NCBI GenBank assembly: GCA_027064525.1
Contig: JAMOPJ010000032.1
Coordinates: 1 to 64,000, forward strand
Direction of reading: 5' to 3'
DNA length: 64,000 nucleotides
Source of the DNA: Archaeoglobaceae archaeon
GTDB taxonomy: Archaea > Halobacteriota > Archaeoglobi > Archaeoglobales > Archaeoglobaceae
The notes below the pieces were generated by a model. The model saw nothing but the letters and a program-made list of their open reading frames with translations, was not told where the DNA came from and searched no databases. This document shows positions 1-64,000 of the stretch, piece after piece (position 1 is the stretch's first letter; each line of letters starts with the position of its first letter). A program made the translations under genes and the position numbers.

Positions 1-583
1 GCATAGCCTCCTCGTAAACTCTCTCCAAAAACAGAGAATCGGATGTGATCGCAAAAACGTGGCAGATGTGTAGTTCCTTCGTAAGCCTGATGAAGAAGTT
101 GAAGAGCTTGTAAATCAGAAGACCGTCGATCTTCAGATCTCCAATGGTCTGCAACTCATCCAGAACCAAGACCGGCATTATTCCCTTCTCTCTAATCCTA
201 CTGAGAACATTAAAAACGTATTCAAACGCGTTCTTAGGCTTGTTCTTTCCCAAGACCTTCTCAACGAGATTCTCGGGCAAGGGAATTCCAGAATAAACTT
301 TAACGGCTGAAGTTAGAATTAAAGCAATTACATCTATCTTACCATCTTCAATGCTGAAGAGCACATCAATGAAATCCTCGTAACTTCTAACGATTTTCCT
401 TCTTAAATCTACGCTGAATACGGCGAAATCGTTCGATAACCTCCTTGCAACCTCGTCTATCAGTGACGATTTTCCAGAATTTATAGGCCCATAGATGAAC
501 GTAATCAGATCGGGACGGGAGTTCAATATTGTCATAATATCTTGAATTTCCTTCTTTCGATCCCAGAATTCAATTTCGAGCAT
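1..583 (-). CDS. Archaeal P-loop ATPase, C-terminus outside window
   Basis: About 194 codons of an open frame run off the left edge. The protein starts MLEIEFWDRKKEI, has a Walker A motif GPINSGKS at residues 32-39 and a Walker B-like stretch VLVLDELQ near residue 150. This layout fits the archaeal ATPase family of AAA+-like proteins (PF01637 type), whose substrates are mostly unknown. The start is the ATG at 583. A TATA-like element at 602-610 lies about 24 bases upstream, so the mRNA is probably leaderless. It is divergent from the MoaD-like gene. The family assignment is fairly safe; the function is not known. Confidence 0.75.
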   Translation of the reverse strand, partial: MLEIEFWDRKKEIQDIMTILNSRPDLITFIYGPINSGKSSLIDEVARRLSNDFAVFSVDLRRKIVRSYEDFIDVLFSIEDGKIDVIALILTSAVKVYSGIPLPENLVEKVLGKNKPKNAFEYVFNVLSRIREKGIMPVLVLDELQTIGDLKIDGLLIYKLFNFFIRLTKELHICHVFAITSDSLFLERVYEEAM

Positions 584-601
584 GAAGGACTTTCGAAACG
601 A

Positions 602-610
602 AACTTTAAA
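602..610. promoter_or_regulatory. TATA-like element between divergent genes
   Basis: The A/T-rich stretch ctttaaaac lies about 24 bases from the minus-strand start at 583 and about 30 from the plus-strand start at 637. No other TATA-like sequence sits in the 53-base gap, so it may serve both directions. Confidence 0.4.
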
Positions 611-636
611 ACCCTAACGATATAGAGAGTATAAAG

Positions 637-906
637 ATGAAGGTAAAGATAGAACTGTTTGCGACTCTCAGAGATAAGTTCAAAACGAAGTCTATCGAAG
701 TCGAATGCGACGATTTCAAGTCCGCTATAATCAATGCATCGAAGATCTTGGGTAAGGATTTTTATTATGAGGTTTTTAATGAAAAGGGTGAAATTAGGAA
801 TGACAGGATAATCACGATAAACGGCAGAAACGTGAAGGATCTAGAAAAGATCGAGCTTAAGGACGGAGATAAGATCGCAATCTTTCCTCCCATCGCCGGA
901 GGATGA
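637..906 (+). CDS. MoaD/ThiS/SAMP-like ubiquitin-fold sulfur carrier
   Basis: This 89-residue protein has the beta-grasp pattern of MoaD and archaeal SAMP proteins and ends in a free diglycine (IFPPIAGG). The C-terminal Gly-Gly is adenylated and thiocarboxylated by an E1-like enzyme, after which the carrier donates sulfur for molybdopterin or tRNA thiolation, or is attached to proteins as a ubiquitin-like tag. A MoaC gene (24850) and a MobB gene (61652) elsewhere in the window show that a molybdenum or tungsten cofactor is made. The sequence does not decide between MoaD and a protein-modifying SAMP. Confidence 0.85.
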   Translation: MKVKIELFATLRDKFKTKSIEVECDDFKSAIINASKILGKDFYYEVFNEKGEIRNDRIITINGRNVKDLEKIELKDGDKIAIFPPIAGG

Positions 907-945
907 ACTTGCAAAAAGCTTTAAAAACTAAGCAGAAACTTTTAA

Positions 946-1494
946 ATGGTGATGTTCATGCAGGCCGATATTCCAGTGAAGGAAGTGATGACGAGAGATG
1001 TTTGCACGGCGAGAAAGGACGAATCTCTTCTAAATGCCTCAAGAAAGATGCTCGAATGTGGTGTGGGTAGCATAATCATCGTGGAGAACGGCAAGCCAGT
1101 AGGAATAGTTACAGAGAGGGATATCCTGAAGAAGGTTGTTGCGAGGAACAAGATACCATCCAAAGTTAAGCTCGAAGAGATTATGAGCTCCCCGCTCATT
1201 ACGATCAAGCCCACGACATCGCTCAGGGAGGCTACGGACATAATGAAGAAGAGAGGCATTAGGAGACTTCCCATTATCGATGATAACGGTAATTTGGTTG
1301 GTATCATAACGGATAACGACATTTTGAGCGTTGCTATTGATTTGGGTGAGTTTGCGAGCCTTTTGAGTAATCCCGGAGTGGTTGAAGTCGAAGAGATGGG
1401 TGGGAAGTGCGAGAAGTGCGGTAGGCTTACCGAAAGGCTCATAGATGTTGACGGCTTAAAATTATGTGAATACTGCGCCCATGAGGTGGAGTGA
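946..1494 (+). CDS. Two-CBS-domain protein with C-terminal zinc ribbon
   Basis: The 182-residue protein has two CBS modules (about residues 8-66 and 75-132), each with the GIVTERDI or GIITDNDI signature that follows the ligand pocket. CBS pairs usually bind adenosine nucleotides and act as energy sensors. The tail holds a four-cysteine ribbon (C155, C158, C174, C177), a fusion seen in archaea and likely to mediate protein or nucleic-acid contacts. The ATG at 946 follows a TATA-like stretch near 920-928 by about 22 bases, so the message is probably leaderless. The next CBS gene starts inside its stop codon. Confidence 0.85.
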   Translation: MVMFMQADIPVKEVMTRDVCTARKDESLLNASRKMLECGVGSIIIVENGKPVGIVTERDILKKVVARNKIPSKVKLEEIMSSPLITIKPTTSLREATDIMKKRGIRRLPIIDDNGNLVGIITDNDILSVAIDLGEFASLLSNPGVVEVEEMGGKCEKCGRLTERLIDVDGLKLCEYCAHEVE

Positions 1495-2378
1495 TGAAGT
1501 CTGGTAGTGTTATGGATTTAGCTACAAAGGATGTCAAGACGATTCCACCCCGCTCTACGATAATGAACGCTCTGAAGACGATGATAAATTGCAACTTCAG
1601 GAGGATGCCGATTGCGGATGCTGGAACTAAAAGGCTCGAAGGCATAATCTCTGCAACGGACTTGGTGAACTTCTTTGGAGGTGGAGATAAGCACAAGATT
1701 GTGGTTGAGAGATACAACGGAAACCTTTCTGCGGCTGTCAACGAGGATGTTGATGAGATAATGGTTAGAGATGTCATTACAGTAGATTATACAGCTTCTT
1801 GGCAGGATGCTTTGGAGCTGATGCTTGAAAAGAGGGTTGGTGGATGTCCGATTGTGGATGATGATAACAGAGTTGTCGGGATTATCACAGAAAGGGACAT
1901 TCTAAAGTATTTAGCCAATCAGACGAGGCTGGACGGATACGTCAGGGATTACATGACCGTTGGCGTCATAACTGCGGAGCCGGACATGACCATAGAGGAA
2001 GCTATGAAGCTCATGATCTCCAAAAAGATCAGGAGATTGCCCGTCATAAGGGATAGTGTTCTGTTGGGATTGATAACGACAAGGGAGATTCTGAGATACT
2101 TCGGGATTGGAGAGGCTTTCAGAATGCTCGAAACAGGAAACGTGAAGGATGCTTTGCAGAAACCTCTAACAACTCTACTTTCGAACGACGCAATCATGTT
2201 AAATAAAGAACCGCTCACGTTTGAAAGCAGGGATAAAATATCAGATGTCGTTAGGAGAATGGTTGAAGCTGGAGTCGGTGTGGCTTTGATCGTTGACAAC
2301 GGCAGACTTGAAGGAATAATCACCGAAAGAGATCTTATGAACTTTTTGTATTCAAAAGTTAACGAAAATATTAAATAA
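1494..2378 (+). CDS. Four-CBS-domain protein
   Basis: The 294-residue protein consists almost wholly of four CBS repeats. The signatures GIISATDL, GIITERDI, GLITTREI and GIITERDL mark the end of each repeat. There is no catalytic domain, so it is probably a nucleotide-sensing partner for another protein. The chosen start is the ATG at 1494, which overlaps the TGA of the preceding CBS gene by one base (TGATG). A GTG one codon earlier is possible. The overlap shows co-translation with the zinc-ribbon CBS protein, and the two may form a heteromer. The target is unknown. Confidence 0.85.
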   Translation: MKSGSVMDLATKDVKTIPPRSTIMNALKTMINCNFRRMPIADAGTKRLEGIISATDLVNFFGGGDKHKIVVERYNGNLSAAVNEDVDEIMVRDVITVDYTASWQDALELMLEKRVGGCPIVDDDNRVVGIITERDILKYLANQTRLDGYVRDYMTVGVITAEPDMTIEEAMKLMISKKIRRLPVIRDSVLLGLITTREILRYFGIGEAFRMLETGNVKDALQKPLTTLLSNDAIMLNKEPLTFESRDKISDVVRRMVEAGVGVALIVDNGRLEGIITERDLMNFLYSKVNENIK

Positions 2379-2396
2379 TTTTATTTTAGAATATTT

Positions 2397-3545
2397 ATGA
2401 AGTTCGTTGCTGAAGCTTTGAACCTCTCTCCCATAGCAACGAAGAGGCTTGAGGAGAAAAACATCCTTAGGCAGGCTTTTATTAGGCATCCCTTTTTTGG
2501 AGATGTCATCGAAGCTTTAAAGCTTGATAGAAAATTCGGAGAATTTGAAGAAGGGACGCTTATAGCCAGAACTGTCAATGGTTTGGAGATCGTTAGGGGT
2601 TATCCCAAGATCAAGAGGGCTTTGACCTTATACCCAACGATAAAGAAACACTTCAGAGGAGAAGTAGTTTTGGAGGAGAAGATGAACGGATACAACGTCA
2701 GAATAGTCATGTTCGGAAAAAACATCTATGCGATCACGAGAGGCGGATTTATCTGTCCATACACAACTGAAAAAGCCAGAAGGCTTATAAATCCAGATTT
2801 TTTTAAGGATTATCCAAATCTTATGCTTTGTTGTGAGGCCGTTGGCGAAGAATCTCCGTTTGTGCCAAAAGACATCTACGGCATAAAAACTATCGATTTC
2901 TACGTTTTTGATGTTAGAGACAGGAAAACAAACGTTGCTTTACCAATAAAAGAGAAGGAGAAACTTGCAGAAGAATACGGATTTAATTTAGCCCCGATCC
3001 TTGCAGAAGTTCACGTTTCTAAAGCGCATGAAGTCGCTAAGGACGTGATCAAAGAATTAGGCAAAAAGGGGAGAGAGGGAATAGTCATAAAAGATCCCAA
3101 GATGAAAAGACAGCCGATAAAATACACAACGAGCGAATCGAACTGCTCAGATCTGAGCTTTGCCTTCAGGTTCTTCGGAGAATACGGTAAAGACTTCATG
3201 TTTTCGAGAATTGTTAGAGAGGGTTTTCAGGCTTTTGAGTTCGATGAGAGTGATGAAGAATTCAAGCAGAGGTGCTTAAGGCTTGGAGAAGCTATTCTGA
3301 AAGCTATGGTTGAAAGTATTAGGGAAGTTGGGGAGGGAAGAAAGGTTTACGATAAGATGAAGTTGAGATTTTACGATCTTGAAGTCTTCGAGCTCTTTAA
3401 GGAGCACGTCAGAAGGATGGGTGTGAGTGCCGAGTTTTCAGAACCGATCGAAGAGAATGGTAGTTACGTCGTTTGGTTTTACAGATATATGAAATCGACT
3501 ACGGATAAGATAGACCACATACTGCGGGGAAACCTATGGCAGTAG
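2397..3545 (+). CDS. ATP-dependent RNA ligase, archaeal Rnl3 (Pab1020) family
   Basis: The 382-residue protein carries the nucleotidyltransferase motif EKMNG with the predicted adenylated lysine at K95, followed by YNVR. Other ligase motifs are visible: an ITRGGF stretch, LCCEAVGE (motif IIIa-like), EGIVIKDP (motif IV) and a downstream lysine-rich KYTTSES stretch (motif V). Length and motif order match the homodimeric archaeal RNA ligases that join or circularise RNA with 5'-phosphate and 3'-hydroxyl ends. The biological substrate of this family is unsettled. The DUF1464 gene overlaps its 3' end by 10 bases. Confidence 0.9.
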   Translation: MKFVAEALNLSPIATKRLEEKNILRQAFIRHPFFGDVIEALKLDRKFGEFEEGTLIARTVNGLEIVRGYPKIKRALTLYPTIKKHFRGEVVLEEKMNGYNVRIVMFGKNIYAITRGGFICPYTTEKARRLINPDFFKDYPNLMLCCEAVGEESPFVPKDIYGIKTIDFYVFDVRDRKTNVALPIKEKEKLAEEYGFNLAPILAEVHVSKAHEVAKDVIKELGKKGREGIVIKDPKMKRQPIKYTTSESNCSDLSFAFRFFGEYGKDFMFSRIVREGFQAFEFDESDEEFKQRCLRLGEAILKAMVESIREVGEGRKVYDKMKLRFYDLEVFELFKEHVRRMGVSAEFSEPIEENGSYVVWFYRYMKSTTDKIDHILRGNLWQ

Positions 3546-4567
3546 CCGTGGGCATAGATGCCGGCACCTCAAGCTTCGAAATATTCGTGCTCGAAGACGA
3601 TAATCCACTGCTAAAGCGGACATTTTTAACATCGGAAGTTAAAAAGAAAACTGAAATCGTTCTAAAAGCGCTCAAAGAGATAAATCCGGATGTTATCGCC
3701 GGCCCTTCTGGTTATGGCCTACCGGTTAAGAGGTTCAGCGAGCTTAGCAATAGCGACATTGCTCTCATGACCTTGAACTTCGATAGGACGGTCATGGGTG
3801 TAAGAAGTCTGATCGATCTAATCAGGAAAAGCGAACTCGGTGAGATAACTTGGACGATCCCCGGAATAATCCATCTGCCAACGATTCCAGAATACAGAAA
3901 GCTGAATCGAATCGACATGGGAACATCCGACAAGCTATGTTCAGTTGCTTTGGCAGTCTATCAGTTTGCGAGGGGTGGAATGCCTTTCGATGAGCAGAAC
4001 TTCGTGCTCGTTGAAGCTGGATATGGATTTAACGCGTTCATAGCTGTTAAGAGTGGAAAAGTCGTGGATGGAATCGGCGGAACCTCTGGATTTCCAGCTT
4101 TTTCATCTCTTGGTTCTTTAGATGGTGAGCTTGCATATCTTTTGGGTGATTTCCCGAAATCCATGCTGTTCAGCGGTGGGATTAGAAGTTTGCTTAAGGA
4201 TAAAGGAATTAAAGTGGACAGATTAGAGGATCTACCAAACTTTGCAGTCGAATGGATGTGCGAATTCATACTGAAGGGAATCAGAGCTGTAAGTGTTTCG
4301 CTGGATGAATTCGAAGTGGTTGTTTCTGGAAGATTCTTCGATTTATTTTACGAGGAATTTAAGGAATATAGCGGGATTAAAGCCGTAAAGCTCGGAGGAT
4401 TCGGCATCGCAAAGCAGTCCGCTGAAGGGGCAGCAATAATTGCGAGCGGCTTGGCTGGAGGAAGATTTAAAGATATCGTCGATTGGCTTGAAATACAGAA
4501 AGCAAAAGGGTCTGTGTTTGATTACGTAACTTCCGATATTCGTAGATATTTAAGAAAAAGCGATTAA
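3536..4567 (+). CDS. DUF1464 protein, ASKHA (acetate/butyrate-kinase-like) fold
   Basis: The 343-residue protein begins with a phosphate-1-type loop (GIDAGTSSFEIFVLEDD) and has glycine-rich segments typical of the actin/acetate-kinase ATPase fold (VDGIGGTSGFPAF, VVSGRFFDLF, LGGFGIAKQSAEGAA). It matches my recollection of the archaeal DUF1464 family, sometimes annotated as a predicted butyrate kinase. No activity can be assigned from sequence. It overlaps the end of the RNA ligase gene and is probably co-transcribed with it. It converges on argH with a 7-base gap. Confidence 0.75.
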   Translation: MAVAVGIDAGTSSFEIFVLEDDNPLLKRTFLTSEVKKKTEIVLKALKEINPDVIAGPSGYGLPVKRFSELSNSDIALMTLNFDRTVMGVRSLIDLIRKSELGEITWTIPGIIHLPTIPEYRKLNRIDMGTSDKLCSVALAVYQFARGGMPFDEQNFVLVEAGYGFNAFIAVKSGKVVDGIGGTSGFPAFSSLGSLDGELAYLLGDFPKSMLFSGGIRSLLKDKGIKVDRLEDLPNFAVEWMCEFILKGIRAVSVSLDEFEVVVSGRFFDLFYEEFKEYSGIKAVKLGGFGIAKQSAEGAAIIASGLAGGRFKDIVDWLEIQKAKGSVFDYVTSDIRRYLRKSD

Positions 4568-4574
4568 AACCCGC

Positions 4575-6014
4575 TTACGATTTCAAAATATCCGTAGCCT
4601 CTTCATACAACCTTTCGAGTCTCTGACTGATTCTATCAATAACATTTGCCAGAAGTTCTCGGTCTTCTTCAAGCTTCTTCCTTCTGCCTTCGATCATTCT
4701 CGTAATTTCGGACTTCGAAGTTCCCCCCAAGTTTCTTCGGTTTTCAACTATATCCTTCGCATCGAACTTTAGTTCATCATCGCTGAGCTGTATCGAGTAT
4801 CCGAAGTCCTCAGCAACATCCCTGATGTTCTCAGCTGAGAACTCCAGACCTTCAGCTACAAGCCTTCCGACGATCTTATGCGCATCCCTAAACGGTATTC
4901 CCTTTTTGGTAATCAGATCAGCAATCTCTGTAGCGTTTGCAAAACCCTTTAGAGCTTTTTCAAGCATGACATCCCTTCTGAATTCGACCTTCTCAAGCAT
5001 CCTCGCCATCAGAATCGTTGCGACATCGGCAACTTCAAGAGATTCGAACATGATCGGATTCATCTCCTGAAAGTCCCTGTTGTATGTGAATGGCATGGCC
5101 TTGTATATCGACATTACTCCAGCCAAGTTCCCCAAAACCTTGCCGGCTTTAGCTCTGATTAGCTCTGCTATGTCGGGATTTTTCTTCTGGGGCATTATAG
5201 ATGAGGAGGAAGCATATTCGTCCGGCAATTCTATAAATCCGAATTCGGAGCACCATAAAATTATTTCTTCAGCTATTCTGCTGAGAGAAAGCATCGTAGA
5301 GGCGGAAACGAATACAGACTCGATTAGAAAGTCCCTACTCGCCACGGCATCACAGCTGTTCTCCACAACATCATCGAATCCCAAGAGTTCGGCGGTGTAT
5401 GCCCTATCAAGTTCAAAAGATGTCCCAGCAAATGCCGCGGAACCTAAAGGCGAACGGTTTACCCTTCCAAAAGCATCCATAACTCTTTCGAAATCTCTTT
5501 CGATCATGTCGTGATAAGCAAGCACCCAATGGGCAAGCACGGTAGGCTGAGCGTATTGCAGATGTGTAAATCCGGGCATTATAGTGTCGATGTGATTCTC
5601 TGCAATGTTCAGCAGAACTCTTCTAAGCTCAAGGAGCGAGAAGGCTAAGGATAAAAGCTTGTCCCTCGCGAACATTCTCAGGCAAGTTGCAACCTCATCG
5701 TTCCTGCTTCTTGCGGTATGCATCCTCTTTCCGGCTGGAGTTCTCTTCGTAACTTCCGCTTCGATAGCTTCGTGGACATCCTCGCAATCCTTTGGCAGAG
5801 AATCGTATCCTGCATCCCTGATCTCTAAGAGGGCTTTGATTATTGCTCTGGCATCCTCCTTGCCTATATGCCCACACTTCAGCAATCCCAAAACGTGAGC
5901 TATATCGACGAGAATGTCGTAGTAGAATATCTTTTTGTCTTGCTCGAGCGATGAGGAGAATTCCAAAGCTAATCTATCCATTTCCTTCTTAAGTCTGCTC
6001 CTTACGACCGACAT
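4575..6014 (-). CDS. argH: Argininosuccinate lyase
   Basis: This fumarase/aspartase-superfamily enzyme splits argininosuccinate into arginine and fumarate. The signature SSIMPQKKNPD is in the middle of the protein, and the N-terminal RSRLKKEMDRLALEFSSS segment and TARSRNDEVAT loop are typical of ArgH. The start is placed at the ATG at 6014 (MSVVRSRLKKEM), giving 479 residues. An upstream in-frame start at 6056 would add 14 residues of no family resemblance. It overlaps the DUF504 gene by 26 bases and is downstream of it in the same operon. argC is present at 27295. Confidence 0.95.
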   Translation of the reverse strand: MSVVRSRLKKEMDRLALEFSSSLEQDKKIFYYDILVDIAHVLGLLKCGHIGKEDARAIIKALLEIRDAGYDSLPKDCEDVHEAIEAEVTKRTPAGKRMHTARSRNDEVATCLRMFARDKLLSLAFSLLELRRVLLNIAENHIDTIMPGFTHLQYAQPTVLAHWVLAYHDMIERDFERVMDAFGRVNRSPLGSAAFAGTSFELDRAYTAELLGFDDVVENSCDAVASRDFLIESVFVSASTMLSLSRIAEEIILWCSEFGFIELPDEYASSSSIMPQKKNPDIAELIRAKAGKVLGNLAGVMSIYKAMPFTYNRDFQEMNPIMFESLEVADVATILMARMLEKVEFRRDVMLEKALKGFANATEIADLITKKGIPFRDAHKIVGRLVAEGLEFSAENIRDVAEDFGYSIQLSDDELKFDAKDIVENRRNLGGTSKSEITRMIEGRRKKLEEDRELLANVIDRISQRLERLYEEATDILKS

Positions 6015-6240
6015 CTCCCTTCCTCCAGACCACTCTCTCGCCGTATCTGATCTCAACTATGCGGTGCATTGGGATTGCAACGCCAGAATAAAGATAGATA
6101 AACTTGTGCCCGATCTCCTCGATCTCATCTCCGCTTAACTCGGAAAAACCCTTCGGTCTGTCGATGTAGACGATCACAACCTTGCTGAAGTCGTAATCTG
6201 GATGCCACTTGAACTTGTTTAGCAGATCTCTTATGGTCAT
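5989..6240 (-). CDS. DUF504 (UPF0248) family protein
   Basis: The 83-residue protein matches the archaeal DUF504 pattern: an N-terminal helix (IRDLLNKFKWHP), a central IVYIDRP strand and the C-terminal IPMHRIVEIRYGERVVWRK motif. Relatives are often found near RNA-processing genes and are suspected to bind RNA, but no function is established. It overlaps the winged-helix gene upstream by four bases (ATGA) and argH downstream by 26, so the three form an operon. Confidence 0.85.
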   Translation of the reverse strand: MTIRDLLNKFKWHPDYDFSKVVIVYIDRPKGFSELSGDEIEEIGHKFIYLYSGVAIPMHRIVEIRYGERVVWRKGDVGRKEQT

Positions 6241-6752
6241 AACTCCTCTTCCTTTGCCAGTTCGACAAGCTGACCCTTTAGATGCAGTTTAAGAGACTTC
6301 TTCGCAACAGCTCTGATTATTATGGGATCTAAGCCTAAGCTCTTGCTGATGTGCTGCACCGACATCCTTCCCGCTTTAACCTCGTTGATTATCTTCTGCA
6401 CGAGTTCTTCGAACTCGTCGTCGGGCATGAAGACAACTTCGAGTATCTTGTTGAGATCCTTGAGTGGGGAATAGAAGTTCGCACTTATGTGCGTGTAGCT
6501 TACGTGGTATTCTTTCTCAGGCTTTCCTGCAGGATCTGAAGGCATTCGCCATTTGACCTCTAGCATTCCAGCATGTTTGAGGATTTTCAGAGCCTCCTCA
6601 GCGCCTTCACCGAATCTCTCTTTCAATTCGTTGAAAGTTAGCCACTCCGACAGCAAGGTTTCGTAAACATTCTTGTATAAATTCGTAGAAAATAGCTGGA
6701 GAATCGGGACAAGTTCGACTATGTCGTTTACGAGCTTAGCCCTTCTGACCAT
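6237..6752 (-). CDS. Winged-helix DNA-binding protein (ArsR-like)
   Basis: This 171-residue protein has a winged-helix region at about residues 20-80 (YETLLSEWLTFNELKERFGEGAEEALKILKHAGMLEVKW) and a second, C-terminal helical domain with a possible helix-turn-helix (MSVQHISKSLGLDPIIIRAVA). It resembles archaeal ArsR-type predicted regulators without obvious metal-binding cysteines. It is first in a minus-strand operon with DUF504 and argH, so control of its own operon is a reasonable guess. The ligand is unknown. Confidence 0.65.
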   Translation of the reverse strand: MVRRAKLVNDIVELVPILQLFSTNLYKNVYETLLSEWLTFNELKERFGEGAEEALKILKHAGMLEVKWRMPSDPAGKPEKEYHVSYTHISANFYSPLKDLNKILEVVFMPDDEFEELVQKIINEVKAGRMSVQHISKSLGLDPIIIRAVAKKSLKLHLKGQLVELAKEEEL

Positions 6753-6793
6753 TCTACCACCTTCAGAAGAATCTTATAAAAATTTTGCAACCT

Positions 6794-7288
6794 TTAGATA
6801 TTTCTACTTTTCCTTCTCAGCATTTCGATTATTTTACTGTCGTATTCGACGATATACTCGAAAGCTTCGATAGCGAGCCTTATTCTAAAATCTTCGTTGA
6901 TATTGCCGGATTTCAACTTTTTGATCACTTCTTGATACTGGCTTGGCTTGCATATCGGCAGAACCTTTTGATAATTTTTAGCCGAAGCTCTTAACAAAGC
7001 AACACCACCGATATCTATATCTCCAATCTCATTAACTTCATACAGGTTTACAACAACGATACCGAAGAACCCGGAGTAGATTCGTTCGAAAACAGCTGGA
7101 TGCAGAGTCTTTATCTGCTTAGACTCCTTCAAACCGGTAATCTCTGACAGTCTCTTAGTCGGTATTCCATTAGAGCTGAGATATTTTGCAGTTCCTTCGG
7201 TTGCGTAGATCGTCCATCCCAAATTGATCAGTTCTATGGCAAACTCGATTAGGTCTGTCTTGTCACTGACCGAAACGAGGGCGTTCAT
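6794..7288 (-). CDS. purH: Stand-alone IMP cyclohydrolase domain (PurH N-domain)
   Basis: The 164 residues correspond to the N-terminal MGS-like domain of bacterial PurH: the ALVSVSDKTDL opening, the WTIYATEGTAKYL segment, the KTLHPAVF motif and ALLRASAKN near residue 108. This domain cyclises FAICAR to IMP, the last step of purine synthesis. The AICAR formyltransferase half is absent, so that step must be done elsewhere, for instance by PurP or a separate domain. Most archaea use PurO; a free PurH N-domain has been noted in Archaeoglobus. The tail is shorter than the bacterial domain. Confidence 0.85.
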   Translation of the reverse strand: MNALVSVSDKTDLIEFAIELINLGWTIYATEGTAKYLSSNGIPTKRLSEITGLKESKQIKTLHPAVFERIYSGFFGIVVVNLYEVNEIGDIDIGGVALLRASAKNYQKVLPICKPSQYQEVIKKLKSGNINEDFRIRLAIEAFEYIVEYDSKIIEMLRRKSRNI

Positions 7289-7436
7289 AATGTGTATTGG
7301 AACCTTGGGATTAATTAATGGCTAAGCTTTTTTACCGGTTAGGATAAAGGACAATCATAGCTGAAATACCAATCAAGATCGACTAAAAAGTATTATACAA
7401 AAAAATAGATAAATTTATTGACTTAGTTAAAAATAC

Positions 7437-7507
7437 GCCCCCGCCGGGAATCGAACCCGGGTCGGAGGTTCCGGAGACCTCCAGGATGTCCACTACCCCA
7501 CGGGGGC
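7437..7507 (-). tRNA. tRNA-Arg, anticodon CCG
   Basis: Read on the minus strand, the 71 bases fold as a tRNA. The acceptor stem is GCCCCCG with CGGGGGC, the anticodon stem is GAGGT with ACCTC closing the loop CTCCGGA, and the T arm is CCGGG-TTCGATT-CCCGG. The anticodon is CCG, reading CGG codons. There is no intron and no encoded CCA. The D stem is weak at its last pair (T13 against T22). Confidence 0.95.
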
Positions 7508-7586
7508 TTTAATGAAGGTAAAGTCTTTCTGTAATTAAATGTGACTGAACGTAACAGATTTAACAGTTTAGGGTGTAATTCCAATC

Positions 7587-8168
7587 ATGAAAATTCTAAA
7601 GGAGCTCAAATTTGACGGTTTAACTTTCAAGCTCGTCCAAGGTGACATAACGAAATATCCAGCTGAAGCGATCGTAAACGCGGCGAACAAGTATTTGGAG
7701 CACGGAGGAGGAGTTGCGCTCGCGATTGCAAAAGCGGCAACTAACGGAAATCCAGACGAATACACACGCTTGAGCAAGGAGGAGATGTATAAGCAGATCG
7801 GAAGGGGCTACATCGAGCATGGAGAAGTTGTTGTGACTCCTGCTTTGGCTTTAGAGCAATACGGAATTAGATTCGTTATCCACACCGTCGGGCCTATGTG
7901 CAGAGGGGTCTGGAACGAAGAATTTAAGGAGAAGCTCAGAAAGGCTCTGATTGCTCCACTTGAAAAGTCTGAAGAGCTCAGGCTGAAATCGATAGCCTTC
8001 CCAGCGATAAGTGCCGGGATATACGGATGCCCGCTTGAGGAAGTGGTCAAGACACTCCTAGAGATCGTTAAAGAATTTGCGAAGACCGCAAAGAGTGTGA
8101 AGGAGGTTGCATTGGTTCTGTTCGATGATGAATCTGCAAAGAAGGCTTTGAAAGTTTTGGAAGCGTAA
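7587..8168 (+). CDS. Macro-domain ADP-ribose-binding protein (Af1521-like)
   Basis: The 193-residue protein is a single macro domain. The N-terminal strand leads into QGDITKYPAEAIVNAANKYLEHGGGVA, the ADP-ribose binding signature, followed by GEVVVTPA, the HTVGP strand and the phosphate loop FPAISAGIYGCPLEEV. It is very similar along its length to Archaeoglobus Af1521 as I remember that sequence; Af1521 binds ADP-ribose and hydrolyses ADP-ribose-1''-phosphate. The likely role is removing or reading ADP-ribose from proteins or metabolites. Confidence 0.93.
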   Translation: MKILKELKFDGLTFKLVQGDITKYPAEAIVNAANKYLEHGGGVALAIAKAATNGNPDEYTRLSKEEMYKQIGRGYIEHGEVVVTPALALEQYGIRFVIHTVGPMCRGVWNEEFKEKLRKALIAPLEKSEELRLKSIAFPAISAGIYGCPLEEVVKTLLEIVKEFAKTAKSVKEVALVLFDDESAKKALKVLEA

Positions 8169-8200
8169 AAATTATTTTCAGCGGTTGAGAATTTATTTAC

Positions 8201-8770
8201 ATGAAGCTCAGATGGCTTGGAAACTCGTGTGTTGAGATTATAGCAGATAAGCACATCCTCATCGACCCTAACTACACGCTTGAGCCTGAGAGGAAGTTCG
8301 ATCTTATCCTGATAACGCATGAGCATTCGGATCATATCGATCCCGAGAAGCTCAAGAAGCTCGATTACAACAAGCTGATCGCTCCAAAAGCGACGCTTGA
8401 GGAATACGGACTCGAAGGAATTGAAGCTAAGCCGGGGATGGAGGTTGAAGGTGTGAAGATCTTGGAGAGCTGGTGCTGGAAGGCCAAGGAGTCTGTCAGC
8501 TACTACTATGAAGGAGTTCTTCACACAGGCGATTCCGCGAAGTTTCCAGATGTCGAGAATCCGAGGATCGTATTCACGGCATGCTTCCCCGATTTCTACG
8601 ATGATTATGTGAGCGAGATGAAAAGGCTGAAGCCGGAGTTGGTGATTCCAATCCACTACAACCCAGAAAAGCCCGAGAAGAGAAAGAACGCTGAAGGTCT
8701 GAAGGAGAGACTTGAGAGAGAGGGGATAAACTGTAGAATTGTCGAAGTTGGAGAGTTGATCGAAATTTAG
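8201..8770 (+). CDS. Metallo-beta-lactamase-fold hydrolase (UPF0173-like)
   Basis: The 189-residue protein has the zinc motif HEHSDH at about residues 46-51, a later HTGDS motif and a C-terminal PIHYNP histidine, all expected for a small metal-dependent hydrolase of the UlaG/UPF0173 group. The substrate is unknown. It follows the macro-domain gene by 32 bases on the same strand, which hints at shared transcription. It overlaps the convergent regulator gene by four bases. Confidence 0.85.
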   Translation: MKLRWLGNSCVEIIADKHILIDPNYTLEPERKFDLILITHEHSDHIDPEKLKKLDYNKLIAPKATLEEYGLEGIEAKPGMEVEGVKILESWCWKAKESVSYYYEGVLHTGDSAKFPDVENPRIVFTACFPDFYDDYVSEMKRLKPELVIPIHYNPEKPEKRKNAEGLKERLEREGINCRIVEVGELIEI

Positions 8771-9057
8771 ACCCCGTTCAATATTTCTTTAAGCAGTTTA
8801 AGATATCTTTTAGTCTCCTCAGCCCCCTTCCATGTTATTACGACGAGGGTTCGGGGTCTGTCGGCTATGACCTTCTTAATTTCCACAAATTTCTCCTTTT
8901 CGAGGGCTTTTAGATGGGAATCCAAGTTTCCGGGCGTTATTGATAATACATCCTGTAGCTCCTTGAAAAAAGCCCTCTCACGGGTTAAAAGATATATCAT
9001 AATGCCCAACCTTATCGGATTTCCAAGAACGCTCTTCCTCGCGAGTTCATTCAACAT
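8767..9057 (-). CDS. Winged-helix transcriptional regulator
   Basis: The 96 residues form a compact winged helix: NPIRLGIMIYLL (helix 1), FFKELQDVLSITPGNLDSHLKALEKEKFVEIKK (helix-turn-helix and wing start), then a C-terminal dimerisation helix. It resembles the small archaeal MarR/PadR-like HTH proteins. Its start overlaps the end of the membrane-protein gene upstream by 11 bases, so the two are translationally coupled. This regulator-plus-membrane-protein pairing is common in archaea. The target is most likely its own operon. Confidence 0.8.
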   Translation of the reverse strand: MLNELARKSVLGNPIRLGIMIYLLTRERAFFKELQDVLSITPGNLDSHLKALEKEKFVEIKKVIADRPRTLVVITWKGAEETKRYLKLLKEILNGV

Positions 9058-9655
9058 AATCAGCCACCTTGAACGCTCTGTAGATGTATAGGATCACAGT
9101 TGTTCCGTAGCTGAAAACGACACCCATCCCGGCGAAATTCATCGGATTTTTGACGAGAGGCACGACGGGAATCAGTAGAATTGGAATCAACGCTGCCGGA
9201 ATCATCTCAACAGCCACCTTCCTTGTGCCCAAATATATCGTTGCGATCATTCCAGCCACGGCTATCGATAGAAAGCTCAAAAGTCCAATTGCCAATCTCT
9301 GAAGGAACTCACCTTCAATCATCGATGGGATAACAAACCAGCCCAAGATTGCTGCAACTATCCAAGAGATCATTATTCCAACGTTTATACTTCTGCTATC
9401 TTCATCGGAAATCAGGAGAGAGGCTCTCCTCCAAAACGATCTCGATACGCATGCAAAGATGGTTGCTCCAGCAGACCAGTAGCACAGTGTGAGCCATACG
9501 GGAATATATTTGAGTGGGGCAATCAGAATGTAGTATCCGGCCATTATCACGATCCAGATCTGGAAGTTCATAGCTATGCACACGTTCTTCGTAGCCAAGA
9601 TCTTACCAGAAATTCTCCTCAAAACATCCCTCAACTCCTCAACCTCTTTCGCCAT
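9047..9655 (-). CDS. Polytopic membrane protein of unknown function
   Basis: The 202-residue protein has about six hydrophobic segments, starting near residue 30 (VIMAGYYILIAPLKYIPVWLTL). No catalytic motif is visible. It is the first gene of a two-gene operon with the winged-helix regulator. The ATG at 9655 lies about 25 bases after the TATA box at 9677-9686, so the mRNA is probably leaderless. It may be a sensor or regulator partner of the HTH protein, but this is inferred only from gene order. Confidence 0.7.
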   Translation of the reverse strand: MAKEVEELRDVLRRISGKILATKNVCIAMNFQIWIVIMAGYYILIAPLKYIPVWLTLCYWSAGATIFACVSRSFWRRASLLISDEDSRSINVGIMISWIVAAILGWFVIPSMIEGEFLQRLAIGLLSFLSIAVAGMIATIYLGTRKVAVEMIPAALIPILLIPVVPLVKNPMNFAGMGVVFSYGTTVILYIYRAFKVADYVE

Positions 9656-9676
9656 ATCGTTTTGTCTGACTCAATC

Positions 9677-9711
9677 CTATATATAGCCTGAAATTTCTCT
9701 GAATTTCAGAG
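9677..9711. promoter_or_regulatory. TATA box and palindrome between the membrane-protein and livK genes
   Basis: A TATA stretch (ctatatatag, 9677-9686) is about 25 bases upstream of the minus-strand start at 9655. Beside it, 9697-9711 is a perfect 6-base inverted repeat, ctctga-att-tcagag. The palindrome sits at the BRE/upstream side of that promoter, where a regulator such as the neighbouring winged-helix protein could act. Confidence 0.5.
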
Positions 9712-9803
9712 TTTGAGTTTGCTTAGCTATGGCAAGGAACATCAGATAAGATTTATATCCTCTCAATCGGCTTTAAACAATCATTACAGACAGAGGTGGT
9801 TCC

Positions 9804-11177
9804 ATGAGAAAGATTTTGGTTGCATTGGCCGTGTTGATTCTGCTATCGTCGATATCCGTTGCAACCGCAAAGGACGAGATAGTGATAGGGTTCACGATGT
9901 CGCAGACGGGTAAATTCAACTCCGAATCGAAGGAGCAGTTCCAAGGTCTCAAGCTTTGGGCCGATCAGGTGAACGCAAAAGGTGGAATCTACGTAAAATC
10001 TCTGGGCAAGAATCTTACCGTTAAGCTCGTTTACTACGATGATGAGAGCAGCAAGGACAGAGTTCAGCAACTGTATACGAAGCTGATAACCGAAGATAAG
10101 GCGGACTTCTTGATCAGCCCATACAGCAGTGGTTTAACAGCCTCAGCAGCTATAGTTGCTTCCCAGTATGGTAAAATCATGATAGCAACCGGAGCAGCTT
10201 CAGATAGCATATTCAACAAGGGTTACAACTGCATATACCAGATCTACACTCCGGCGAGCAGGTATCTCACCGGAGCGATCGACATGCTCAAAGCTGTAGA
10301 TCCGAACGCCAAAAAGATTGCAATCGTCTATGAGGACAGCAAGTTCGCAAAGGACGTTTGTAAGGCAGCGAAGGACTATGCCGAGCAGAATGGGTTTGAG
10401 GTTGTTCTGTTCGAATCATACGCTCCGGGAACGACCGACTTCACATCGTTGATCAACAAGATAATAGCTAAAAGCCCAGATGCGATAATCGGTGGAGGTC
10501 ACTTCGCAGACGGAGAGACGTTCGCGAAGCAGTTGTATGAGAAGAGAGTTAAGGTCAAGCTCATATCGTTGCTCGTAGCTCCGGCGGTTCCAGAATTCGC
10601 GAAGATCGGAAAGGCCGCTCTCTACGTGACCGGCCCATCCCAATGGGAGCCGATGGTGAGATACAGCCCAGAGATGGCGAAGAAGCTTGGAATTGAATGG
10701 TTCGGGCCAACCGTCGAGGAATTCGTTGAAGCTTATAAGAAGGCATACGGCTACGAGCCCGGTTATCATGCTGCCGGTGGATACGTAGCTGGCTTAGTTC
10801 TCCAAAAGGCTATTGAGGATGCTGGAACCCTCGATACCGAAGCCGTGAAGAAGGCGTTGGAAAAGATGGACATAATGACGTTCTTCGGTAGAATCAGCTT
10901 CGATACTGGCGAATACTATGGAAGACAGAAGGGACACGAGATGGTCTATCTCCAGTGGCAGGAGAAGAAAGGAGAACTCGTTAAGGTGGTTGTCTGGCCC
11001 GAAAGCGCGAAGTCGGCGGATCTGATCTACCCACTCACTTTGAAGTTCGGAAAGGAGACCACTGAAACGCCAGCTGAAGCCCCAGCCAAGGAGGAAAAGG
11101 GTCCGGGCTTCGAAGCCATACTCGCGATTGCCGGATTGGCTGGGATTGCCTACATTACGAGAAGATTCAAGCCTTAA
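9804..11177 (+). CDS. livK: Branched-chain amino acid-type ABC substrate-binding protein with PGF-CTERM anchor
   Basis: The 457-residue protein has a signal peptide (MRKILVALAVLILLSSISVATA) and a type-I periplasmic binding fold of the LivK/Leu-Ile-Val family (IVIGFTMSQTGKF, YKKAYGYEPGYHAAGGYVAG). After an Ala/Pro/Glu-rich linker it ends PGFEAILAIAGLAGIAY followed by basic residues, the layout of a PGF-CTERM signal processed by archaeosortase A in archaea. There is no lipobox cysteine, so this tail is the likely anchor. The start follows an AGAGGTGG ribosome site. It heads a liv operon. Ligands could be branched-chain amino acids or other small organic acids. Confidence 0.9.
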   Translation: MRKILVALAVLILLSSISVATAKDEIVIGFTMSQTGKFNSESKEQFQGLKLWADQVNAKGGIYVKSLGKNLTVKLVYYDDESSKDRVQQLYTKLITEDKADFLISPYSSGLTASAAIVASQYGKIMIATGAASDSIFNKGYNCIYQIYTPASRYLTGAIDMLKAVDPNAKKIAIVYEDSKFAKDVCKAAKDYAEQNGFEVVLFESYAPGTTDFTSLINKIIAKSPDAIIGGGHFADGETFAKQLYEKRVKVKLISLLVAPAVPEFAKIGKAALYVTGPSQWEPMVRYSPEMAKKLGIEWFGPTVEEFVEAYKKAYGYEPGYHAAGGYVAGLVLQKAIEDAGTLDTEAVKKALEKMDIMTFFGRISFDTGEYYGRQKGHEMVYLQWQEKKGELVKVVVWPESAKSADLIYPLTLKFGKETTETPAEAPAKEEKGPGFEAILAIAGLAGIAYITRRFKP

Positions 11178-11206
11178 CTTCCTATTTTTTATAGGAGGTG
11201 GGAAGA

Positions 11207-12064
11207 TTGCTAGATGTATGGATAGACAGCATAATAAGCGGAATTCTATTAGGCTTGGTTTACGGTTTAGCTGCAATCGGTTTAAGCTTAATTTGGGGTG
11301 TCATGAAGGTTATAAACCTATCTCACGGTGCTTTTATTGCTTTGGGTATGTTTACCGCCTACTTCTTATTCGCATTCGGTTTGAACCCTTATTTGGGAGT
11401 TCCGATAATATTCGCGTTGGGCATCATTTTGGGTATTGCCGTTTACTTCGTAGCTCTGCATAGGATAATCGATGCTCCCGAGCTCTCGACCCTTCTTTCG
11501 ACTTTTAGCATTAGTTTATTCATAATCGGTTTGGGAACTTTTGTTTGGACTACCATTCCATACGCTATAGATATCCACGTCGGCTCGATATCCATCGGAA
11601 ACATCACGATTTTGGGAACGAAGGTTATAGCGGGAATAGTTTCGATAATCTTGACGATTTTGCTCTACATCTTCCTTTACAGAACCAAAACGGGTAAAGC
11701 TGTTAGAGCGGTTTCGATGAACAGAGTCGCAGCAGAGCTGATGGGAATAAATACAACGAGAATCCTCGCTTTAAGCTTTGGAATCGGAATAGCATTGGCC
11801 ATGACGGCTGGAGCTCTGATAGCAACGATTTTCCCGTTCACGATACTCTCTGGAGGTGTTTACGAACTTAAGAGCTTTGTCATATGTGTTTTGGGTGGTT
11901 TAGGAAGTCCAATTGGCGCTTTGGTTGGAGGTCTCATATTGGGTATCATTGAAAACGTTATAACCCTTCAGATTCCTACTGGATTGGTTCCGTTCATTGA
12001 ATTCACGATCCTCGTTGCGGTTCTGCTGATAAAGCCGTCAGGATTGCTCGGAGGTGAAGTATGA
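11207..12064 (+). CDS. livH: ABC importer permease, LivH family
   Basis: This hydrophobic permease has about eight membrane segments and the LivH N-terminus SIISGILLGLVYGLAAIGLSLIWG. The ribosome site GGAGGTG at 11194-11200 overlaps a GTG at 11198, so the better start is TTG at 11207, six bases after it. The typical VLGGLGSPIGALVGG loop near the C-terminus contacts the ATPase. Its stop overlaps the livM start by four bases (ATGA). Confidence 0.9.
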   Translation: MLDVWIDSIISGILLGLVYGLAAIGLSLIWGVMKVINLSHGAFIALGMFTAYFLFAFGLNPYLGVPIIFALGIILGIAVYFVALHRIIDAPELSTLLSTFSISLFIIGLGTFVWTTIPYAIDIHVGSISIGNITILGTKVIAGIVSIILTILLYIFLYRTKTGKAVRAVSMNRVAAELMGINTTRILALSFGIGIALAMTAGALIATIFPFTILSGGVYELKSFVICVLGGLGSPIGALVGGLILGIIENVITLQIPTGLVPFIEFTILVAVLLIKPSGLLGGEV

Positions 12065-13014
12065 AATCGTTAAGCTGGCTCATCGGACTGCTGATAGTGA
12101 TCGGAGCTATTCCAATGATAACGCACGATGTAACGCTGAGGGAGACCGTGTTCATAATTCTGATGTATATCGCCTTGGCTGAGAGTCTCAACATAATACT
12201 CGGCTACACAGGCTACGTTAGCTTCGGACACATAGTTTTCTACGGAATAGGCGGATACGTCGCATTTCTGATGATCCAGAACTATGGACTGAACATAATC
12301 CCAGCGATGATCTTGGCTGGGCTATTCTCAGCACTTGTAGCCTACTGTCTGGGGCTGGCCATCTTGAGGTTGAGGGGTGCTTACTTCGCAATCGCAACGA
12401 TAGGTGTGAATGAAGCCGTGAAGGCGCTTATAACAAACTTGGAGCAGGTAGGCGGGGCAGAGGGAATATATTTCAATATAAAGGTTTATTCTGCATACGG
12501 TGGAGCTGAGCATGCGATATGGCTATCATACTATCTCATGCTCGCTGTAACGATAGCCGTAGTCATCGTAAGCTGGTTCGTTAAGAAGTCGAAGTTTGGA
12601 CTCGGCTTGATGGCTATAAGAGAAGATGAAGATGCTGCGATAACTTTGGGTGTTAACACGAGCAAATACAAGACTTTAGCCTACGCACTGTCAGCTTTGT
12701 TCCCGGGAATGATCGGAGCGATATTCTTCTTTAAGAACGGTAACATCGAGCCAGAGTCAGCTTTCCACCTGACGAAGTCGATAGAGATGATATTCATGGT
12801 TATGCTCGGTGGATTTGGAACAGTAACTGGACCAATGATCGGAGCGATTGTTTATGAGAGAATTCGAGGATTTCTGATAGTTAGCGAAATGTTTAAGGCA
12901 TTGCACATCGCAATATCTGGAATAATACTACTCCTCATAGTTCTGTTCATGCCGAGGGGAATCATTGGGTTCGTTAGGGATAAGATTCCAGCCTTGAGGA
13001 GGTTTGTCGAATGA
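12061..13014 (+). CDS. livM: ABC importer permease, LivM family
   Basis: The 317-residue protein has about nine membrane segments. Family marks are LAESLNIILGYTGYVSFGH near residue 40 and the ATPase-contact loop MVMLGGFGTVTGPMIGA near residue 245. It pairs with LivH to form the membrane channel. It overlaps both neighbours by four bases (ATGA), indicating coupled translation across livH-livM-livG. Confidence 0.92.
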   Translation: MKSLSWLIGLLIVIGAIPMITHDVTLRETVFIILMYIALAESLNIILGYTGYVSFGHIVFYGIGGYVAFLMIQNYGLNIIPAMILAGLFSALVAYCLGLAILRLRGAYFAIATIGVNEAVKALITNLEQVGGAEGIYFNIKVYSAYGGAEHAIWLSYYLMLAVTIAVVIVSWFVKKSKFGLGLMAIREDEDAAITLGVNTSKYKTLAYALSALFPGMIGAIFFFKNGNIEPESAFHLTKSIEMIFMVMLGGFGTVTGPMIGAIVYERIRGFLIVSEMFKALHIAISGIILLLIVLFMPRGIIGFVRDKIPALRRFVE

Positions 13015-13754
13015 TTCTGAAGGTTGAAAACATCACAAAGAGGTTTGGAGGACTTGTTGCCGTAAATAACGTCAGCTTCGAGGTTAATGAAAAGGAGATT
13101 TTGGGAATCATAGGGCCAAATGGTGCTGGAAAAACAACACTATTCAATGTCATCTCCGGAATTTACAAGCCCGAGAAAGGAAAGGTAATCTTCGACGGCA
13201 AAGATATAACCGGCTTACCTCCTTTCAAGATTGCAAGGCTTGGCATCGCCAGAACACATCAGATAGTCAAGCCTTTGAACGAGCTGACCGTCAAGGAGAA
13301 CGTCATGGTCGGAGCTTGCTTCGGAAGGGAGTATTTAGACCTCGATTCCGCTGAGAAAGTTGCCGAGGATGTTTTGAAGTTCGTCGGACTTTACGAGAAG
13401 GCAGATCTTTTGGCTGGGAAACTCAACGTTCCCGAAAAGAAGAGGCTTGAGCTCGCTAGAGCTTTAGCTTCGAAACCCAAGCTGATTTTGCTCGATGAAG
13501 TTTTAGCTGGCTTGAATCCAGTCGAAGTTATGGAAATGGTTGAGGTTATAAAGAAGATCAGAGAAAGCGGAGTGACAATTCTGATGATCGAACATCTCAT
13601 GCATGCAATAATGCAGATATCAGACAGAATCATAGTTTTGGATTACGGACAGAAGATTGCCGAAGGAAAGCCGGAAGATGTTGCGAACGATCCCAAGGTT
13701 ATCGAAGCGTATTTAGGTGACCCAGAATTGGTGCTTAAGCTGACAAAGAGGTGA
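13011..13754 (+). CDS. livG: ABC importer ATPase, LivG family
   Basis: The 247-residue ATPase has Walker A GPNGAGKTT near residue 36, the LivG-type RTHQIVKPLNELTVKENVMVGA segment and Walker B LILLDEVLAGLNP. The ABC signature is replaced by LNVPEKKRLELARAL rather than LSGGQ, a divergence common in LivG subunits. It powers import together with LivF, and the two likely form a heterodimer under LivH/LivM. Confidence 0.92.
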   Translation: MILKVENITKRFGGLVAVNNVSFEVNEKEILGIIGPNGAGKTTLFNVISGIYKPEKGKVIFDGKDITGLPPFKIARLGIARTHQIVKPLNELTVKENVMVGACFGREYLDLDSAEKVAEDVLKFVGLYEKADLLAGKLNVPEKKRLELARALASKPKLILLDEVLAGLNPVEVMEMVEVIKKIRESGVTILMIEHLMHAIMQISDRIIVLDYGQKIAEGKPEDVANDPKVIEAYLGDPELVLKLTKR

Positions 13755-13758
13755 TATT

Positions 13759-14469
13759 ATGATTGTTCTCGAAACAAGAGATTTGGAGTGCGGTTATGGA
13801 GAAGTCAAGGTTCTCTGGGGAGTTTCGATCAAAGCTAAGAAAGGTCAGCTTACTACGATAATAGGCTCGAACGGAGTCGGAAAGACTACGCTACTTCGAG
13901 CTATAATGGGTATAATACCCGTGTGGAATGGAGACATTCTGTTTTACGGAGAGGAAATTACGAAGATGCCGACACATTCGAGGGTTGAAAAGGGTTTGGT
14001 TATGGTTCCTGAAGGAAGGATGGTTTTCCCGCACATGACTGTCCTTGAGAACCTTGAGATGGGTGCTTACACTAAAAGGGCTGAGGAGAAAAAGGATGAG
14101 CAACTGGAGTTCGTGTTCGATCTATTTCCGAGACTAAAGGAGAGGATGCATCAGAAAGCCGGAACTCTGAGCGGTGGAGAGCAACAGATGCTGGCCATTG
14201 CAAGGGGTTTGATGAGCTGTCCAGAGATTCTGATATTGGACGAGCCGAGCTTGGGACTATCGCCGAAGCTGACGCTTGAGATCTTCGAAACGGTTAAGAA
14301 GCTGAAAGATGAAGGTTTAACGATGTTGCTCGTTGAACAGAACGTTCACTTAAGCTTAGCAATCTCAGATTACGCCTACGTGATGGCTGAAGGAAGAATA
14401 AAGATGGAGGGAACTGGAGAAGAGCTTGAGAAGTCAGAGGAGATAAGAAAGGCATATTTAGGAATTTAA
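13759..14469 (+). CDS. livF: ABC importer ATPase, LivF family
   Basis: The 236-residue ATPase has Walker A GSNGVGKTT, signature LSGGEQQMLAIARGL and Walker B ILILDEPSLGLSP, then the H-loop-type MLLVEQNVH segment. It is the last gene of the liv operon (9804-14469), four bases after livG, and its end overlaps the convergent Orc1/Cdc6 gene by four bases. Confidence 0.92.
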   Translation: MIVLETRDLECGYGEVKVLWGVSIKAKKGQLTTIIGSNGVGKTTLLRAIMGIIPVWNGDILFYGEEITKMPTHSRVEKGLVMVPEGRMVFPHMTVLENLEMGAYTKRAEEKKDEQLEFVFDLFPRLKERMHQKAGTLSGGEQQMLAIARGLMSCPEILILDEPSLGLSPKLTLEIFETVKKLKDEGLTMLLVEQNVHLSLAISDYAYVMAEGRIKMEGTGEELEKSEEIRKAYLGI

Positions 14470-15569
14470 AAATCTCTAAGAGCTTCGAGGACGATCTTCG
14501 GATCGTATCTCTTTAAAATTATTCTCGTTCTCCCTCTACCCCCTTCAAACTTCGTATCTATTAGCCTGAGATTCTCAAGCTTCAGAAGCATCTCGTAAAA
14601 CTTGGTATATCCAATCGAAATGACCTTTCTGAACCGCTTGAAAAGCTCACCAGTAGTTAGCTCCTCCGAAGTGGAGTAAACGATCTTCAGCAGAGCCCTC
14701 TCAGCACTGTTTAAAGCCAAAATCCCTTTTCTCAGAAACACCTTTCTCCCGTCTCTGCAGACTACCTCGACATCCCGAACCTCTATTCTTCTGCTTGCTC
14801 TCTTTTCAGCTTCCAATCCGGCCATCTTGAGGAGGTATATCCCTAACCTGAGATCTCCCGCTTGGTGTGTTAAATCGACTATCATCTCTAACGCTTCATC
14901 GCTCAAGACATTAGGATAAAATCCGAATTTAGCTCTTGAGGAAAGTATGTCCCTTATCTCATCCCTAGAGTATGGAGGGAAATAGATCTCATCGGAATGG
15001 AATATTGAACCAACGCTCGCATCGAACCTCTCAGCAATTCTCAAATCAGTCGAAATGGCTATAACTCCGATCTTCACATCCTCTACCTCTTCGTGTGCTT
15101 TTAAAAGTGCATAGAGTATTTCATTGATCGTCTTATCTTCGATTACGAGGTTGAGATCGTCGAGGGCTACCACCAAAACTCTTTCAGACAACTTTTCGAG
15201 TATCTTATAGTAGAGCTTCAGAAAGGGGATGCCATAAGAAGGAGGTGGATAACCGAAAATCTTCTCAAATATTTTTGCAAAGACTTGCTGTCTCGAATTT
15301 ATTATTTGACAGTTGACGTAAACCGGAATGACGTCTTCACTCACGTTCTCTATCTCCTTGAAGATCAGCTTCACAGCTGTGGTTTTTCCAGTTGATGGAG
15401 GACCTATGCATAGGGCGTTTATAGGGCGCGATTTCCTCAAAGCGGGCTTGAGATCCATAGCGAGCTGGGTCAGCTGTTGCTCTCTGTGCAGAAATTCCTC
15501 AGGAAGATGATCCAAATCGAAGACATCCATGTTTTTGAAGAGAGTCTGATCTCTCCAGAGTATGTCCAC
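14466..15569 (-). CDS. Orc1/Cdc6-type replication initiator ATPase
   Basis: The 367-residue protein has the Cdc6 layout: N-terminal RDQTLF and HREQQLTQLAMDLKPALR segments, Walker A GPPSTGKTT near residue 57, Walker B VVALDDLN, sensor regions, and a C-terminal winged helix (TTGELFKRFRKVISIGYTKFYEMLLKLENLRLI). The Walker B has DD rather than the usual DE, and several Cdc6 residues differ, so this may be a divergent paralogue rather than the main initiator. No clear ORB repeats are seen nearby. It is convergent with livF. Confidence 0.8.
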   Translation of the reverse strand: MDILWRDQTLFKNMDVFDLDHLPEEFLHREQQLTQLAMDLKPALRKSRPINALCIGPPSTGKTTAVKLIFKEIENVSEDVIPVYVNCQIINSRQQVFAKIFEKIFGYPPPSYGIPFLKLYYKILEKLSERVLVVALDDLNLVIEDKTINEILYALLKAHEEVEDVKIGVIAISTDLRIAERFDASVGSIFHSDEIYFPPYSRDEIRDILSSRAKFGFYPNVLSDEALEMIVDLTHQAGDLRLGIYLLKMAGLEAEKRASRRIEVRDVEVVCRDGRKVFLRKGILALNSAERALLKIVYSTSEELTTGELFKRFRKVISIGYTKFYEMLLKLENLRLIDTKFEGGRGRTRIILKRYDPKIVLEALRDF

Positions 15570-15657
15570 ATCTATCGGTCAACTGGACGGACTTAATACT
15601 TTCGCACCACTCCAAACCCTTATCTTATCTCCGAACGAATCGGGTAGGGTGATCGTG

Positions 15658-15939
15658 ATGTCCGTCGCATACATCAGCTTCCTCAATAGGCTCATCCCGA
15701 CCGATCTGACCTATGCAGATGTCAGAAATCTGCTAAGCAAAAATCCTCTCAAGCTCTTCGATGCGATAAGGGAATACGTTGGAGAGTTTGTTGGAAACAT
15801 AGAGAGAGTCAGACTCAACGACTGCAAAATAGATAGAGGCTACATCTCGGTAGAATACTTCGCATACACCGAGATGAGCAGAATTCCTATCAGAGTTATG
15901 TGTGCGAGCGATTCGGCAGAACTGCTGATAGAAGTTTAA
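15658..15939 (+). CDS. Conserved-looking hypothetical protein
   Basis: A 93-residue protein that I do not recognise. The ATG at 15658 (MSVAYISFLNRLIPTDL) follows an AGGGTGATC ribosome site; a longer frame beginning at 15562 would overlap the Orc1/Cdc6 start and is less likely. It has an alpha/beta pattern with two cysteines and no membrane segment. It ends four bases from the convergent AOR gene. Being divergent from the Cdc6 gene, it may share its promoter region. Confidence 0.6.
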   Translation: MSVAYISFLNRLIPTDLTYADVRNLLSKNPLKLFDAIREYVGEFVGNIERVRLNDCKIDRGYISVEYFAYTEMSRIPIRVMCASDSAELLIEV

Positions 15940-15943
15940 AAAA

Positions 15944-17680
15944 TTAAACCAAAGGAAGGACGTATTTCTCCTTCCAATACCTCAAAGCTTCCCTTATGTA
16001 TTCCTCGCTTAGCCTTCCTTGGAAGCACTCCGTCTCGAAGATCCTCTTGGGCAACCTTAGCGAGTCTGGATCGAAACCCATCTTGATCTTGAGCTTCAGC
16101 TTCTCCCTGTAGATCTTTTCACCCTTCATCTTCAGCTCTTCAGGGCTTGTCTCATAGCCCAAAGCCTTGAAAGCTTCTGCAACTATCTCTGGCTTATATA
16201 CTCCCCTTGCAAAGAAGCACACCACAAGGCTCGAAAGCACTTGCCTCCACGCTTCTTCCTTCACGAGTTTATCGACGACCTCATGTGGTGGAGGTATCTC
16301 CTTGAGCTTCTGATCCAAAGAGTAGCCAGCGTTGTCAAGGTGGGAGTGCCTAAGCCCGATCAGATAGCCTATGTGCGTCGCATGGCCAACGTGATAGCCC
16401 GGCATCTCGTTCTTTCCAAATGCCAACGCGAACTCCTTTCCGCCGTAAACTTCAGAAGCTTTCTCAACTCCTTGGGCAAGAACCTTGTAGAACTCGTTTG
16501 GCTGTTTGACTATGTAGTCTATAGCCCTCAAATATCCATCGACATCTCCGAAGCTAAGCTTCACCAACGTTTCGTTCTCGGTAATCAATCCTCTCTCCAA
16601 AGCTTCGGTCGCCCAAGCCAAGCATACTCCGGTGCTCATCGCATCCAAGCCATAGACTTCAACCTTATGGATAAGCTTGAGTAAGCCGTCTCTGCTTCCG
16701 ATTCCGAGCATCGAACCCAGTGCATAGATGGGTTCGTAGTCGTATGAGATCATTATCGTCTTATAGAAGTAAGGTTCGGTTTCATAAGGAATTCTGAGTG
16801 CCGCTATGTGAATACACGCGATTGGGCAATGACTGCACGCGATCCTCCTTCCCAAGTTGTGTTCAGCAAGAGCCTCTCCGCTTATTTCCTCAGCCTTCTC
16901 GAACTTCGTAGCCTTGAGGTTCTTCGTAGGTAGGGCTCCAAGCTCGTTTAGCGGATTAACGTTTACCGCTGTTCCCAGCAGATGATACTTTTTCATAGCA
17001 TCCGATTCCAAAGCGAGCTTTAGGATCTTCTCGTAGATCTCCTTATACTTGTGCCTGTTCGGTATCTTCCTGCTTCCCCTTCCTACAACCACCAACGCCT
17101 TAAGATTTTTCGAGCCAAAAACAGCTCCAAGTCCAAGCCTTCCGAAATGTCTGTAGGTTTCGGTGGTAACGCATGCGTATCTGACGAGGTTGCTTCCACC
17201 TCCTCCTATTCTCATCACTGTCCTTATTCCTCTACCCTTTTCGTTCTCAGCGATTATCCTCCCAACAATCAGGGAGTCGGCGATGCCCCAAATAACCCTT
17301 GCATCTCTAAAATACACCTTGTCGTTGTGAACGACTATGTAGACTGGTTTCTTGCTCTTCCCCTTGATGATTATAGCCCCATAGCCGGCGTTGGCTATTG
17401 CTGTGGCAGTCCTACCTCCTGCGTGGCTTTCCCCCAAGTTCCCGGTTAGAGGGCTCTTGAACATCGCAACGGTCTTAGATGCGAGAGGATATGCGGGAGT
17501 GAACGGCCCTATCGCAAATACTATTACGTTCTCCTCACTCAGCGGATCGGCTCTTAGATCCATTTCCTCCTTGAGGAGTTGAACGGCAACACCGGTTCCT
17601 CCAATCCACTCCTCAAATAGATCTTTCCTATCCTCGATCTCGTATCTGTATTTTGACAGGTCTATCTTGAGAACCTTCAT
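15944..17680 (-). CDS. Aldehyde:ferredoxin oxidoreductase family (tungsten enzyme)
   Basis: The 578-residue protein has the AOR N-terminal domain (WIGGTGVAVQLLKEE, GPFTPAYPLASKTVAMFKSPLTG, ESHAGGRTA) that binds the bis-pterin tungsten cofactor, and the [4Fe-4S] motif CSHCPIAC with a likely fourth cysteine in LVVCFFARGVY near the C-terminus. Such enzymes oxidise aldehydes to acids and pass electrons to ferredoxin. The length is slightly under the usual 600. A four-cluster-type ferredoxin gene overlaps its start by four bases and is probably the electron carrier. The substrate is unknown. Confidence 0.9.
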   Translation of the reverse strand: MKVLKIDLSKYRYEIEDRKDLFEEWIGGTGVAVQLLKEEMDLRADPLSEENVIVFAIGPFTPAYPLASKTVAMFKSPLTGNLGESHAGGRTATAIANAGYGAIIIKGKSKKPVYIVVHNDKVYFRDARVIWGIADSLIVGRIIAENEKGRGIRTVMRIGGGGSNLVRYACVTTETYRHFGRLGLGAVFGSKNLKALVVVGRGSRKIPNRHKYKEIYEKILKLALESDAMKKYHLLGTAVNVNPLNELGALPTKNLKATKFEKAEEISGEALAEHNLGRRIACSHCPIACIHIAALRIPYETEPYFYKTIMISYDYEPIYALGSMLGIGSRDGLLKLIHKVEVYGLDAMSTGVCLAWATEALERGLITENETLVKLSFGDVDGYLRAIDYIVKQPNEFYKVLAQGVEKASEVYGGKEFALAFGKNEMPGYHVGHATHIGYLIGLRHSHLDNAGYSLDQKLKEIPPPHEVVDKLVKEEAWRQVLSSLVVCFFARGVYKPEIVAEAFKALGYETSPEELKMKGEKIYREKLKLKIKMGFDPDSLRLPKRIFETECFQGRLSEEYIREALRYWKEKYVLPLV

Positions 17681-18081
17681 GCTTCCACCTCCTCATATCC
17701 CAAGACTCCATGGGGACAGTAATTCGCACAGTATCCGCAATGGATGCATAAGGCGGGCTTACCGTTCCTCCTTTCGAATATAGCTCCAATAGTGCATGCT
17801 TCGATGCAGTTCTTGCATCCTATGCAGAGATCCTCCCTATAGATGACGCCTCCACCATCTCTCGGCGTCAAAGCGTTCGTAGGACATACCTGAGCACATG
17901 GGGGCTCCACGCAAGCCCTGCAGAATATTACCGTTGCTCCTCTCTCAAAACCGCTCAAACTTACCGGAAGAATACCAGAATAGTCGTTTCCTATCTCACC
18001 ATGCCTCCTTGAGCATGCGAACATGCAAAGACCACAGCCTACGCACTTTTCGATGTCTCTTATGACGAGCCTTTTTGGCAT
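17677..18081 (-). CDS. Polyferredoxin-like 4Fe-4S protein, partner of AOR
   Basis: The 134-residue protein has cysteine clusters typical of HycB/CooF/DmsB-type electron-transfer subunits: CVGCGLCMFAC, CRACVEPPCAQVC, CIGCKNCIEAC and CIHCGYCANYC, enough for four [4Fe-4S] clusters. It is upstream of and overlaps the AOR gene by four bases (ATGA), so it should take electrons from the tungsten enzyme. No signal peptide is present, placing both in the cytoplasm. Confidence 0.88.
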   Translation of the reverse strand: MPKRLVIRDIEKCVGCGLCMFACSRRHGEIGNDYSGILPVSLSGFERGATVIFCRACVEPPCAQVCPTNALTPRDGGGVIYREDLCIGCKNCIEACTIGAIFERRNGKPALCIHCGYCANYCPHGVLGYEEVEA

Positions 18082-18167
18082 ACTATTATTATGATCATAG
18101 CAGTAGTTTAATCTTTCGCCAAAAATTTTTCATAATTATTATTTACGCTTTGCACAAACGCTACGAT

Positions 18168-18947
18168 ATGATCAGAGTTGCAGTTGCCGGTGCTGCGGGA
18201 AGGATGGGAAGGCTGATAGTGCAGAATGTCGTGCAGGATGAAGAGCTCGAGCTCGCTCAAGCTTTCGATGTGAGGGAGATCGGCAAGGACGCTGGGGAGA
18301 TAGCGGGAGTTGGAAGGATTGGTGTTCCTATCACGGATGCGAAGGAAATGGAGAAAGTGCTCGATGCTGATGTTCTTGTGGACTTCACGACAGCTGAGGC
18401 AGCGGTGGAGAACATCAGAATAGCTTCACAGAAGGGTGTAAAGTTGGTTGTAGGAACCACAGGATTCACGGAGGAACATTGGAAGAAGATCGAAGAGTAT
18501 TGCAAGAACGTTCCAGCCGTTATTTCTCCGAACTTCAGCGTTGGAGTGAACATATTCTGGAAGCTTGTAGAATTCGCCGTTCAATTCCTAAAGGACTACG
18601 ACATCGAGATCCTTGAGATGCACCATCGATTCAAGAAGGATGCACCCAGCGGAACTGCATTGAAGGCGGCTGAGATAATAAAGAAGTATTTGGGTGATAA
18701 GAAGCTCGTATTTGGCAGAGAAGGAGTGTGTCCGAGGGGAGACGAAATAGGAGTTTTCGCAATCCGTGGCGGAGATATCGTCGGTGAACACACCGTATTT
18801 TTCATTGGGATGGGCGAGAGAATAGAAATCACGCATAGGGCTTTAAGTAGGCAGGCTTTTGCGAGTGGTGCCATCAAGGCCGTGAAGTGGATAGCCAAGG
18901 TGGATAAGCCGGGTATATACGGAATGAATGATGTGTTGGGCTTGTGA
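18168..18947 (+). CDS. dapB: 4-hydroxy-tetrahydrodipicolinate reductase
   Basis: This enzyme of lysine (diaminopimelate) synthesis has the dinucleotide loop VAGAAGRMGR at the N-terminus, the DFTTAEA motif, GTTGF and the catalytic EMHHRFKKDAPSGTA segment. The start is the ATG at 18168 (259 residues). An open frame extends upstream to 18075, but those residues are AT-rich and unrelated to the family. dapA lies at 23703 on the other strand. Confidence 0.95.
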   Translation: MIRVAVAGAAGRMGRLIVQNVVQDEELELAQAFDVREIGKDAGEIAGVGRIGVPITDAKEMEKVLDADVLVDFTTAEAAVENIRIASQKGVKLVVGTTGFTEEHWKKIEEYCKNVPAVISPNFSVGVNIFWKLVEFAVQFLKDYDIEILEMHHRFKKDAPSGTALKAAEIIKKYLGDKKLVFGREGVCPRGDEIGVFAIRGGDIVGEHTVFFIGMGERIEITHRALSRQAFASGAIKAVKWIAKVDKPGIYGMNDVLGL

Positions 18948-18969
18948 TCGGGCATAGCCATCCCATCAA

Positions 18970-18992
18970 TTTTATTTATTTTTTTATTTTTC
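18970..18992 (+). terminator. T-rich terminator after dapB
   Basis: A run of 19 T in 23 bases starts 22 bases after the dapB stop. Archaeal transcription ends at such T tracts without needing a hairpin. Confidence 0.55.
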
Positions 18993-19084
18993 TATAATAT
19001 TGATCCGACTAAACGACCCCTATTGCCACCAGACCCCACCGATCATTCGTTCAAGTTGCCTCAAGTTGGGGATAGCTTGGGATA

Positions 19085-19126
19085 AAAATTTATATACTCC
19101 TTGTGCAAAAAGATAGGTTGGAGGTG
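19085..19126 (+). promoter_or_regulatory. Histone promoter and ribosome site
   Basis: A strong TATA box (aatttatatact, about 19087-19098) is followed by the ribosome site GGAGGTG at 19120-19126, seven bases before the histone ATG. Upstream, CAAGTTG is repeated twice with a short spacer (19050-19070). Confidence 0.65.
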
Positions 19127-19132
19127 GAGTAT

Positions 19133-19339
19133 ATGTCTGAGTTGCCACTTGCCCCTATCGACAGATTGATTAGAAAGGCTGGAGCCGAGAGAGTTAGTGC
19201 CGAAGCCGTAGAAAAGATGGCAGAGATCCTTGAGGAGAAGGCGTTGGAAATTGCGAAGAAGGCTGTTGAAATTGCCAAGCACGCTGGCAGAAAGACTGTA
19301 AAGGTTGAGGACATCAAGCTCGCCGCCAAATACGAGTAA
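19133..19339 (+). CDS. Archaeal histone
   Basis: The 68-residue protein is a single histone fold: [20 protein letters not shown] (helix 1), a long central helix with [19 protein letters not shown], and [11 protein letters not shown] (helix 3). This matches the HMf/HPyA family that wraps DNA as dimers and longer polymers. The start is the ATG at 19133, set by the GGAGGTG ribosome site; a longer frame from 19103 adds residues foreign to the family. Its own strong promoter fits high expression. Confidence 0.97.
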
Positions 19340-19346
19340 TTCGCCA

Positions 19347-19387
19347 TTTTATATTTATTTTAAATTATTTTTGATTTTTAAATTTTC
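19347..19387 (+). terminator. T-rich terminator after histone gene
   Basis: The 40 bases after the histone stop are over 60 percent T, with several T runs of four or five, the usual archaeal termination signal. Confidence 0.5.
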
Positions 19388-19467
19388 TTGATCATTTAAT
19401 TCTAATTCACCACTATTGTCGTCGATTTGCTCTGGAATTCTTGGCTAATGTTGCTCTAATAATCGAA

Positions 19468-20388
19468 TCAATCTCTGTATTTAACTTCGATCGACATCAA
19501 GTCCTCAGCAACTATAACGTTCTCGAATACGCTCTTGGCTTCTTCAAGCAGAGGGGTCGCATCCTTCGAGTATCTCGCGCTTATGTGCGTCAAAATTAGC
19601 TGTCTGACTCCAGCTCTCTTCGCTATCTCAGCAGCTTCTCTTGCAGTTGAGTGTTTCGTCTCCTCAGCCCACTCCTGCAGATCTGAGGTGAAAGATGCGT
19701 CGTGGATCAGTATGTCCGCATCTTTCGCGATCTCCACGGTTCTCTCGCAGGGTCTTGTATCCCCTGTGTAAACTATCTTCCTTCCCGGTCTCGGAGGGCC
19801 AACAACCATGTCCGGCGTTATTACTTTTCCGTTGATTTCTATGCTTTCTCCCCTCACAAGCTTTGCGTAGAGAGGGCCCGGCGGGATGCCCAAAGCTTCC
19901 GCTTTAGCCCTGTCAAATTTTCCCGGTCTGTCTCTCTCAATCAGAGCGTAGCCCAAGCTTGGCGTGGTGTGCTCTGTCTTGAAAGCGACTATCCTGAACC
20001 TGCCGAAGTTCACCTCGTCTCCATCGCTGAGCCCTACAACCTCTATTGGAAAGTTGAGATGGTGGTATCCGAACATTCTAAAGAGGGTAGCTAGAAACTT
20101 GGCTTTCTCAATAGGAACATAGAACGTGAGCTTATCTCTTCTTTCATTCAGCGATAACGTTTCGATTAGCCCGAAGACTCCTATGAAGTGATCGGTGTGC
20201 ATGTGTGTTATGAAAACGCTGTTCAGTCCGCTGAAGCCAGTCCTTGCGATCATCATCTGTCTTTGCGTTCCCTCTCCACAGTCGAACAGAATTCTTTCTC
20301 CCCCATATTGGATCAAAATGGCTGAAGGATTTCGATTAACGCTTGGAACCGTGCCAGAAGTTCCCAAGAATGTGATCTTCAGTTGCAT
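19468..20388 (-). CDS. rnz: Ribonuclease Z (tRNA 3' processing)
   Basis: The 306-residue enzyme has the tRNase Z metal motif THMHTDHFIG near residue 61, the PxKxxN-like zone, the GYALIERDRPGKFD segment, GDTRPC and the C-terminal HISARY motif. It cuts the 3' trailer from pre-tRNAs, needed here because the tRNA genes do not encode CCA. Only 34 bases separate its start from the divergent radical SAM gene. Confidence 0.95.
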   Translation of the reverse strand: MQLKITFLGTSGTVPSVNRNPSAILIQYGGERILFDCGEGTQRQMMIARTGFSGLNSVFITHMHTDHFIGVFGLIETLSLNERRDKLTFYVPIEKAKFLATLFRMFGYHHLNFPIEVVGLSDGDEVNFGRFRIVAFKTEHTTPSLGYALIERDRPGKFDRAKAEALGIPPGPLYAKLVRGESIEINGKVITPDMVVGPPRPGRKIVYTGDTRPCERTVEIAKDADILIHDASFTSDLQEWAEETKHSTAREAAEIAKRAGVRQLILTHISARYSKDATPLLEEAKSVFENVIVAEDLMSIEVKYRD

Positions 20389-20395
20389 GTTTTTG

Positions 20396-20417
20396 ATAAA
20401 TCGTTCGCTCCTTAAAC
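20396..20417. promoter_or_regulatory. Two crossed TATA-like elements in a 34-base divergent gap
   Basis: Plus-strand TATA candidate gataaat (20398-20404) lies about 22 bases before the radical SAM ATG at 20423. Minus-strand candidate gtttaag (20412-20418 reversed) lies about 26 bases before the rnz ATG at 20388. Each promoter therefore sits partly in the other's start zone. Confidence 0.4.
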
Positions 20418-20422
20418 TTTTT

Positions 20423-21487
20423 ATGGAACTTGCGATAAACCCGAGTAAAATTATAAGCCCGCTCTGCTATTCGATCTTCCGCCTAGAGCCCTACACAAAC
20501 TGCTCCTTCAACTGCCTCTACTGCTATGCAAGGTGGTATCGAAGTGGCAGAATAAAACCACGTCCGAAATCTTTGGGAATGTTCAAGAAGGTTGCCAAAA
20601 AGCTTGAGATCAGAATACCGTTTCGACTTGCAACGCTTTCGGAACCTTTGCAGGATGTCGAGGAGAAGTTCAAGCTCTCCTTCAAGCTCATGAAAACCGC
20701 CTTGAAGCATGAGGTGCCGATAATCCTCTGCACGAAGTCCGATAGAATCGCGAAAGATCCTTGGAAGAGCACGATCAACGAGATGGCCGATGAAGGTCTT
20801 ATTGTAGTTCAGATGTCGATAAGTTCCTTGGATAGGACTGAACTGGAGCCGAAAGCTCCACATCCAGTTCGAAGGTTAGAAGCTTTGAGCGAGATAGAGG
20901 CTCCCAAGGTTTTACGACTTCAGCCTTTGATTCCAAATTACTCGTTCACAAACGCTGAAGATTTCGTTGAAAGAGTCGCCGACTATGTGGATCAAATTAC
21001 AGTTGAGCCCCTTAGGATCGAAAGATCAGAGTTGGAACTCTACTGCAAGTTCTGGCAGAAATGGAGTCACTACTCCTTTGAGGGCAACCTAATCAAGGTT
21101 GATGCACCGGAGATACTACGAGAGCTCAGGAAAGCCTGTGACAAGTATGGGTTGGATTTTGGATTGTGCAAAGAGGGATACTTCGATCTTGAGACTGCGA
21201 ACTGTTGCGGACTGCACAATATCGATGTTGAACTTAGGCCAACTCTGAGAGAGCTCTATCGTGAATTGATTAAGCTTGGATCGATCAAGATCGATGATGT
21301 GGGCAAGATCTTTGACAAATATCTCTTCGGCGAGAGGCTCCAAAGCCTACCAAGACCAATAAGAAAAGCATTGAAGTATCATGAAAAGGTTCTGCTTAAA
21401 GTTTTGAAGGATAAGAATGTTCTTGAGCGTCTAACTCCACTGCTGAAACTTGAGAATTCAAACATAGTCCTTTCAAAACCGTTATAA
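20423..21487 (+). CDS. Radical SAM protein (SplB-like)
   Basis: The protein (354 residues from the ATG at 20423, MELAINPSKI) has the cluster motif CSFNCLYC that binds the radical-SAM [4Fe-4S], then ATLSEPLQDVE and VQMSISSLD segments typical of the COG1533-type proteins related to spore photoproduct lyase. A long upstream frame from 20195 overlaps rnz and does not look like coding sequence. The substrate is unknown. It is followed closely by the Trm112-like and pyrG genes. Confidence 0.8.
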   Translation: MELAINPSKIISPLCYSIFRLEPYTNCSFNCLYCYARWYRSGRIKPRPKSLGMFKKVAKKLEIRIPFRLATLSEPLQDVEEKFKLSFKLMKTALKHEVPIILCTKSDRIAKDPWKSTINEMADEGLIVVQMSISSLDRTELEPKAPHPVRRLEALSEIEAPKVLRLQPLIPNYSFTNAEDFVERVADYVDQITVEPLRIERSELELYCKFWQKWSHYSFEGNLIKVDAPEILRELRKACDKYGLDFGLCKEGYFDLETANCCGLHNIDVELRPTLRELYRELIKLGSIKIDDVGKIFDKYLFGERLQSLPRPIRKALKYHEKVLLKVLKDKNVLERLTPLLKLENSNIVLSKPL

Positions 21488-21512
21488 AATGAAAGCCTAA
21501 ACGATCAACATT

Positions 21513-21695
21513 ATGAAGAGGGAGCTGTTGGACATTTTAGCTTGTCCAATTTGCAAGGGAGATCTTAGGCTGGAAGTTGAGGAAGAAAATGAGGAGGAGA
21601 TCATTTCTGGTAAGCTCATCTGCACGAAATGTGGGACTGATTACCCGATTGAAGATGGGATTCCGATTATGCTTCGACCCGAATTGAGGAAGTGA
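21513..21695 (+). CDS. Trm112-family zinc protein
   Basis: This 60-residue protein matches the Trm112p-like family: [32 protein letters not shown], with four cysteines for zinc. In archaea and eukaryotes Trm112 is a small activator bound to several methyltransferases that modify tRNA, rRNA or release factor. Its stop overlaps the GTG before pyrG, so the two are probably translated together. Confidence 0.9.
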
Positions 21696-21700
21696 TAATC

Positions 21701-23293
21701 ATGAAATACATTTTTGTTACCGGCGGAGTAATGAGTGGTCTTGGAAAAGGAATCACCGCTGCTTCTATTGGCAGATTGCTTGTAGATATGGGCTACAAGG
21801 TCGTTCCGATAAAAATCGATCCATACATAAACATCGACGCTGGAACGATGAACCCATTCCAGCATGGCGAGGTTTATGTTCTTAAAGACGGAACGGAAGT
21901 AGATTTAGATCTCGGTCATTACGAACGTTTTATTGGGATCGAGCTTACCGGAGAGCACAACATAACGACTGGCAAGATTTACAGAAACGTCATTGAGAAG
22001 GAGAGAAAGGGAGAGTATCTTGGGCAGACTGTTCAGATAATACCGCACGTTACGGATGAAATCAAATCTTGGATTAGAAGAGTTGCAGAAAAGAGCGGTG
22101 CCGACATATGCTTGGTTGAAATAGGAGGAACCGTAGGTGACATAGAGGGGATGCCATTCTTAGAGGCAATAAGACAGATGAAAAATGAGGAGAGGGAAGA
22201 GGACTTCATGCTCGTTCATGTTACTTTAGTTCCGCTCGACAAAGGAGGAGAGCAGAAGACGAAGCCAACCCAGCACAGCGTAAAGGAGCTGAGAAGCATC
22301 GGTTTGCAGCCGGATGTAATCGTCGGAAGGTGTGTCGAGAAACTACGCCCTGAGACGAAGAGGAAAATATCGCTGTTTTGCGATGTTCCGGTTGAAGCCG
22401 TAATAAGCGATGAAGATACCGACGAGATCTACGAAGTTCCGCTGAAGTTTAGGGAGGAGGGGCTTGACGAATACCTGCTTAAGAGACTGAAGCTTGAAAA
22501 GAAAGAGGAGAGGACAGAGTGGACAGAAATCGTCCGAAAGCTCAGGGAATTGAAGGAGGAAGTGACGATTGCCGTAGTTGGGAAATACACTCATGTCAGA
22601 GACTCATACATAAGCATCAGAGAGGCTCTGAAGCACGGTGGAATTGAAGCTGGCTGCAAAGTTAACATTCTCTGGATTGAGAGTGAGGAGCTTGAGAAGC
22701 ATGACGAGATCGAGATCGATGCAGATGGAATATTGGTTCCGGGTGGTTTCGGAAAGAGAGGTGCTGAAGGTAAGATCAAGGCAATTCAGTATGCGAGAGA
22801 GAATGACATTCCATTTTTAGGTATCTGCTTTGGATTCCAGCTCGCTGTAATCGAGTTCGCGAGGCACGTAATAGGCTGGGAGGATGCCAACAGTAGCGAA
22901 TTAGCTGAGACCGAGCATCCGGTAATCGATTTACTGCCAGAACAAAAGGAGATCGATGCGTTGGGTGGAACGATGAGACTCGGAGAGATAGAGGTAACCG
23001 TAGTCCCGGGCACGATGGCTCACAAGCTATATGGAAAAGAAAAGATCTACGAGAGGCACAGACATCGTTACGAGGTGAATCCAGAGTATAGAGATGATTT
23101 GGAAAGACATGGACTTGTAATATCCGGTTACTCTGACAACGGCAGAAGGGTTGAAATAATTGAATATCCAAAGAACAAGTTTTACTTGGGAACGCAGTTC
23201 CATCCAGAGTTCAAATCCCGCCCCTACGCTCCTTCCCCGCCGTTTGTGGGCTTTGTCAAAGCGGTTCTGGAGTTCAAACAACAAAGGTTATAA
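21701..23293 (+). CDS. pyrG: CTP synthase
   Basis: The 530-residue enzyme makes CTP from UTP, ATP and glutamine. The synthetase domain starts [20 protein letters not shown] and includes [14 protein letters not shown]. The glutaminase domain has [13 protein letters not shown] and the catalytic-cysteine motif LGICFGFQ, with the HPEF histidine near the C-terminus. The start is the ATG at 21701; a GTG at 21692 is in frame but adds three residues without family support. Confidence 0.97.
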
Positions 23294-23316
23294 ATGAACG
23301 TCGGGGAGTTTTAAGA

Positions 23317-23706
23317 ATGATGTATAGGAATACTTATCTGGATAAAATCGGGGAGTTGCTGCAGAAGGCCATGGAGGTCGCGAACGACATCGAGAGTGCC
23401 GTCAGGGAGCTCATGGATGAGGAGAAGATAAAGGAGATGTTCAGGAACGATGTCGAATTTATAATGGATAAGTTCTACGGTGGAGATATCACTGATAAGG
23501 AAGCTCTGAACAACCTAAGCATGCTAAAGATCTACGCAATCTCACAGCTCAACACCCACTTCAAACGAATCGTTGAAGTTTTAGATGATTTAGAGAGAAA
23601 GATTAGAAATCTAAAGGATGAAGCGTCGAAGCAGGAAGTGATGGCCGATATCGTTGAAGACATCGTGAATACCATCAAGAAGGCTGAGATGGAGATAAAA
23701 TATTAG
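23317..23706 (+). CDS. Hypothetical helical protein
   Basis: An acidic, mostly helical 129-residue protein with likely coiled coil at residues 85-129 (RIVEVLDDLERKIRNLKDEASKQ). I do not recognise the family. It begins 23 bases after pyrG, after a GGGGAG ribosome site, so it may be the last gene of that operon. It ends in a four-base overlap with convergent dapA. Confidence 0.65.
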   Translation: MMYRNTYLDKIGELLQKAMEVANDIESAVRELMDEEKIKEMFRNDVEFIMDKFYGGDITDKEALNNLSMLKIYAISQLNTHFKRIVEVLDDLERKIRNLKDEASKQEVMADIVEDIVNTIKKAEMEIKY

Positions 23707-24572
23707 AGCAATTCTAAGCTTCTTAGAATCTCTTCTACCTTTTTGGTTTTTTCTTCATCCAGTTCGACGAGCGGTAGTCTCGGCTTGCCCGCTGGAAGTC
23801 CCATCAGCTCAAGTGCCTTCTTCACAGGAATCGGATTCGTGTCGATGAACAGAACGCTAAAGAGCGGTATGAGCCTGTAATGCATCTCTCTCGCCTTCTC
23901 TATATCCCCCTCCTTAAACGCAAGGAACATCTCCTTCATTAGGTGTGGAGCAACGTTCGCAGCTACGCTGATCACACCCTTACCACCGAGCATTAGAATC
24001 GGCAAAGTTAGGAAGTCGTCTCCAGAGAGTAGAACGAAGTTGTCCGGGGTTCTCTTTATGATCTCGCAGACCTGCTTCAGATTTCCACTTGCCTCCTTAA
24101 TGCCGATTATGTTGTCAAAATCGTTTGCGAGTCTCTCCACAACATCTGGCGTTATGTTGCAAGCAGTTCTGCTCGGAACGTTGTAGATTATTATCGGGAT
24201 CGATATCTCTTCGGCTATCTTCTTGTAGTGCTGGTAGAGTCCTTCCTTGTTCGGCTTGTTGTAGTATGGCGTTATGAACATCGCAGCATCCGCACCAGCC
24301 TTCTCCACCTCCTTGCCTAAGAATACAGCTTCTCTCGTCGAATTGGAGCCAGCCCCAGCGATAACAGGAACATTTGCAACTTCGCACACGTATTTGACCA
24401 CTTCTATGTGCTCCTGATAGCTCAGCGTGGCTGATTCACCTGTCGTTCCTGCTGGAACCACAGCATCGACGTGCTTCTCAACGTAGTCCAAGAGCTTCGA
24501 TATGCCTTCGTAGTCAACTTCGAAGTTCTCCTTGAAGGGCGTTACGAGGGCGGGAATTACACCTTCAAACAT
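23703..24572 (-). CDS. dapA: 4-hydroxy-tetrahydrodipicolinate synthase
   Basis: The 289-residue enzyme condenses pyruvate and aspartate semialdehyde in lysine synthesis. It has the [10 protein letters not shown] motif, the [15 protein letters not shown] segment, YNVPSRT with the catalytic tyrosine, and the Schiff-base lysine in GIKEASGN. It overlaps the S17e gene by eight bases and is downstream of it, an unusual pairing of a ribosomal protein with a biosynthetic gene. Confidence 0.95.
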
Positions 24573-24762
24573 TTACCCACCCTCTGTTGACCTTTCTTGT
24601 TATATAGCCAGCTACCCTGTTCCTAACCCTCTTGCTCTTTATGTTCGTAAGCTCTTGGACGAGCTTCTTATTTACGTCGAAATCACCAGACCATATGTCT
24701 GGATATTTCCTGAGCAATTCCATCGCTATGTTTTTAATATAAGCTGGCTTAACCGTCCCCAT
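24565..24762 (-). CDS. rps17e: Ribosomal protein S17e
   Basis: The 65-residue protein matches archaeal/eukaryotic S17e: [24 protein letters not shown], then the conserved [18 protein letters not shown]. It binds the 30S subunit. A GGGAGGTGATC ribosome site precedes the ATG, and a TATA-like ctatttaag at 24791-24800 lies upstream. It is transcribed ahead of dapA. Confidence 0.95.
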
Positions 24763-24849
24763 TCGATCACCTCCCCTTCGACTTGGATAATCTTCTATTT
24801 AAGTTTTCCCGACCGAAATAAATTTTACAGTTTTGATCTCTGGTGTTTT

Positions 24850-25296
24850 ATGCCAGCTAAGATGGTGGATATCTCAGCAAAGAACGACGTTATAAGGGTT
24901 GCGGTGGCTGAGGGCTTTATAAAGCTGAGAAAGGAGACAGTTAAAGCGATAAAAGAAGGCAAGACTCCAAAAGGAGACGTTCTTAATACAGCGAGCATAG
25001 CAGCCATATTAGCTGTTAAAAAAACTCCTGAGCTTATCCCAATGTGCCATCCCATTCCGATAACTTCTGTAACCATCGATTTTGACGTTTGCGATGATGG
25101 TGTTAAGGCAGTATGCAAAGTCAAGTCTGTTGGTAAAACCGGTGTGGAGATGGAAGCTCTAACGGGTGTTAGCGTCGCATTGCTTACGATTTGGGACATG
25201 GTCAAATCTCTGGAAAAAGACGAGAGCGGAAACTACCCTAATACAGCTATAGAGTGGATAAGGGTCGTTGAAAAGAGGAAGGAATCAATAAATTAG
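24850..25296 (+). CDS. moaC: Cyclic pyranopterin monophosphate synthase MoaC
   Basis: MoaC makes cyclic pyranopterin monophosphate, the first stable molybdopterin precursor. The 148-residue protein has MVDISAK, the active-site motif [10 protein letters not shown] and the [25 protein letters not shown] segment. The ATG at 24850 is chosen; the open frame extends upstream over the S17e promoter, but that stretch is not coding. A TATA candidate (ccgaaataaat, 24814-24824) lies about 28 bases upstream. The cofactor is needed by the AOR-type enzyme at 15944. Confidence 0.95.
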
Positions 25297-25312
25297 CTTT
25301 TAACGATTTCAT

Positions 25313-25518
25313 TCATTTTTTACGCAACCTTTCTATCTCTTCCACGATTTTGTCAACGTCATCATATTTTTTGAGCAATTTCTTTCTTTGGTGTAATCAC
25401 CCTCACCCAAGTCAAATTGACGTAGGAACATAGCCATGCCTACAGCTCCCAACTTGTCTCTAAGAGCTTTTAATCCTTCAATCTTCAACTTTTCAGGAGA
25501 CATCGTGAGTATATCCAA
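25313..25518 (-). pseudogene. Frameshifted antitoxin-like gene of a PIN pair
   Basis: The uninterrupted frame (25333-25518) starts MDILTMSPEKLKIEGLKALR and runs to GDYTKER, then turns into unlikely residues. Reading one base over after GDYTKER continues LLKKYDDVDKIVEEIERLRKK to a stop at 25313. The combined product is like a family of small archaeal and bacterial proteins encoded before PIN toxins. One base (an A in the AGAAATTG stretch near 25382) seems to be missing. It sits one base downstream of the PIN gene, which is also frameshifted. Confidence 0.6.
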
Positions 25519-25970
25519 TTACATCACCTCCAGTAACCAAATACAGGGTTCATTTTTCACTTTAACCTTTAAAACTCTTTTTGATCCAAATTTAATTATG
25601 TCATCGTCTGTAGTCAATAGAACGTCAGCTTTGCCAGCTTCTGCACAAGCTATGTGTAATGCGTCAGGTGCTTTAAATCCAAAACTTTGAAGTTCTTTTG
25701 CCCTTAAACGTATTCCTTCATCAACTTTGATCTTATTTTTGCATACTGCATATAAACTTCCGACTTTAAATCTTTTTATTGGATCGGAGATCTTCGATAT
25801 TTTAAAGTCGATTGCCTCACTACCAATTAAAACCCAGATACCTTTCTGGCAATTGTTTAGGATCAGTAAAACCGCTTCAGCTTCAAGTCTTATTCTCTCC
25901 TGCTTTTGATCGTCAAATGGTCGAAGTAACAGCAAACGTCGAGATATATTCTGTATTTCTTCGTTGGCAT
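25519..25970 (-). pseudogene. Frameshifted PIN-domain nuclease (VapC-like)
   Basis: Frame one from the ATG at 25970 reads MPTKKYRIYLDVCCY, the opening of a PIN domain with its first acidic residue. Frame two, from about 25925, reads RPFDDQKQERIRLEAEAVLLIL and continues to KAPDALHIACAEAGKADVLLTTDDDI, with the later PIN acids. Joined they give a full PIN protein of the type whose N-terminus reads LDVCCLxRPFDDQ. A single base is missing near 25921-25927. Without that repair the largest frame lacks the first catalytic aspartate and is probably inactive. Confidence 0.6.
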
Positions 25971-26064
25971 CACAGTAATTGGCAGTCTTGTAATTTAATA
26001 ATTTTTAAATTAGTTTTTGAAGAGAAAAGAAAATTGAAGGAGTTATTTGAAAAAAAAGGTATAG

Positions 26065-26505
26065 ATGACGGAAGATGGAAGATACTTGAAGTCAATTGAA
26101 AATTTGTTCACCAAAGAAGCTATTGAAAGAAAATTTGGTATAGAATTAGACGGTGAAATAGAATCATACGCCGACGTTCCGCTAATTATTGGTAAGAAAT
26201 TAGCTGATAAGTATCCAGAACTTAAAAAAGAATTAAAAAACAAAAAAGAAGAGATTATAAGACTTGAGAAAATTGTTAAAGAATTATCAGAAGATGCATC
26301 GAAAACTGAACTCGTTGAAGAGTTAAAGGCAATCTCAGAAAGTTACAGACAATCGATTGAAGAATCAGTTTTTAGAGAATGTTACCGCAAAAAAGAACAT
26401 GGTATAAAGATTGCAAAGAAAATGATAAGCTTAGGACAGAAGCCAAAACCAGTTGAAATAATATTAACTAAAATCTTAAAAGACTTCAAAATTTTAACTA
26501 ATTAA
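26065..26505 (+). CDS. Hypothetical AT-rich helical protein
   Basis: A 146-residue charged protein with a coiled-coil middle (residues 52-95) and a lysine-rich C-terminus. I do not recognise it. The codon just before the ATG is a stop, fixing the start. A TATA-like taatttaataat (25994-26005) lies upstream. A second frame just upstream, ending at 26099 and reading EEKRKLKELFEKKGIDDG, also looks protein-like, so an N-terminal frameshift is possible. Base composition is more A/T-rich than the neighbours, which suggests acquired DNA. Confidence 0.5.
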   Translation: MTEDGRYLKSIENLFTKEAIERKFGIELDGEIESYADVPLIIGKKLADKYPELKKELKNKKEEIIRLEKIVKELSEDASKTELVEELKAISESYRQSIEESVFRECYRKKEHGIKIAKKMISLGQKPKPVEIILTKILKDFKILTN

Positions 26506-26559
26506 TTGAAAATATAATATATTTGTAAGTTATTGGAAGAATCTACAAAAATAGAGTTG

Positions 26560-27246
26560 TTAAAATTGCCTTATATAACCATCTCTAACTACATCCAAGC
26601 TTATCAAACCCTTATGAACAGCGGTAGCTATTAGAGCACCCTTGCAACCGATCTCCTTAAGCTTCATCAAATCCTCGATAGATCCAACACCACCACCGGC
26701 AAAAACTGGATTTTCTGAGAGATCAACCGCCTTTTCGATCGTTTTCAAATCCAAAGAGCAACTACCAACTCTATCAAGCGTGAGAACTATTATGCCAAGC
26801 AAACTGAAGGTGTTTAGGTATTCAATCAAGCTCTTAAATTCGAATCTGCACGGTGAAAGCAATCGATCGTCTTTGATGTCCAAGCTCACAAATACCGGAA
26901 TTTGAACATCTTCAAGTTGAGTCATATCGAACGTTTCTGTTCCCAAAACCGGCGTGAATCTCAAACCATTAAGCTCTTCGGAATTCTTGAATCCGCAGTC
27001 AGCGATCAGATGCTCGACTTTCCTTGCAAGCATCTCAATCGTTCCCATATTGTTGCCCTTACCCATGATTCTGTCTAGATCTGCAACATAGAGAAACCTC
27101 GGCTTCACGACTTCAACAACGCTAATTGGATCATCGACATCGACAACTCTGCTAAATCGGCTAATGGGATAGTAGTTCTTCCTCTTACCCCCAAAAGCCC
27201 GAACAACTTCACCGTTCAGTATGTCGATGACGAAGTAAATCTGCAT
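26560..27246 (-). CDS. HisA-like (ProFAR isomerase-related) protein
   Basis: The 228-residue TIM-barrel protein resembles HisA/HisF but is shorter and lacks several substrate residues. Visible marks are FVIDILNGEVVRAFGG, LYVADLDRIMG, FVSLDIKDD and the phosphate loop AGGGVGSIEDL. It fits the archaeal HisA-related group (COG1411), suspected to act in the synthesis of C1 carriers such as methanopterin. Its own reaction is not established. It is divergent from argC with one TATA element between them. Confidence 0.75.
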   Translation of the reverse strand: MQIYFVIDILNGEVVRAFGGKRKNYYPISRFSRVVDVDDPISVVEVVKPRFLYVADLDRIMGKGNNMGTIEMLARKVEHLIADCGFKNSEELNGLRFTPVLGTETFDMTQLEDVQIPVFVSLDIKDDRLLSPCRFEFKSLIEYLNTFSLLGIIVLTLDRVGSCSLDLKTIEKAVDLSENPVFAGGGVGSIEDLMKLKEIGCKGALIATAVHKGLISLDVVRDGYIRQF

Positions 27247-27266
27247 ATCAAAAGCTATTGGAACGG

Positions 27267-27272
27267 TTTTAT
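27267..27272. promoter_or_regulatory. Single central TATA element for the HisA-like gene and argC
   Basis: The start codons at 27246 (minus) and 27295 (plus) are 49 bases apart. The only TATA-like stretch, ttttata at 27266-27272, lies about 25 bases from each. Both mRNAs would be leaderless if it works both ways. Confidence 0.5.
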
Positions 27273-27294
27273 AGTGGTTGTCAGATGTTGTGAT

Positions 27295-28293
27295 ATGAAG
27301 GTTGGTATAATAGGTGCAAGCGGTTACACTGGTTCAGAGCTTCTAAGACTCCTTGCTCTGCATCCAAAAGCTGAAGTCGTTGCCGCTACATCAAGACAAT
27401 TAGCCGGAGAACCGATCTGGAAGCTTCACAAGTTTCTTAAGGGATTCTACGATTTGAAATTCGTTGAGCCAGATTTGAAGAATCTGGATAACTGCGATGT
27501 TGTGTTTACTGCTGTCCCGCATGGAGAGGCAATGAGATACGTACCACAGCTCTTAGAAGTTGGTATCAAGGTTGTAGATCTCTCAGCGGATTACAGACTT
27601 GACAAGGAAACTTACGAAAAGGTTTACGGCAAAAAGCACGAAGGTTACGTCGAAGCTGTTTACGGCTTAACTGAGCTATATAGGGATGAGATCGCCAAAG
27701 CGGATTTGGTTGCGAATCCCGGTTGCTATCCTACTGGAGCGATTTTAGCCGCTGCACCGATTGCCGAGAATGCTGAAAGAATCGTATTCGATGCAAAGAG
27801 TGGAATAAGTGGGGCTGGGGCAAAGCCAACGGAGTTCACGCATTATCCAAATCTGCACGAAGCTATAGTGCCTTACAAGGTCACTAACCACCGACATTAC
27901 TGGGAGATGATTCAGGAGTTAAGCAAGTTTAATCCTGAGGTAAAGGTATCTTTCACACCTCAAGTATTTCCCGGCTCGAGGGGTATTCTCACGAATGCCC
28001 ACGTATTTATGGATGAAGTTCCATCGAGGGATGAGATCTACGAGATATACGAGCGATTTTACAAGGACTGCTATTTCGTAAGATTGCAGGACGAAATAAG
28101 GCTGAGCTGGGTTAGGGGAAGCAACTTCTGCGATATAGCGATATTCATTGACGAGCAGAACGGCAGAGTAGTCGTATCCTCAGCGATCGACAACTTGGTG
28201 AAAGGTGCAAGTGGGCAAGCTATTCAGAACATGAATGTCATGTTCGGATTAGATGAAAAGACGGGCTTAGATTTTCCACCGTTGTTCCCTTAG
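27295..28293 (+). CDS. argC: N-acetyl-gamma-glutamyl-phosphate reductase (or LysY-type)
   Basis: The 332-residue enzyme has the nucleotide loop GIIGASGYTGSELLRLL and the active-site cysteine motif NPGCYPTGAIL near residue 145, with the HYPNLHEAIVPYKVTNHRH segment. It reduces N-acetylglutamyl phosphate in arginine synthesis; some archaeal relatives also serve lysine synthesis through LysW, but dapA and dapB here suggest lysine is made from diaminopimelate. Start at the ATG at 27295; seven upstream residues in frame are not conserved. Confidence 0.93.
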   Translation: MKVGIIGASGYTGSELLRLLALHPKAEVVAATSRQLAGEPIWKLHKFLKGFYDLKFVEPDLKNLDNCDVVFTAVPHGEAMRYVPQLLEVGIKVVDLSADYRLDKETYEKVYGKKHEGYVEAVYGLTELYRDEIAKADLVANPGCYPTGAILAAAPIAENAERIVFDAKSGISGAGAKPTEFTHYPNLHEAIVPYKVTNHRHYWEMIQELSKFNPEVKVSFTPQVFPGSRGILTNAHVFMDEVPSRDEIYEIYERFYKDCYFVRLQDEIRLSWVRGSNFCDIAIFIDEQNGRVVVSSAIDNLVKGASGQAIQNMNVMFGLDEKTGLDFPPLFP

Positions 28294-28336
28294 CTATTGA
28301 TTTTTTCTAAAAATAATTTAGAAAATATAATTTTTA

Positions 28337-28912
28337 TCATAATTTCTCTATGATCTTCTTGAAGTTTTCTTCGACTTTTTCCTTAACTTCATCGTAGAGG
28401 CTGTTTCCGTGCGAATCTATTGCAACGATGCAAGGTCCAAACTTATCTACTTCGAAAACCCAGACCGCCTCAGGCATTCCCAAGTCAAGCCAGTGAACAT
28501 CTTTAACATTCTTTATGGCGTTCACAGCCAAGGCACCAGCTCCGCCTGTGTATGCTAAGTAAACGCCTTTTCCTTTTAACTCCTCAGTCACGTCCATCCC
28601 GCCCTTTCCAACGATCACAATCGAATCAACGTAATTCAGAAGCTCCTTCGTTGTTCTGTTCATCCTTGCAGAAGTAGTCGGGCCGGCTGAAATTACCTTC
28701 CACCCCTCTCCAACCTTTTGAACGAGAGGTCCACAGTGATATATCACAGCGTTGTTGAAGCTCACCGGCAACTCTTTCCCGCTTTTGATGAACTCCAAAG
28801 CCCTCATATGAGCTTTGTCCCTTGCGGTGATCATCTCTCCAGTTATGTAAACTATATCTCCAACCTTTAGCTTTTGAACAAGTTCAACCGAAACGGGTGT
28901 TACGATCTCCAT
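28337..28912 (-). CDS. Fumarate hydratase, class I, beta subunit
   Basis: The 191-residue protein is the C-terminal part of class I fumarase as a separate subunit: [38 protein letters not shown] and GKGGM motifs. With the alpha subunit it interconverts fumarate and malate using a [4Fe-4S] cluster. It begins four bases after the alpha gene, so the two are co-transcribed. Its own ATG has a GAGGTGATG site. Confidence 0.95.
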
Positions 28913-28916
28913 AACA

Positions 28917-29738
28917 TCACCTCAGAACTGCTGAAGCCCTTCTGTTAGCCCAGCATTGAATGTTCACCGCAACCGGCAAAGATGCAGTATGGCAGTGTCC
29001 GCATTCGACGAGCACAGCTAAAGCCGTGACTTTTCCGCCTAAACCCATCGCTCCGATACCCAGTCTGTTTATTGCGTTGAGTATTTCCAACTCGAACTCG
29101 TTCATATCGTTCACATTTCTAAGCAGAGCTTTCTTAGCAAGCTTCGCACAGCCGTCGAAGGTTGAGCCAACTCCGACACCCACAAATATCGGTGGACATG
29201 GTTTACCGCCAGCATTTTTGGCGACTTCAACCACGAAACGCTTGATCTTATCTACTTCGCTTGGCAACATCATCTTCAATGCGGAGCAGTTCTCGCTTCC
29301 AGCCCCTTTCGGCATAACTGTGATCTTGAGTCTATCTCCTTCAACGATGTCCACGTTTATCTGGGGCATGTGCAGGCCAATGTTGTTTCCGGGATTTTCT
29401 CTCGTAATTGGATGGACTGCATTTGGACGGAGAGGAACTTCACGCGTAGCTCTGACTACACCTTCCCTTATAGCTTCTACAAGACTAAACTCCAAGCAGA
29501 GCTCTCTTCCCAACTCGACGAATATTATCGGAAGTCCTGTATCTTGGCATATCGGAATTTTCTTAGTTTTTGCGATCTCGATATTCTTGAGGATGGCTTC
29601 CAAGTTCATCTTAGCGATTTCGTTGTCTTCCTCCTCGTAAGCTCTTCTCAGAGCTTGGATTACGTCATCGCTTAATTCTGTTTCTGCTTTTTTGAAAAGC
29701 TCTACTACGGTCCCAACAACTTCATCGTAAGTAGGCAT
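28917..29738 (-). CDS. Fumarate hydratase, class I, alpha subunit
   Basis: The 273-residue subunit carries the cluster cysteines in [20 protein letters not shown] and [16 protein letters not shown], and the [12 protein letters not shown] substrate segment. Class I fumarases are oxygen-sensitive, as expected for an anaerobe. Tandem alpha then beta order is the usual archaeal arrangement. Confidence 0.95.
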
Positions 29739-29815
29739 ACTGGCTTTTACGCCTTAGGGCTTTTGAATCCTTCTAAATCAAGTCAGAGCTTGTATAACAT
29801 GGAACAAAGACAATC

Positions 29816-29840
29816 TTTATATATTCGTGTTTACATACAC
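29816..29840 (+). promoter_or_regulatory. vapBC promoter with possible operator
   Basis: TATA box tttatata (29816-29823) is about 27 bases before the vapB ATG at 29847, giving a leaderless message. A short inverted repeat gtgt-ttacat-acac (29827-29840) overlaps the start zone, where VapB/VapC complexes often bind. The arms are only four bases, so the operator call is weak. Confidence 0.4.
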
Positions 29841-29846
29841 AAATGC

Positions 29847-30056
29847 ATGAGAACAATTTCGATAAGAGATGAGATTTACAACAAGCTTGTGGAGATGAAG
29901 GAAGAAGGCGAGAGTTTCAGCGACGTGATAGAAAAACTTCTGAAAAAGAAGAGGACTGACATTAGAAAATATTTTGGGGTTTTGAAGGATAGTGAAGTCC
30001 TTGACGAGATTGAGAAATGTTTAGAAGCAAGAAAGTCGGCGAGGTTTAGAATATGA
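29847..30056 (+). CDS. vapB: VapB-type antitoxin (DUF217 family)
   Basis: A 69-residue protein starting MRTISIRDEIYNKLVEMKEEGESFSDVIEKLL, the ribbon-helix-helix DNA-binding pattern of archaeal VapB antitoxins, followed by a C-terminal tail (SEVLDEIEKCLEARKSARF) that would wrap the toxin. The ATG at 29847 fits the TATA position; the longer frame from 29763 does not. It overlaps vapC by four bases (ATGA). Confidence 0.88.
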   Translation: MRTISIRDEIYNKLVEMKEEGESFSDVIEKLLKKKRTDIRKYFGVLKDSEVLDEIEKCLEARKSARFRI

Positions 30057-30448
30057 TCGTGCTCGATACCAACTTTCTCATAGATTATTTTAGAGGTGTT
30101 AAAGCCACTTACGATTTAGTAGACGAAGAAGATGATATTGCAATAACAACGATCACTTATCATGAGATAACGACTGGGCTAAAGAGAAAAAGAAGCAAAA
30201 GAGAAGAAAAATTCTTTAAGAGATTCTTTTCTGAAGTTAAGATACTACCGTTCGATGTTAGGGCTGCTGAGGAGTCAAGTAACATAGCTGCAAGATTGAT
30301 GGCAATAGGCAAAGAGGTAAACGCCCTTGATATCTTAATAGCAGGAATAGCAATTGCAAATGGAGCGGATAAGATAATAACAAGGGATCCAGACTTTGAA
30401 GAAATAGCAAAAGTTTCAGACATTAATGTTGTATTATATAATATTTAA
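30053..30448 (+). CDS. vapC: VapC toxin, PIN-domain ribonuclease
   Basis: The 131-residue PIN domain has its acids intact: the opening MIVLDTNFLIDYF, ITYHEI, the ALDILIAGIAIANGADKIITRDPDF stretch. VapC enzymes cut tRNA or rRNA when free of VapB. The pair is complete, unlike the broken PIN pair at 25313-25970, and is probably active. Confidence 0.9.
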   Translation: MIVLDTNFLIDYFRGVKATYDLVDEEDDIAITTITYHEITTGLKRKRSKREEKFFKRFFSEVKILPFDVRAAEESSNIAARLMAIGKEVNALDILIAGIAIANGADKIITRDPDFEEIAKVSDINVVLYNI

Positions 30449-30464
30449 ATAATGAAAATTAACA

Positions 30465-31439
30465 TCACAATTTTGGATTTAGATTTTTTAGGCTGTATAG
30501 AGTCAAAATTTTTACTCCGTATCGCTGTTCTACTTCCTTTCTTACGGCTTCGATCTTGTCCCTCGAATCAGCGTGAACCATGAAGTATATGGGAAACCTC
30601 CACCTTTCGGGCACTTCTCTCTCAACTAAATGAGTTATCTGCGGAAACTCATTCACGAGTTTCAAAGCTAATTTTTCAGCCTCTTCAGGCTCGATCTGAA
30701 TAATATTCATTCCGTTCTCTCCGAATCCAATTTTGCTTTCCCTCAAGACTCCGCTGAAATCTCTGACAACGCCCTTCTTTATGAGTTCGGCGATCAGATC
30801 GACCAACTCGGATTCCTTGTAGCCGTATCTCTCTGCAATTTCCTTGAACGGCCTATCTTCTATTGGCAGTTTCTTCTCAAGCTCGAAGAGCATCTTAGCG
30901 GGAATTCCAAGATCTTCAACCTTCGGAACATCATCCTTTTCCAATCCTTTCTCGCTCCACGATATCCCTTTAAACAGATCATACTTCACATCCATCTTGT
31001 AAACCCTCTTGCTCGGCAGGAATAGGTAGTCTTTAACACCACACTTCTTTGCGAGTTCTTCGACTTTCCTCAGTAGTTCTTCCTTGTCCTTGCCTTTGAA
31101 AGTGAACCAGATCTTGTAGCGAGGATGATCCCTTAGAAAGTTGTGCTTCAAGCTAATGCTATCGATCGACTCGTTGATTATCTTTGCGATCCTCGGAATG
31201 TCCCCATCCTTGCATGCAAAAGCTACAAGGGCAGCTTTACCGATCCGACTAAAAGCCTTGTAGTTCAAATTTGCGCCTATTCGCTTAATTACACCCTTCT
31301 GCTTGAACTCTCTAAGCTTTACCATGACATCTTTAGCATTTAGACCTATATTTTCAGCTAAATCAACGAAAGGTCGCTCGGTAAGAGGAAGCTCGTACTG
31401 AACACTCATCAGAATAGTTTTCTCCACATCGTCGAACAT
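30465..31439 (-). CDS. ahbAB: Siroheme decarboxylase, AhbA-AhbB halves in one chain
   Basis: The 324-residue protein contains two Lrp/AsnC-like repeats, about 1-155 and 170-324. Each has a winged helix (DVEKTILMSVQYELPLTERPF; ELEKKLPIEDRPFKEIAERYG) and an alpha/beta domain with HPRYKIWFTFKG or ERWRFPIYFMVHA. AhbA and AhbB are usually separate proteins that jointly decarboxylate siroheme to didecarboxysiroheme in the alternative haem pathway. Here they are one chain. Annotation as a plain Lrp regulator is the alternative, but the adjacent siroheme-synthesis gene, ending nine bases upstream, supports the enzyme role. Confidence 0.85.
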   Translation of the reverse strand: MFDDVEKTILMSVQYELPLTERPFVDLAENIGLNAKDVMVKLREFKQKGVIKRIGANLNYKAFSRIGKAALVAFACKDGDIPRIAKIINESIDSISLKHNFLRDHPRYKIWFTFKGKDKEELLRKVEELAKKCGVKDYLFLPSKRVYKMDVKYDLFKGISWSEKGLEKDDVPKVEDLGIPAKMLFELEKKLPIEDRPFKEIAERYGYKESELVDLIAELIKKGVVRDFSGVLRESKIGFGENGMNIIQIEPEEAEKLALKLVNEFPQITHLVEREVPERWRFPIYFMVHADSRDKIEAVRKEVEQRYGVKILTLYSLKNLNPKL

Positions 31440-31447
31440 GGGACCAC

Positions 31448-32149
31448 CTAAAACTGCATCTTTACTAAACTCTCATCTATCTTCCTTTTTCCAGAAACGT
31501 AATCTTCAACGAGCTTCTCCGCAAAATTCTGGGCTTCATCGACCTTCCCTTCCTTAACGAGCCTTCTGAACTCCGGATCAGCACTTATGACGAAGTATAA
31601 CTTCATCCTGAGCTGAACGGGGATGTTGTGTGACTTCATGAACTTCTTGAGGTGTTCCATAGCCTTCAGAAAAATTATCGTTTCTTCATCCTCTTCAAGC
31701 AATTTCCTAAAAGCTTCTTTGACCTTCCTCGCGACTATCCCGCTCTTGCCTTCGGTAGTTACCGCAAACCTTATTCCTTCAACCTCATCTTCAAACGGAA
31801 CAACCACTTCCGTCCTCTCCGCATCGTTCGCAAGATTTACGAGCGTTTTGTGCTTCTTCGAGATCTTCCAAACTACATCGTTTATCTCAAGGTTGGGGAT
31901 CGCCACAACAACGAGATCGCTATCCGAGATCAAATCTTCCAGTAGATTTTCGTTGAACGCATCTCCTTCGATCAGTTCAACCTTTCCCTCCTCTGCAAGC
32001 TTTCTCAGCTCGTCGCTAAATTTTAAACTCAGAACTCTAACCTTCGCCCCAGCTTCCAAGAACTTCTTCGCTCTAACGGTTCCAACTCCTCCTCCACCGA
32101 TTACGAGGACTTTCTTACCCTCAAATTCGATGAACAGTGGGATTCTCAT
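31448..32149 (-). CDS. Precorrin-2 dehydrogenase / siroheme synthase (CysG N-domain, Met8-like)
   Basis: The 233-residue protein has the IPLFIEFEGKKVLVIGGGGVGTVRAKKFLEAGA NAD-binding opening, VVVAIPNLEIND, and NLANDAERTEVVVPF typical of CysG-N, SirC and Met8. It oxidises precorrin-2 to sirohydrochlorin and may add iron. The product feeds the siroheme decarboxylase encoded next to it, so the two genes form a haem-synthesis operon. Confidence 0.92.
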   Translation of the reverse strand: MRIPLFIEFEGKKVLVIGGGGVGTVRAKKFLEAGAKVRVLSLKFSDELRKLAEEGKVELIEGDAFNENLLEDLISDSDLVVVAIPNLEINDVVWKISKKHKTLVNLANDAERTEVVVPFEDEVEGIRFAVTTEGKSGIVARKVKEAFRKLLEEDEETIIFLKAMEHLKKFMKSHNIPVQLRMKLYFVISADPEFRRLVKEGKVDEAQNFAEKLVEDYVSGKRKIDESLVKMQF

Positions 32150-32193
32150 TTTAACGGATAAGGCTAAAATGATTTAAAATACTATCGTGTTTC

Positions 32194-32919
32194 ATGGATT
32201 CGATAATCGAAATTTCAAAGCTCGTAGGATTCGAACATCCCAGCGAAATAATAAAAACCCTTGAGATGGGTAACGTTGATTGCCATCTTGATGTCAGGAC
32301 TATTCTCAATTCCCCCGTTTTGCCACCTTTATCATATACTAACGACTGTATGAGGTTCATAACTCTTCTGAGATACTGGAGGGGAAAGGACGTTGCCAAA
32401 GATTGCGCCAGAGCTTACAGAAAGATAATCAGAAGGAGCCTAAAGGAGAGAGAGGAGTTCTGGTGGAGTCTTCAGGAGTTGCTTTACAGGGCTAAAGCAG
32501 ATGCAAATGTCATCAAGAGTTTTCTCAGAAGGGTGAGGAGAGACTACCGAAGAATTACGAGGTCGAGGGAAAATATAGTCAATATTACCGCAGCTTGGAT
32601 TCTCCCACCATATGTAGAGCTATTCTCAGGTCTGCTTCCTCCAAGAATGGCCGTTAGAGTTGTGAGATTTGCAATAAACTCACTAATTCAGAAGTCAGAT
32701 TACTTTGCGAGGTTCAACATCTCCATCTTCGATTTGGTCTTTAAACTGTTCGATAGCCTCTACAGGATCGCCCTTACCGATTTAACTCCTAAGGAAAAGT
32801 TCAGAAGAATGATCGATTTCGTCAAGACGTTCGTTGGGATCGTCGAAATTTCACTAATATGTCGCGAGGATTCTGTCGATCCACTTCTTGATCTCTCCCT
32901 TTGGAAGGACTCCGATTAA
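32194..32919 (+). CDS. Hypothetical arginine-rich helical protein
   Basis: The 241-residue protein is basic and mostly helical (RRVRRDYRRITRSREN near residue 110), without membrane segments or known motifs. I do not recognise it. Its last 66 bases overlap the convergent thioredoxin gene, which is long for a convergent overlap and may favour a sense-antisense effect between the two transcripts. Confidence 0.65.
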   Translation: MDSIIEISKLVGFEHPSEIIKTLEMGNVDCHLDVRTILNSPVLPPLSYTNDCMRFITLLRYWRGKDVAKDCARAYRKIIRRSLKEREEFWWSLQELLYRAKADANVIKSFLRRVRRDYRRITRSRENIVNITAAWILPPYVELFSGLLPPRMAVRVVRFAINSLIQKSDYFARFNISIFDLVFKLFDSLYRIALTDLTPKEKFRRMIDFVKTFVGIVEISLICREDSVDPLLDLSLWKDSD

Positions 32920-33240
32920 GGCATCGATCGGCTTACCCCTCTTGAAGAATATCAGCGTAGGAATTGCCGAGATACCGTAGTTTATCGCAATGTTTCGAGC
33001 TTCGTCAACGTTCAACTTTGCGAATACGACCTTTCCAGTATATTCCTTTGCGAGTTCGTCAATAATCGGGGCGAGAATCTTACAGGGCCCACACCATTCG
33101 GCCCAAAAATCGACAACCACATTCTCGTTGCTGTTGATAACCTCCTCGAAGTTGGTGTCATCAACCTTTATCGGCTTGATCATCTTTTTCATCAACTCCT
33201 CCATCTTTTTCTTCCTTATCTTTTCAATCTCATCCATCAT
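32854..33240 (-). CDS. trx: Thioredoxin
   Basis: The 128-residue protein has the thioredoxin active site WAEWCGPCK near residue 52 and the cis-proline loop ISAIPTLIFF. An N-terminal lysine-rich extension of about 22 residues (EIEKIRKKKMEELMKK) precedes the usual start. It reduces protein disulphides in the cytoplasm. Confidence 0.95.
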   Translation of the reverse strand: MMDEIEKIRKKKMEELMKKMIKPIKVDDTNFEEVINSNENVVVDFWAEWCGPCKILAPIIDELAKEYTGKVVFAKLNVDEARNIAINYGISAIPTLIFFKRGKPIDALIGVLPKGEIKKWIDRILATY

Positions 33241-33320
33241 TAAAATTTTTGCGTATATTCCTTTTAGGTATTTCGATTATTAACAACGACTTTATAAAGT
33301 CAATTGCAGAAATATTTTAA

Positions 33321-33950
33321 ATGAAGGTCGTCGGGATAGATGAAGCTGGGAAGGGGCCAGTAATAGGTCCAATGGTCGTTTGTGGAGTTCTGTGCGATGA
33401 ATCTGATCTGCCGAAGCTGGAGAAGTTGGGCGTCAAGGACTCAAAGAAGCTGAAGCCGGAGAGAAGAAAAGAGCTTGCCGAAGAGATCAAGAAAATATGT
33501 AAAATCTGTTTGATCAAGGTTACTCCAGAGGAGATAGACAAATCAGACAATATAAATGATCTGCTTAGAGAGAGTTACATTAAGATCATAGAGAAACTCA
33601 ATCCAGACTTAGTGATCGTCGACAGTCCAGATGTGAAGCCAGAGAGGTTGAAGGATTTCTTGGAGAATATGACTGGTAGGAAGGTTATTTCGAAGCACAA
33701 GGCTGACGAAGAGTTCGTAATCGTTGCTGCTGCTTCGATCGTAGCGAAGGTTGAAAGAGATGTTGAGATCGAAAGGCTGAAGCAGGAATATGGGGACTTC
33801 GGCAGTGGATACGCAGGCGATCCGAAGACAATCAAAGCTCTTAGAGAGTGGATTCAAAGTGGTAAGATTCCACACATCGTCAGGAAGAGATGGAGAACTG
33901 TCGAAAGGCTGAGTCAGCATTCCTTAGATGAGTTCATCGAGCAAGAATAA
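33321..33950 (+). CDS. rnhB: Ribonuclease HII
   Basis: The 209-residue enzyme removes RNA from RNA-DNA hybrids and single ribonucleotides from DNA. The catalytic acids lie in GIDEAGKGPVIGPMV (residues 5-19), the DSP motif and KADEEFVIVAAASIVAKVERD. TATA-like sequence near 33292-33300 precedes it. It is the last intact host gene before the element integrated at the tRNA-Arg locus. Confidence 0.95.
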   Translation: MKVVGIDEAGKGPVIGPMVVCGVLCDESDLPKLEKLGVKDSKKLKPERRKELAEEIKKICKICLIKVTPEEIDKSDNINDLLRESYIKIIEKLNPDLVIVDSPDVKPERLKDFLENMTGRKVISKHKADEEFVIVAAASIVAKVERDVEIERLKQEYGDFGSGYAGDPKTIKALREWIQSGKIPHIVRKRWRTVERLSQHSLDEFIEQE

Positions 33951-33985
33951 AGTTTAAATTCCCTAATATCTTTAGCTACGTCAGT

Positions 33986-34030
33986 GACCCGTAGCCTAGC
34001 TTGGATAGGGCGTGGGCCTCCTAAGCCCAA
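33986..34030 (+). repeat. Left att-like repeat: 5' half of tRNA-Arg(CCT)
   Basis: These 45 bases are identical to bases 2-46 of the intact tRNA-Arg(CCT) at 36110-36184. The copy stops just after the anticodon arm, so it is a tRNA fragment and not functional. Five more bases (ctacg) ten positions upstream also match between the two copies. The native-looking promoter element (tttaaatt, near 33953-33960) stays with this fragment. Confidence 0.9.
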
Positions 34031-34112
34031 AGAAAGCGAAATAAGATATATAAAAAAATCCTCGATATGATTTTATAGTAAGTTGAGATAAAATTAATAA
34101 AGATGATTTCGT

Positions 34113-34386
34113 GAACTGTCTCAAGAAAGAGAGAAAAGGTCACCTCTAACAGATGAGCGAACTATCAAGAAATATCTAGACTGCTAAGCAAGTATTATAG
34201 TAAAAACAAATAACATCAATGGAAGAATTAAGAGAAATTGTCTATTCTGTCGATAAATCATGAAATAACTTCGCTAAAGCTTCAAGAAATCTAATTTATT
34301 ATCTGGTTAGCCGCGATAAATTGGATGAAAGCATGACTAATAAGATATCAATAAATCCAACCAAAAACCCTAGGGAAAAATCATAG
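34113..34386 (+). pseudogene. Remnant of an archaeal tyrosine integrase (core-binding region)
   Basis: Three short frames in series read like one protein: 34113-34184 (ERTIKKYLDC at its end), 34187-34210 (SKYYSKNK) and 34219-34383 (MEELREIVYSVDKS, a stop at 34261, then NNFAKASRNLIYYLVSRDKLDE). The pattern FxKAxRNLIxYLVxR resembles the helical core-binding domain of archaeal integrases. At least two frameshifts and one stop separate the pieces, and no catalytic domain follows. Its position next to the left att repeat fits an integrase gene. The family match is by eye only. Confidence 0.5.
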
Positions 34387-34506
34387 CTTTGCTAGTCTCT
34401 TGAGTAAAGCATCGAATTCTTTCATACTTTGCTTTAAAGCTCTCTCATATTCTGGTCTCAACACCTTTTCATTCTTCTTTTTCTTTTTTCTTCTTTCTTC
34501 TGGCAT
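34381..34506 (-). CDS. 41-residue lysine-rich ORF, possible Doc partner
   Basis: A short frame starting MPEERRKKKKKNEKVLRPEY and ending in an amphipathic helix (ALKQSMKEFDALLKRLAKL). Its ATG at 34506 lies inside the 3' end of the Fic gene (38-base overlap), so it would be translated as the second gene of that operon. Fic/Doc toxins need an inhibitor, and none is visible upstream, so this may be it. Alternatively it is chance coding in an A-rich stretch. Confidence 0.4.
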   Translation of the reverse strand: MPEERRKKKKKNEKVLRPEYERALKQSMKEFDALLKRLAKL

Positions 34507-34897
34507 CCTTAACACCTACTTTTTTAGTATTAGACTTTAACCATTTAACTATTTCTTCGGTATCTTTTCCTTTCATCGCTAACTCCAGTATGAACTCTAA
34601 AATCTCATCTTCGCTTGCTGTAAATTTGTATCCTTTGGCTTTTAAAATTGTATCAGCTACTTCAAATCCAGTTCTTTTGTTTCCATCAACAAACGGATGA
34701 CCACTTATGATTTCCCTCATTAACACTGCTACTTTCCAAAATATCGACTTTCTTGGGTGAATATTTACCCAATCCACAGCAAACTCAAGTATTCCTCGAT
34801 TAAGTATGCCAGATTCTCCACCATATTTTTCAATTATCCTCTCATGAATCTCTATGATTTCTTCTACAGTAATTAGAGGCTTTCTTCTCCTAGCCAT
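34469..34897 (-). CDS. Doc-type Fic domain protein (toxin-like)
   Basis: The 142-residue protein has the Fic active site HPFVDGNKRT near residue 69, preceded by the Doc-like opening VEEIIEIHERIIEKYGGESGILNRGILE. Doc enzymes phosphorylate EF-Tu; Fic enzymes adenylylate targets. The conserved His, Asp/Gly-Asn and Arg are intact, so it may be active. The C-terminus is lysine-rich. No Phd-like antitoxin lies upstream (34898-35055 is empty). It belongs to the tRNA-integrated element. Confidence 0.85.
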   Translation of the reverse strand: MARRRKPLITVEEIIEIHERIIEKYGGESGILNRGILEFAVDWVNIHPRKSIFWKVAVLMREIISGHPFVDGNKRTGFEVADTILKAKGYKFTASEDEILEFILELAMKGKDTEEIVKWLKSNTKKVGVKDARRKKKKEKEE

Positions 34898-35055
34898 GAT
34901 GTTCTATCCTCCCTACAGTTGCCATGCTTGGCAAATATCGTACTTGATAATGTTTGCTATTCTCAATTATTAATATTTTTTATAATGAATAATAAAAATA
35001 TCTGATAACGTTTAGTTTGGGCCAAAAAATAGGGATAATTTAAAAATTTCAAATC
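34898..35055. other. A/T-rich gap in the element
   Basis: No gene, RNA or antitoxin frame is seen on either strand. The Doc gene promoter must lie here; a possible minus-strand TATA is in the 34970-35000 A/T-rich block, rather far from the start. Confidence 0.4.
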
Positions 35056-35310
35056 CTACTCGGAGGCTTCCTTGTTTTCAGATGAGATTTTGCTAAGCAC
35101 CTTAATCCACTCTAAACCTCGCTCAGCATAATAATGTGCATTTGGAAAATCCCATCCCTCGCTAGCCCTAATTTCACATTCTAACCCTGATATTAGCTGG
35201 ATATCTTCCTCAGCCGAAGACTTCAATACAACAAGAGGCTGTTTGGTATTCAATAACTGTTGTATCCTATAGTAATACCAACACCATCCGTCAGGCAAGA
35301 GTATGGACAC
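35056..35310 (-). CDS. Hypothetical protein of the element
   Basis: A frame of 84 residues from a GTG at 35310, with aromatic-rich WCWYYYR near the N-terminus and PNAHYYAERGLEWIKVL near the C-terminus. The open frame continues upstream to 35366 without a better start. I do not recognise it. It may be a truncated gene. Confidence 0.35.
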   Translation of the reverse strand: MSILLPDGWCWYYYRIQQLLNTKQPLVVLKSSAEEDIQLISGLECEIRASEGWDFPNAHYYAERGLEWIKVLSKISSENKEASE

Positions 35311-35322
35311 AGTATAGCCAGT

Positions 35323-35366
35323 GCTGAAAGCAACTATACCACAACACGTCGTGTTAGGCTTTCAGC
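35323..35366. repeat. Nested inverted repeats
   Basis: Outer arms gctgaaagc (35323-35331) and gctttcagc (35358-35366) are perfect complements. Between them lies a second palindrome, aacacg-t-cgtgtt (35343-35355). The site is at the upstream ends of the minus-strand frame 35056-35310 and the plus-strand frame from 35377, so it could be a shared operator, or a structured recombination or replication site. Confidence 0.5.
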
Positions 35367-35376
35367 AACAAGGAAA

Positions 35377-35535
35377 GTGAGCCGGAAACGTTTGAGACGT
35401 TTTGGGTTAGGTTTAGTTGGAATTACTAGTCTAAAAGGAGCGAAAATTGCTCCACCGCCCAGTAAGACTAGACATGTGAAAATACCCAGCTGGGAAGAAC
35501 GATTAGAGCGAAAATTAAGATTTCGATTCGATTAG
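35377..35535 (+). CDS. Short basic ORF of the element
   Basis: 52 residues from a GTG at 35377 (SRKRLRRFGLGLVGITSLKGAKIAPPPSKT...). It has no recognised family. The next frame (35475-35741) encodes two membrane segments but lacks a start, so the two may be pieces of one frameshifted gene. A longer reading from 35260 would overlap the start of the minus-strand neighbour. Confidence 0.3.
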   Translation: MSRKRLRRFGLGLVGITSLKGAKIAPPPSKTRHVKIPSWEERLERKLRFRFD

Positions 35536-35741
35536 CACTTGCTGGAATTGGAATAACCTACGTATTTGCGGGAATAGATAAACTAAAAGAAACTATCTTT
35601 GGATGGATTTATCTAATTCTTGGCACATTTACAAGCATTATGGCTATTACAGCTATACCAAACATAGTTAAGAAGAAACGAAGAAGAAAAGCTAAAAATC
35701 AGGATTATCTTATTTGTTGCTACCCCTATAAATGGTGCTGA
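35475..35741 (+). pseudogene. Two-membrane-segment open frame without a start
   Basis: An 88-codon open frame reads ISIRLALAGIGITYVFAGIDKLKE, then FGWIYLILGTFTSIMAITAI and a basic tail KKKRRRK. It looks like a small membrane protein, but no ATG, GTG or TTG precedes the first segment after the stop at about 35469. It overlaps the end of the 35377-35535 frame in another register, which suggests a frameshifted gene. Confidence 0.4.
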
Positions 35742-35821
35742 CCCTTTTAGGTTAGACTTTATATACAGCGAGGCTTTAATGTGGTTGCTTTAACCATTAT
35801 GGGGTCAGCACCCCTATAAAT
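35722..35821. repeat. 100-base inverted repeat with direct-repeat ends
   Basis: ggtgctgaccc (35734-35744) and gggtcagcacc (35802-35812) are perfect 11-base complements; ggtta/taacc (35750-35754, 35791-35795) extend the pairing inward. The sequence acccctataaat occurs as a direct repeat at 35722-35733 and 35810-35821, each copy containing a TATA-like core. It could be an operator region, a replication signal or the ends of a tiny mobile unit. Confidence 0.6.
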
Positions 35822-35845
35822 ACCACAAATTTCATAAACAGCTAC

Positions 35846-36124
35846 ATGACAAAGATTGATGAGGACATTGACGAAAGTGTCCGCACACATAGAATCAACG
35901 ATAAGCGAGCAATCAGCCAAAAAAGGCAACCAAAAAGAAAACATCCTAGGTTGAGTATAACGATATAACCAGAAAACTATAAATTTGTCAAAGAAAAATT
36001 AAAACCAGTTAGCGAAAAGATAGATGCATTCATAGAGTCTCTAAGGACTGGAGAGCCTTTGGAAATTTATCTGTTTGGGAAAAATCTCTTGAAAGTCCTC
36101 CTACGGTGCGGACCCGTAGCCTAG
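35846..36124 (+). pseudogene. Ribbon-helix-helix-like gene with in-frame stop, running into the tRNA
   Basis: From the ATG at 35846 one frame reads MTKIDEDIDESVRTHRIND and on to HPRLSITI, then a TAA at 35966-35968, then continues PENYKFVKEKLKPVSEKIDAFIESLRTGEP to a TAG at 36122-36124 inside the tRNA gene. The text around the stop (a beta strand SITI, then a helix) looks like one DNA-binding protein with a lysine codon AAA changed to TAA. The 3' end overlaps the right att repeat. Restart downstream of the stop is possible. Confidence 0.5.
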
Positions 36125-36184
36125 CTTGGATAGGGCGTGGGCCTCCTAAGCCCAAGGTCGCGGGTTCAAATCCCGCCGGGTCCG
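36110..36184 (+). tRNA. tRNA-Arg, anticodon CCT
   Basis: A complete 75-base tRNA: acceptor GGACCCG/CGGGTCC, anticodon stem TGGGC/GCCCA around loop CTCCTAA, T arm GCGGG-TTCAAAT-CCCGC. The anticodon CCT reads AGG codons. No intron, no encoded CCA. The sequence 5' of it belongs to the integrated element, so its promoter is no longer the native one; the nearest A/T-rich candidate (gaaatttat, 36062-36070) is about 40 bases upstream. Confidence 0.95.
36111..36155 (+). repeat. Right att-like repeat inside tRNA-Arg(CCT)
   Basis: Identical to 33986-34030 over 45 bases, covering the tRNA from its second base through the anticodon arm. The two copies mark the ends of the integrated element. Confidence 0.9.
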
Positions 36185-36233
36185 CTTTTCTTTTAATCGG
36201 AAAGCTAATATCTTCCATTATTGAGATCATGAT

Positions 36234-36419
36234 ATGTATCTGCACGGGCACATGATGTTTCCAGATTACGTTGCGATAGCTATGCTAATTGGAACGATGG
36301 CTTTCCTGCTCTGTTTGACCTTCTATGCTGTTATTCAATTGGGAGTAGAAGTTATATTGCATAGAGCAAACTATCCTTATGAAGTGCTCAACCTGTGGAA
36401 AAGAGCTGAGCGAGAATGA
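36234..36419 (+). CDS. Small membrane protein
   Basis: A 61-residue protein with one long or two short hydrophobic segments (VAIAMLIGTMAFLLCLTFYAVIQLGVEVIL) and a charged C-terminus. I do not recognise it. It overlaps the following zinc-finger gene by 41 bases, so the two are probably co-expressed. Confidence 0.5.
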   Translation: MYLHGHMMFPDYVAIAMLIGTMAFLLCLTFYAVIQLGVEVILHRANYPYEVLNLWKRAERE

Positions 36420-36642
36420 GGTCAGATTTTGTAGCATGTGTAAATCTCCTATCTGCTTGGACTGCATGAGGTATACTGTTGTTAGAAAAAAGATCTTACA
36501 TAAAGAGTGCTTCGAATCCATTCCTGTCTGTAAGAACTGCTTGCCGGAGGAGAGGGTAAAAAAGAAGCTTGCAAAAATGGTCGATGAAGTTTTTAGCTCC
36601 GTATGCGACATTCTTAGTCAAAATGCTTTGCGGAAACCTTAA
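36379..36642 (+). CDS. Small zinc-finger protein
   Basis: An 87-residue protein with a cysteine array in its first 54 residues: CSTC, CSMC, CLDC, a later HKEC and CKNC, enough for two zinc sites of B-box/treble-clef type. The C-terminus is helical. The function is unknown. The ATG at 36379 lies within the small membrane-protein gene, and the 3' end overlaps the convergent R15P isomerase gene by 29 bases. Confidence 0.65.
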   Translation: MKCSTCGKELSENEVRFCSMCKSPICLDCMRYTVVRKKILHKECFESIPVCKNCLPEERVKKKLAKMVDEVFSSVCDILSQNALRKP

Positions 36643-37564
36643 TCTCCTCATAACTTATGCCTGTGTAACCCAAACGCTCTCTGATTATCACATAAGCCAT
36701 CTCCGGCGGAATGGCCCCAATTTCGGTGATTATCAGATCGATGTAATCTCTTGGCGTTACATCGAACGCGGGGTTTCTAACTTTGACGTTCTTAAGAGCT
36801 AATATCTCCTTAGGAGCTACCTCCTCAGGATCCCTCTCCTCTATTACGACAAGCTCACCGAAGAGCGTCTTAGGACTGAACTTGTATGTCTCAGCTGCGA
36901 CCATAAACGGGACTCTCGCCTCCTTAGCACAGAGAGCGATCTGAGAAGTTCCTATCTTGTTTATCAGTGCGCCATTGACCGTAATGGTGTCTGCCCCAAC
37001 TATGACACAGTCCACGTCGTTTATGAAGTATCTTACCGCAGAATCTACGATGAGAGTTACCGGAATACCCTCTTCGCTGAGCTCTCTCACCGTCAGATGA
37101 CCCTGATATCTCGGCCTCGACTCTGTGGCTATAACTTCAATCTTCTTCCCCTGCCTAAAGGCAGTCTTTATAACGGACAAAGCAGCTGAGGAGTTGCAGT
37201 GGGTCATTATCACGTATCCATCCTTTATTCTCTTCGCTCCTATTTCACCTATCTTTTCTCTTGCCGTATCGACCCACCTTATAAACTCCTCCGCCCTCCT
37301 TATCGCATCCCTTCTCTTTTCCTCGTCATCTTTTCCACTGTATCTCATGACGTAGTTTATGGCATTGAACAGGCTCACAGCTGTGGGACGGGTGTTCATC
37401 AAAGTTTCTGCCGCCCACCTCATGTTCTTGTCGAAGTCTCTTTCTATGAGCTCCGCAAACATCTTAAGGCTTTCAGCGGCAAATTTTGCAATTCTCGCTG
37501 CACCCCTAACTTCCATCGTTTTGATCTTCATAGCGGCATCTTCGATCATCTTAAACGCATCCAT
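36614..37564 (-). CDS. Ribose-1,5-bisphosphate isomerase (eIF-2B-like)
   Basis: The 316-residue protein is an eIF-2B alpha-type sugar-phosphate isomerase. Catalytic cysteine in IMTHCNSSAAL near residue 123 and aspartate in VGADTITVNGALINKIGT match the archaeal R15P isomerases, as do TRPTAVSLFNAINYV and ESRPRYQG. In archaea it converts ribose-1,5-bisphosphate to ribulose-1,5-bisphosphate in the AMP pathway that feeds type III RuBisCO. The RuBisCO and AMP phosphorylase genes are not in this window. Translation-factor annotation would be misleading. Confidence 0.9.
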   Translation of the reverse strand: MDAFKMIEDAAMKIKTMEVRGAARIAKFAAESLKMFAELIERDFDKNMRWAAETLMNTRPTAVSLFNAINYVMRYSGKDDEEKRRDAIRRAEEFIRWVDTAREKIGEIGAKRIKDGYVIMTHCNSSAALSVIKTAFRQGKKIEVIATESRPRYQGHLTVRELSEEGIPVTLIVDSAVRYFINDVDCVIVGADTITVNGALINKIGTSQIALCAKEARVPFMVAAETYKFSPKTLFGELVVIEERDPEEVAPKEILALKNVKVRNPAFDVTPRDYIDLIITEIGAIPPEMAYVIIRERLGYTGISYEEIKVSAKHFD

Positions 37565-37684
37565 ACTCTCAGTCCTAATTCAGGATAAATTAATCTTATG
37601 CCGTAATAAAAATAAAAAATATAATTACTCTCTCAGAAAACTTTATAATGTTCGACACTGAAATCAATTATGGTGATTATAATC

Positions 37685-38380
37685 ATGGAAAGAGTTTCAA
37701 CCGGTGTTGAGGGTTTAGATAGGATGCTTAACGGTGGTTTGATAAAAGGAAGAACGTATCTCGTTAAAGGATGCCCCGGTGCTGGGAAAACTATCCTTTC
37801 GATCCTGTTTCTGCTTGATGGTGCTAAGAGGGGTGAGAACGTTCTGTTCATCTCGCTCGCTGAAGGTGTTGACGAGATAAGGGAAAACATGAACTACTTA
37901 GGACTGGATGTTTCGGGAATAGAGTTCATTGACGCATCGCCTACGGGAGATAAGACGATATTTGGGGATCTGTTTTTTACGAGCTTCGATATAGATACTC
38001 AGGGCTTTAAGTCGATGCTTGAGGCAAGGTTTGACAAATCAGCTCCTTCGAGGCTCGTGATAGATTCAATAACAATGCTGAGAGTCTCGGCTAAAAGCGA
38101 GATGGAATACAGGAGAGATCTTCTCAGTTTAATCGGAATGTTCAAGAGGTTCAACGTGACGACCTTCCTCACATCAGACATATACGAGAAGAACGTTGAG
38201 GATTATCTCGTAAGCGGGGTGATCGAACTACACATGATAGACATCAAGGGCAAGATCTTGAGAGGAGTAAGGATTGCCAAGATGAGGGGAATCGAATTCG
38301 ACGATACCATGAGGCCCTACAAGATAGTGAAGGGTGGAATGGAGGTCTATAGCGATCTGAGTCTGTTCGAAGAGAGGTGA
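37685..38380 (+). CDS. KaiC/RadA-like ATPase (first gene of a five-gene operon)
   Basis: A 231-residue single-domain RecA-fold ATPase. It opens MERVSTGVEGLDRMLNGGL and has Walker A GCPGAGKT near residue 30, followed by SLAEGVDEIRENM and a Walker B-like SRLVIDSITML. Domain layout matches archaeal KaiC-like signalling ATPases. The ATG at 37685 is chosen over a GTG-start five codons upstream. Four genes follow with gaps of 13 bases or overlaps, so they form an operon. Confidence 0.85.
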   Translation: MERVSTGVEGLDRMLNGGLIKGRTYLVKGCPGAGKTILSILFLLDGAKRGENVLFISLAEGVDEIRENMNYLGLDVSGIEFIDASPTGDKTIFGDLFFTSFDIDTQGFKSMLEARFDKSAPSRLVIDSITMLRVSAKSEMEYRRDLLSLIGMFKRFNVTTFLTSDIYEKNVEDYLVSGVIELHMIDIKGKILRGVRIAKMRGIEFDDTMRPYKIVKGGMEVYSDLSLFEER

Positions 38381-38393
38381 TTTAGAAGAGATT

Positions 38394-39083
38394 ATGAAGG
38401 TAGAGATAGTCTCGGACGGTATGAAGATGATCAAACTTCCCAAGCCTCTGAACTTGGTTTTGAATAGGATAGTTGAAGGAGAGGTCGTTCTGATTGAATA
38501 CAACAGCCTATCGAACATTGACTTGCTTCCGCTCAAGCTCACATCGATAGGAAATTCTGTCTTCGTTGAGATAGGCGACAAGCTTCAAGTCAAGCTATAT
38601 GCCCTAATAAACGCTCTCAAAGATACGGATCCTGAGTTGCTCGATGCTATAAGGAAGACTCCCATAATAAGCGTTTCAAATTTCGCTATGAGTTTTCCCG
38701 GATTCAACATAGTGAACGTTCCGCTCAACGAGATCACGAAGATGATTTCGAAGTTCTACTCCTTCATGAAGGACAGCCGAGAGAATCATCTCCTCGTGAT
38801 ATGCGGAATCGAACAGATTGCCCTCCACTTCGACATACAGAACTTCTTGAGAGAATTCGCCGGGCTTAAGGTTGCTCTGCCGAGCGTAACCTTTGTAGGA
38901 TTTTTGAACTACGATGCCGTCGACAAGAGAGATCTCGCTATATTCGAAAGCATGGCCACCACGGTCGTTAGAATAGAGGGTGCAGTGGATATGGAACGCA
39001 AGAAAATCAGAAAATACATATATCCTATAAAATCTATAAATCCGGTTAGGTGTGATGTTGCGGAGATAAAGCATGAGATTTGA
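38394..39083 (+). CDS. Degenerate RecA-like protein without P-loop
   Basis: A 229-residue protein with the alternating strand-helix pattern of the preceding KaiC-like ATPase. Where the Walker A would be there is EGEVVLIEYNSL, lacking GKT/S; a Walker B-like strand HLLVICGIEQIA remains. It resembles DUF257-type archaeal proteins in style, but I cannot confirm membership. It probably partners the active ATPase. It overlaps the next gene by 11 bases. Confidence 0.55.
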   Translation: MKVEIVSDGMKMIKLPKPLNLVLNRIVEGEVVLIEYNSLSNIDLLPLKLTSIGNSVFVEIGDKLQVKLYALINALKDTDPELLDAIRKTPIISVSNFAMSFPGFNIVNVPLNEITKMISKFYSFMKDSRENHLLVICGIEQIALHFDIQNFLREFAGLKVALPSVTFVGFLNYDAVDKRDLAIFESMATTVVRIEGAVDMERKKIRKYIYPIKSINPVRCDVAEIKHEI

Positions 39084-39678
39084 CGTTTTGAAGTTTGACG
39101 AGATCGTTGGAGATATCGCGGGCGGGAGGGTTATCTTAATCGAAACCGTAGGAGATCTCGGCTTGAGGTTAGCTTTGGGATTTTTGAAGAACGCGATAAA
39201 GGAGGGTATTGGCGTTTTTGCGATAGTCCCAAAGAGGTTGAAGGACGATCTCAAAAAGGAGCTGAATGCTGCTAAGATTCTAACTCCTAACGACGAATTC
39301 ACGTTGCACGAGCTTTTTACAATATCCCTAGCAATAAAGAAGCTTGAGGAGAGAGTCGGGTTGATAGATATCCTCCAACCCCTTTTGATAATTCATTCTC
39401 CGGAGAAAGTTTATCAGCTTTTTCAGGAGATATGCGACATAGTTAGAGAGAAGAAGGGTATCCTCATTGCTATAATTGATAAGAAGCTTGCAGATTCGAA
39501 AATTTTGGCTATGTTCGAGAATGAGGCGGACTACGTTATAGATATAGAGGAGATTGTAGAGGGCCTGAGGATAAGAAGAGGTATCAGGGTCAAGAAGAAT
39601 CCGAACAAGCCACCCAGCAAGTTTTATGAGCTCATAGTCAACGAGCACGGGATGAGGTTGGGTGAGCAGATTGATTGA
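39073..39678 (+). CDS. Second degenerate KaiC-like protein
   Basis: A 201-residue protein whose opening (AGGRVILIETVGDLGLRLALGFL) aligns by eye with the Walker A region of KaiC-like proteins but has lost the GKT. A KaiC-like C-terminus is kept: GLRIRRGIRVKKNP followed by FYELIVNEHGM. It is therefore likely a regulatory or structural paralogue. It overlaps both neighbours (11 and 17 bases). Confidence 0.6.
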   Translation: MRFDVLKFDEIVGDIAGGRVILIETVGDLGLRLALGFLKNAIKEGIGVFAIVPKRLKDDLKKELNAAKILTPNDEFTLHELFTISLAIKKLEERVGLIDILQPLLIIHSPEKVYQLFQEICDIVREKKGILIAIIDKKLADSKILAMFENEADYVIDIEEIVEGLRIRRGIRVKKNPNKPPSKFYELIVNEHGMRLGEQID

Positions 39679-40252
39679 TTTGATCATAGCCATCGAGATC
39701 GCGTTCTCCGCAGCTTTCGCTATCGTCTCAATGTATATAGCCATCTCCAACGTCATCAGACTTTGTGCGCTGGCTAAGAAGGATGCCAGAAGTGCAGGCA
39801 TAAAGGTCGGGTTCGTTCTCTTCATGATAGGCATGGCATTTCTACCGGCAGCATACATAGTCGTTTTTCAACCCACGTTTTTCCTCATCATAGTAGGACT
39901 ACTTCTGATAGGTGCGGCGATAAAGGTTGAAAAGAGCAGAAAGGTCACCTCTCTTCAGATGGCATTGAGCTCGCCCTTTTACAACGTTCCAACGCTCTTT
40001 CACGCTCTATACACGATGCTGGTAGTATACATCCTGAACGGAGTTAGGGAAAAGACGATATTTAGAGACTGGGCAGTCGAAACCTACTACAAAGTGTCAA
40101 CATGGCTTTTCGTTGGACAGCATGCACTTCTGCTCTTATTCTTTAGTCACAAAGATCTGATAATATATCATTCTCTCCTTCACATAACGGCATGGATAGT
40201 AGCGCTCTATCCCTCGATCGTCATATACGATTACATGAGGAGGTGGATATGA
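39662..40252 (+). CDS. Polytopic membrane protein A of the KaiC-like operon
   Basis: A 196-residue protein with about six hydrophobic segments and histidines in or near them (LFHALY, GQHALLLLFFSHK, YHSLLHITAW). The start is a GTG at 39662, inside the end of the preceding gene. No known family is recognised. It could anchor or signal to the RecA-like proteins. Confidence 0.65.
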   Translation: MSRLIDLIIAIEIAFSAAFAIVSMYIAISNVIRLCALAKKDARSAGIKVGFVLFMIGMAFLPAAYIVVFQPTFFLIIVGLLLIGAAIKVEKSRKVTSLQMALSSPFYNVPTLFHALYTMLVVYILNGVREKTIFRDWAVETYYKVSTWLFVGQHALLLLFFSHKDLIIYHSLLHITAWIVALYPSIVIYDYMRRWI

Positions 40253-40875
40253 TGCTCAAAATCATAGCGCTGTCCTACATATTCTTAGCGATCTCATCCG
40301 CGCTGATGCTCAAGGCAAGAAAGTTTACCAAGCTCTATCCTCTAGCCTTTGTATCCACTCTCATGTTCACCTTAGCGGCTGTAAATACGGAATATCAGGC
40401 CTACCTCGATATGATTGCGTCTATCTGCATGTATGTTGTTGTATTCACAGCGGTAAAAAACGGATTTCTTACATATAAAGGATTTAAGGCACCGTTTTTC
40501 GAAAAGAAGATTACGGCAATAGGTCTCATTTTGCTGGCGGTAGGAGTTATCTTGGGGCAGATACCACATAAATGCTTCTATATATGCGGGTTCAGATCTT
40601 TCTTAACAATAATTGTAGCGAGAATAGTATTGGCAAATACGTTCGCCATCCTAGCTCTTTCAAGAGAAAGAACACCGGTGAGGGTAGGTGATTACGAGGT
40701 TTTGATGCTCGCATCGTTTTTAATCCTCGCAGACGGTGCGATTGATATGACTCTCTACATCGCTGCGGACGTTCTGCTTAATGCAAACATAGATCCAACA
40801 CTCGTAATGTTAATAGATGTTCATCTTCTCTACACGGCATCACTTCTTTTCATGCTCACTATGCTGAGAAGGTGA
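40249..40875 (+). CDS. Polytopic membrane protein B of the KaiC-like operon
   Basis: A protein of about 208 residues with six or seven hydrophobic segments and a pair of cysteines (HKCFYICGF) near the middle. Two adjacent ATG codons (40249, 40252) follow a GAGGAGGTGG ribosome site. It overlaps the stop of membrane protein A. Its 3' end overlaps the convergent thiL gene by 36 bases. The family is unknown; its seven-segment look recalls archaeal sensory membrane domains but this is not proven. Confidence 0.65.
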   Translation: MMLKIIALSYIFLAISSALMLKARKFTKLYPLAFVSTLMFTLAAVNTEYQAYLDMIASICMYVVVFTAVKNGFLTYKGFKAPFFEKKITAIGLILLAVGVILGQIPHKCFYICGFRSFLTIIVARIVLANTFAILALSRERTPVRVGDYEVLMLASFLILADGAIDMTLYIAADVLLNANIDPTLVMLIDVHLLYTASLLFMLTMLRR

Positions 40876-41775
40876 GTGGAAATAGCCCCTAAACTCTATT
40901 TTCTCTCTACTTCCATCTTTCTTGACAAGCCAGACTCCCTTCCCTTCAACGACCCTCCCAATTTTAATGTGCTGGCATAGCTTCGAAGTATAAACTAATT
41001 CGTAATCCCCTCCAGCGTATAAGAACAGCTCAAGAGCATCATTGGAATCAACATAGCTTAGGAGGTGATCGAGAGGTATGAGTTCCTCGTAAATCTCTAT
41101 ACCAACACAACTCTTCTTTGCAATTAGATTTAGCGAAACCGCCAAGCTGTCGCTTATGTCGGTCATCGCATTCGCATGTTTTGCTATCTCCATTCCCTCT
41201 CTAATCCTTGGCTCAGGCTTGAAAAGGGATTCAGGATACGCTATCTTATCGCGATCGAATCCGGAGAAGAGCTGTTCCAAGCTCAGCTGAGCCTTCCCAA
41301 GCAAACCCGTTAAGCATACGTGATCACCAATCCTCGCACCGTTTTGAGTGACGAACCTCTCAGCTTCTCCAATTGCAAATCCTGAGATATGCAGTTCGTC
41401 GCCAAAATCTGTATCTCCTCCGACTATCGCAACTCCGTATCTATCTGCAAGATCTTTCATACCCTTCAAAATTCTCCTAAAGATCTCTTCATCGATCCTA
41501 TCCGTTAGAGTTATCGTGTAGAGGAAAAACAAAGGTTTCGCACCACATCCAGCCAAATCGCTCAGATTGACAGCCAATGCCAAGTGGCCTATCTCCTCAG
41601 GTTTTATACCTACCGGAAAATCGGTCTTCTCGTGCAGACAGTCCGTAGTCAAAACCAAATTTTTATTTCCTACCCTAACAACCGCACAATCGTCCTCCCC
41701 CAATCCAACGATTATGTCATCTCTCTTCGTTTTGAGAATCCCTTTGGCGATTTCAATCAGATAGAACTCTCTCAT
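40840..41775 (-). CDS. thiL: Thiamine-monophosphate kinase
   Basis: The 311-residue enzyme phosphorylates thiamine monophosphate to the diphosphate. It has the PurM-like fold marks GEDDCAVVRVGNKNLVLTTDCLHE, VNLSDLAGCGAKPLF, IVGGDTD and AMTDISDSLAVSL. It overlaps the nep1 gene upstream by 23 bases, so the two are in one operon with yjbQ. Confidence 0.93.
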   Translation of the reverse strand: MREFYLIEIAKGILKTKRDDIIVGLGEDDCAVVRVGNKNLVLTTDCLHEKTDFPVGIKPEEIGHLALAVNLSDLAGCGAKPLFFLYTITLTDRIDEEIFRRILKGMKDLADRYGVAIVGGDTDFGDELHISGFAIGEAERFVTQNGARIGDHVCLTGLLGKAQLSLEQLFSGFDRDKIAYPESLFKPEPRIREGMEIAKHANAMTDISDSLAVSLNLIAKKSCVGIEIYEELIPLDHLLSYVDSNDALELFLYAGGDYELVYTSKLCQHIKIGRVVEGKGVWLVKKDGSREKIEFRGYFHSPSQHSEHEKK

Positions 41776-42430
41776 CCTCGTAAATGCATATCACCCTATT
41801 CGTTATATATAGGCTCGTCAGCGGCTCCTTAGCTATAGCAACGAACTCTGCGTTGAACTCTCTCAAAATCTCAAGTGTGTCCTCTTCGAAGTCTCCATGC
41901 GGAAATGCTCCGATGCAGATCGCAAGCTTATCTTTAGCTCTGACAATTTCTCTCAAAAATCTCTCGTTCTTATCTCCTTTCTCGGTTAAAACGATCACAG
42001 CTTCTACATCTTCCAGCAAATCTTCAAGCTCGGCATCTAAGATCTTAAGCAGAACTTTTTCCCCTGCTTTTATCTCTTCCTTCTCGAAAAGATCTTCCAT
42101 TAAGCCTATGAACCGGTTGTAGTTCCTTGGCAGTCTTGTTTCGTTGTTTATCCAAATTATCGTGTCGTCTATTGTGTGAACGTAGATCTCGACGAACTTA
42201 GAAGCCCTCGAATCTAAAACAGAGAGAAGGCACTGGTGAATTATGTCTGGCCGTCCCCTTTTCTCCCTTGCGTCTAAATCTTTCATTGCGGCGTGATGCT
42301 TCGAATCGTCTAAGATCATCTTAGTCGGCTTCTTCTTCCTTCTCCTCGCATCCTTCACAATGGCTGGATGCCTTGCGATGTTCGGCGGAACAAGTTCGAG
42401 TGATGTCTCTAAGAATATCAGCCTCAGCAT
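41753..42430 (-). CDS. nep1: rRNA pseudouridine N1-methyltransferase Nep1 (Emg1)
   Basis: The 225-residue SPOUT methyltransferase has the Nep1 opening LVPPNIARHPAIVKDARRRKKKP, ILDDSKHHAAMKDL and KRGRPDIIHQCLL, all strongly conserved in Nep1. It methylates a hypermodified pseudouridine in small-subunit rRNA and helps 30S assembly. It lies between yjbQ (2-base gap) and thiL (overlap). Confidence 0.93.
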   Translation of the reverse strand: MLRLIFLETSLELVPPNIARHPAIVKDARRRKKKPTKMILDDSKHHAAMKDLDAREKRGRPDIIHQCLLSVLDSRASKFVEIYVHTIDDTIIWINNETRLPRNYNRFIGLMEDLFEKEEIKAGEKVLLKILDAELEDLLEDVEAVIVLTEKGDKNERFLREIVRAKDKLAICIGAFPHGDFEEDTLEILREFNAEFVAIAKEPLTSLYITNRVICIYEDERVLSD

Positions 42431-42432
42431 GC

Positions 42433-42825
42433 TCAGCCCCCGATGACTTTAACGATAACCCTCCTCGTCCTCGGCCCATCGAGCTCAACGAACATTATCC
42501 TCTGCCAAGTTCCCAAATCGAGCTTTCCGTTAGTTATTGGAACAACGACGCTGTTTCCCAAGAAGATAGCTCTTAGATGTGAATCGGCGTTGTTGTCTAT
42601 TTCGTCGTGCATGTATCCCGCTCCCCTCGGAATTAGCTTGTCCAAGACGAACACTATGTCTTCCTTTAGGCCGGACTCGTTTTCATTGATGATTATGGCT
42701 GTGGTTGTATGTTGGGTGTAAACTACAGCTATTCCATCCTTAACGCCCGACTTGTCTACTTCCTTCTGAACTTCCGATGTGATATCTATAATTTCAACTC
42801 TCTTACTCGTCCGAATCTCGATCAT
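42433..42825 (-). CDS. YjbQ (UPF0047) family protein
   Basis: The 130-residue protein matches the YjbQ family: AVVYTQHTTTAIIINENE, RGAGYMHDEIDNNADSHLRAIFLG and the C-terminal LGTWQRIMFVELDGPR motif. The conserved histidines bind metal. Bacterial members show weak thiamine-phosphate synthase activity, and here the gene is two bases from nep1 and near thiL, a context compatible with thiamine metabolism. Confidence 0.9.
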   Translation of the reverse strand: MIEIRTSKRVEIIDITSEVQKEVDKSGVKDGIAVVYTQHTTTAIIINENESGLKEDIVFVLDKLIPRGAGYMHDEIDNNADSHLRAIFLGNSVVVPITNGKLDLGTWQRIMFVELDGPRTRRVIVKVIGG

Positions 42826-42863
42826 AGCTCCATATTGGATTCTGTGAATTTAGACGTATCGAT

Positions 42864-44063
42864 TCATGGAACTCGAACCACTACCTCTCTCAGATCGTCG
42901 TTCAGCTTTACCTCCCCGAACTCTATTCTTCCAACTTCTCCCTCCACTGAAGTAAAAACCTCGATCGATCTGTTTTCGACATCCAAACCTCTAAGCAATC
43001 CAAAGCCCAGATATCTTCCTTCCCTGCCGTATAATCCGAGCATGAGACCGTTGAGTTGATCTGGGGAGAATATGCAGATGTCCTTGACCTCATAAATCTC
43101 AAGCAGCGCTTTGATCAGTTCTCCTCCTACTTCAACTTCCTTCTCAACGCAGACGTTCAAGAAATCCGATCCCTTCTCAGCGAAGATCACCTTGGCGTCG
43201 AGAACTCCCTCTAAAAACTCGATCTTCTCCCCCTTAAACAGTGTAGTGTTCTCGAACTCAATTTTGCCAGCTTCGAATCTCTTCAGCTTTGCGTTTTCGA
43301 GCCATTTTGCGTAGAGTCTGCTCCTTATCGAGCTTCTAACCTCCCTGCTTCTCTTCTTGAGCACGAAAGATTCGACTTCGAACGTGTTGTAGCTTTTTAG
43401 GTAGTATGGCACCTTTTCAAAGCATACAATTAGATCGGGCTTTATAATCTCAACCTTCGCGAGCTTGTAGTCCCTCGCCCTCTTCCCCTTAGTCCAACCG
43501 GTCGTGTCGATGATTATCCTATCGCCATCTTTGGCCAAATCTTCAACCTTTGCAAAGATACTTGCAACACCTCTAAGACATCTCGCCTCCCTTCCGGTGG
43601 GCGATATCGTTCCCACGAAGTAGCCGTCTATCATCTGAACTTCGGAGATCGAGATTATTCCTCCTTCTGTGAATCCTATGCCCATAGCACAAGGATGGGC
43701 GATGTCCGACTGCCCTATGTCGAGGTCTATGATCCACTTTCTCCCGCTCAGCTTGTTGGCCAAAAAAGTGGCAAGACTGCTCTTGCCAGAATCCGTATCT
43801 CCGAAAAGCATGATTTTTGCGTATTCCTCCCGCTCGATTGCCTCCACCAATCTGTTCCAGCTTTCTGGAATCGTAGATCCCTTCACCGCGATGTAGTTGC
43901 CTTCAATCTCTACCTCCGAATCCTCCACAACATAAATCGGGAGTATCTTTCCCTCGCTAACCGTAACGCTCTCTATTGGACAACCGAAGACCTCAGCCCT
44001 TCCTTGAACCCTTACTTCAGCCCTTCCTTCTACGAGTAAGGTCGTTCCGCCTTCGACCCTCAT
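42864..44063 (-). CDS. Clp1/Grc3-like polynucleotide 5'-kinase
   Basis: The 399-residue protein has Walker A GDTDSGKS near residue 108, followed by the Clp1/Grc3 WIIDLDIGQSDIAHPCAMG segment and DTTGWTKG. Archaeal homologues phosphorylate 5'-OH RNA and DNA ends. A 5'-phosphate is what the RNA ligase at 2397 would use. It begins just downstream of the membrane-protein gene, one base apart. Confidence 0.9.
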   Translation of the reverse strand: MRVEGGTTLLVEGRAEVRVQGRAEVFGCPIESVTVSEGKILPIYVVEDSEVEIEGNYIAVKGSTIPESWNRLVEAIEREEYAKIMLFGDTDSGKSSLATFLANKLSGRKWIIDLDIGQSDIAHPCAMGIGFTEGGIISISEVQMIDGYFVGTISPTGREARCLRGVASIFAKVEDLAKDGDRIIIDTTGWTKGKRARDYKLAKVEIIKPDLIVCFEKVPYYLKSYNTFEVESFVLKKRSREVRSSIRSRLYAKWLENAKLKRFEAGKIEFENTTLFKGEKIEFLEGVLDAKVIFAEKGSDFLNVCVEKEVEVGGELIKALLEIYEVKDICIFSPDQLNGLMLGLYGREGRYLGFGLLRGLDVENRSIEVFTSVEGEVGRIEFGEVKLNDDLREVVVRVP

Positions 44064-44064
44064 A

Positions 44065-44955
44065 CTACTTTCCGAATTTGATTATTACAGACCTGATCTC
44101 GGGTGTAGTGTTGATAAGCTTTGTCAGATTGTAATCGTCCATTATCGCGATGCTGAAACCGTCTTCGTAGTTCTTGCAGTAGTAGTATGCGGTCTCGTTG
44201 GATTTTACGAAGAAGTAGTTACCCAAGAAGTGAATTCCAACGACCTTCTCAAACATCTGGGTTCCGTTCGTCTCGTTCATCCTGTATCCTTCGAAATAGA
44301 AATCTGCTATGGGCGTTCCGTTGCTCTGAATCGAACTCATGGCTGTTTTTCCTGTCACTATTATGGCGTAATCGAAGCTTCCGTTTATCCTGCTTGTGTA
44401 GTTCCCGTATTCGTCAATTATGCTCGTTCCGTTGTTCGCTATCACGTTTAGAACGTTGAGAACGTTGTCGGGATAGCCGTAAACGACCGGATGGATCTCG
44501 TCGGTCATGGCATAGTATCTTCCACTAAAGCTTTTTATTTTAACATTGTAGCCGAAGTATTCTTTCTTATCGTCGTAGGAGAAATAAACCTTCTTCTTTT
44601 CGAGGTCTATGAGGTATAGTTCCGGATAGCCGATCAGCATCTGTTTGAACATCCCGATGTAGTTCGGTTTGAAGATGTAAAAAGCGTAAGGATCGAGATT
44701 CTTGGCTGTGGTGTTGTAGATAAGTCTGAGCAGGGTTTTGTTTGTAGCGTTATAGTTGAAGTATATGATGTATTCCGTTGAGTTTGGAATGTATCTAAGC
44801 CAGTCCTTTAGGCTATCGCCCATGTCGAACTTCACAGTCCTTTCCTCAGGTTTCGAAGGCCCTCTGAAAGCGTATGCAAGCACAGAACCGATCATTATTA
44901 AGGCGAGTATCAACGCGAGAATTCTTGCTGATTTCTTTTCCATCATTTTTGCCAT
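44065..44955 (-). CDS. Hypothetical exported or membrane-anchored protein
   Basis: A 296-residue protein with one N-terminal membrane segment (ILALILALIMIGSVLAYAF) and a large extracellular part rich in Tyr, Asn and potential glycosylation sites (NATNKT, NGSF). It has several beta-rich stretches and no catalytic motif that I recognise. It is upstream of the Clp1-like gene with a one-base gap. Confidence 0.65.
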   Translation of the reverse strand: MAKMMEKKSARILALILALIMIGSVLAYAFRGPSKPEERTVKFDMGDSLKDWLRYIPNSTEYIIYFNYNATNKTLLRLIYNTTAKNLDPYAFYIFKPNYIGMFKQMLIGYPELYLIDLEKKKVYFSYDDKKEYFGYNVKIKSFSGRYYAMTDEIHPVVYGYPDNVLNVLNVIANNGTSIIDEYGNYTSRINGSFDYAIIVTGKTAMSSIQSNGTPIADFYFEGYRMNETNGTQMFEKVVGIHFLGNYFFVKSNETAYYYCKNYEDGFSIAIMDDYNLTKLINTTPEIRSVIIKFGK

Positions 44956-44995
44956 AATCTTCGGTCTGTTGAATGAAGATAAAATTTGCTATCGA

Positions 44996-45652
44996 TTAAA
45001 GGAACCTTCTAAATTCTTTTCTCATAAGCCTCAAAACTCTCTCCTCGCTTTCGCAAATCTCTTCTGCGATCTTTCTCGCGTCTCTTATTCCGGTCATCGC
45101 CGTATAGTTCATTATGAAGTCCTCCGCAACCTCGTCATCATCCAAATCCCACATTCCAGAGAACATCGGATGCGAGTCGTATAGGAAGTCGACGACACCG
45201 TCCAAGTTCACTCCGTTCAGCAAATCGCTGACATAGTCGTGGTCGAAGAACAGGCAATCCCTTAGGATCTCCACTACGGCATCCCTGAGCTTCAGTGCGT
45301 TGTATTTTCTTCCTGCTGGTGAATACTTTTCCACTATCTTGTTGATCTCATCCTTTGTGTAATTGAACACCTTCTGCCTTCCACCCTTGTTCCTGCAGAT
45401 GTTCATTACTATATCATACGTTCTTTCATCTATCGGAGCTACTCTCGATCTTCCGCCGGACGTTAACTTGACAGTGTAGATCGCTTCACCGTTTCTATTC
45501 ATAATCCTGAAGTCCCTCTTGACCAAGTTTTCAAGCTCGTTAGGGGTGGCTAAGGCTGAAATGATAAGCCTGATCAGTGCGTGCTCCTCCAATACCTTTC
45601 TCGATACAGCATTTATGTATCTAATGTCGAACTCCAGTTGTAGCAGATCCAT
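44996..45652 (-). CDS. Tyrosine-recombinase-like protein with altered active site
   Basis: A 218-residue protein starting MDLLQLEFDIRYINAVSRKVL. The segment ALATPNELENL...YTVKLTSGGRSRVAPIDERTYDIV is arranged like the catalytic domain of tyrosine recombinases (helix, EL, strand with lysine, RxVPI), and NALKLRDAVVEIL resembles the HxLRH helix. The first arginine and two histidine positions are replaced, so cleavage activity is doubtful. The C-terminus is helical. The ATG at 45652 fits the TATA at 45671-45686; a longer frame to 45718 crosses it. No att sites are seen here. Confidence 0.55.
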   Translation of the reverse strand: MDLLQLEFDIRYINAVSRKVLEEHALIRLIISALATPNELENLVKRDFRIMNRNGEAIYTVKLTSGGRSRVAPIDERTYDIVMNICRNKGGRQKVFNYTKDEINKIVEKYSPAGRKYNALKLRDAVVEILRDCLFFDHDYVSDLLNGVNLDGVVDFLYDSHPMFSGMWDLDDDEVAEDFIMNYTAMTGIRDARKIAEEICESEERVLRLMRKEFRRFL

Positions 45653-45670
45653 CGTAATCAGCTGTGTGAA

Positions 45671-45686
45671 TAAGTATATAAATTTT
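45671..45686. promoter_or_regulatory. Central TATA box serving two divergent leaderless genes
   Basis: taagtatataaatttt has its TATATA core at 45675-45680. Its centre is 25 bases from the GTG at 45702 (plus) and about 25 from the ATG at 45652 (minus). No other TATA-like stretch is in the 49-base gap. Confidence 0.6.
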
Positions 45687-45701
45687 GAGTCAACTCGTTC
45701 T

Positions 45702-45980
45702 GTGAAACATCCGACCATACTTCAGATCAGAGGCTCGATAGACGAAGAAAATGAGAACGCGATATTGAAGGTCATCGGAAGGTTTGGAGAGGAGTTTGAG
45801 ATTGAAAGAACCAAGAACGGGCTGAATGTTTATTTTTCCGACGTTAACGTGGCGAGAAACGTAATTTCAAAGCTGAACAAAATGTTTAAAGCGGAAGTTA
45901 AGATGAGCACGAAGTATGCCGGCTTAAGAAAAGGTAGAGTTCGAGTTCTGTTCGTTTACAGTTTTAGAATTAGAGATTAG
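45702..45980 (+). CDS. Hypothetical basic protein
   Basis: A 92-residue protein from a GTG at 45702, placed by the TATA box. It has an alpha/beta pattern ending KYAGLRKGRVRVLFVYSFRIRD, with basic strands that might bind RNA. I do not recognise the family with confidence. Divergent from the recombinase-like gene. Confidence 0.6.
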   Translation: MKHPTILQIRGSIDEENENAILKVIGRFGEEFEIERTKNGLNVYFSDVNVARNVISKLNKMFKAEVKMSTKYAGLRKGRVRVLFVYSFRIRD

Positions 45981-46085
45981 CCACCGCCCATAGTCGAATT
46001 GTGCTCGTTAAATCTTGCAAAATACAGCTTAAGCCAGAGAATACCGAAAAGACTTAGAAACATATTTTTAGTCTTGGGAAGATCG

Positions 46086-46235
46086 ATGATCATGCTCTAC
46101 CAGTGCAAAGTTTGCGGATACGTATACGATGAGAAAGAGGGATGTCCCTGGCACGGAATTCCTCCTACGCCCTTTGAGAAACTAAAAGATTTCAGATGTC
46201 CGATCTGCGGAAATAGAGAGTTCCAAAAGCTTTAG
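46086..46235 (+). CDS. Rubredoxin-like protein
   Basis: A 49-residue protein with two CxxC knuckles ([21 protein letters not shown]) and the [13 protein letters not shown] segment of rubredoxins. It has an extra cysteine and histidine (GCPWHG) where rubredoxins have DP, so it may bind zinc or iron in a slightly different site. Starts at 46086 or 46092 are possible; the longer frame from 45999 is not conserved in style. Confidence 0.8.
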
Positions 46236-46272
46236 TATATTAATAATTAAAAATTTTATCTAGATATCAAAT

Positions 46273-46950
46273 TCAAAGTCTCTCCAAAATCCTGACCCCT
46301 TCCTCCGTTCCAACGATTATCCTATCGATCATACTGTTGCAAAAAATTCCGTTTTCCACCACACCGGGAATCACATTCAATCTTGCCTCAAGATCTCTCG
46401 GATCCTCGATCACTCCGAAGTTGCAATCTACTATAAAGTTCCCGTTGTCCGAAATAACTGGGCCGACCTTTCCGCTTCCTTCTCTAAGCCTGCAACTCCC
46501 ACCGATTTTCTCGATCTCCCTTGCAACAAATCCGTATGCGAACGGTAGGATTTCTACAGGAATTGGCATGCTGAGCTTCTCCACGAGCTTGGATTCGTCC
46601 GCTATGATCACAAACCTATCAGATGCGGATGCGACGATCTTTTCTCTTGTTAAAGCTCCGCCTCCTCCCTTTATACAGTTCAGCGATGAATCGATCTGAT
46701 CTGCTCCATCTATGCAGAGATCCAGTTCTGGAAATTGGAGAAGATCCACAATTCTCAATCCGTTTTCAACCGCAACGATGTGCGACTGATATGATGAAGG
46801 AACTCCGTAGACTTCCAATCCTTCAGCCTTTATCCTCTTACCGAGTTCCTTCAAAAAGAGCTCCACAGTGCTTCCGCTTCCGATTCCGAGAACCATGCCG
46901 TCCTCAACGAGCTTCACAGCCTCCTTTGCACAGTTCAACTTAGCCTTCAT
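46273..46950 (-). CDS. rpiA: Ribose-5-phosphate isomerase A
   Basis: The 225-residue enzyme converts ribose-5-phosphate to ribulose-5-phosphate. Marks are VLGIGSGSTVELFL, GVPSSYQS, CIDGADQID and KGGGGALTREKIVA. The ATG at 46950 follows a GGTGG site and overlaps surE by 11 bases; an upstream in-frame start at 46980 lies deeper in surE and is less likely. Confidence 0.95.
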   Translation of the reverse strand: MKAKLNCAKEAVKLVEDGMVLGIGSGSTVELFLKELGKRIKAEGLEVYGVPSSYQSHIVAVENGLRIVDLLQFPELDLCIDGADQIDSSLNCIKGGGGALTREKIVASASDRFVIIADESKLVEKLSMPIPVEILPFAYGFVAREIEKIGGSCRLREGSGKVGPVISDNGNFIVDCNFGVIEDPRDLEARLNVIPGVVENGIFCNSMIDRIIVGTEEGVRILERL

Positions 46951-47719
46951 ACAACCACCTTCTAAGCTCTTCGAGGTCAACGCTTGCAGTTAAATCTATC
47001 GTAATTGGTGTTATCGAAACCTTACCGCTCCTTATGGCGTGAATGTCCGTCCCCTCCTCAGCATCCTCGACCTCGTCGCCGGTTATCCAGTAATACTTCC
47101 TTCCCCTCGGATCCAATCTCTCCTCAATCCTAGTCCTATACAACCTCCTAGCAAGTCTCGTGATCTCTATCTCCCCGCTGAACTTGGCCGGAACGTTGAC
47201 GTTCAAAACGTCCACTCCTTTCGGCATACCTTTTTTGAGCACGAGCTTCGCAAGCTTTCTAAGGATCTCCTTTGCCAAGGTGAAATCATAAGGCTTGAAC
47301 GTGAACTCGAACTTCTCAGAATCATCCATCTCTTGCGAGATAGCTATGGCCGGACTTCCCTGAGTCGCAGCTTCCAAAGCCGCTCCTACTGTTCCGGAAG
47401 TCGTGACAGCTTCAGTAGATAGGTTTTCACCCAAGTTTATTCCAGAAACGACCAAATCCGGAACCTCGCCTATGATCTTGAAGATCCCGATTATCACAGC
47501 ATCCGTCGGAGTTCCATCGACGGCATAGACCTTCATGTCATTTACGTGAACCTCAGAAACTCTTATCGGTTCCATCACGGACATACTCCTGCCTACCGCA
47601 CTTCTCTGAACTAAAGGGGCGACTACGTAAACGTCACCCAAATCTTTCAGAGCTTCGTAGCTCGCTTTTAATCCGGCGGAATAGAAGCCATCGTCGTTGG
47701 TTACGAGTATCTTGGGCAT
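46940..47719 (-). CDS. surE: 5'/3'-nucleotidase SurE
   Basis: The 259-residue enzyme removes phosphate from nucleoside monophosphates. It has ILVTNDDGFYSAGL at the N-terminus, the metal-site SGINLGENLSTEAVTTSGTVGAALE and the PVVQRSAVG-type loop. It overlaps rpiA, linking nucleotide salvage to pentose phosphates. Confidence 0.95.
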   Translation of the reverse strand: MPKILVTNDDGFYSAGLKASYEALKDLGDVYVVAPLVQRSAVGRSMSVMEPIRVSEVHVNDMKVYAVDGTPTDAVIIGIFKIIGEVPDLVVSGINLGENLSTEAVTTSGTVGAALEAATQGSPAIAISQEMDDSEKFEFTFKPYDFTLAKEILRKLAKLVLKKGMPKGVDVLNVNVPAKFSGEIEITRLARRLYRTRIEERLDPRGRKYYWITGDEVEDAEEGTDIHAIRSGKVSITPITIDLTASVDLEELRRWLYEG

Positions 47720-47781
47720 TTCGATTATGTGGCTAAGTTAGACTTAAAAGCTTAATCAGCATATCCAATCCAATTATCATA

Positions 47782-47826
47782 ACAAATGTTAACAATTTCT
47801 ACATTTGTCGTGACAATATTTATATA
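47782..47826 (+). promoter_or_regulatory. Operator-like inverted repeat and TATA of the small-membrane operon
   Basis: acaaatgt (47782-47789) and acatttgt (47801-47808) form a perfect 8-base inverted repeat with centres 19 bases apart, followed at once by the TATA box tttatata (47819-47826). A regulator bound there would sit over the BRE. A GGAGGG ribosome site is at 47854-47859. Confidence 0.6.
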
Positions 47827-47865
47827 ACGAACCTTCAAAAATTGTGTTCCGTTGGAGGGTTCAAC

Positions 47866-48150
47866 ATGTGGCTTGTCATTTTAGCTTTTGCGGCTGCTAT
47901 AGTGACGGCGATATGGTATGCCAAAGATGATGGCCAATACAAACTTGGACTTCTCAGCATGATCCTCTGGGGTGCGACGATAATGGTCTTCGTCGATCAC
48001 ACCCTTGGCTATCTCATGGAAGGCGGAGAATACCTTGAGGTTTCCATCGATGCGACGATACTCGGAATCGTCCTTGTGATAGTCGCACTGATAATTTGGG
48101 AAATCGTTTTATTGATCGAGGATCCGAAAGGTAAGTTGAGGAAGGTTTGA
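47866..48150 (+). CDS. Small membrane protein with conserved LWG...H...GE motif (1)
   Basis: A 94-residue protein from the ATG at 47866 with three hydrophobic segments. The second holds MILWGATIMVFVDHTLGYLMEGGE, which aligns by eye with MLWGGVILLAIEHIWHGE in the next protein. The shared histidine in a membrane helix followed by GE suggests a metal, haem or proton site. The family is unknown. Confidence 0.65.
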   Translation: MWLVILAFAAAIVTAIWYAKDDGQYKLGLLSMILWGATIMVFVDHTLGYLMEGGEYLEVSIDATILGIVLVIVALIIWEIVLLIEDPKGKLRKV

Positions 48151-48165
48151 TTTGGGGGTGAGCTT

Positions 48166-48504
48166 ATGGCCTGTTTCCTCGTTCCAATGGCAGAAGCGAT
48201 AGTAACAACGGCCGTGCAAAAGGTGGCCGGTGAGAAGGCAAAGAGGTGGAAGCTGAACTGGTTGAACACCATGCTCTGGGGTGGAGTGATACTTCTGGCA
48301 ATAGAGCACATCTGGCACGGCGAAGTTGTCCCGTGGCCGCCCTTCTTAACGGCCATGGAGAACCCCGCAGACATTCCGGCGATGCTCCACGAGATGGCTA
48401 CTATCGGAACCGCAATGGCGGTCGTGATAACACTCACGTGGATCGTGATGGTTGCATTGGCCTCGATTCTGCCAGAGAAAGCTGTAGCTAAGGCCAGAAC
48501 GTAA
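48166..48504 (+). CDS. Small membrane protein with LWG...H...GE motif (2)
   Basis: A 112-residue protein with an N-terminal amphipathic stretch, two or three hydrophobic segments and the motif LWGGVILLAIEHIWHGE near residue 37, plus further histidines (LHEM). It begins 15 bases after its relative, after a GGGGGTGAGC ribosome site, and is followed two bases later by the beta-propeller gene. Unknown family. Confidence 0.65.
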   Translation: MACFLVPMAEAIVTTAVQKVAGEKAKRWKLNWLNTMLWGGVILLAIEHIWHGEVVPWPPFLTAMENPADIPAMLHEMATIGTAMAVVITLTWIVMVALASILPEKAVAKART

Positions 48505-48506
48505 CC

Positions 48507-49544
48507 ATGCGTAGATTTTTAATTTTTTTAATAATTTTGATTTTCATTCCTACGGTTTCCGCTTGGAGTTTCAACGTGAGGGTTTACACCCTCGCAACCA
48601 ACGGCAAGCTGATAGCTGTTGGATCGCACGATGTCTATCTATTCGATTTGAACGGCTCTCTTCTATGGAACAGGAGTGTTGAAGATCCCATTTGGTCGAT
48701 AGACATCAACGCTGTCGGTTATGTGGTTGTAGGGGCTGGAAATAGTGTTTATCTCTTTGACAAAAACGGAACTCTCATCTGGAAATTCAGAACTGGAGGG
48801 TGGGTTAAAAGCGTGGCAATAGATGACAGGCATATCGTAGCCGGATCTTGTGATGGAAATATCTATCTTCTCGATTTGAACGGAAACCTCCTCTGGAAAT
48901 ACTACACTGGAGACTGGGTCTGGAGCGTCGATATTAATGGAAATCGAGTAGTTGCCGGAAACGGACATGCCGGTCATCGAGTTTACATGTTCGATTTGAA
49001 CGGGCGTCTCCTCTGGTCTTTTGACGTCGGAGACTGGAACTGGGTGAAGTCGATAAAGATTGGAGATGATATCGTCGTAGCAGGGACGAGGAACTTCAAG
49101 GTTTTTGCATTCAGCTTGAATGGAAACCTCCTCTGGAAACGTGACGTTGGAAACGTTTGGAGCGTTGCTATAGGAAAAAACTGCGTTGTCGTTGGAGCGG
49201 ATAAGGTCTATGCGTTCAGCTTGAACGGAAAACCGCTTTGGAATTATGAAACCGGAAGCAACTGGGTTTTGAGCGTTGCTGTAGGAAAATTTATCGTTGC
49301 GGGTTCGAGGGATGGGTGCGTTTACGTGTTCGATAAAGATGGGAATCCAACGATGGTCGTCAAAACGGGAGATTGGGTCAGAGGTGTTGCGATAACCGAC
49401 AGCTATGTCATAGCTGGCTCTGATAAGCTATACGTGCTTAAAATTGAGAAGGGAAATGTAAAACCTCCAAAAACGTCGGGATTCTGTCTGATCCCAGCTG
49501 TTATCGGTTTTACACTGGCATTAAAAAAGAGGAAATTTAGCTGA
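48507..49544 (+). CDS. Exported beta-propeller (PQQ-like repeat) protein with C-terminal anchor
   Basis: The 345-residue protein has a signal peptide (MRRFLIFLIILIFIPTVSA), then seven or eight repeats of about 38 residues built around DLNGxLLWxxxxGxWVxSVxI, and a C-terminal hydrophobic segment with a basic end (GFCLIPAVIGFTLALKKRKF). It resembles PQQ-like/WD-type propellers that act as outer-surface binding scaffolds. It is the third gene of the operon with the two small membrane proteins. Confidence 0.8.
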   Translation: MRRFLIFLIILIFIPTVSAWSFNVRVYTLATNGKLIAVGSHDVYLFDLNGSLLWNRSVEDPIWSIDINAVGYVVVGAGNSVYLFDKNGTLIWKFRTGGWVKSVAIDDRHIVAGSCDGNIYLLDLNGNLLWKYYTGDWVWSVDINGNRVVAGNGHAGHRVYMFDLNGRLLWSFDVGDWNWVKSIKIGDDIVVAGTRNFKVFAFSLNGNLLWKRDVGNVWSVAIGKNCVVVGADKVYAFSLNGKPLWNYETGSNWVLSVAVGKFIVAGSRDGCVYVFDKDGNPTMVVKTGDWVRGVAITDSYVIAGSDKLYVLKIEKGNVKPPKTSGFCLIPAVIGFTLALKKRKFS

Positions 49545-49743
49545 CCTCTATCTTTTTGATCTCCTTCTTCTCCTTAGCCTCCATCTCTTCGATCTTCTTA
49601 ATGCTTTCGTCGATTAGACTCCTCATAGCGAGGAGAAACTCCTTGTAAGCGTTCAGCATGTGACTCTTGAACTCCTCCGGCACGACTTCGTTCGGCGTTG
49701 GAACTTTGATCTTTATCTCCTTCGGCATAACCGGACACCTCAT
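49537..49743 (-). CDS. Small helical protein downstream of Get3-like ATPase
   Basis: A 68-residue acidic/basic helical protein (ending KKIEEMEAKEKKEIKK). The ATG at 49743 overlaps the ATPase stop by four bases (ATGA); a second ATG at 49728 follows a GAGGTG site and may be the real start. Unknown function, probably working with the ATPase since translation is coupled. Confidence 0.65.
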   Translation of the reverse strand: MRCPVMPKEIKIKVPTPNEVVPEEFKSHMLNAYKEFLLAMRSLIDESIKKIEEMEAKEKKEIKKIEVS

Positions 49744-50888
49744 CTAAAGTAAATTCTCAGCTCACCCTTATTAAACTTTGCCTCAACCGGTTCCTTCAAA
49801 GCGAGGGATTGTGGTAGAAAGACTATCCTCTTCCACTGTCCGGCAACGATTATCAACTCCTCCCCTCTCTTCAAAAGCTTCAGCTGTTCCTTGGACACGA
49901 AAGGTGCCTTGATTGCTAAAACGAACATCTCGCCCTCCTTCTCAATCTTCATCGGTTTCTCGGAATAGAATACTTTAGTTGGATCCTCTCCGTTGTATAG
50001 CTCGTCCGCAAGCTCGAACAGAGCATCTCCAACAACTTCAGTCGATTTGAAAGGTATCTTGTAAATGGGAAGAGGAAACCTCTCCTTGATCTCCTCCAAA
50101 TACTTCTCCTGCAACTCGAACCACTTGGTAAAGTAATTCCCCGCTTCCTTAGGAAATATTTTGTTCACTATTATACAATCCACTCGGTAACCGAAGAGGT
50201 TCAGATACGTGAATGCTCTCTCCGACTCCCTTATCACCATCCTCTCGGGGTTCATTACTATTCGAACGCTCGTTATCTCACTTTCCAAGATCTCCTTAAG
50301 CTTGCTCATCTTGACGTATAGCTCTTGAATCTTGCTCAAAACCTCTTCAGAAGGCAATGGAACGTTGATGAGGGGTTCGGCGATCGGTTTAACGAGCTTC
50401 AGAACCTTCTTCTCTATTCCAAAGAATCTGTTCATATACCACTTCGCCACTTCTGGCACGCTGAGTAGTCGTAGCGTTTCGCCCGTAGGAGCACAATCTA
50501 AGATTATGACATCGAAGAGCTCCCTCTCGTAGTAGCTTAGAAGGTGAAGAAGGCTCGCCAATTCGTCGAAGCCGGGGAATATCGCAAGCTCCTCAGCAAC
50601 CACATCGTCTATACCTTGAGACTTGAAAAATATTGTAAGATACTCTTTTATCGTGTTCCAGTGCCTCTCAAGCTCGTATTCGACGTTCACCTCCATTGCG
50701 TAGAGATTTTCCATAACTTTCGTCGGATAAGGCTTGAGCTCCTTCTGAAATGAGTCAGATAGGCTGTGGGCTGGATCGGTTGATATTATGAGCGTTTTGT
50801 AGCCAAGTTGAGAAGATTTAATTCCAGTGGCAGCAGCTATTGTCGTTTTTCCTACTCCTCCCTTTCCCGTAAACAGAATTATCCGCAT
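49740..50888 (-). CDS. Get3/ArsA-family ATPase
   Basis: The 382-residue protein has the deviant Walker A GKGGVGKTT at residues 8-16, switch I STDPAHSLSDSF and ILDCAPTGETLRLLSVPE. It is a single-domain form, as in archaeal Get3, which binds tail-anchored membrane proteins; ArsA (arsenite) is less likely as no arsenite cysteines stand out. It is followed by a coupled small protein. Confidence 0.88.
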   Translation of the reverse strand: MRIILFTGKGGVGKTTIAAATGIKSSQLGYKTLIISTDPAHSLSDSFQKELKPYPTKVMENLYAMEVNVEYELERHWNTIKEYLTIFFKSQGIDDVVAEELAIFPGFDELASLLHLLSYYERELFDVIILDCAPTGETLRLLSVPEVAKWYMNRFFGIEKKVLKLVKPIAEPLINVPLPSEEVLSKIQELYVKMSKLKEILESEITSVRIVMNPERMVIRESERAFTYLNLFGYRVDCIIVNKIFPKEAGNYFTKWFELQEKYLEEIKERFPLPIYKIPFKSTEVVGDALFELADELYNGEDPTKVFYSEKPMKIEKEGEMFVLAIKAPFVSKEQLKLLKRGEELIIVAGQWKRIVFLPQSLALKEPVEAKFNKGELRIYFR

Positions 50889-50963
50889 TGGTTTGAGTTG
50901 AATGAAAGGAAATAAAAAGCTTAGCCCAAGATCTGATCGTTCATGTCTTCAGCTTAAGGCATA

Positions 50964-51179
50964 TTAAATCCCGAAGACTTCTTCGAGCAACTCCGCTATG
51001 TTCTCAGCCTCAGCTTTCTCCACCTTCTGAATCGCAAAACCGACGTGAACCAAAACGTAGTCTCCCTCCCTCACATTCTCAAGGAGGTCTATCCTAACCT
51101 TTCTCTTCGTTCCCTTGAAATCCACTATGGCGTATGGATACTCAACCTTTTCTACTCTCCCCGGGATCGCAATGCACAT
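50964..51179 (-). CDS. hypC: Hydrogenase maturation chaperone HypC
   Basis: A 71-residue protein starting MCIAIPGRVEKVEY, with the essential cysteine at position 2, which fixes the start at 51179 rather than 51197. HypC/HybG carries the Fe(CN)2CO group to the hydrogenase large subunit. It overlaps hypB by 28 bases. Confidence 0.95.
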   Translation of the reverse strand: MCIAIPGRVEKVEYPYAIVDFKGTKRKVRIDLLENVREGDYVLVHVGFAIQKVEKAEAENIAELLEEVFGI

Positions 51180-51811
51180 TTCAACCACTCCAGCCACTCT
51201 TCAAAACCTATCTCCTTCTTCAGATCCATCTTTATTATCTTAGCCTTAGGATTGAGCTTTCTGGCATCCTCGACCATCTTGTCCACATCAGCTTCGACAG
51301 CTTCAGCTAAAGCGACCTTGTTGATTATTATGACATCCGCGAGCCTGAATATCTCGGGATGCTTGCTCACGACATCATCACCTTCGGTGACGCTCACCAT
51401 GACCACCCTATACTTCTCCCCCAAATCAAAATCCACTGGACAGATGAGGTTTCCAACGTTCTCTATAAAGAGGACATCGACATCTCCGAACTTCTCAATA
51501 ACATGGTGAACTAGATGAGCATCCAAATGACACTCCTTTCCCGTATTGAGGGGTTCAGCCTTGATGCCATGCTTTACAACTCTCTCGTAATCTTCTTTTG
51601 CAATCACATCACCCAAAATCGCTCCTATCTTCACCTCACCCTTCAGAGCTTCGACAGTCTTCTCTATGAGCAGAGTTTTTCCCGAACCTATCGCACCCAT
51701 GACGTTTATCGCAATAACTCCGTGCTTGCTCAAAAACTCACGGTTTTCCTTTGCCAACCTCTTGTTTAAAGATAGAACGTCATGTTCAGCTTCGATTTCA
51801 ATTCTATGCAT
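51152..51811 (-). CDS. hypB: Hydrogenase nickel-insertion GTPase HypB
   Basis: The 219-residue GTPase has Walker A GAIGSGKTLL near residue 38, the nickel/zinc motif segment ECHLDAHLV, and IENVGNLICP. It delivers nickel with HypA. Its ATG overlaps the hypA stop (TAATG). Confidence 0.95.
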   Translation of the reverse strand: MHRIEIEAEHDVLSLNKRLAKENREFLSKHGVIAINVMGAIGSGKTLLIEKTVEALKGEVKIGAILGDVIAKEDYERVVKHGIKAEPLNTGKECHLDAHLVHHVIEKFGDVDVLFIENVGNLICPVDFDLGEKYRVVMVSVTEGDDVVSKHPEIFRLADVIIINKVALAEAVEADVDKMVEDARKLNPKAKIIKMDLKKEIGFEEWLEWLKCALRSRGE

Positions 51812-52146
51812 TATTCCACCTCCATCTCAACCTTCTTAAGCAGAAAATCCTTGCCACCGTTTATCGAAACTATACCACCACAATCGCAGATTCCTATCAC
51901 CTCATCAAACCTCCTCCCGCATTTTGTGCAAACGATCTCAGGCTTAATAAACTCTATCTCGATTTCAGCACCCTCAGCTACCGTTCCTCTACTTATAGCA
52001 GAGAAGCAGAATTTGAGCTGTTCGGGATTTATGAGTAACAGTTCACCTATCCTGAGATGAATCTTGACGACCCTCTTGGCGTTGTTCTCCTCAGCAAGTC
52101 TGAGAATTTCCTCGAGCAAAGCTTGAGCGTAGCTTAACTCGTGCAC
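51811..52146 (-). CDS. hypA: Hydrogenase nickel-insertion protein HypA
   Basis: The 111-residue protein starts MHELSYAQALLEEI with the nickel-binding His2 and has a zinc ribbon CTKCGRRF...CDCGG. HypA-HypB-HypC run as one operon, but no hydrogenase structural genes lie in this window. Confidence 0.95.
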   Translation of the reverse strand: MHELSYAQALLEEILRLAEENNAKRVVKIHLRIGELLLINPEQLKFCFSAISRGTVAEGAEIEIEFIKPEIVCTKCGRRFDEVIGICDCGGIVSINGGKDFLLKKVEMEVE

Positions 52147-52207
52147 CGATCATCCTATACCCCAGACAAGATAAAGTTTTTCAAGCCGAACTGTTCAGCT
52201 CATAAAG

Positions 52208-54427
52208 ATGCAAGAGACCGTTAAGGTCAGTCTTAGCAGAGATCTGAACCTGCTCGACATAACACTCTTGGGAATCGCTGCAATGATCGGAGCTGGAATC
52301 TTTGCACTTATAGGCATAGCTTCGGGCATAGCCGGGCCAGCTATTCTCCTGGCATTCCTTCTGAACGGAATGATCGCCACGCTGACCGGGCTATCTTATG
52401 CAGAGCTCGGTTCTGCTGTTCCAGAAGCTGGAGGTAGCTACATATGGGTGAAAGAAGCGTTGGGAGATTTCGTCGGATTCTTAGCCGGATGGTGTAGCTG
52501 GAGTGCGAACAGCATAGCTTGCGCATTGTATGCCGTTACCTTTGGAGCGTTCCTTTCGGAAGCCATAGTAAGGATGATGGGTGTCCCTTTACCCCAAAGC
52601 TTGGTAGCTAAGGTTGCATCGGTAGCGATAGTCACTTTTCTCACCTACGTTAACTACAGAGGAGTCAAAGAGAGCGGAAGAGTTGGCGGAGTTGTCACAG
52701 CCTTAAAGGTCGCTATATTGCTCACATTCTCAGCTTTCGGAATTTACAAAACTCTTATGAGGCCAGACTGGACTCAGGCCTTCACGCCATTCATGCCGAA
52801 CGGTTTTGCCGGAGTTTTAGCGGCGATGGGTTTAACATACATAGCGTTCGAAGGATACGAGATAATAGTTCAGAGCGGTGAAGAGGTCAAGAATCCAGAA
52901 AGAAACATTCCAAAGGCAATAATCCTATCCCTTTGGACCGTCGTGACGATATATCTTCTCGTGGCCTTCGCATCGCTCGGAGCGATTCAGAGCAATGTGC
53001 CCAGCTGGAAGTATCTTGGCCAGCTTGCAGAATTCGGACTGATTAGGATTGCGAACCAGATAATGCCATTCGGATCTTTTCTCATCCTGATCGGTGGACT
53101 GGTTTCGACGATAAGTGCGATGAACGCGACGATCTACTCTTCATCCCGTATGGCTTTCGCGATGGGGAGAGATGCCTTCCTTCCCAGAATCTTCTCCAGA
53201 ATCCACCCCAAAAATAAAACTCCCCACTATGCAATCTTCTTCAGCTACATGATAGTCGTGTGCCTATCCATCGCTCCGATAGAAGTTGTGGCAACGGCTG
53301 CAGACATAATGTTTCTGGTCATATTCATACTCGTCAACTTCGTCGTGATCGTCCTGAGATACAGAAGACCTGACTTAAGAAGAGCCTTCAGGGCTCCGCT
53401 CGTTCCCTATCTTCCAGCCCTTACCATAGCCATGCAGATACTCATAGGATACTTCCTGATCCTCGAGATGGAACACGGTTCGATCGTCCTGAGTGCCGCA
53501 TTTCTATGGATACTCATTGGTTGCCTGATCTACTTCGCATATTCTGAAAAGAAAAAGGTTGAGAAGCTTGAAGAGGTTGCGAAGACAGTCTATGAAGAAA
53601 AACCGCTTAAGGAAGTTGAGTTCAGGATATTGGTTCCGATAGCCAATCCAGAATACGCTGATAAGCTAATAAGGCTTGCAAGTCTGATAGCCAAGGAGAG
53701 GGAAGGGGAGATAATCCTACTCAACGTTATAACGATTCCCGATCAGACTCCGCCCTCAGGAGCAATGAGATATGTCGAAACGGCCAAGGAGTTCCTGAGC
53801 AAGCTAATAAGGGGTATGGAAATCCCGGCAGGTGGAATGATAAAGATCGGACACAGCGCTTCCGAAGCCATCCTAAATACGGTTGATGAGGTAAAACCCA
53901 ATCTGATCATAATGGGCTGGAGAGGACGAACTTTCAGAAAGGATTTCGTCTTGGGAAGCACGATAGATCCGGTTTTGCTGAGAGCCAAGTGTGACGTTGC
54001 AGTCGTTAGATTCGAACCCACTTGGAGAGAGATCAAGAAGATCCTGATCTCCACAGCCGGAGGGCCACATGCGGTTTTGGCTGCAGAACTTGCGAGAGAT
54101 CTGGCAAAGCAGACCAACGCGAGCATAACCCTCCTTTACGTCGGGAAGAGTGAGGAAGATAGAAAGATAGCTGAGAAGGCGTTCAAGGAGACGATAAAGC
54201 CACTTGAAGGTTTAAACGTTAAGATGAAGTTCGTAGTCGATCGGAGGGTTGTGAATAGGATTGCAGAAGAATCGGAGAAGTTCGACATCGTCTTGATAGG
54301 TGCAACCAATCAACCCTTCTTGAAGAACTTCTTACTGGGAGTATTTCCCGAAAAGGTCGTCAGCAGAACTACGAAGACTGTGATCATGACGAGAAGGTGG
54401 GTCAGGCTCATAAGAACGTTTAAATAG
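52208..54427 (+). CDS. APC amino acid permease fused to two Usp domains
   Basis: The 739-residue protein has a 12-segment APC transporter (about 1-440; GIAAMIGAGIFALIGIASG motif near the start) followed by two universal-stress-protein domains (about 465-605 and 615-735), the first ending in GWRGRTFRKDFVLGSTIDPVL, the ATP-binding G-x2-G-x9-GS motif. The fusion suggests that transport is controlled by nucleotide binding. Known in archaea and some bacteria. The substrate is unknown. Confidence 0.9.
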   Translation: MQETVKVSLSRDLNLLDITLLGIAAMIGAGIFALIGIASGIAGPAILLAFLLNGMIATLTGLSYAELGSAVPEAGGSYIWVKEALGDFVGFLAGWCSWSANSIACALYAVTFGAFLSEAIVRMMGVPLPQSLVAKVASVAIVTFLTYVNYRGVKESGRVGGVVTALKVAILLTFSAFGIYKTLMRPDWTQAFTPFMPNGFAGVLAAMGLTYIAFEGYEIIVQSGEEVKNPERNIPKAIILSLWTVVTIYLLVAFASLGAIQSNVPSWKYLGQLAEFGLIRIANQIMPFGSFLILIGGLVSTISAMNATIYSSSRMAFAMGRDAFLPRIFSRIHPKNKTPHYAIFFSYMIVVCLSIAPIEVVATAADIMFLVIFILVNFVVIVLRYRRPDLRRAFRAPLVPYLPALTIAMQILIGYFLILEMEHGSIVLSAAFLWILIGCLIYFAYSEKKKVEKLEEVAKTVYEEKPLKEVEFRILVPIANPEYADKLIRLASLIAKEREGEIILLNVITIPDQTPPSGAMRYVETAKEFLSKLIRGMEIPAGGMIKIGHSASEAILNTVDEVKPNLIIMGWRGRTFRKDFVLGSTIDPVLLRAKCDVAVVRFEPTWREIKKILISTAGGPHAVLAAELARDLAKQTNASITLLYVGKSEEDRKIAEKAFKETIKPLEGLNVKMKFVVDRRVVNRIAEESEKFDIVLIGATNQPFLKNFLLGVFPEKVVSRTTKTVIMTRRWVRLIRTFK

Positions 54428-54471
54428 TTGCGCAAGATTTTATAATTTTAGAGTAGGTTGGTGATATTGAG

Positions 54472-56253
54472 ATGAAATTCGTTGTAGATACGAGCGTTCT
54501 GATCGACGGAAGAGTCTCGCAGATGCTTGAAAGTGGTGAGTTAGCTGGAACCATCATAATTCCCGAACCAGCTTTGGCTGAATTGGAAGCTCAGGCTAAT
54601 GCTGGAAAGATGACCGGCCTGCAGGGGCTTGAAGAGGTTCGTAGAATAAGAGAAATTGCTGAGAAGAAGGGTTTTGATGTCCTGTTTTTAGGCGAAAGAC
54701 CAACACTGGAGCAGATAAGACTTGCGAGGAGTGGAGAGATCGACAACATGATCAGAAAGATTGCAGAAGAGGAAGACGCTGTTTTAATTACGAGCGACAG
54801 GGTTCAGTATTACGTTGCAGTCGCCAAGGGTATCAAAGCTATGTTCTTAACACAGGAGAGAATAAAGCCTGAAGAGACAAAAATAATGCAGTTCTTCACG
54901 CCAGACACGGCAAGCGTTCATCTAAGGGAGGGGGTTCCCCCTTTTGCAAAGCGGGGCAAGATAGGACAGCTTAAGCTCGTGAAGATAAGGGATGAGCCTA
55001 TGACTCTTGAGGAGCTACAGCAGATAGCCCATGAGATATTAGAGGCCGCAAGGCAAGATGAGGATAGCAGCATCGAGATCGAGAGGAAGGGGGTCATAGT
55101 CGTTCAGCTCAGGGATCTCAGAATAGCGATTGCAGAAAGACCCTTTGCAGATAGAATGGAAATCACAGCCGTTCGACCGATAGCCAAGGTGACGCTCGAT
55201 GAGTATGGAATAAGTGAGGAGCTGAAAAGGAGGTTCATAGAGAGGCAGAGGGGAATTCTCATCGCCGGACCTCCGGGAGCCGGAAAATCAACGTTTGCAG
55301 CGAGTGTTGCAAACTACCTCATGGAAAACGGATACATAGTGAAGACGATGGAAAGCCCAAGGGATCTGATGGTCAGAGATGAGATAACGCAGTATGCTCC
55401 TCTGGAAGGTGACATGAGCTTAACCGCTGATGTTCTGTTACTCGTGAGGCCAGATTACACGATTTACGATGAGTTGAGGAGAACTTCGGATTTCCAAGTG
55501 TTTGCTGACATGCGTTTAGCCGGAGTTGGAATGATCGGAGTTACCCACGCCACGAGACCAATAGATGCGATTCAGAGAATGATTGGAAGGGTTGAACTTG
55601 GTGTGATCCCACAGGTCGTTGATACCATCATATTCATCGACGCTGGAAAGATCAAAAAGGTTTACGAGCTGAATTTCACCGTAAAGGTTCCATACGGTAT
55701 GATGGAAGAAGATCTTGCGAGACCAGTCATAGAAGTGATCGACTTCGAGACAAAGAGGGTTGAGTATGAGATCTACACCTACGGAGAGCAAGTAGTGGTG
55801 ATGCCTATTGAGCAAGAGGAGCTCGATGCAGTAAAGAAGATGATAGAAGAAGTCATCAGCAGATACGTCACCGAATACGAGGTTGAGGTTTTGAGCAACA
55901 AGAGGGCTATCGTCAGAGTTCCTGAAGAGGAAATCCCTCACCTATTGGGCAAAAGAGGTAGAAGGATAAAGAGAATCGAGAACGAGCTTAAGGTGAAACT
56001 GGACGTCCAACCTCTCAGGCTTGCTGGAGAGCTGAGAGAAGTTCAGGTCGAGGAATCTGGCAAGCACTACATAATCCACGCGGAAGGCTTGGAAGGGCAG
56101 ACTGTGGATGTTTTCGCTGGAGATGAGTATCTGTTTACAGCTGCAGTCAGTAAGAAGGGAATAATCAAGGTTAGAAAGGATAAGGAAGCCGGAAAATCCC
56201 TAAGATTGGCTTTGATGAAGGGTGAAAAGATCTACATCAGATACAGACCATGA
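54472..56253 (+). CDS. PINA-type ATPase: PIN domain, RecA-like ATPase and KH domain
   Basis: The 593-residue protein has an N-terminal PIN domain (VVDTSVLIDGRVSQ, GEIDNMIRKIAEEEDAVLITSD), a PilT/VirB11-like ATPase with Walker A AGPPGAGKSTFA near residue 270, and a KH-like segment (PHLLGKRGRRIKRIENEL) near residue 490. It is the archaeal PINA family; a crenarchaeal member promotes Holliday junction migration. It overlaps the presenilin-like gene by four bases. Confidence 0.92.
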   Translation: MKFVVDTSVLIDGRVSQMLESGELAGTIIIPEPALAELEAQANAGKMTGLQGLEEVRRIREIAEKKGFDVLFLGERPTLEQIRLARSGEIDNMIRKIAEEEDAVLITSDRVQYYVAVAKGIKAMFLTQERIKPEETKIMQFFTPDTASVHLREGVPPFAKRGKIGQLKLVKIRDEPMTLEELQQIAHEILEAARQDEDSSIEIERKGVIVVQLRDLRIAIAERPFADRMEITAVRPIAKVTLDEYGISEELKRRFIERQRGILIAGPPGAGKSTFAASVANYLMENGYIVKTMESPRDLMVRDEITQYAPLEGDMSLTADVLLLVRPDYTIYDELRRTSDFQVFADMRLAGVGMIGVTHATRPIDAIQRMIGRVELGVIPQVVDTIIFIDAGKIKKVYELNFTVKVPYGMMEEDLARPVIEVIDFETKRVEYEIYTYGEQVVVMPIEQEELDAVKKMIEEVISRYVTEYEVEVLSNKRAIVRVPEEEIPHLLGKRGRRIKRIENELKVKLDVQPLRLAGELREVQVEESGKHYIIHAEGLEGQTVDVFAGDEYLFTAAVSKKGIIKVRKDKEAGKSLRLALMKGEKIYIRYRP

Positions 56254-57038
56254 GATGGATCTTCATTTTACTCTATACGATCACGGCTCTCTTAGCCGTT
56301 TCGTGCATTCCGAAGTATGAAGAAAGCGGAATGCGGGTTTTCGAAAATCCTTCGGACGTTTCCAATTCTTTTTTATATTTCGGCTTGATATTGGTCTTCA
56401 CGGCTTTCGTTCTTATAATGGCTAAGAGAAGTGAGAAGTTCCTGCGATTTTTTATGTATTTTTTGGTCTTCATTTCGGTCTATTACGTTCTTATTCCGTT
56501 CTTGGGTAGTCTATCACTGATAATTGCGATTGTTGTGATCGCTTTACTAATCAAAAAGCCAAATTGGATCGTCATAAACGCTTCAGCTTTGCTTTTAGCC
56601 GCTGGAATTACCTCGATGTTCGGAATTAGCCTCGAGCCTTTGCCTGTGATAATACTGTTGGCGATACTGGCTATTTACGATGCTCTGTCGGTTTACAGAA
56701 CGGGACACATGGTTGATTTGGCGGATTCAGTGATCAAGATGGGTTTACCCATGCTCTTCATAATCCCCAGAAGAGACGACAAGCCGATGCTTTTAGGCGT
56801 TGGGGATGTGGTTATTCCGAACATACTAGTAGTTTCAGCCCAAACGTTCGTTCAAGCTCCGACAATTGGATTTTTAAAGATTCCGGCTTTAACTGCATTG
56901 CTGGGCGGAATATTAGGTATGATTGCCTTGATTACCGTTGCCGAGAAGTTCAATCGACCTCATGCCGGGTTGCCGTTTTTGAATACCGGAGCAATCTTGG
57001 GTTTTGTGATAGGTTTGATTATTACTTACCGTGCATGA
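56250..57038 (+). CDS. Presenilin/signal-peptide-peptidase-like intramembrane protease
   Basis: The 262-residue membrane protein has about eight hydrophobic segments and the aspartyl-protease motifs of this family: YD in LAIYDALSVYRTGHMVD, GxGD in LLGVGDVVIPN, and PALTALLGG near the C-terminus. It cuts substrates inside the membrane. It starts in the last codon of the PINA gene (ATGA). Confidence 0.9.
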   Translation: MRWIFILLYTITALLAVSCIPKYEESGMRVFENPSDVSNSFLYFGLILVFTAFVLIMAKRSEKFLRFFMYFLVFISVYYVLIPFLGSLSLIIAIVVIALLIKKPNWIVINASALLLAAGITSMFGISLEPLPVIILLAILAIYDALSVYRTGHMVDLADSVIKMGLPMLFIIPRRDDKPMLLGVGDVVIPNILVVSAQTFVQAPTIGFLKIPALTALLGGILGMIALITVAEKFNRPHAGLPFLNTGAILGFVIGLIITYRA

Positions 57039-57072
57039 TTTAGATAGTTCATTATTGCTGGATCAATAGAAA

Positions 57073-58497
57073 TCAATCTGGAATGTCCGGCAGTCCGATC
57101 GTCTTTCTGTATCTCATTCCGGGGAACCTGATCTTCGATATAGCCGAATAAGCTCTTTCCCTCGCCTCTTCGAGTGTCTTTCCTCTGCCAACAACCGTAA
57201 GCACTCTCCCTCCCGTTGTTACATAGCCGTTTGGCTTTGCAATTCCGTTTGCATATATTATCGCTTCCTTCATAGCCTCCTCAAGCCCCTCGATCGGCTG
57301 GCTCGTGTAGTGATCCGATGGATATCCCGGCTTCAGCCCCTCTCTGCCTTTTAGAGCTCCGCTTACCGCGCAAACTGCAACGCAATAATCTGGGCTAAAT
57401 CTGATATCGATACTGTCGAGTTCGCCGTTTATAACTGCCCATGCTATGTCCGCCATGTCAGTTTCAAGGCGAGGAAGCTTGGCCTCAGCTCCCGGATCGC
57501 AGTCTCGAACATTTATTTCAAGCACCTTTGGAATGATTTCGCCATCCTCCTCGACGAGCATTATGACCGGATACAGCACCCCCTTGAAGACCTTCCCCTC
57601 CTCGCTCTTGAACCTGTCGATCACAGGCTCCACAACCATCTCCATGATCTTAGCCTCGACCTCCTCGCTCACCTTCGGATGCGGACTCACTGCACCCATT
57701 CCGCCCGTGTTCGGATTGATCAGCTTTCCCTCCCTGAATAGTTTCTCAGCTTCGGCCTTCGTTATGAACTTCTTCATGAATCCTATGTAGAATTCCCTCA
57801 TTCCGTCGATATCGTCTGGATCGAAAGCTCTCTTGTAGTCCTTCGCGTGCCCGAAGGGTTTTACAGTTTTTCCGTCACTTATAGCGGTAAATGCGACTTC
57901 AATTCCATACAATCTCTCTTCAATGACTATTCTATCTCCAGCTTTTCCAAATCTCTTCCTAACCATTATCTCGTCTATGGCGAAGAGAGCTTCCTCCAAG
58001 CTGTCGCAGACGAAAACTCCCTTTCCAGCGGCCAATCCATCAGCCTTGACTACTACATTACCTTTCCCGCTCTCATACCATTCCTTGACGAACTCTTTTG
58101 CCTCATCGGGATCGTCAAAGTTCTTGTATTCGGGAATCGGCACTCCGATTTTACTCAGGAAGTCTTTGCACCAACACTTGCTCGCTTCAAGAATCGTGGC
58201 TTCTTGCCTCGGCCCTACAGCCGGAATTCCTTCCTCCTCAAGTCTATCCACAAGCCCCAAGCTCAAAGGCTCCTCGGGGCCGATGTAAACCAAATCGACA
58301 TCGTTCTGCTTCGCAAATTTGACGATCTCCTCTATAGCCCTTATGGACGAAACTTCTTTTACGTGCTGACATTTCGGAAAGAATTCGCTTCCAGCGTTGC
58401 CCGGAGCTACGTAAACCTTCTTAACCTTCTCGCTTCTTGAAAAAGCGTGAGCTATGGCGTTGCCTCTTCCACCAGCGTCAACGACGAGAACCTTCAT
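57073..58497 (-). CDS. purD: Phosphoribosylamine-glycine ligase
   Basis: The 474-residue ATP-grasp enzyme of purine synthesis has VLVVDAGGRGNAIAHAF, YIGPEEPLSLGLVD, VVKADGLAAGKGVFVC and the VLEINVRDCDPGAEAKLPRL segment. The start is the ATG at 58497 (MKVLVVDAGG); 13 upstream codons in frame are not family-like. Confidence 0.95.
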   Translation of the reverse strand: MKVLVVDAGGRGNAIAHAFSRSEKVKKVYVAPGNAGSEFFPKCQHVKEVSSIRAIEEIVKFAKQNDVDLVYIGPEEPLSLGLVDRLEEEGIPAVGPRQEATILEASKCWCKDFLSKIGVPIPEYKNFDDPDEAKEFVKEWYESGKGNVVVKADGLAAGKGVFVCDSLEEALFAIDEIMVRKRFGKAGDRIVIEERLYGIEVAFTAISDGKTVKPFGHAKDYKRAFDPDDIDGMREFYIGFMKKFITKAEAEKLFREGKLINPNTGGMGAVSPHPKVSEEVEAKIMEMVVEPVIDRFKSEEGKVFKGVLYPVIMLVEEDGEIIPKVLEINVRDCDPGAEAKLPRLETDMADIAWAVINGELDSIDIRFSPDYCVAVCAVSGALKGREGLKPGYPSDHYTSQPIEGLEEAMKEAIIYANGIAKPNGYVTTGGRVLTVVGRGKTLEEARERAYSAISKIRFPGMRYRKTIGLPDIPD

Positions 58498-58549
58498 AAT
58501 AGAATTGAATAACAAACCGTTTTTTAAGTTTTGCAAAATAGATAAAAAA

Positions 58550-59323
58550 TCAATCTTGATTTTCTTCTGCCTTAGATTCTGCCTCTTCAGTCTGCTCTGC
58601 TTTTTCAGTTTCTTGTTCTGCTTTATCCTCCTTCTCCTTCGCGACTTCTTCGAACCTTGGGATTTCTTCCTTCTTGTGCCTCTCTACGATCTCAACTTCA
58701 TCGACATCCAGATATTTGAATATCCTGTTTAAGGCCGAAACCTTAGCAAGAGGGGCGTATGGCATGAAGTGAAAATCTCTCGGAACTTCAACGATCGCCT
58801 TCTTCCCTTCAACCTTCACGTCGACCTCCCTACCGGTGTAGATCATGAATATGGCCTTGATCTTTCCTGCCGTATCCTCGACCTTCTCCTTGATCTCGTA
58901 TTCGAATATCAGCGTCTTACCAGCCAGAGGATGGTTGAAGTCCACGACTGCTCTCCTTCCGATAATCCTCTTGACTACACCAATCCTGTCTCCAACCTTG
59001 ACTCTATCCCCGACCCTCGGCTTCTCTTTAAGTCGGGCTATACTTATCGTATCGACCTTCTCAGGATCGTATTCGCCAAATCCCTTCTCAGGTGGAACGA
59101 CCACCTCTCCCTTGTATCCTACCTCCTTCCCCTCGAAGTCCTCATCGAACCCCTTTACAACGTTTCCCTCCCCAACGATTACGTAAACATCTCCGTAGCG
59201 GTAGTCCTCGTTGTATATCCCAAATTCTTTGGCTGTTTTCTCATCCGTCGTATCGATGACCGTTCCATCCTCAAGCTTGGCGGTATAGCTGATCCTTATG
59301 ATGTCTCCCTTGGAGATCGGCAT
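58550..59323 (-). CDS. FKBP-type peptidyl-prolyl isomerase with acidic tail
   Basis: The 257-residue protein has the SlyD-type split FKBP domain (GDIIRISYTAKLEDGTVIDTT, VIVGEGNVVKGFDEDFEGKEVG) with an insert-in-flap chaperone domain (ARLKEKPRVGDRVKVG...VDFNHPLAGKTLIFE). A second C-terminal part and a Glu-rich tail follow, as in the long archaeal FKBPs. It catalyses proline isomerisation and assists folding. Confidence 0.93.
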   Translation of the reverse strand: MPISKGDIIRISYTAKLEDGTVIDTTDEKTAKEFGIYNEDYRYGDVYVIVGEGNVVKGFDEDFEGKEVGYKGEVVVPPEKGFGEYDPEKVDTISIARLKEKPRVGDRVKVGDRIGVVKRIIGRRAVVDFNHPLAGKTLIFEYEIKEKVEDTAGKIKAIFMIYTGREVDVKVEGKKAIVEVPRDFHFMPYAPLAKVSALNRIFKYLDVDEVEIVERHKKEEIPRFEEVAKEKEDKAEQETEKAEQTEEAESKAEENQD

Positions 59324-59344
59324 AGAGCAATGGACAGAGAGGGG

Positions 59345-59764
59345 TTATAAAAAGCCTTCGAAGACCTCTCTGGTTAAGCTATCCATTATCATCTTCTTAC
59401 CTTTCCTCTCGAAAATCCAGAAGATCTTGTAAGCTTCGACCTCTCTCAAAATCTCAGCCTTAGGTAGCCACCAAGAGATCACCCTGAAGTTCCCCCAAGT
59501 TATGGCGCTCTCTATGGCTTTCCTCTTGGCCTCATCGTAATCTATCAAAAACTCCATCGTCTGCCTCTCCTCAGCCTCAACTTCTACCAGATCGATTATG
59601 CCGTCTCCCCTTTCAACACAGCACCTGTAACAATCGACGTATGCGAAGTAGTCCATCGTTCTATCTCCGCCGACAATTCTCTTGAAGAACAGTCTGACGT
59701 GGAATATACGGTAGGGATATAGAACGAAGGTCTTGACATTTTCCGGCTTGAACATCGGTTTCAT
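59345..59764 (-). CDS. Hypothetical protein
   Basis: A 139-residue protein from the ATG at 59764 (MKPMFKPENVKTFVLYPYRI). It has a helical middle and WWLPKAEILREVEAYKIFWIF near the end. I do not recognise it. The frame runs on upstream to 60040 across the symporter operon, which is clearly spurious. It lies divergent from the symporter genes. Confidence 0.55.
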   Translation of the reverse strand: MKPMFKPENVKTFVLYPYRIFHVRLFFKRIVGGDRTMDYFAYVDCYRCCVERGDGIIDLVEVEAEERQTMEFLIDYDEAKRKAIESAITWGNFRVISWWLPKAEILREVEAYKIFWIFERKGKKMIMDSLTREVFEGFL

Positions 59765-59796
59765 CGCCTTGACCACGATCGATCGATTTTGACAAG

Positions 59797-59807
59797 AAAT
59801 ATATACA
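59797..59807 (+). promoter_or_regulatory. TATA box of the symporter operon
   Basis: gaaatatatac lies about 26 bases before the ATG at 59828, indicating a leaderless message for the small subunit gene. Confidence 0.55.
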
Positions 59808-59827
59808 ATGTGCTTGGTTTCGGCGAC

Positions 59828-59977
59828 ATGTGGGCGACGCTGATAATCCCGACTCTGCTGGCGATAGTAGTGATGTTCGTCTACGGCTTTTGGGACAAGA
59901 TAACTGGAAAGGAGTATTTCGTTGACGACGAGATTTTGGGATACGACGAAGAACTCATCAAGGAGGATGGAGTATGA
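59828..59977 (+). CDS. Small membrane partner of the sodium:solute symporter
   Basis: A 49-residue protein with one membrane segment (LIIPTLLAIVVMFVYGFW) and an acidic tail (DDEILGYDEELIKEDG). Start set by the TATA box. It overlaps the symporter gene by four bases, the arrangement of the small accessory subunits known for some SSS transporters. Confidence 0.75.
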   Translation: MWATLIIPTLLAIVVMFVYGFWDKITGKEYFVDDEILGYDEELIKEDGV

Positions 59978-61566
59978 ACGGGGTTCTGGTTGGGTTCGTG
60001 GTCTATCTAATAGTTTTGGCCTACATCGGTTTCTGGGCAAAGAGATTCACGAAGACCGAAGACCAATACTTCGTTGGAGGAAGGAAGGTCAAGGTTTTGG
60101 CTGCAGCTCTGAGTGATAAGGCGAGCGACTTCAGCGGATGGCTAATGCTCGGCTATCCCGGACAAGCTTTCTCAACTGGATTGGGAGCATTTTGGGCAGC
60201 TATAGGCTGTCTCTTTGGAACCTTAGCGGACTACGTCCTAATAGGGCCGAGGCTCAGGATATATGCGGGAAGGTTTAGAGCTATAACGGTTCCAGATTAC
60301 TTGGAGGCGAGACTGAAGGACGACACAAAGCTGATCAGAATCTTAGGTGCGATAATAATCCTCATTTTCATGACCGCCTACGTTTCAGCCCAGTTCAAAG
60401 CAGGAGGAAAGGCCTTATCGCAGGCTTTTGGCTTAGATGTAAGCACGGCGATAATCCTAACAGCGATAATCGTTACAGCATACGTTTTGACAGGAGGATT
60501 CTTTGCCGTTGTCTGGACTGACGTGATTCAGGCGTTGTTCATGGTAGCAACCCTAATAGTCGTCCCGATCGTAGCGGTTTCAGCGATTGGAGGGATCGAT
60601 AAAGCGGTGGAAGTAATGGCGAGCGTTGACCCGAAGCATCTCAGTCCCTTCGGAGGAGCCACTGGCTTAGCGGCTCTGATCTTCGCAATAGGCTATGCAT
60701 CATGGATAGTCGGATACTTCGGGCAGCCCCACATAGTGACGAGATACATGAGCGTTGAAGATCCGAGAAAGCTTAGAAGGCCGGGAATATTCATAAGCGG
60801 CTTTTGGACGATAGCAGTTCTCTGGGGAGCTTTCTTCGCCGGATTCTTGGGATTCGCGTTGGCGAAAGCGGGGATAGTCCAAGTTAGTGATGCTGAAAGA
60901 ATCATACCAGCGATGGCTATGGCTCTGATGCCTTCTTGGCTGGCCGGATTCATAATAGCCGGAATTCTTGCTGCGATAATGTCCACAGCCGATTCTCAGC
61001 TTCTTGTAGCTTCATCGGCCATTTCGAGAGATATAATCCACAAGGTCATGGGAATGGAACTCGGCAAGAGGCAGATGGTCAATATAGGTAGAATAGTAGT
61101 CATAGCTCTGGCAATAGTGGCAATATTCTACGCGATGAGCGAAAGCAAGCTCGTCTATGGAATGGTAGCCACGGCATGGGGTGGATTAGCGGTAGGATTC
61201 GGGCCGATCCTTCTACTCAGCTTGTGGTGGAAGAGGATAACGAAGGAAGGCGGAATCGTAGGAATGGCTTACGGACTGATCTCTGAGGTTATACTCGAAG
61301 CTTTCATCTATGGCTGGGAGTTCAATCCGAAAGCTCCAGGGATCTTCGGAGCGATTGGAGCGACCTTAAGCGGTGTTCCAGTGTTCTTCGTTAACTTCTT
61401 CGTGACGATGGCGATAATAATCCTTGTCAGCCTGATAACGAAGCCTCCTAAAGATGTGATGGAGTTACACGAGAGGATCTTCAGAAAGGTGCCCATAGAG
61501 GTTGCGAGGAGCAGAAGTCAAGCGGAGAACGTCGCAGAGTTCGCAAAGGCCAACGGCCTAATTTAA
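59974..61566 (+). CDS. Sodium:solute symporter, PutP (SSS) family
   Basis: The 530-residue protein has about 13 membrane segments and PutP-family marks: KASDFSGWLMLGYPGQAFSTG, the AYVSAQFKAGGKALS loop and ILAAIMSTADSQLLVASSAISRD, including sodium-site Ser/Ser-type residues. It likely takes up proline or a related compound with sodium. It is preceded by a coupled small membrane partner. Confidence 0.92.
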   Translation: MNGVLVGFVVYLIVLAYIGFWAKRFTKTEDQYFVGGRKVKVLAAALSDKASDFSGWLMLGYPGQAFSTGLGAFWAAIGCLFGTLADYVLIGPRLRIYAGRFRAITVPDYLEARLKDDTKLIRILGAIIILIFMTAYVSAQFKAGGKALSQAFGLDVSTAIILTAIIVTAYVLTGGFFAVVWTDVIQALFMVATLIVVPIVAVSAIGGIDKAVEVMASVDPKHLSPFGGATGLAALIFAIGYASWIVGYFGQPHIVTRYMSVEDPRKLRRPGIFISGFWTIAVLWGAFFAGFLGFALAKAGIVQVSDAERIIPAMAMALMPSWLAGFIIAGILAAIMSTADSQLLVASSAISRDIIHKVMGMELGKRQMVNIGRIVVIALAIVAIFYAMSESKLVYGMVATAWGGLAVGFGPILLLSLWWKRITKEGGIVGMAYGLISEVILEAFIYGWEFNPKAPGIFGAIGATLSGVPVFFVNFFVTMAIIILVSLITKPPKDVMELHERIFRKVPIEVARSRSQAENVAEFAKANGLI

Positions 61567-61651
61567 TTTTTCATTTTCATCGTTCCAGTCTCAGCCCTCG
61601 GCTTTCAATCCTCTTTTCATCAAGCTAAATACAACGCTGTTAGAAACATTA

Positions 61652-62116
61652 TCAACGACGAAGCCAATCCAAAATCAATTCAACAAGCCCATCGATCTGA
61701 TCCCATCTAAAGCATCTGTAATCTTCCAAATTCTCGTCACATACGACGGCCAATACCCTTCCACATTCAAACTTCTTGACATCCTCAGCCTTTCTCAGGA
61801 CGACTATTCTGTCCTTGCAAGCCCTGCTGAACCCTTCCGTAATTATCAAGTCGTAAAAGTTGAACATCGAGCAAATTCGATCGAGATCATCTCCGATTCT
61901 CGCACGATAAAAGAGCTCTTTGGAAGATGCAACGAGAACATCAGCCCCCGCATTGAAGATCCTCCAAGAGTCCTTGCCTTCCCTATCCACCTCAAATCTC
62001 AAAGCGTGCTTGATTACGAGGATTCTCAAACCCTTCTTCTGCAAAATCGGGACGAGCTTTTCTATCAGAGTGGTCTTCCCAGCATTCGATGGCCCTACAA
62101 CACTTAAAACCTTCAT
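61652..62116 (-). CDS. mobB: Molybdopterin-guanine dinucleotide synthesis protein MobB
   Basis: The 154-residue GTPase-like protein has Walker A GPSNAGKTTL at residues 8-17, KHALRFEVDREGKDSWRIFNAGAD and the IITEGFS strand. MobB binds nucleotide to assist MobA in attaching GMP to the cofactor. Its ATG overlaps the stop of the FttA gene by four bases, so it is co-transcribed downstream of it. Confidence 0.93.
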   Translation of the reverse strand: MKVLSVVGPSNAGKTTLIEKLVPILQKKGLRILVIKHALRFEVDREGKDSWRIFNAGADVLVASSKELFYRARIGDDLDRICSMFNFYDLIITEGFSRACKDRIVVLRKAEDVKKFECGRVLAVVCDENLEDYRCFRWDQIDGLVELILDWLRR

Positions 62117-64000
62117 ACGAACCTTATAGTCTCCAAGTTCATCGGAGCTCTCGTTTCGATCCTATAGGTCTTGTAAATGCTCGATGCCAAGTCTATGCAC
62201 TTGTTCTCATCTCCGTGAACCGTTATTATCTTCTCAGGCTTAGGATTCAGATACTTAACGTAGTTCATCAGCTGTCTTCTGTCCGAATGACCGGAGAATC
62301 CATCGACCGTCTCTACCCGCATGTTAACTTTAACAACTTCCCTCCTTCCGTCCACGGGAAACGGCACCTCCCTCCAACCCTTCTGGATTCTTCTACCTAA
62401 GGTTCCTTCAGCTTGATAACCTACGAATATTATCGTGTTCTTCTCATCCGGAGCGAGGGCTTTGAAGTATTCCATCACCGGCCCTCCGTTCAGCATACCC
62501 GAAGTTGCTAGTATTATCGAAGGCGACGAATCCTCTATGACCTCTTGTCTCTTGGCTGGAGAATCCACCCTAACGAAGTTCTCACTTATGAACGGGTTTA
62601 TGCCGTGGTGGAATATCAAATCTCTCAGATTTGCATTCAGATACTCTGGATAGGCCGTATGAATGGCTGTAGCTTCGTAGATCATCCCGTCCAAATAAAC
62701 TGGCACTTCCTCAAGCTTTTTGTTCCTTATAGCCTCCTCAAGAACGAGCATAACCTCCTGACTCCTTCCAACTGCAAAGGTAGGAATGAGAACTTTGCCA
62801 CCCTTCTTGATCGTCTCGTTCACTATCGCTATGAGCCTCTCTTCCGCTTCTTTCCTCGTAGGCTGAAAGTCTTGGCTACCACCGTATGTGGCTTCCATTA
62901 TCAGAGCTTCCAAACGAGGGAAATGTGTTTCGGCCTTATCGAACAATCTCGTCCTCTCGAATTTGAAATCGCCCGTAAACGCTACGTTGTATAATCCCTC
63001 GCCAATGTGAAAGTGCGCTATTGCAGAGCCCAATATATGCCCGGCGTTGTAAAACGTCAGCCTGACATCCGGAGCTATGTCCGTAACGACTCCGTAATCG
63101 AGAGGTATCGTATGCTTAAGTGCTTCCCTTATGTATTGAGAGCTGTATGGAACTACGGTTCCTTCCCTCTCCGCCACCTCGATGAAATCTATTTGCAATA
63201 GAACCATCAGATCTCTCGTTGGAGGTGTTAGATATATCGGCCCTCTGTATCCGTACTTGTAGAGCAGAGGAACGAGTCCACAGTGATCCAAGTGTGCATG
63301 CGTGATCACTACAGCATCTATGCTGTCGAGGGGCTGAACCTCTGGCACGTATAGATAAGGAGACTGCTGGATGTTGCTGACATTCACCCCGCACTCGATG
63401 AGTATTTTGCTCTCAGGTGTCTGCAGCAGATAACAACTCCTGCCCACCTCTCTTGAACCACCCAAGAACGTAACCCTAACCCATTTGTCTTCGTGCAGAA
63501 CCGTCCTGTGAATTCTCTCGCCTATCCTTTTCAGAATCTCTTTCCTCTCATCTTTAACGCTGATCAAATAGTTCCTGATGTTCTCTATAGTCTTAGATTT
63601 TATTGGGGGCGTTCGGACGACTCTCGGACTCCAGCCTACAGCTTTCATTATCTCTCTGAAAGTCGCTCCACCCTTTCCAATGACTACTCCCGGCTTTTCA
63701 GCCTCTATGATTACCTCTCCGTTCTCCTCGTCGAAGTAGAAGTTCGTGATATTGGCATCGGCTGGAACGATCTCCTTGATTATCTTTTTAGCCTCCTCTG
63801 GCGGCTTCAGACTCTTGGGGTCAGGCCTAATTATGATTCGTTTTCTCAGATCTTTGGCTAACTTCTTTATAATGTCAACCTCAGCCAACTCCTGAGGGTT
63901 CTTGACATAAATAACTAAGAATGGGCCTTCAAACTCTACATCCTTAATTTTTATGTTTGGGGGGAGAGATTTTACAACCTTCTCCTTGATATCCTTAAGC
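62113..64000 (-). CDS. aCPSF1/FttA beta-CASP ribonuclease and terminator factor, N-terminus cut by window end
   Basis: About 629 codons are visible. From the right edge the frame reads LKDIKEKVV...DVEFEGPFLVIYVKNP (KH-like domain), then LRKRIIIRPD and a second KH motif VVIGKGGATFREIMKAVGW. A metallo-beta-lactamase domain (THAHLDHCGL) and beta-CASP domain (FSGHSDRRQL) follow. This is the universally archaeal aCPSF1, which cleaves RNA 3' ends in transcription termination. The ATG must lie just beyond the window; an apparent start at 63888 is internal. Confidence 0.95.
   Translation of the reverse strand, partial: LKDIKEKVVKSLPPNIKIKDVEFEGPFLVIYVKNPQELAEVDIIKKLAKDLRKRIIIRPDPKSLKPPEEAKKIIKEIVPADANITNFYFDEENGEVIIEAEKPGVVIGKGGATFREIMKAVGWSPRVVRTPPIKSKTIENIRNYLISVKDERKEILKRIGERIHRTVLHEDKWVRVTFLGGSREVGRSCYLLQTPESKILIECGVNVSNIQQSPYLYVPEVQPLDSIDAVVITHAHLDHCGLVPLLYKYGYRGPIYLTPPTRDLMVLLQIDFIEVAEREGTVVPYSSQYIREALKHTIPLDYGVVTDIAPDVRLTFYNAGHILGSAIAHFHIGEGLYNVAFTGDFKFERTRLFDKAETHFPRLEALIMEATYGGSQDFQPTRKEAEERLIAIVNETIKKGGKVLIPTFAVGRSQEVMLVLEEAIRNKKLEEVPVYLDGMIYEATAIHTAYPEYLNANLRDLIFHHGINPFISENFVRVDSPAKRQEVIEDSSPSIILATSGMLNGGPVMEYFKALAPDEKNTIIFVGYQAEGTLGRRIQKGWREVPFPVDGRREVVKVNMRVETVDGFSGHSDRRQLMNYVKYLNPKPEKIITVHGDENKCIDLASSIYKTYRIETRAPMNLETIRFV

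Follow-up and report, generated by a model that had tools for sequence, protein, structure and literature searches.

The window analysed here, a stretch of 64,000 nucleotides from an Archaeoglobaceae genome (G000), carries five tightly packed genes on the forward (+) strand, g1 to g5, all with intact reading frames. The first, g1 (37685..38380, +; alternative start at 37670), encodes a KaiC-family ATP-binding protein of 231 amino acids and is preceded by a likely archaeal TATA box, TTTATAAT (37642..37649, +), read from the sequence; the sister genomes G002 and G004 have a similar element ahead of the start region. Two proteins with a RecA/KaiC fold and without a P-loop are encoded by g2 (38394..39083, +; 229 amino acids) and g3 (39073..39678, +; 201 amino acids, DUF835/iKaiC-like). 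These are followed by two genes for membrane proteins, g4 (39662..40252, +; 196 amino acids, GTG start) and g5 (40252..40875, +, with an alternative start at 40249; 207 amino acids). A Shine-Dalgarno-like element for g5, GGAGGTGG (40239..40246, +), can be read within the last g4 codons (Arg-Arg-Trp). A gap of 13 bases separates g1 from g2, and the genes then overlap by 11 bases (g2/g3), 17 bases (g3/g4) and 4 or 1 bases (g4/g5), so that the open reading frame calls agree with the positions and the packing given in the initial annotation of this DNA. Genes checked around the operon included IF-2B, an AIR-synthase-like gene, EMG1 and others, and no output gene could be linked to it, which counts against the switch proposed below. 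A role in anti-phage defense was set aside after PADLOC returned weak, generic NTPase matches only.

The P-loop protein of the operon belongs to the KaiC family, as had been proposed from its GCPGAGKT motif. It matches the Pfam KaiC family (PF06745) at E 1.2e-45, with 156 bits against a curated cut-off of 26.6, and KaiC in the PDB at 2.1e-40. Aligned with both the CI and CII domains of cyanobacterial KaiC, the protein of the KaiABC clock, g1 retains the P-loop, the Walker B residue Asp127 and the trans residues Lys199 and Arg201. In KaiC CI, E77 activates water while E78 binds metal, and K224(n+1) and R226(n+1) touch ATP across the subunit interface (PMC2777353). Unlike cyanobacterial KaiC, g1 has a single domain, and the first residue of its catalytic glutamate pair, at the E77 position, is replaced by alanine (Ala59), while the second Glu is kept. 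Glutamate occupies this position in 25 of 26 proteins compared, g1 of the window being the exception; in the sister genome G004, which was outside the 26, the position is Thr. Neither KaiA nor KaiB was found among the five genes or the neighbors scanned, and the operon falls outside the KaiABC clock.

The initial annotation had called g1 an active ATPase. Because the E77 position is Ala, the assignment to the KaiC family holds for g1 but catalytic activity does not follow from it, and ATP binding without hydrolysis appears more likely. The ratio dN/dS between G000 and G004 is ~0.07-0.08 for the two parts of g1, a rough figure at high dS, and by this measure g1 is under purifying selection despite its replaced catalytic glutamate. 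Exchange of the catalytic Glu for Ala or Thr, together with the low dN/dS, suggests that in this genus ATP hydrolysis was probably lost whereas function was not. An apparent internal loss in the G004 copy of g1 was discounted as partly a matter of assembly, an intact 5' part lying on another contig.

The motif GK[ST] is absent from g2 and g3, as it is from all 26 of 26 g3-type proteins. The g3 profile matches PDB KaiC chains at 4.5e-8 and the g1 family at 94.8%, which identifies g3, by sequence comparison, as a protein with a RecA/KaiC fold that lacks a P-loop, an iKaiC in the general sense. Its match to DUF835 (PF05763) has an E of 3.7e-5 and 24.0 bits against a cut-off of 33.1, and on these scores g3 is related to DUF835 but is not a Pfam member. 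For g2, a PDB sequence search with its profile gave no usable match, and the assignment to the same class comes from an AlphaFold2 model (pLDDT 85, pTM 0.84), whose best Foldseek matches were FlaH/ArlH (7e-10) and KaiC CI (5e-9), and from a profile match to g3 of 93-96%. Matches of g2 to DUF257 (PF03192; E 0.0012, 19.2 bits, below the cut-off of 25) and to Elongator Iki1/Elp5 (E 0.03, not significant) do not place it in either family. Because the g2-to-g1 alignment is not significant by itself, the assignment of g2 runs through g3. Accordingly, the two P-loop-less KaiC-like relatives described initially are both recovered, g3 by sequence and g2 by its predicted structure, and the RecA fold on which that description had been made to depend is upheld.

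All three proteins have an invariant lysine at the position of KaiC K224: K199 in 26 of 26 g1 proteins, K175 in 26 of 26 g3 proteins and K213 in eight of eight g2 proteins. Loss of a protein's own P-loop combined with retention of the trans lysine is as expected of subunits that complete a neighbor's site in a mixed ring. Values of dN/dS for g2 and g3 between G000 and G004 are ~0.06, again rough at high dS. Neither g2 nor g3 retains the trans arginine and this, like the lack of a significant alignment of g2 to g1, counts against the nucleotide-dependent switch proposed below.

In eukaryotes, Elp4-Elp5-Elp6 form a ring of inactive RecA-fold subunits. The presence of three RecA-fold paralogues in one operon, two of them without a P-loop, and the insignificant g2 match to Elp5 mentioned above invite the idea of a ring with a comparable, non-signaling task for which g4 and g5 would merely be the membrane anchor. 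Since the Thermococcales operons described below have g1 and g3 only, and no RNA-linked neighbor is conserved, this is highly improbable.

The two remaining proteins, g4 and g5, are polytopic with about seven helices, in keeping with their initial description as membrane proteins. An AF2 model of g4 has seven helices at moderate confidence (pLDDT 71, pTM 0.64), where a simple in-house script predicts 5 to 7; the same script predicts a 7TM protein with an N-out/C-in topology for most g5 homologues. Neither protein matched a Pfam or NCBIfam family above cut-off, and neither matched known 7TM sensor domains (HisKA_7TM and others in Pfam) or transporter families in family model searches. Profiles of g4 and g5 found nothing usable in sequence searches of the PDB, and Foldseek with the g4 model gave no PDB match below E 0.1. 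The lack of a known family for g4 and g5 and of a PDB match for the g4 model also counts against the proposed switch. Both proteins are small and highly divergent (~14-27% identity), and paralogy between g4 and g5 was not detectable by profile comparison. A single-sequence search with g5 against 60 relatives found only g5 itself; its homologues are detectable only by profiles built from syntenic homologues. The Arg-Arg-Trp end of g4 was discounted as a protein motif, as it overlaps the ribosome-binding site.

Within the Archaeoglobaceae, g4 was found in exactly 3 of 55 genomes (G000, G015 and G009), each representing another genus, and g5 was found with strong matches in these three alone and with weak matches (E 0.001-0.003) in three other genomes of the family. 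All five genes are present in G000, G015 and G009. The order in G015 is that of G000, while the G009 locus begins with a g1 interrupted by a transposase gene, followed by a gene for a double-domain KaiC and then by g3, g4, g5 and g2. G025 and G004 have g1-g2-g3, in G004 across a contig break; g2-g3 is kept in G002 and, at a contig edge, in G001, and G001, G002 and G004 all lack g4 and g5. In G002, the space before g2 holds no g1, although the upstream region is still similar. Further relatives have only a g1-g3 pair. G000 itself has a second such pair on contig C9, with a g1 paralogue that has the catalytic Glu; a 7TM-like protein near this second pair was left out of the count because it shows no homology to g4 or g5. 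Because sister genomes keep partial gene sets, the parts of the operon are not strictly interdependent. The occurrence of g2 and g3 without g4 and g5 in these genomes, and of the G002 locus without g1, also speaks against the switch.

These losses, along with the interrupted g1 of G009 and the replaced catalytic Glu of the window's g1, are what would be expected if the operon were decaying and its arrangement were a remnant without much function. A remnant would not readily account for dN/dS values of ~0.06-0.08 for g1, g2 and g3 (G000 versus G004, rough at high dS), for five intact frames in the window, or for a g1 that has kept its P-loop, Walker B and trans residues, and decay is considered very unlikely.

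A core of the operon extends well beyond the Archaeoglobaceae. A Thermococci MAG carries g1-g3-g4, and with a profile that includes its sequence, 20 of 115 Thermococci genomes proved to carry a g4 homologue. Most of the neighborhoods of these homologues have g1, g3, g4 and g5 in that order, and with further loci this arrangement occurs at ~17 Thermococci loci. Profiles from Archaeoglobaceae and Thermococcales match each other at 92% for g4 and 86% for g5, and by these comparisons g4 is a new family common to the two groups; g2 was found only in Archaeoglobaceae. The initial annotation had looked to a conserved gene order in other archaea for support, and this was borne out by five-gene sets in three Archaeoglobaceae genera, one of them with a different order, and by the Thermococci core. 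Because the gene set recurs in both groups, the cluster is not due to chance. With an enlarged profile, g4-type proteins were found in 59 of 115 Thermococci genomes, but a sample of 394 genomes from the phylum to which the window belongs contained them in only 3. Part of the Thermococci proteins form a standalone branch without KaiC genes, beside FeS-assembly-like and rubrerythrin genes. A g3-g4 fusion at locus L168 was set aside as support, since g1 is truncated there and the fusion may be a frameshift.

The junctions between the genes are conserved as well. All 21 loci with g4 have a GTG at the same distance from the g3 end, exactly 17 bases ahead of it, and in 20 of them this GTG is in frame with the g4 that was called. 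The ribosome site of g5, GGTGG, falls within the last g4 codons, the g5 start either overlaps the g4 stop or lies directly next to it, and an AGGTGG or GGGTGG-like site is found at most g4/g5 junctions. In their trees, g1 and g3 fall into the same main groups. Together, the fixed g3/g4 overlap, the overlapping or abutting g4/g5 junction and the matching tree groups point to a conserved unit that would be translationally coupled.

Such coupling of a polytopic pair, which two Thermococci loci carry as a joint tandem duplication, could also be expected if g4 and g5 formed a transporter or channel gated by the nucleotide state of the KaiC/pseudo-KaiC proteins, in which case the operon would regulate transport rather than signal from a receptor. 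In G029, moreover, a gene for a CLC chloride channel adjoins a related g1-g3 pair. The small size and great divergence of g4 and g5, the absence of a match to transporter families, and the existence of the standalone g4 branch without KaiC genes argue otherwise, and we regard a transport function as unlikely.

Among the described systems closest to the operon are the proposed archaeal signaling hubs, in which KaiC ATPases are joined by inactivated iKaiC partners (DUF835, MEDS), as set out in PMC5847659 (Galperin et al., 2018) with reference to Makarova et al., 2017. As in these hubs, a KaiC-family protein is encoded beside inactive KaiC-fold partners, and the g2 profile also finds, in other archaea, proteins of the REC-PAS-DUF835 type encoded next to a KaiC gene. 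Unlike them, the operon lacks REC, PAS and kinase domains and combines stand-alone iKaiC proteins with a pair of polytopic membrane proteins. The initial claim that no such system had been described thus stands for the exact gene set, of which no description was found in the literature searched, though the mBio paper of Makarova et al. (2017) may list the neighborhood, but not for the class, since hubs of KaiC with iKaiC partners are already published.

A second comparison is with ArlH (FlaH) of the archaellum, the best fold match of g2, which binds ATP without hydrolyzing it and acts as a switch (PMC8978795). KaiC genes are often found near type IV pilus systems (PMC4858521), a pilin gene stands beside the g1-g3 pair of G016, and g3 matches the ArlH model at 7.5e-7, all of which would suit an accessory of a pilus or archaellum in which g1 and g3 act on the motor as ArlH does and g4 and g5 serve as platform or anchor. 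The scores against the ArlH model are far below its cut-off of 215 bits, at 25 bits for g1 and 29 bits for g3; g2 and g3, unlike ArlH, lack a P-loop, and g1 resembles KaiC more than ArlH. The genes checked around the operon included no gene for a pilin, ArlI or ArlJ, no archaellum genes were found among the neighbors scanned, and pilin, ArlI and ArlJ are not regular neighbors in Thermococcales loci. A pilus or archaellum accessory is therefore quite unlikely.

The best reading of the operon is as a new form of the proposed archaeal KaiC signaling hub, in which a mixed KaiC/pseudo-KaiC assembly would be joined by two receptor-like membrane proteins to make a membrane-linked, nucleotide-dependent switch, a reading to which we assign a probability of roughly 0.55. 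What the analysis shows are families, folds, a recurring gene set, coupled overlaps, an exchanged catalytic glutamate and a retained trans lysine; the complex, the ring, the receptor role and the signaling are inferred from these. In this switch, a mixed ring of RecA type, or a smaller assembly, would be built from g1 and g3, with g2 added in Archaeoglobaceae, and would be coupled to g4 and g5 as its receptor-like subunits. The trans lysine of the pseudo-subunits may complete and read out the ATP site of g1, and a membrane signal might then change the assembly or its binding to a downstream partner. If g1 in this genus binds ATP without hydrolysis, the result would be a nucleotide-gated switch like ArlH and not an ATP-driven machine. 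Because the core gene set is also present in the distant Thermococcales, this sensing switch is probably old. A stronger version, in which g4 and g5 are two new archaeal families of seven-helix receptors that signal through the composite assembly, and in which that assembly has fully lost hydrolysis in this genus and become a pure ATP-binding gate of the energy state, is a tentative and rather doubtful proposal.

For the route by which membrane input would reach KaiC-like proteins, which have been proposed as hubs of archaeal signaling, the operon offers a concrete, testable candidate. Its Thermococcales homologues belong to an order with genetically tractable members, and the stepwise loss of catalysis, with the P-loop gone from two subunits and the catalytic glutamate from the third, would test whether the hub needs ATP turnover. 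A related arrangement is found in Thermococcales proteins that, like the operon, join a polytopic membrane region to an inactive KaiC-like domain, in their case DUF835 and in a single chain (L159:6357-7538, L170:6281-7321 and L171:1829-2869). Their membrane parts are not detectably homologous to g4 or g5, which counts against the switch; by analogy, these proteins provide a precedent in which an inactive KaiC domain is wired to a membrane domain.

In G004, sequence of the gene for the KaiC-family ATP-binding protein with a P-loop (g1) is present at 100% identity on two contigs, C18 (locus L046:1-192) and C12 (end of locus L141), and the copy on C18 is missing approximately 235 bases, including the P-loop. 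This shorter copy may come from a variant strain in which g1 has suffered a deletion, or it may have arisen during assembly. In G009, the g1 of the operon region (L047:1740-4687) is split by a transposase gene on the minus strand (2046-2912) and is followed by a double-domain KaiC gene, the first domain of which, like window g1, lacks the first catalytic Glu (FAEP).

Two Thermococci genomes carry a tandem duplication of the gene pair for the polytopic membrane proteins g4 and g5 behind the gene for the P-loop-less RecA/KaiC-fold protein g3 (L122:4352-7437 and L124:3464-6563), followed in each by one more polytopic membrane protein gene. In G445, g3 and g4 are joined in a single 407-aa frame (L168:4520-6314), which adjoins a truncated g1 without a P-loop and is either a true fusion or the product of a frameshift in a decaying locus. 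Many Thermococci genomes encode a standalone g4-type membrane protein without KaiC genes (L158-L177, e.g., L170:4254-6173), and its gene is often followed directly by a pair of FeS_assembly_P-domain genes and one for rubrerythrin. Single-chain proteins of Thermococcales combine an N-terminal polytopic membrane region with a C-terminal DUF835 domain (L159:6357-7538, L170:6281-7321, and L171:1829-2869).

Near the second g1-g3 pair of the window's own genome, on contig C9, lies an unassigned membrane protein with receptor-like predicted topology (L055:2740-3354), which showed no homology to g4 or g5 when compared with both. Other related g1-g3 pairs neighbor CLC chloride channel or type IV pilin genes (L053:2323-4107, L052:2497-4266, and L051:4618-5118): a CLC gene with CBS domains lies directly downstream of the pair in G029 and is separated from it by an integrase gene in G009, and a pilin gene is the neighbor in G016. 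The window itself contains a Fic/DOC family gene (34469-34897, minus strand; Pfam 3.1e-12), possibly part of a toxin-antitoxin pair.
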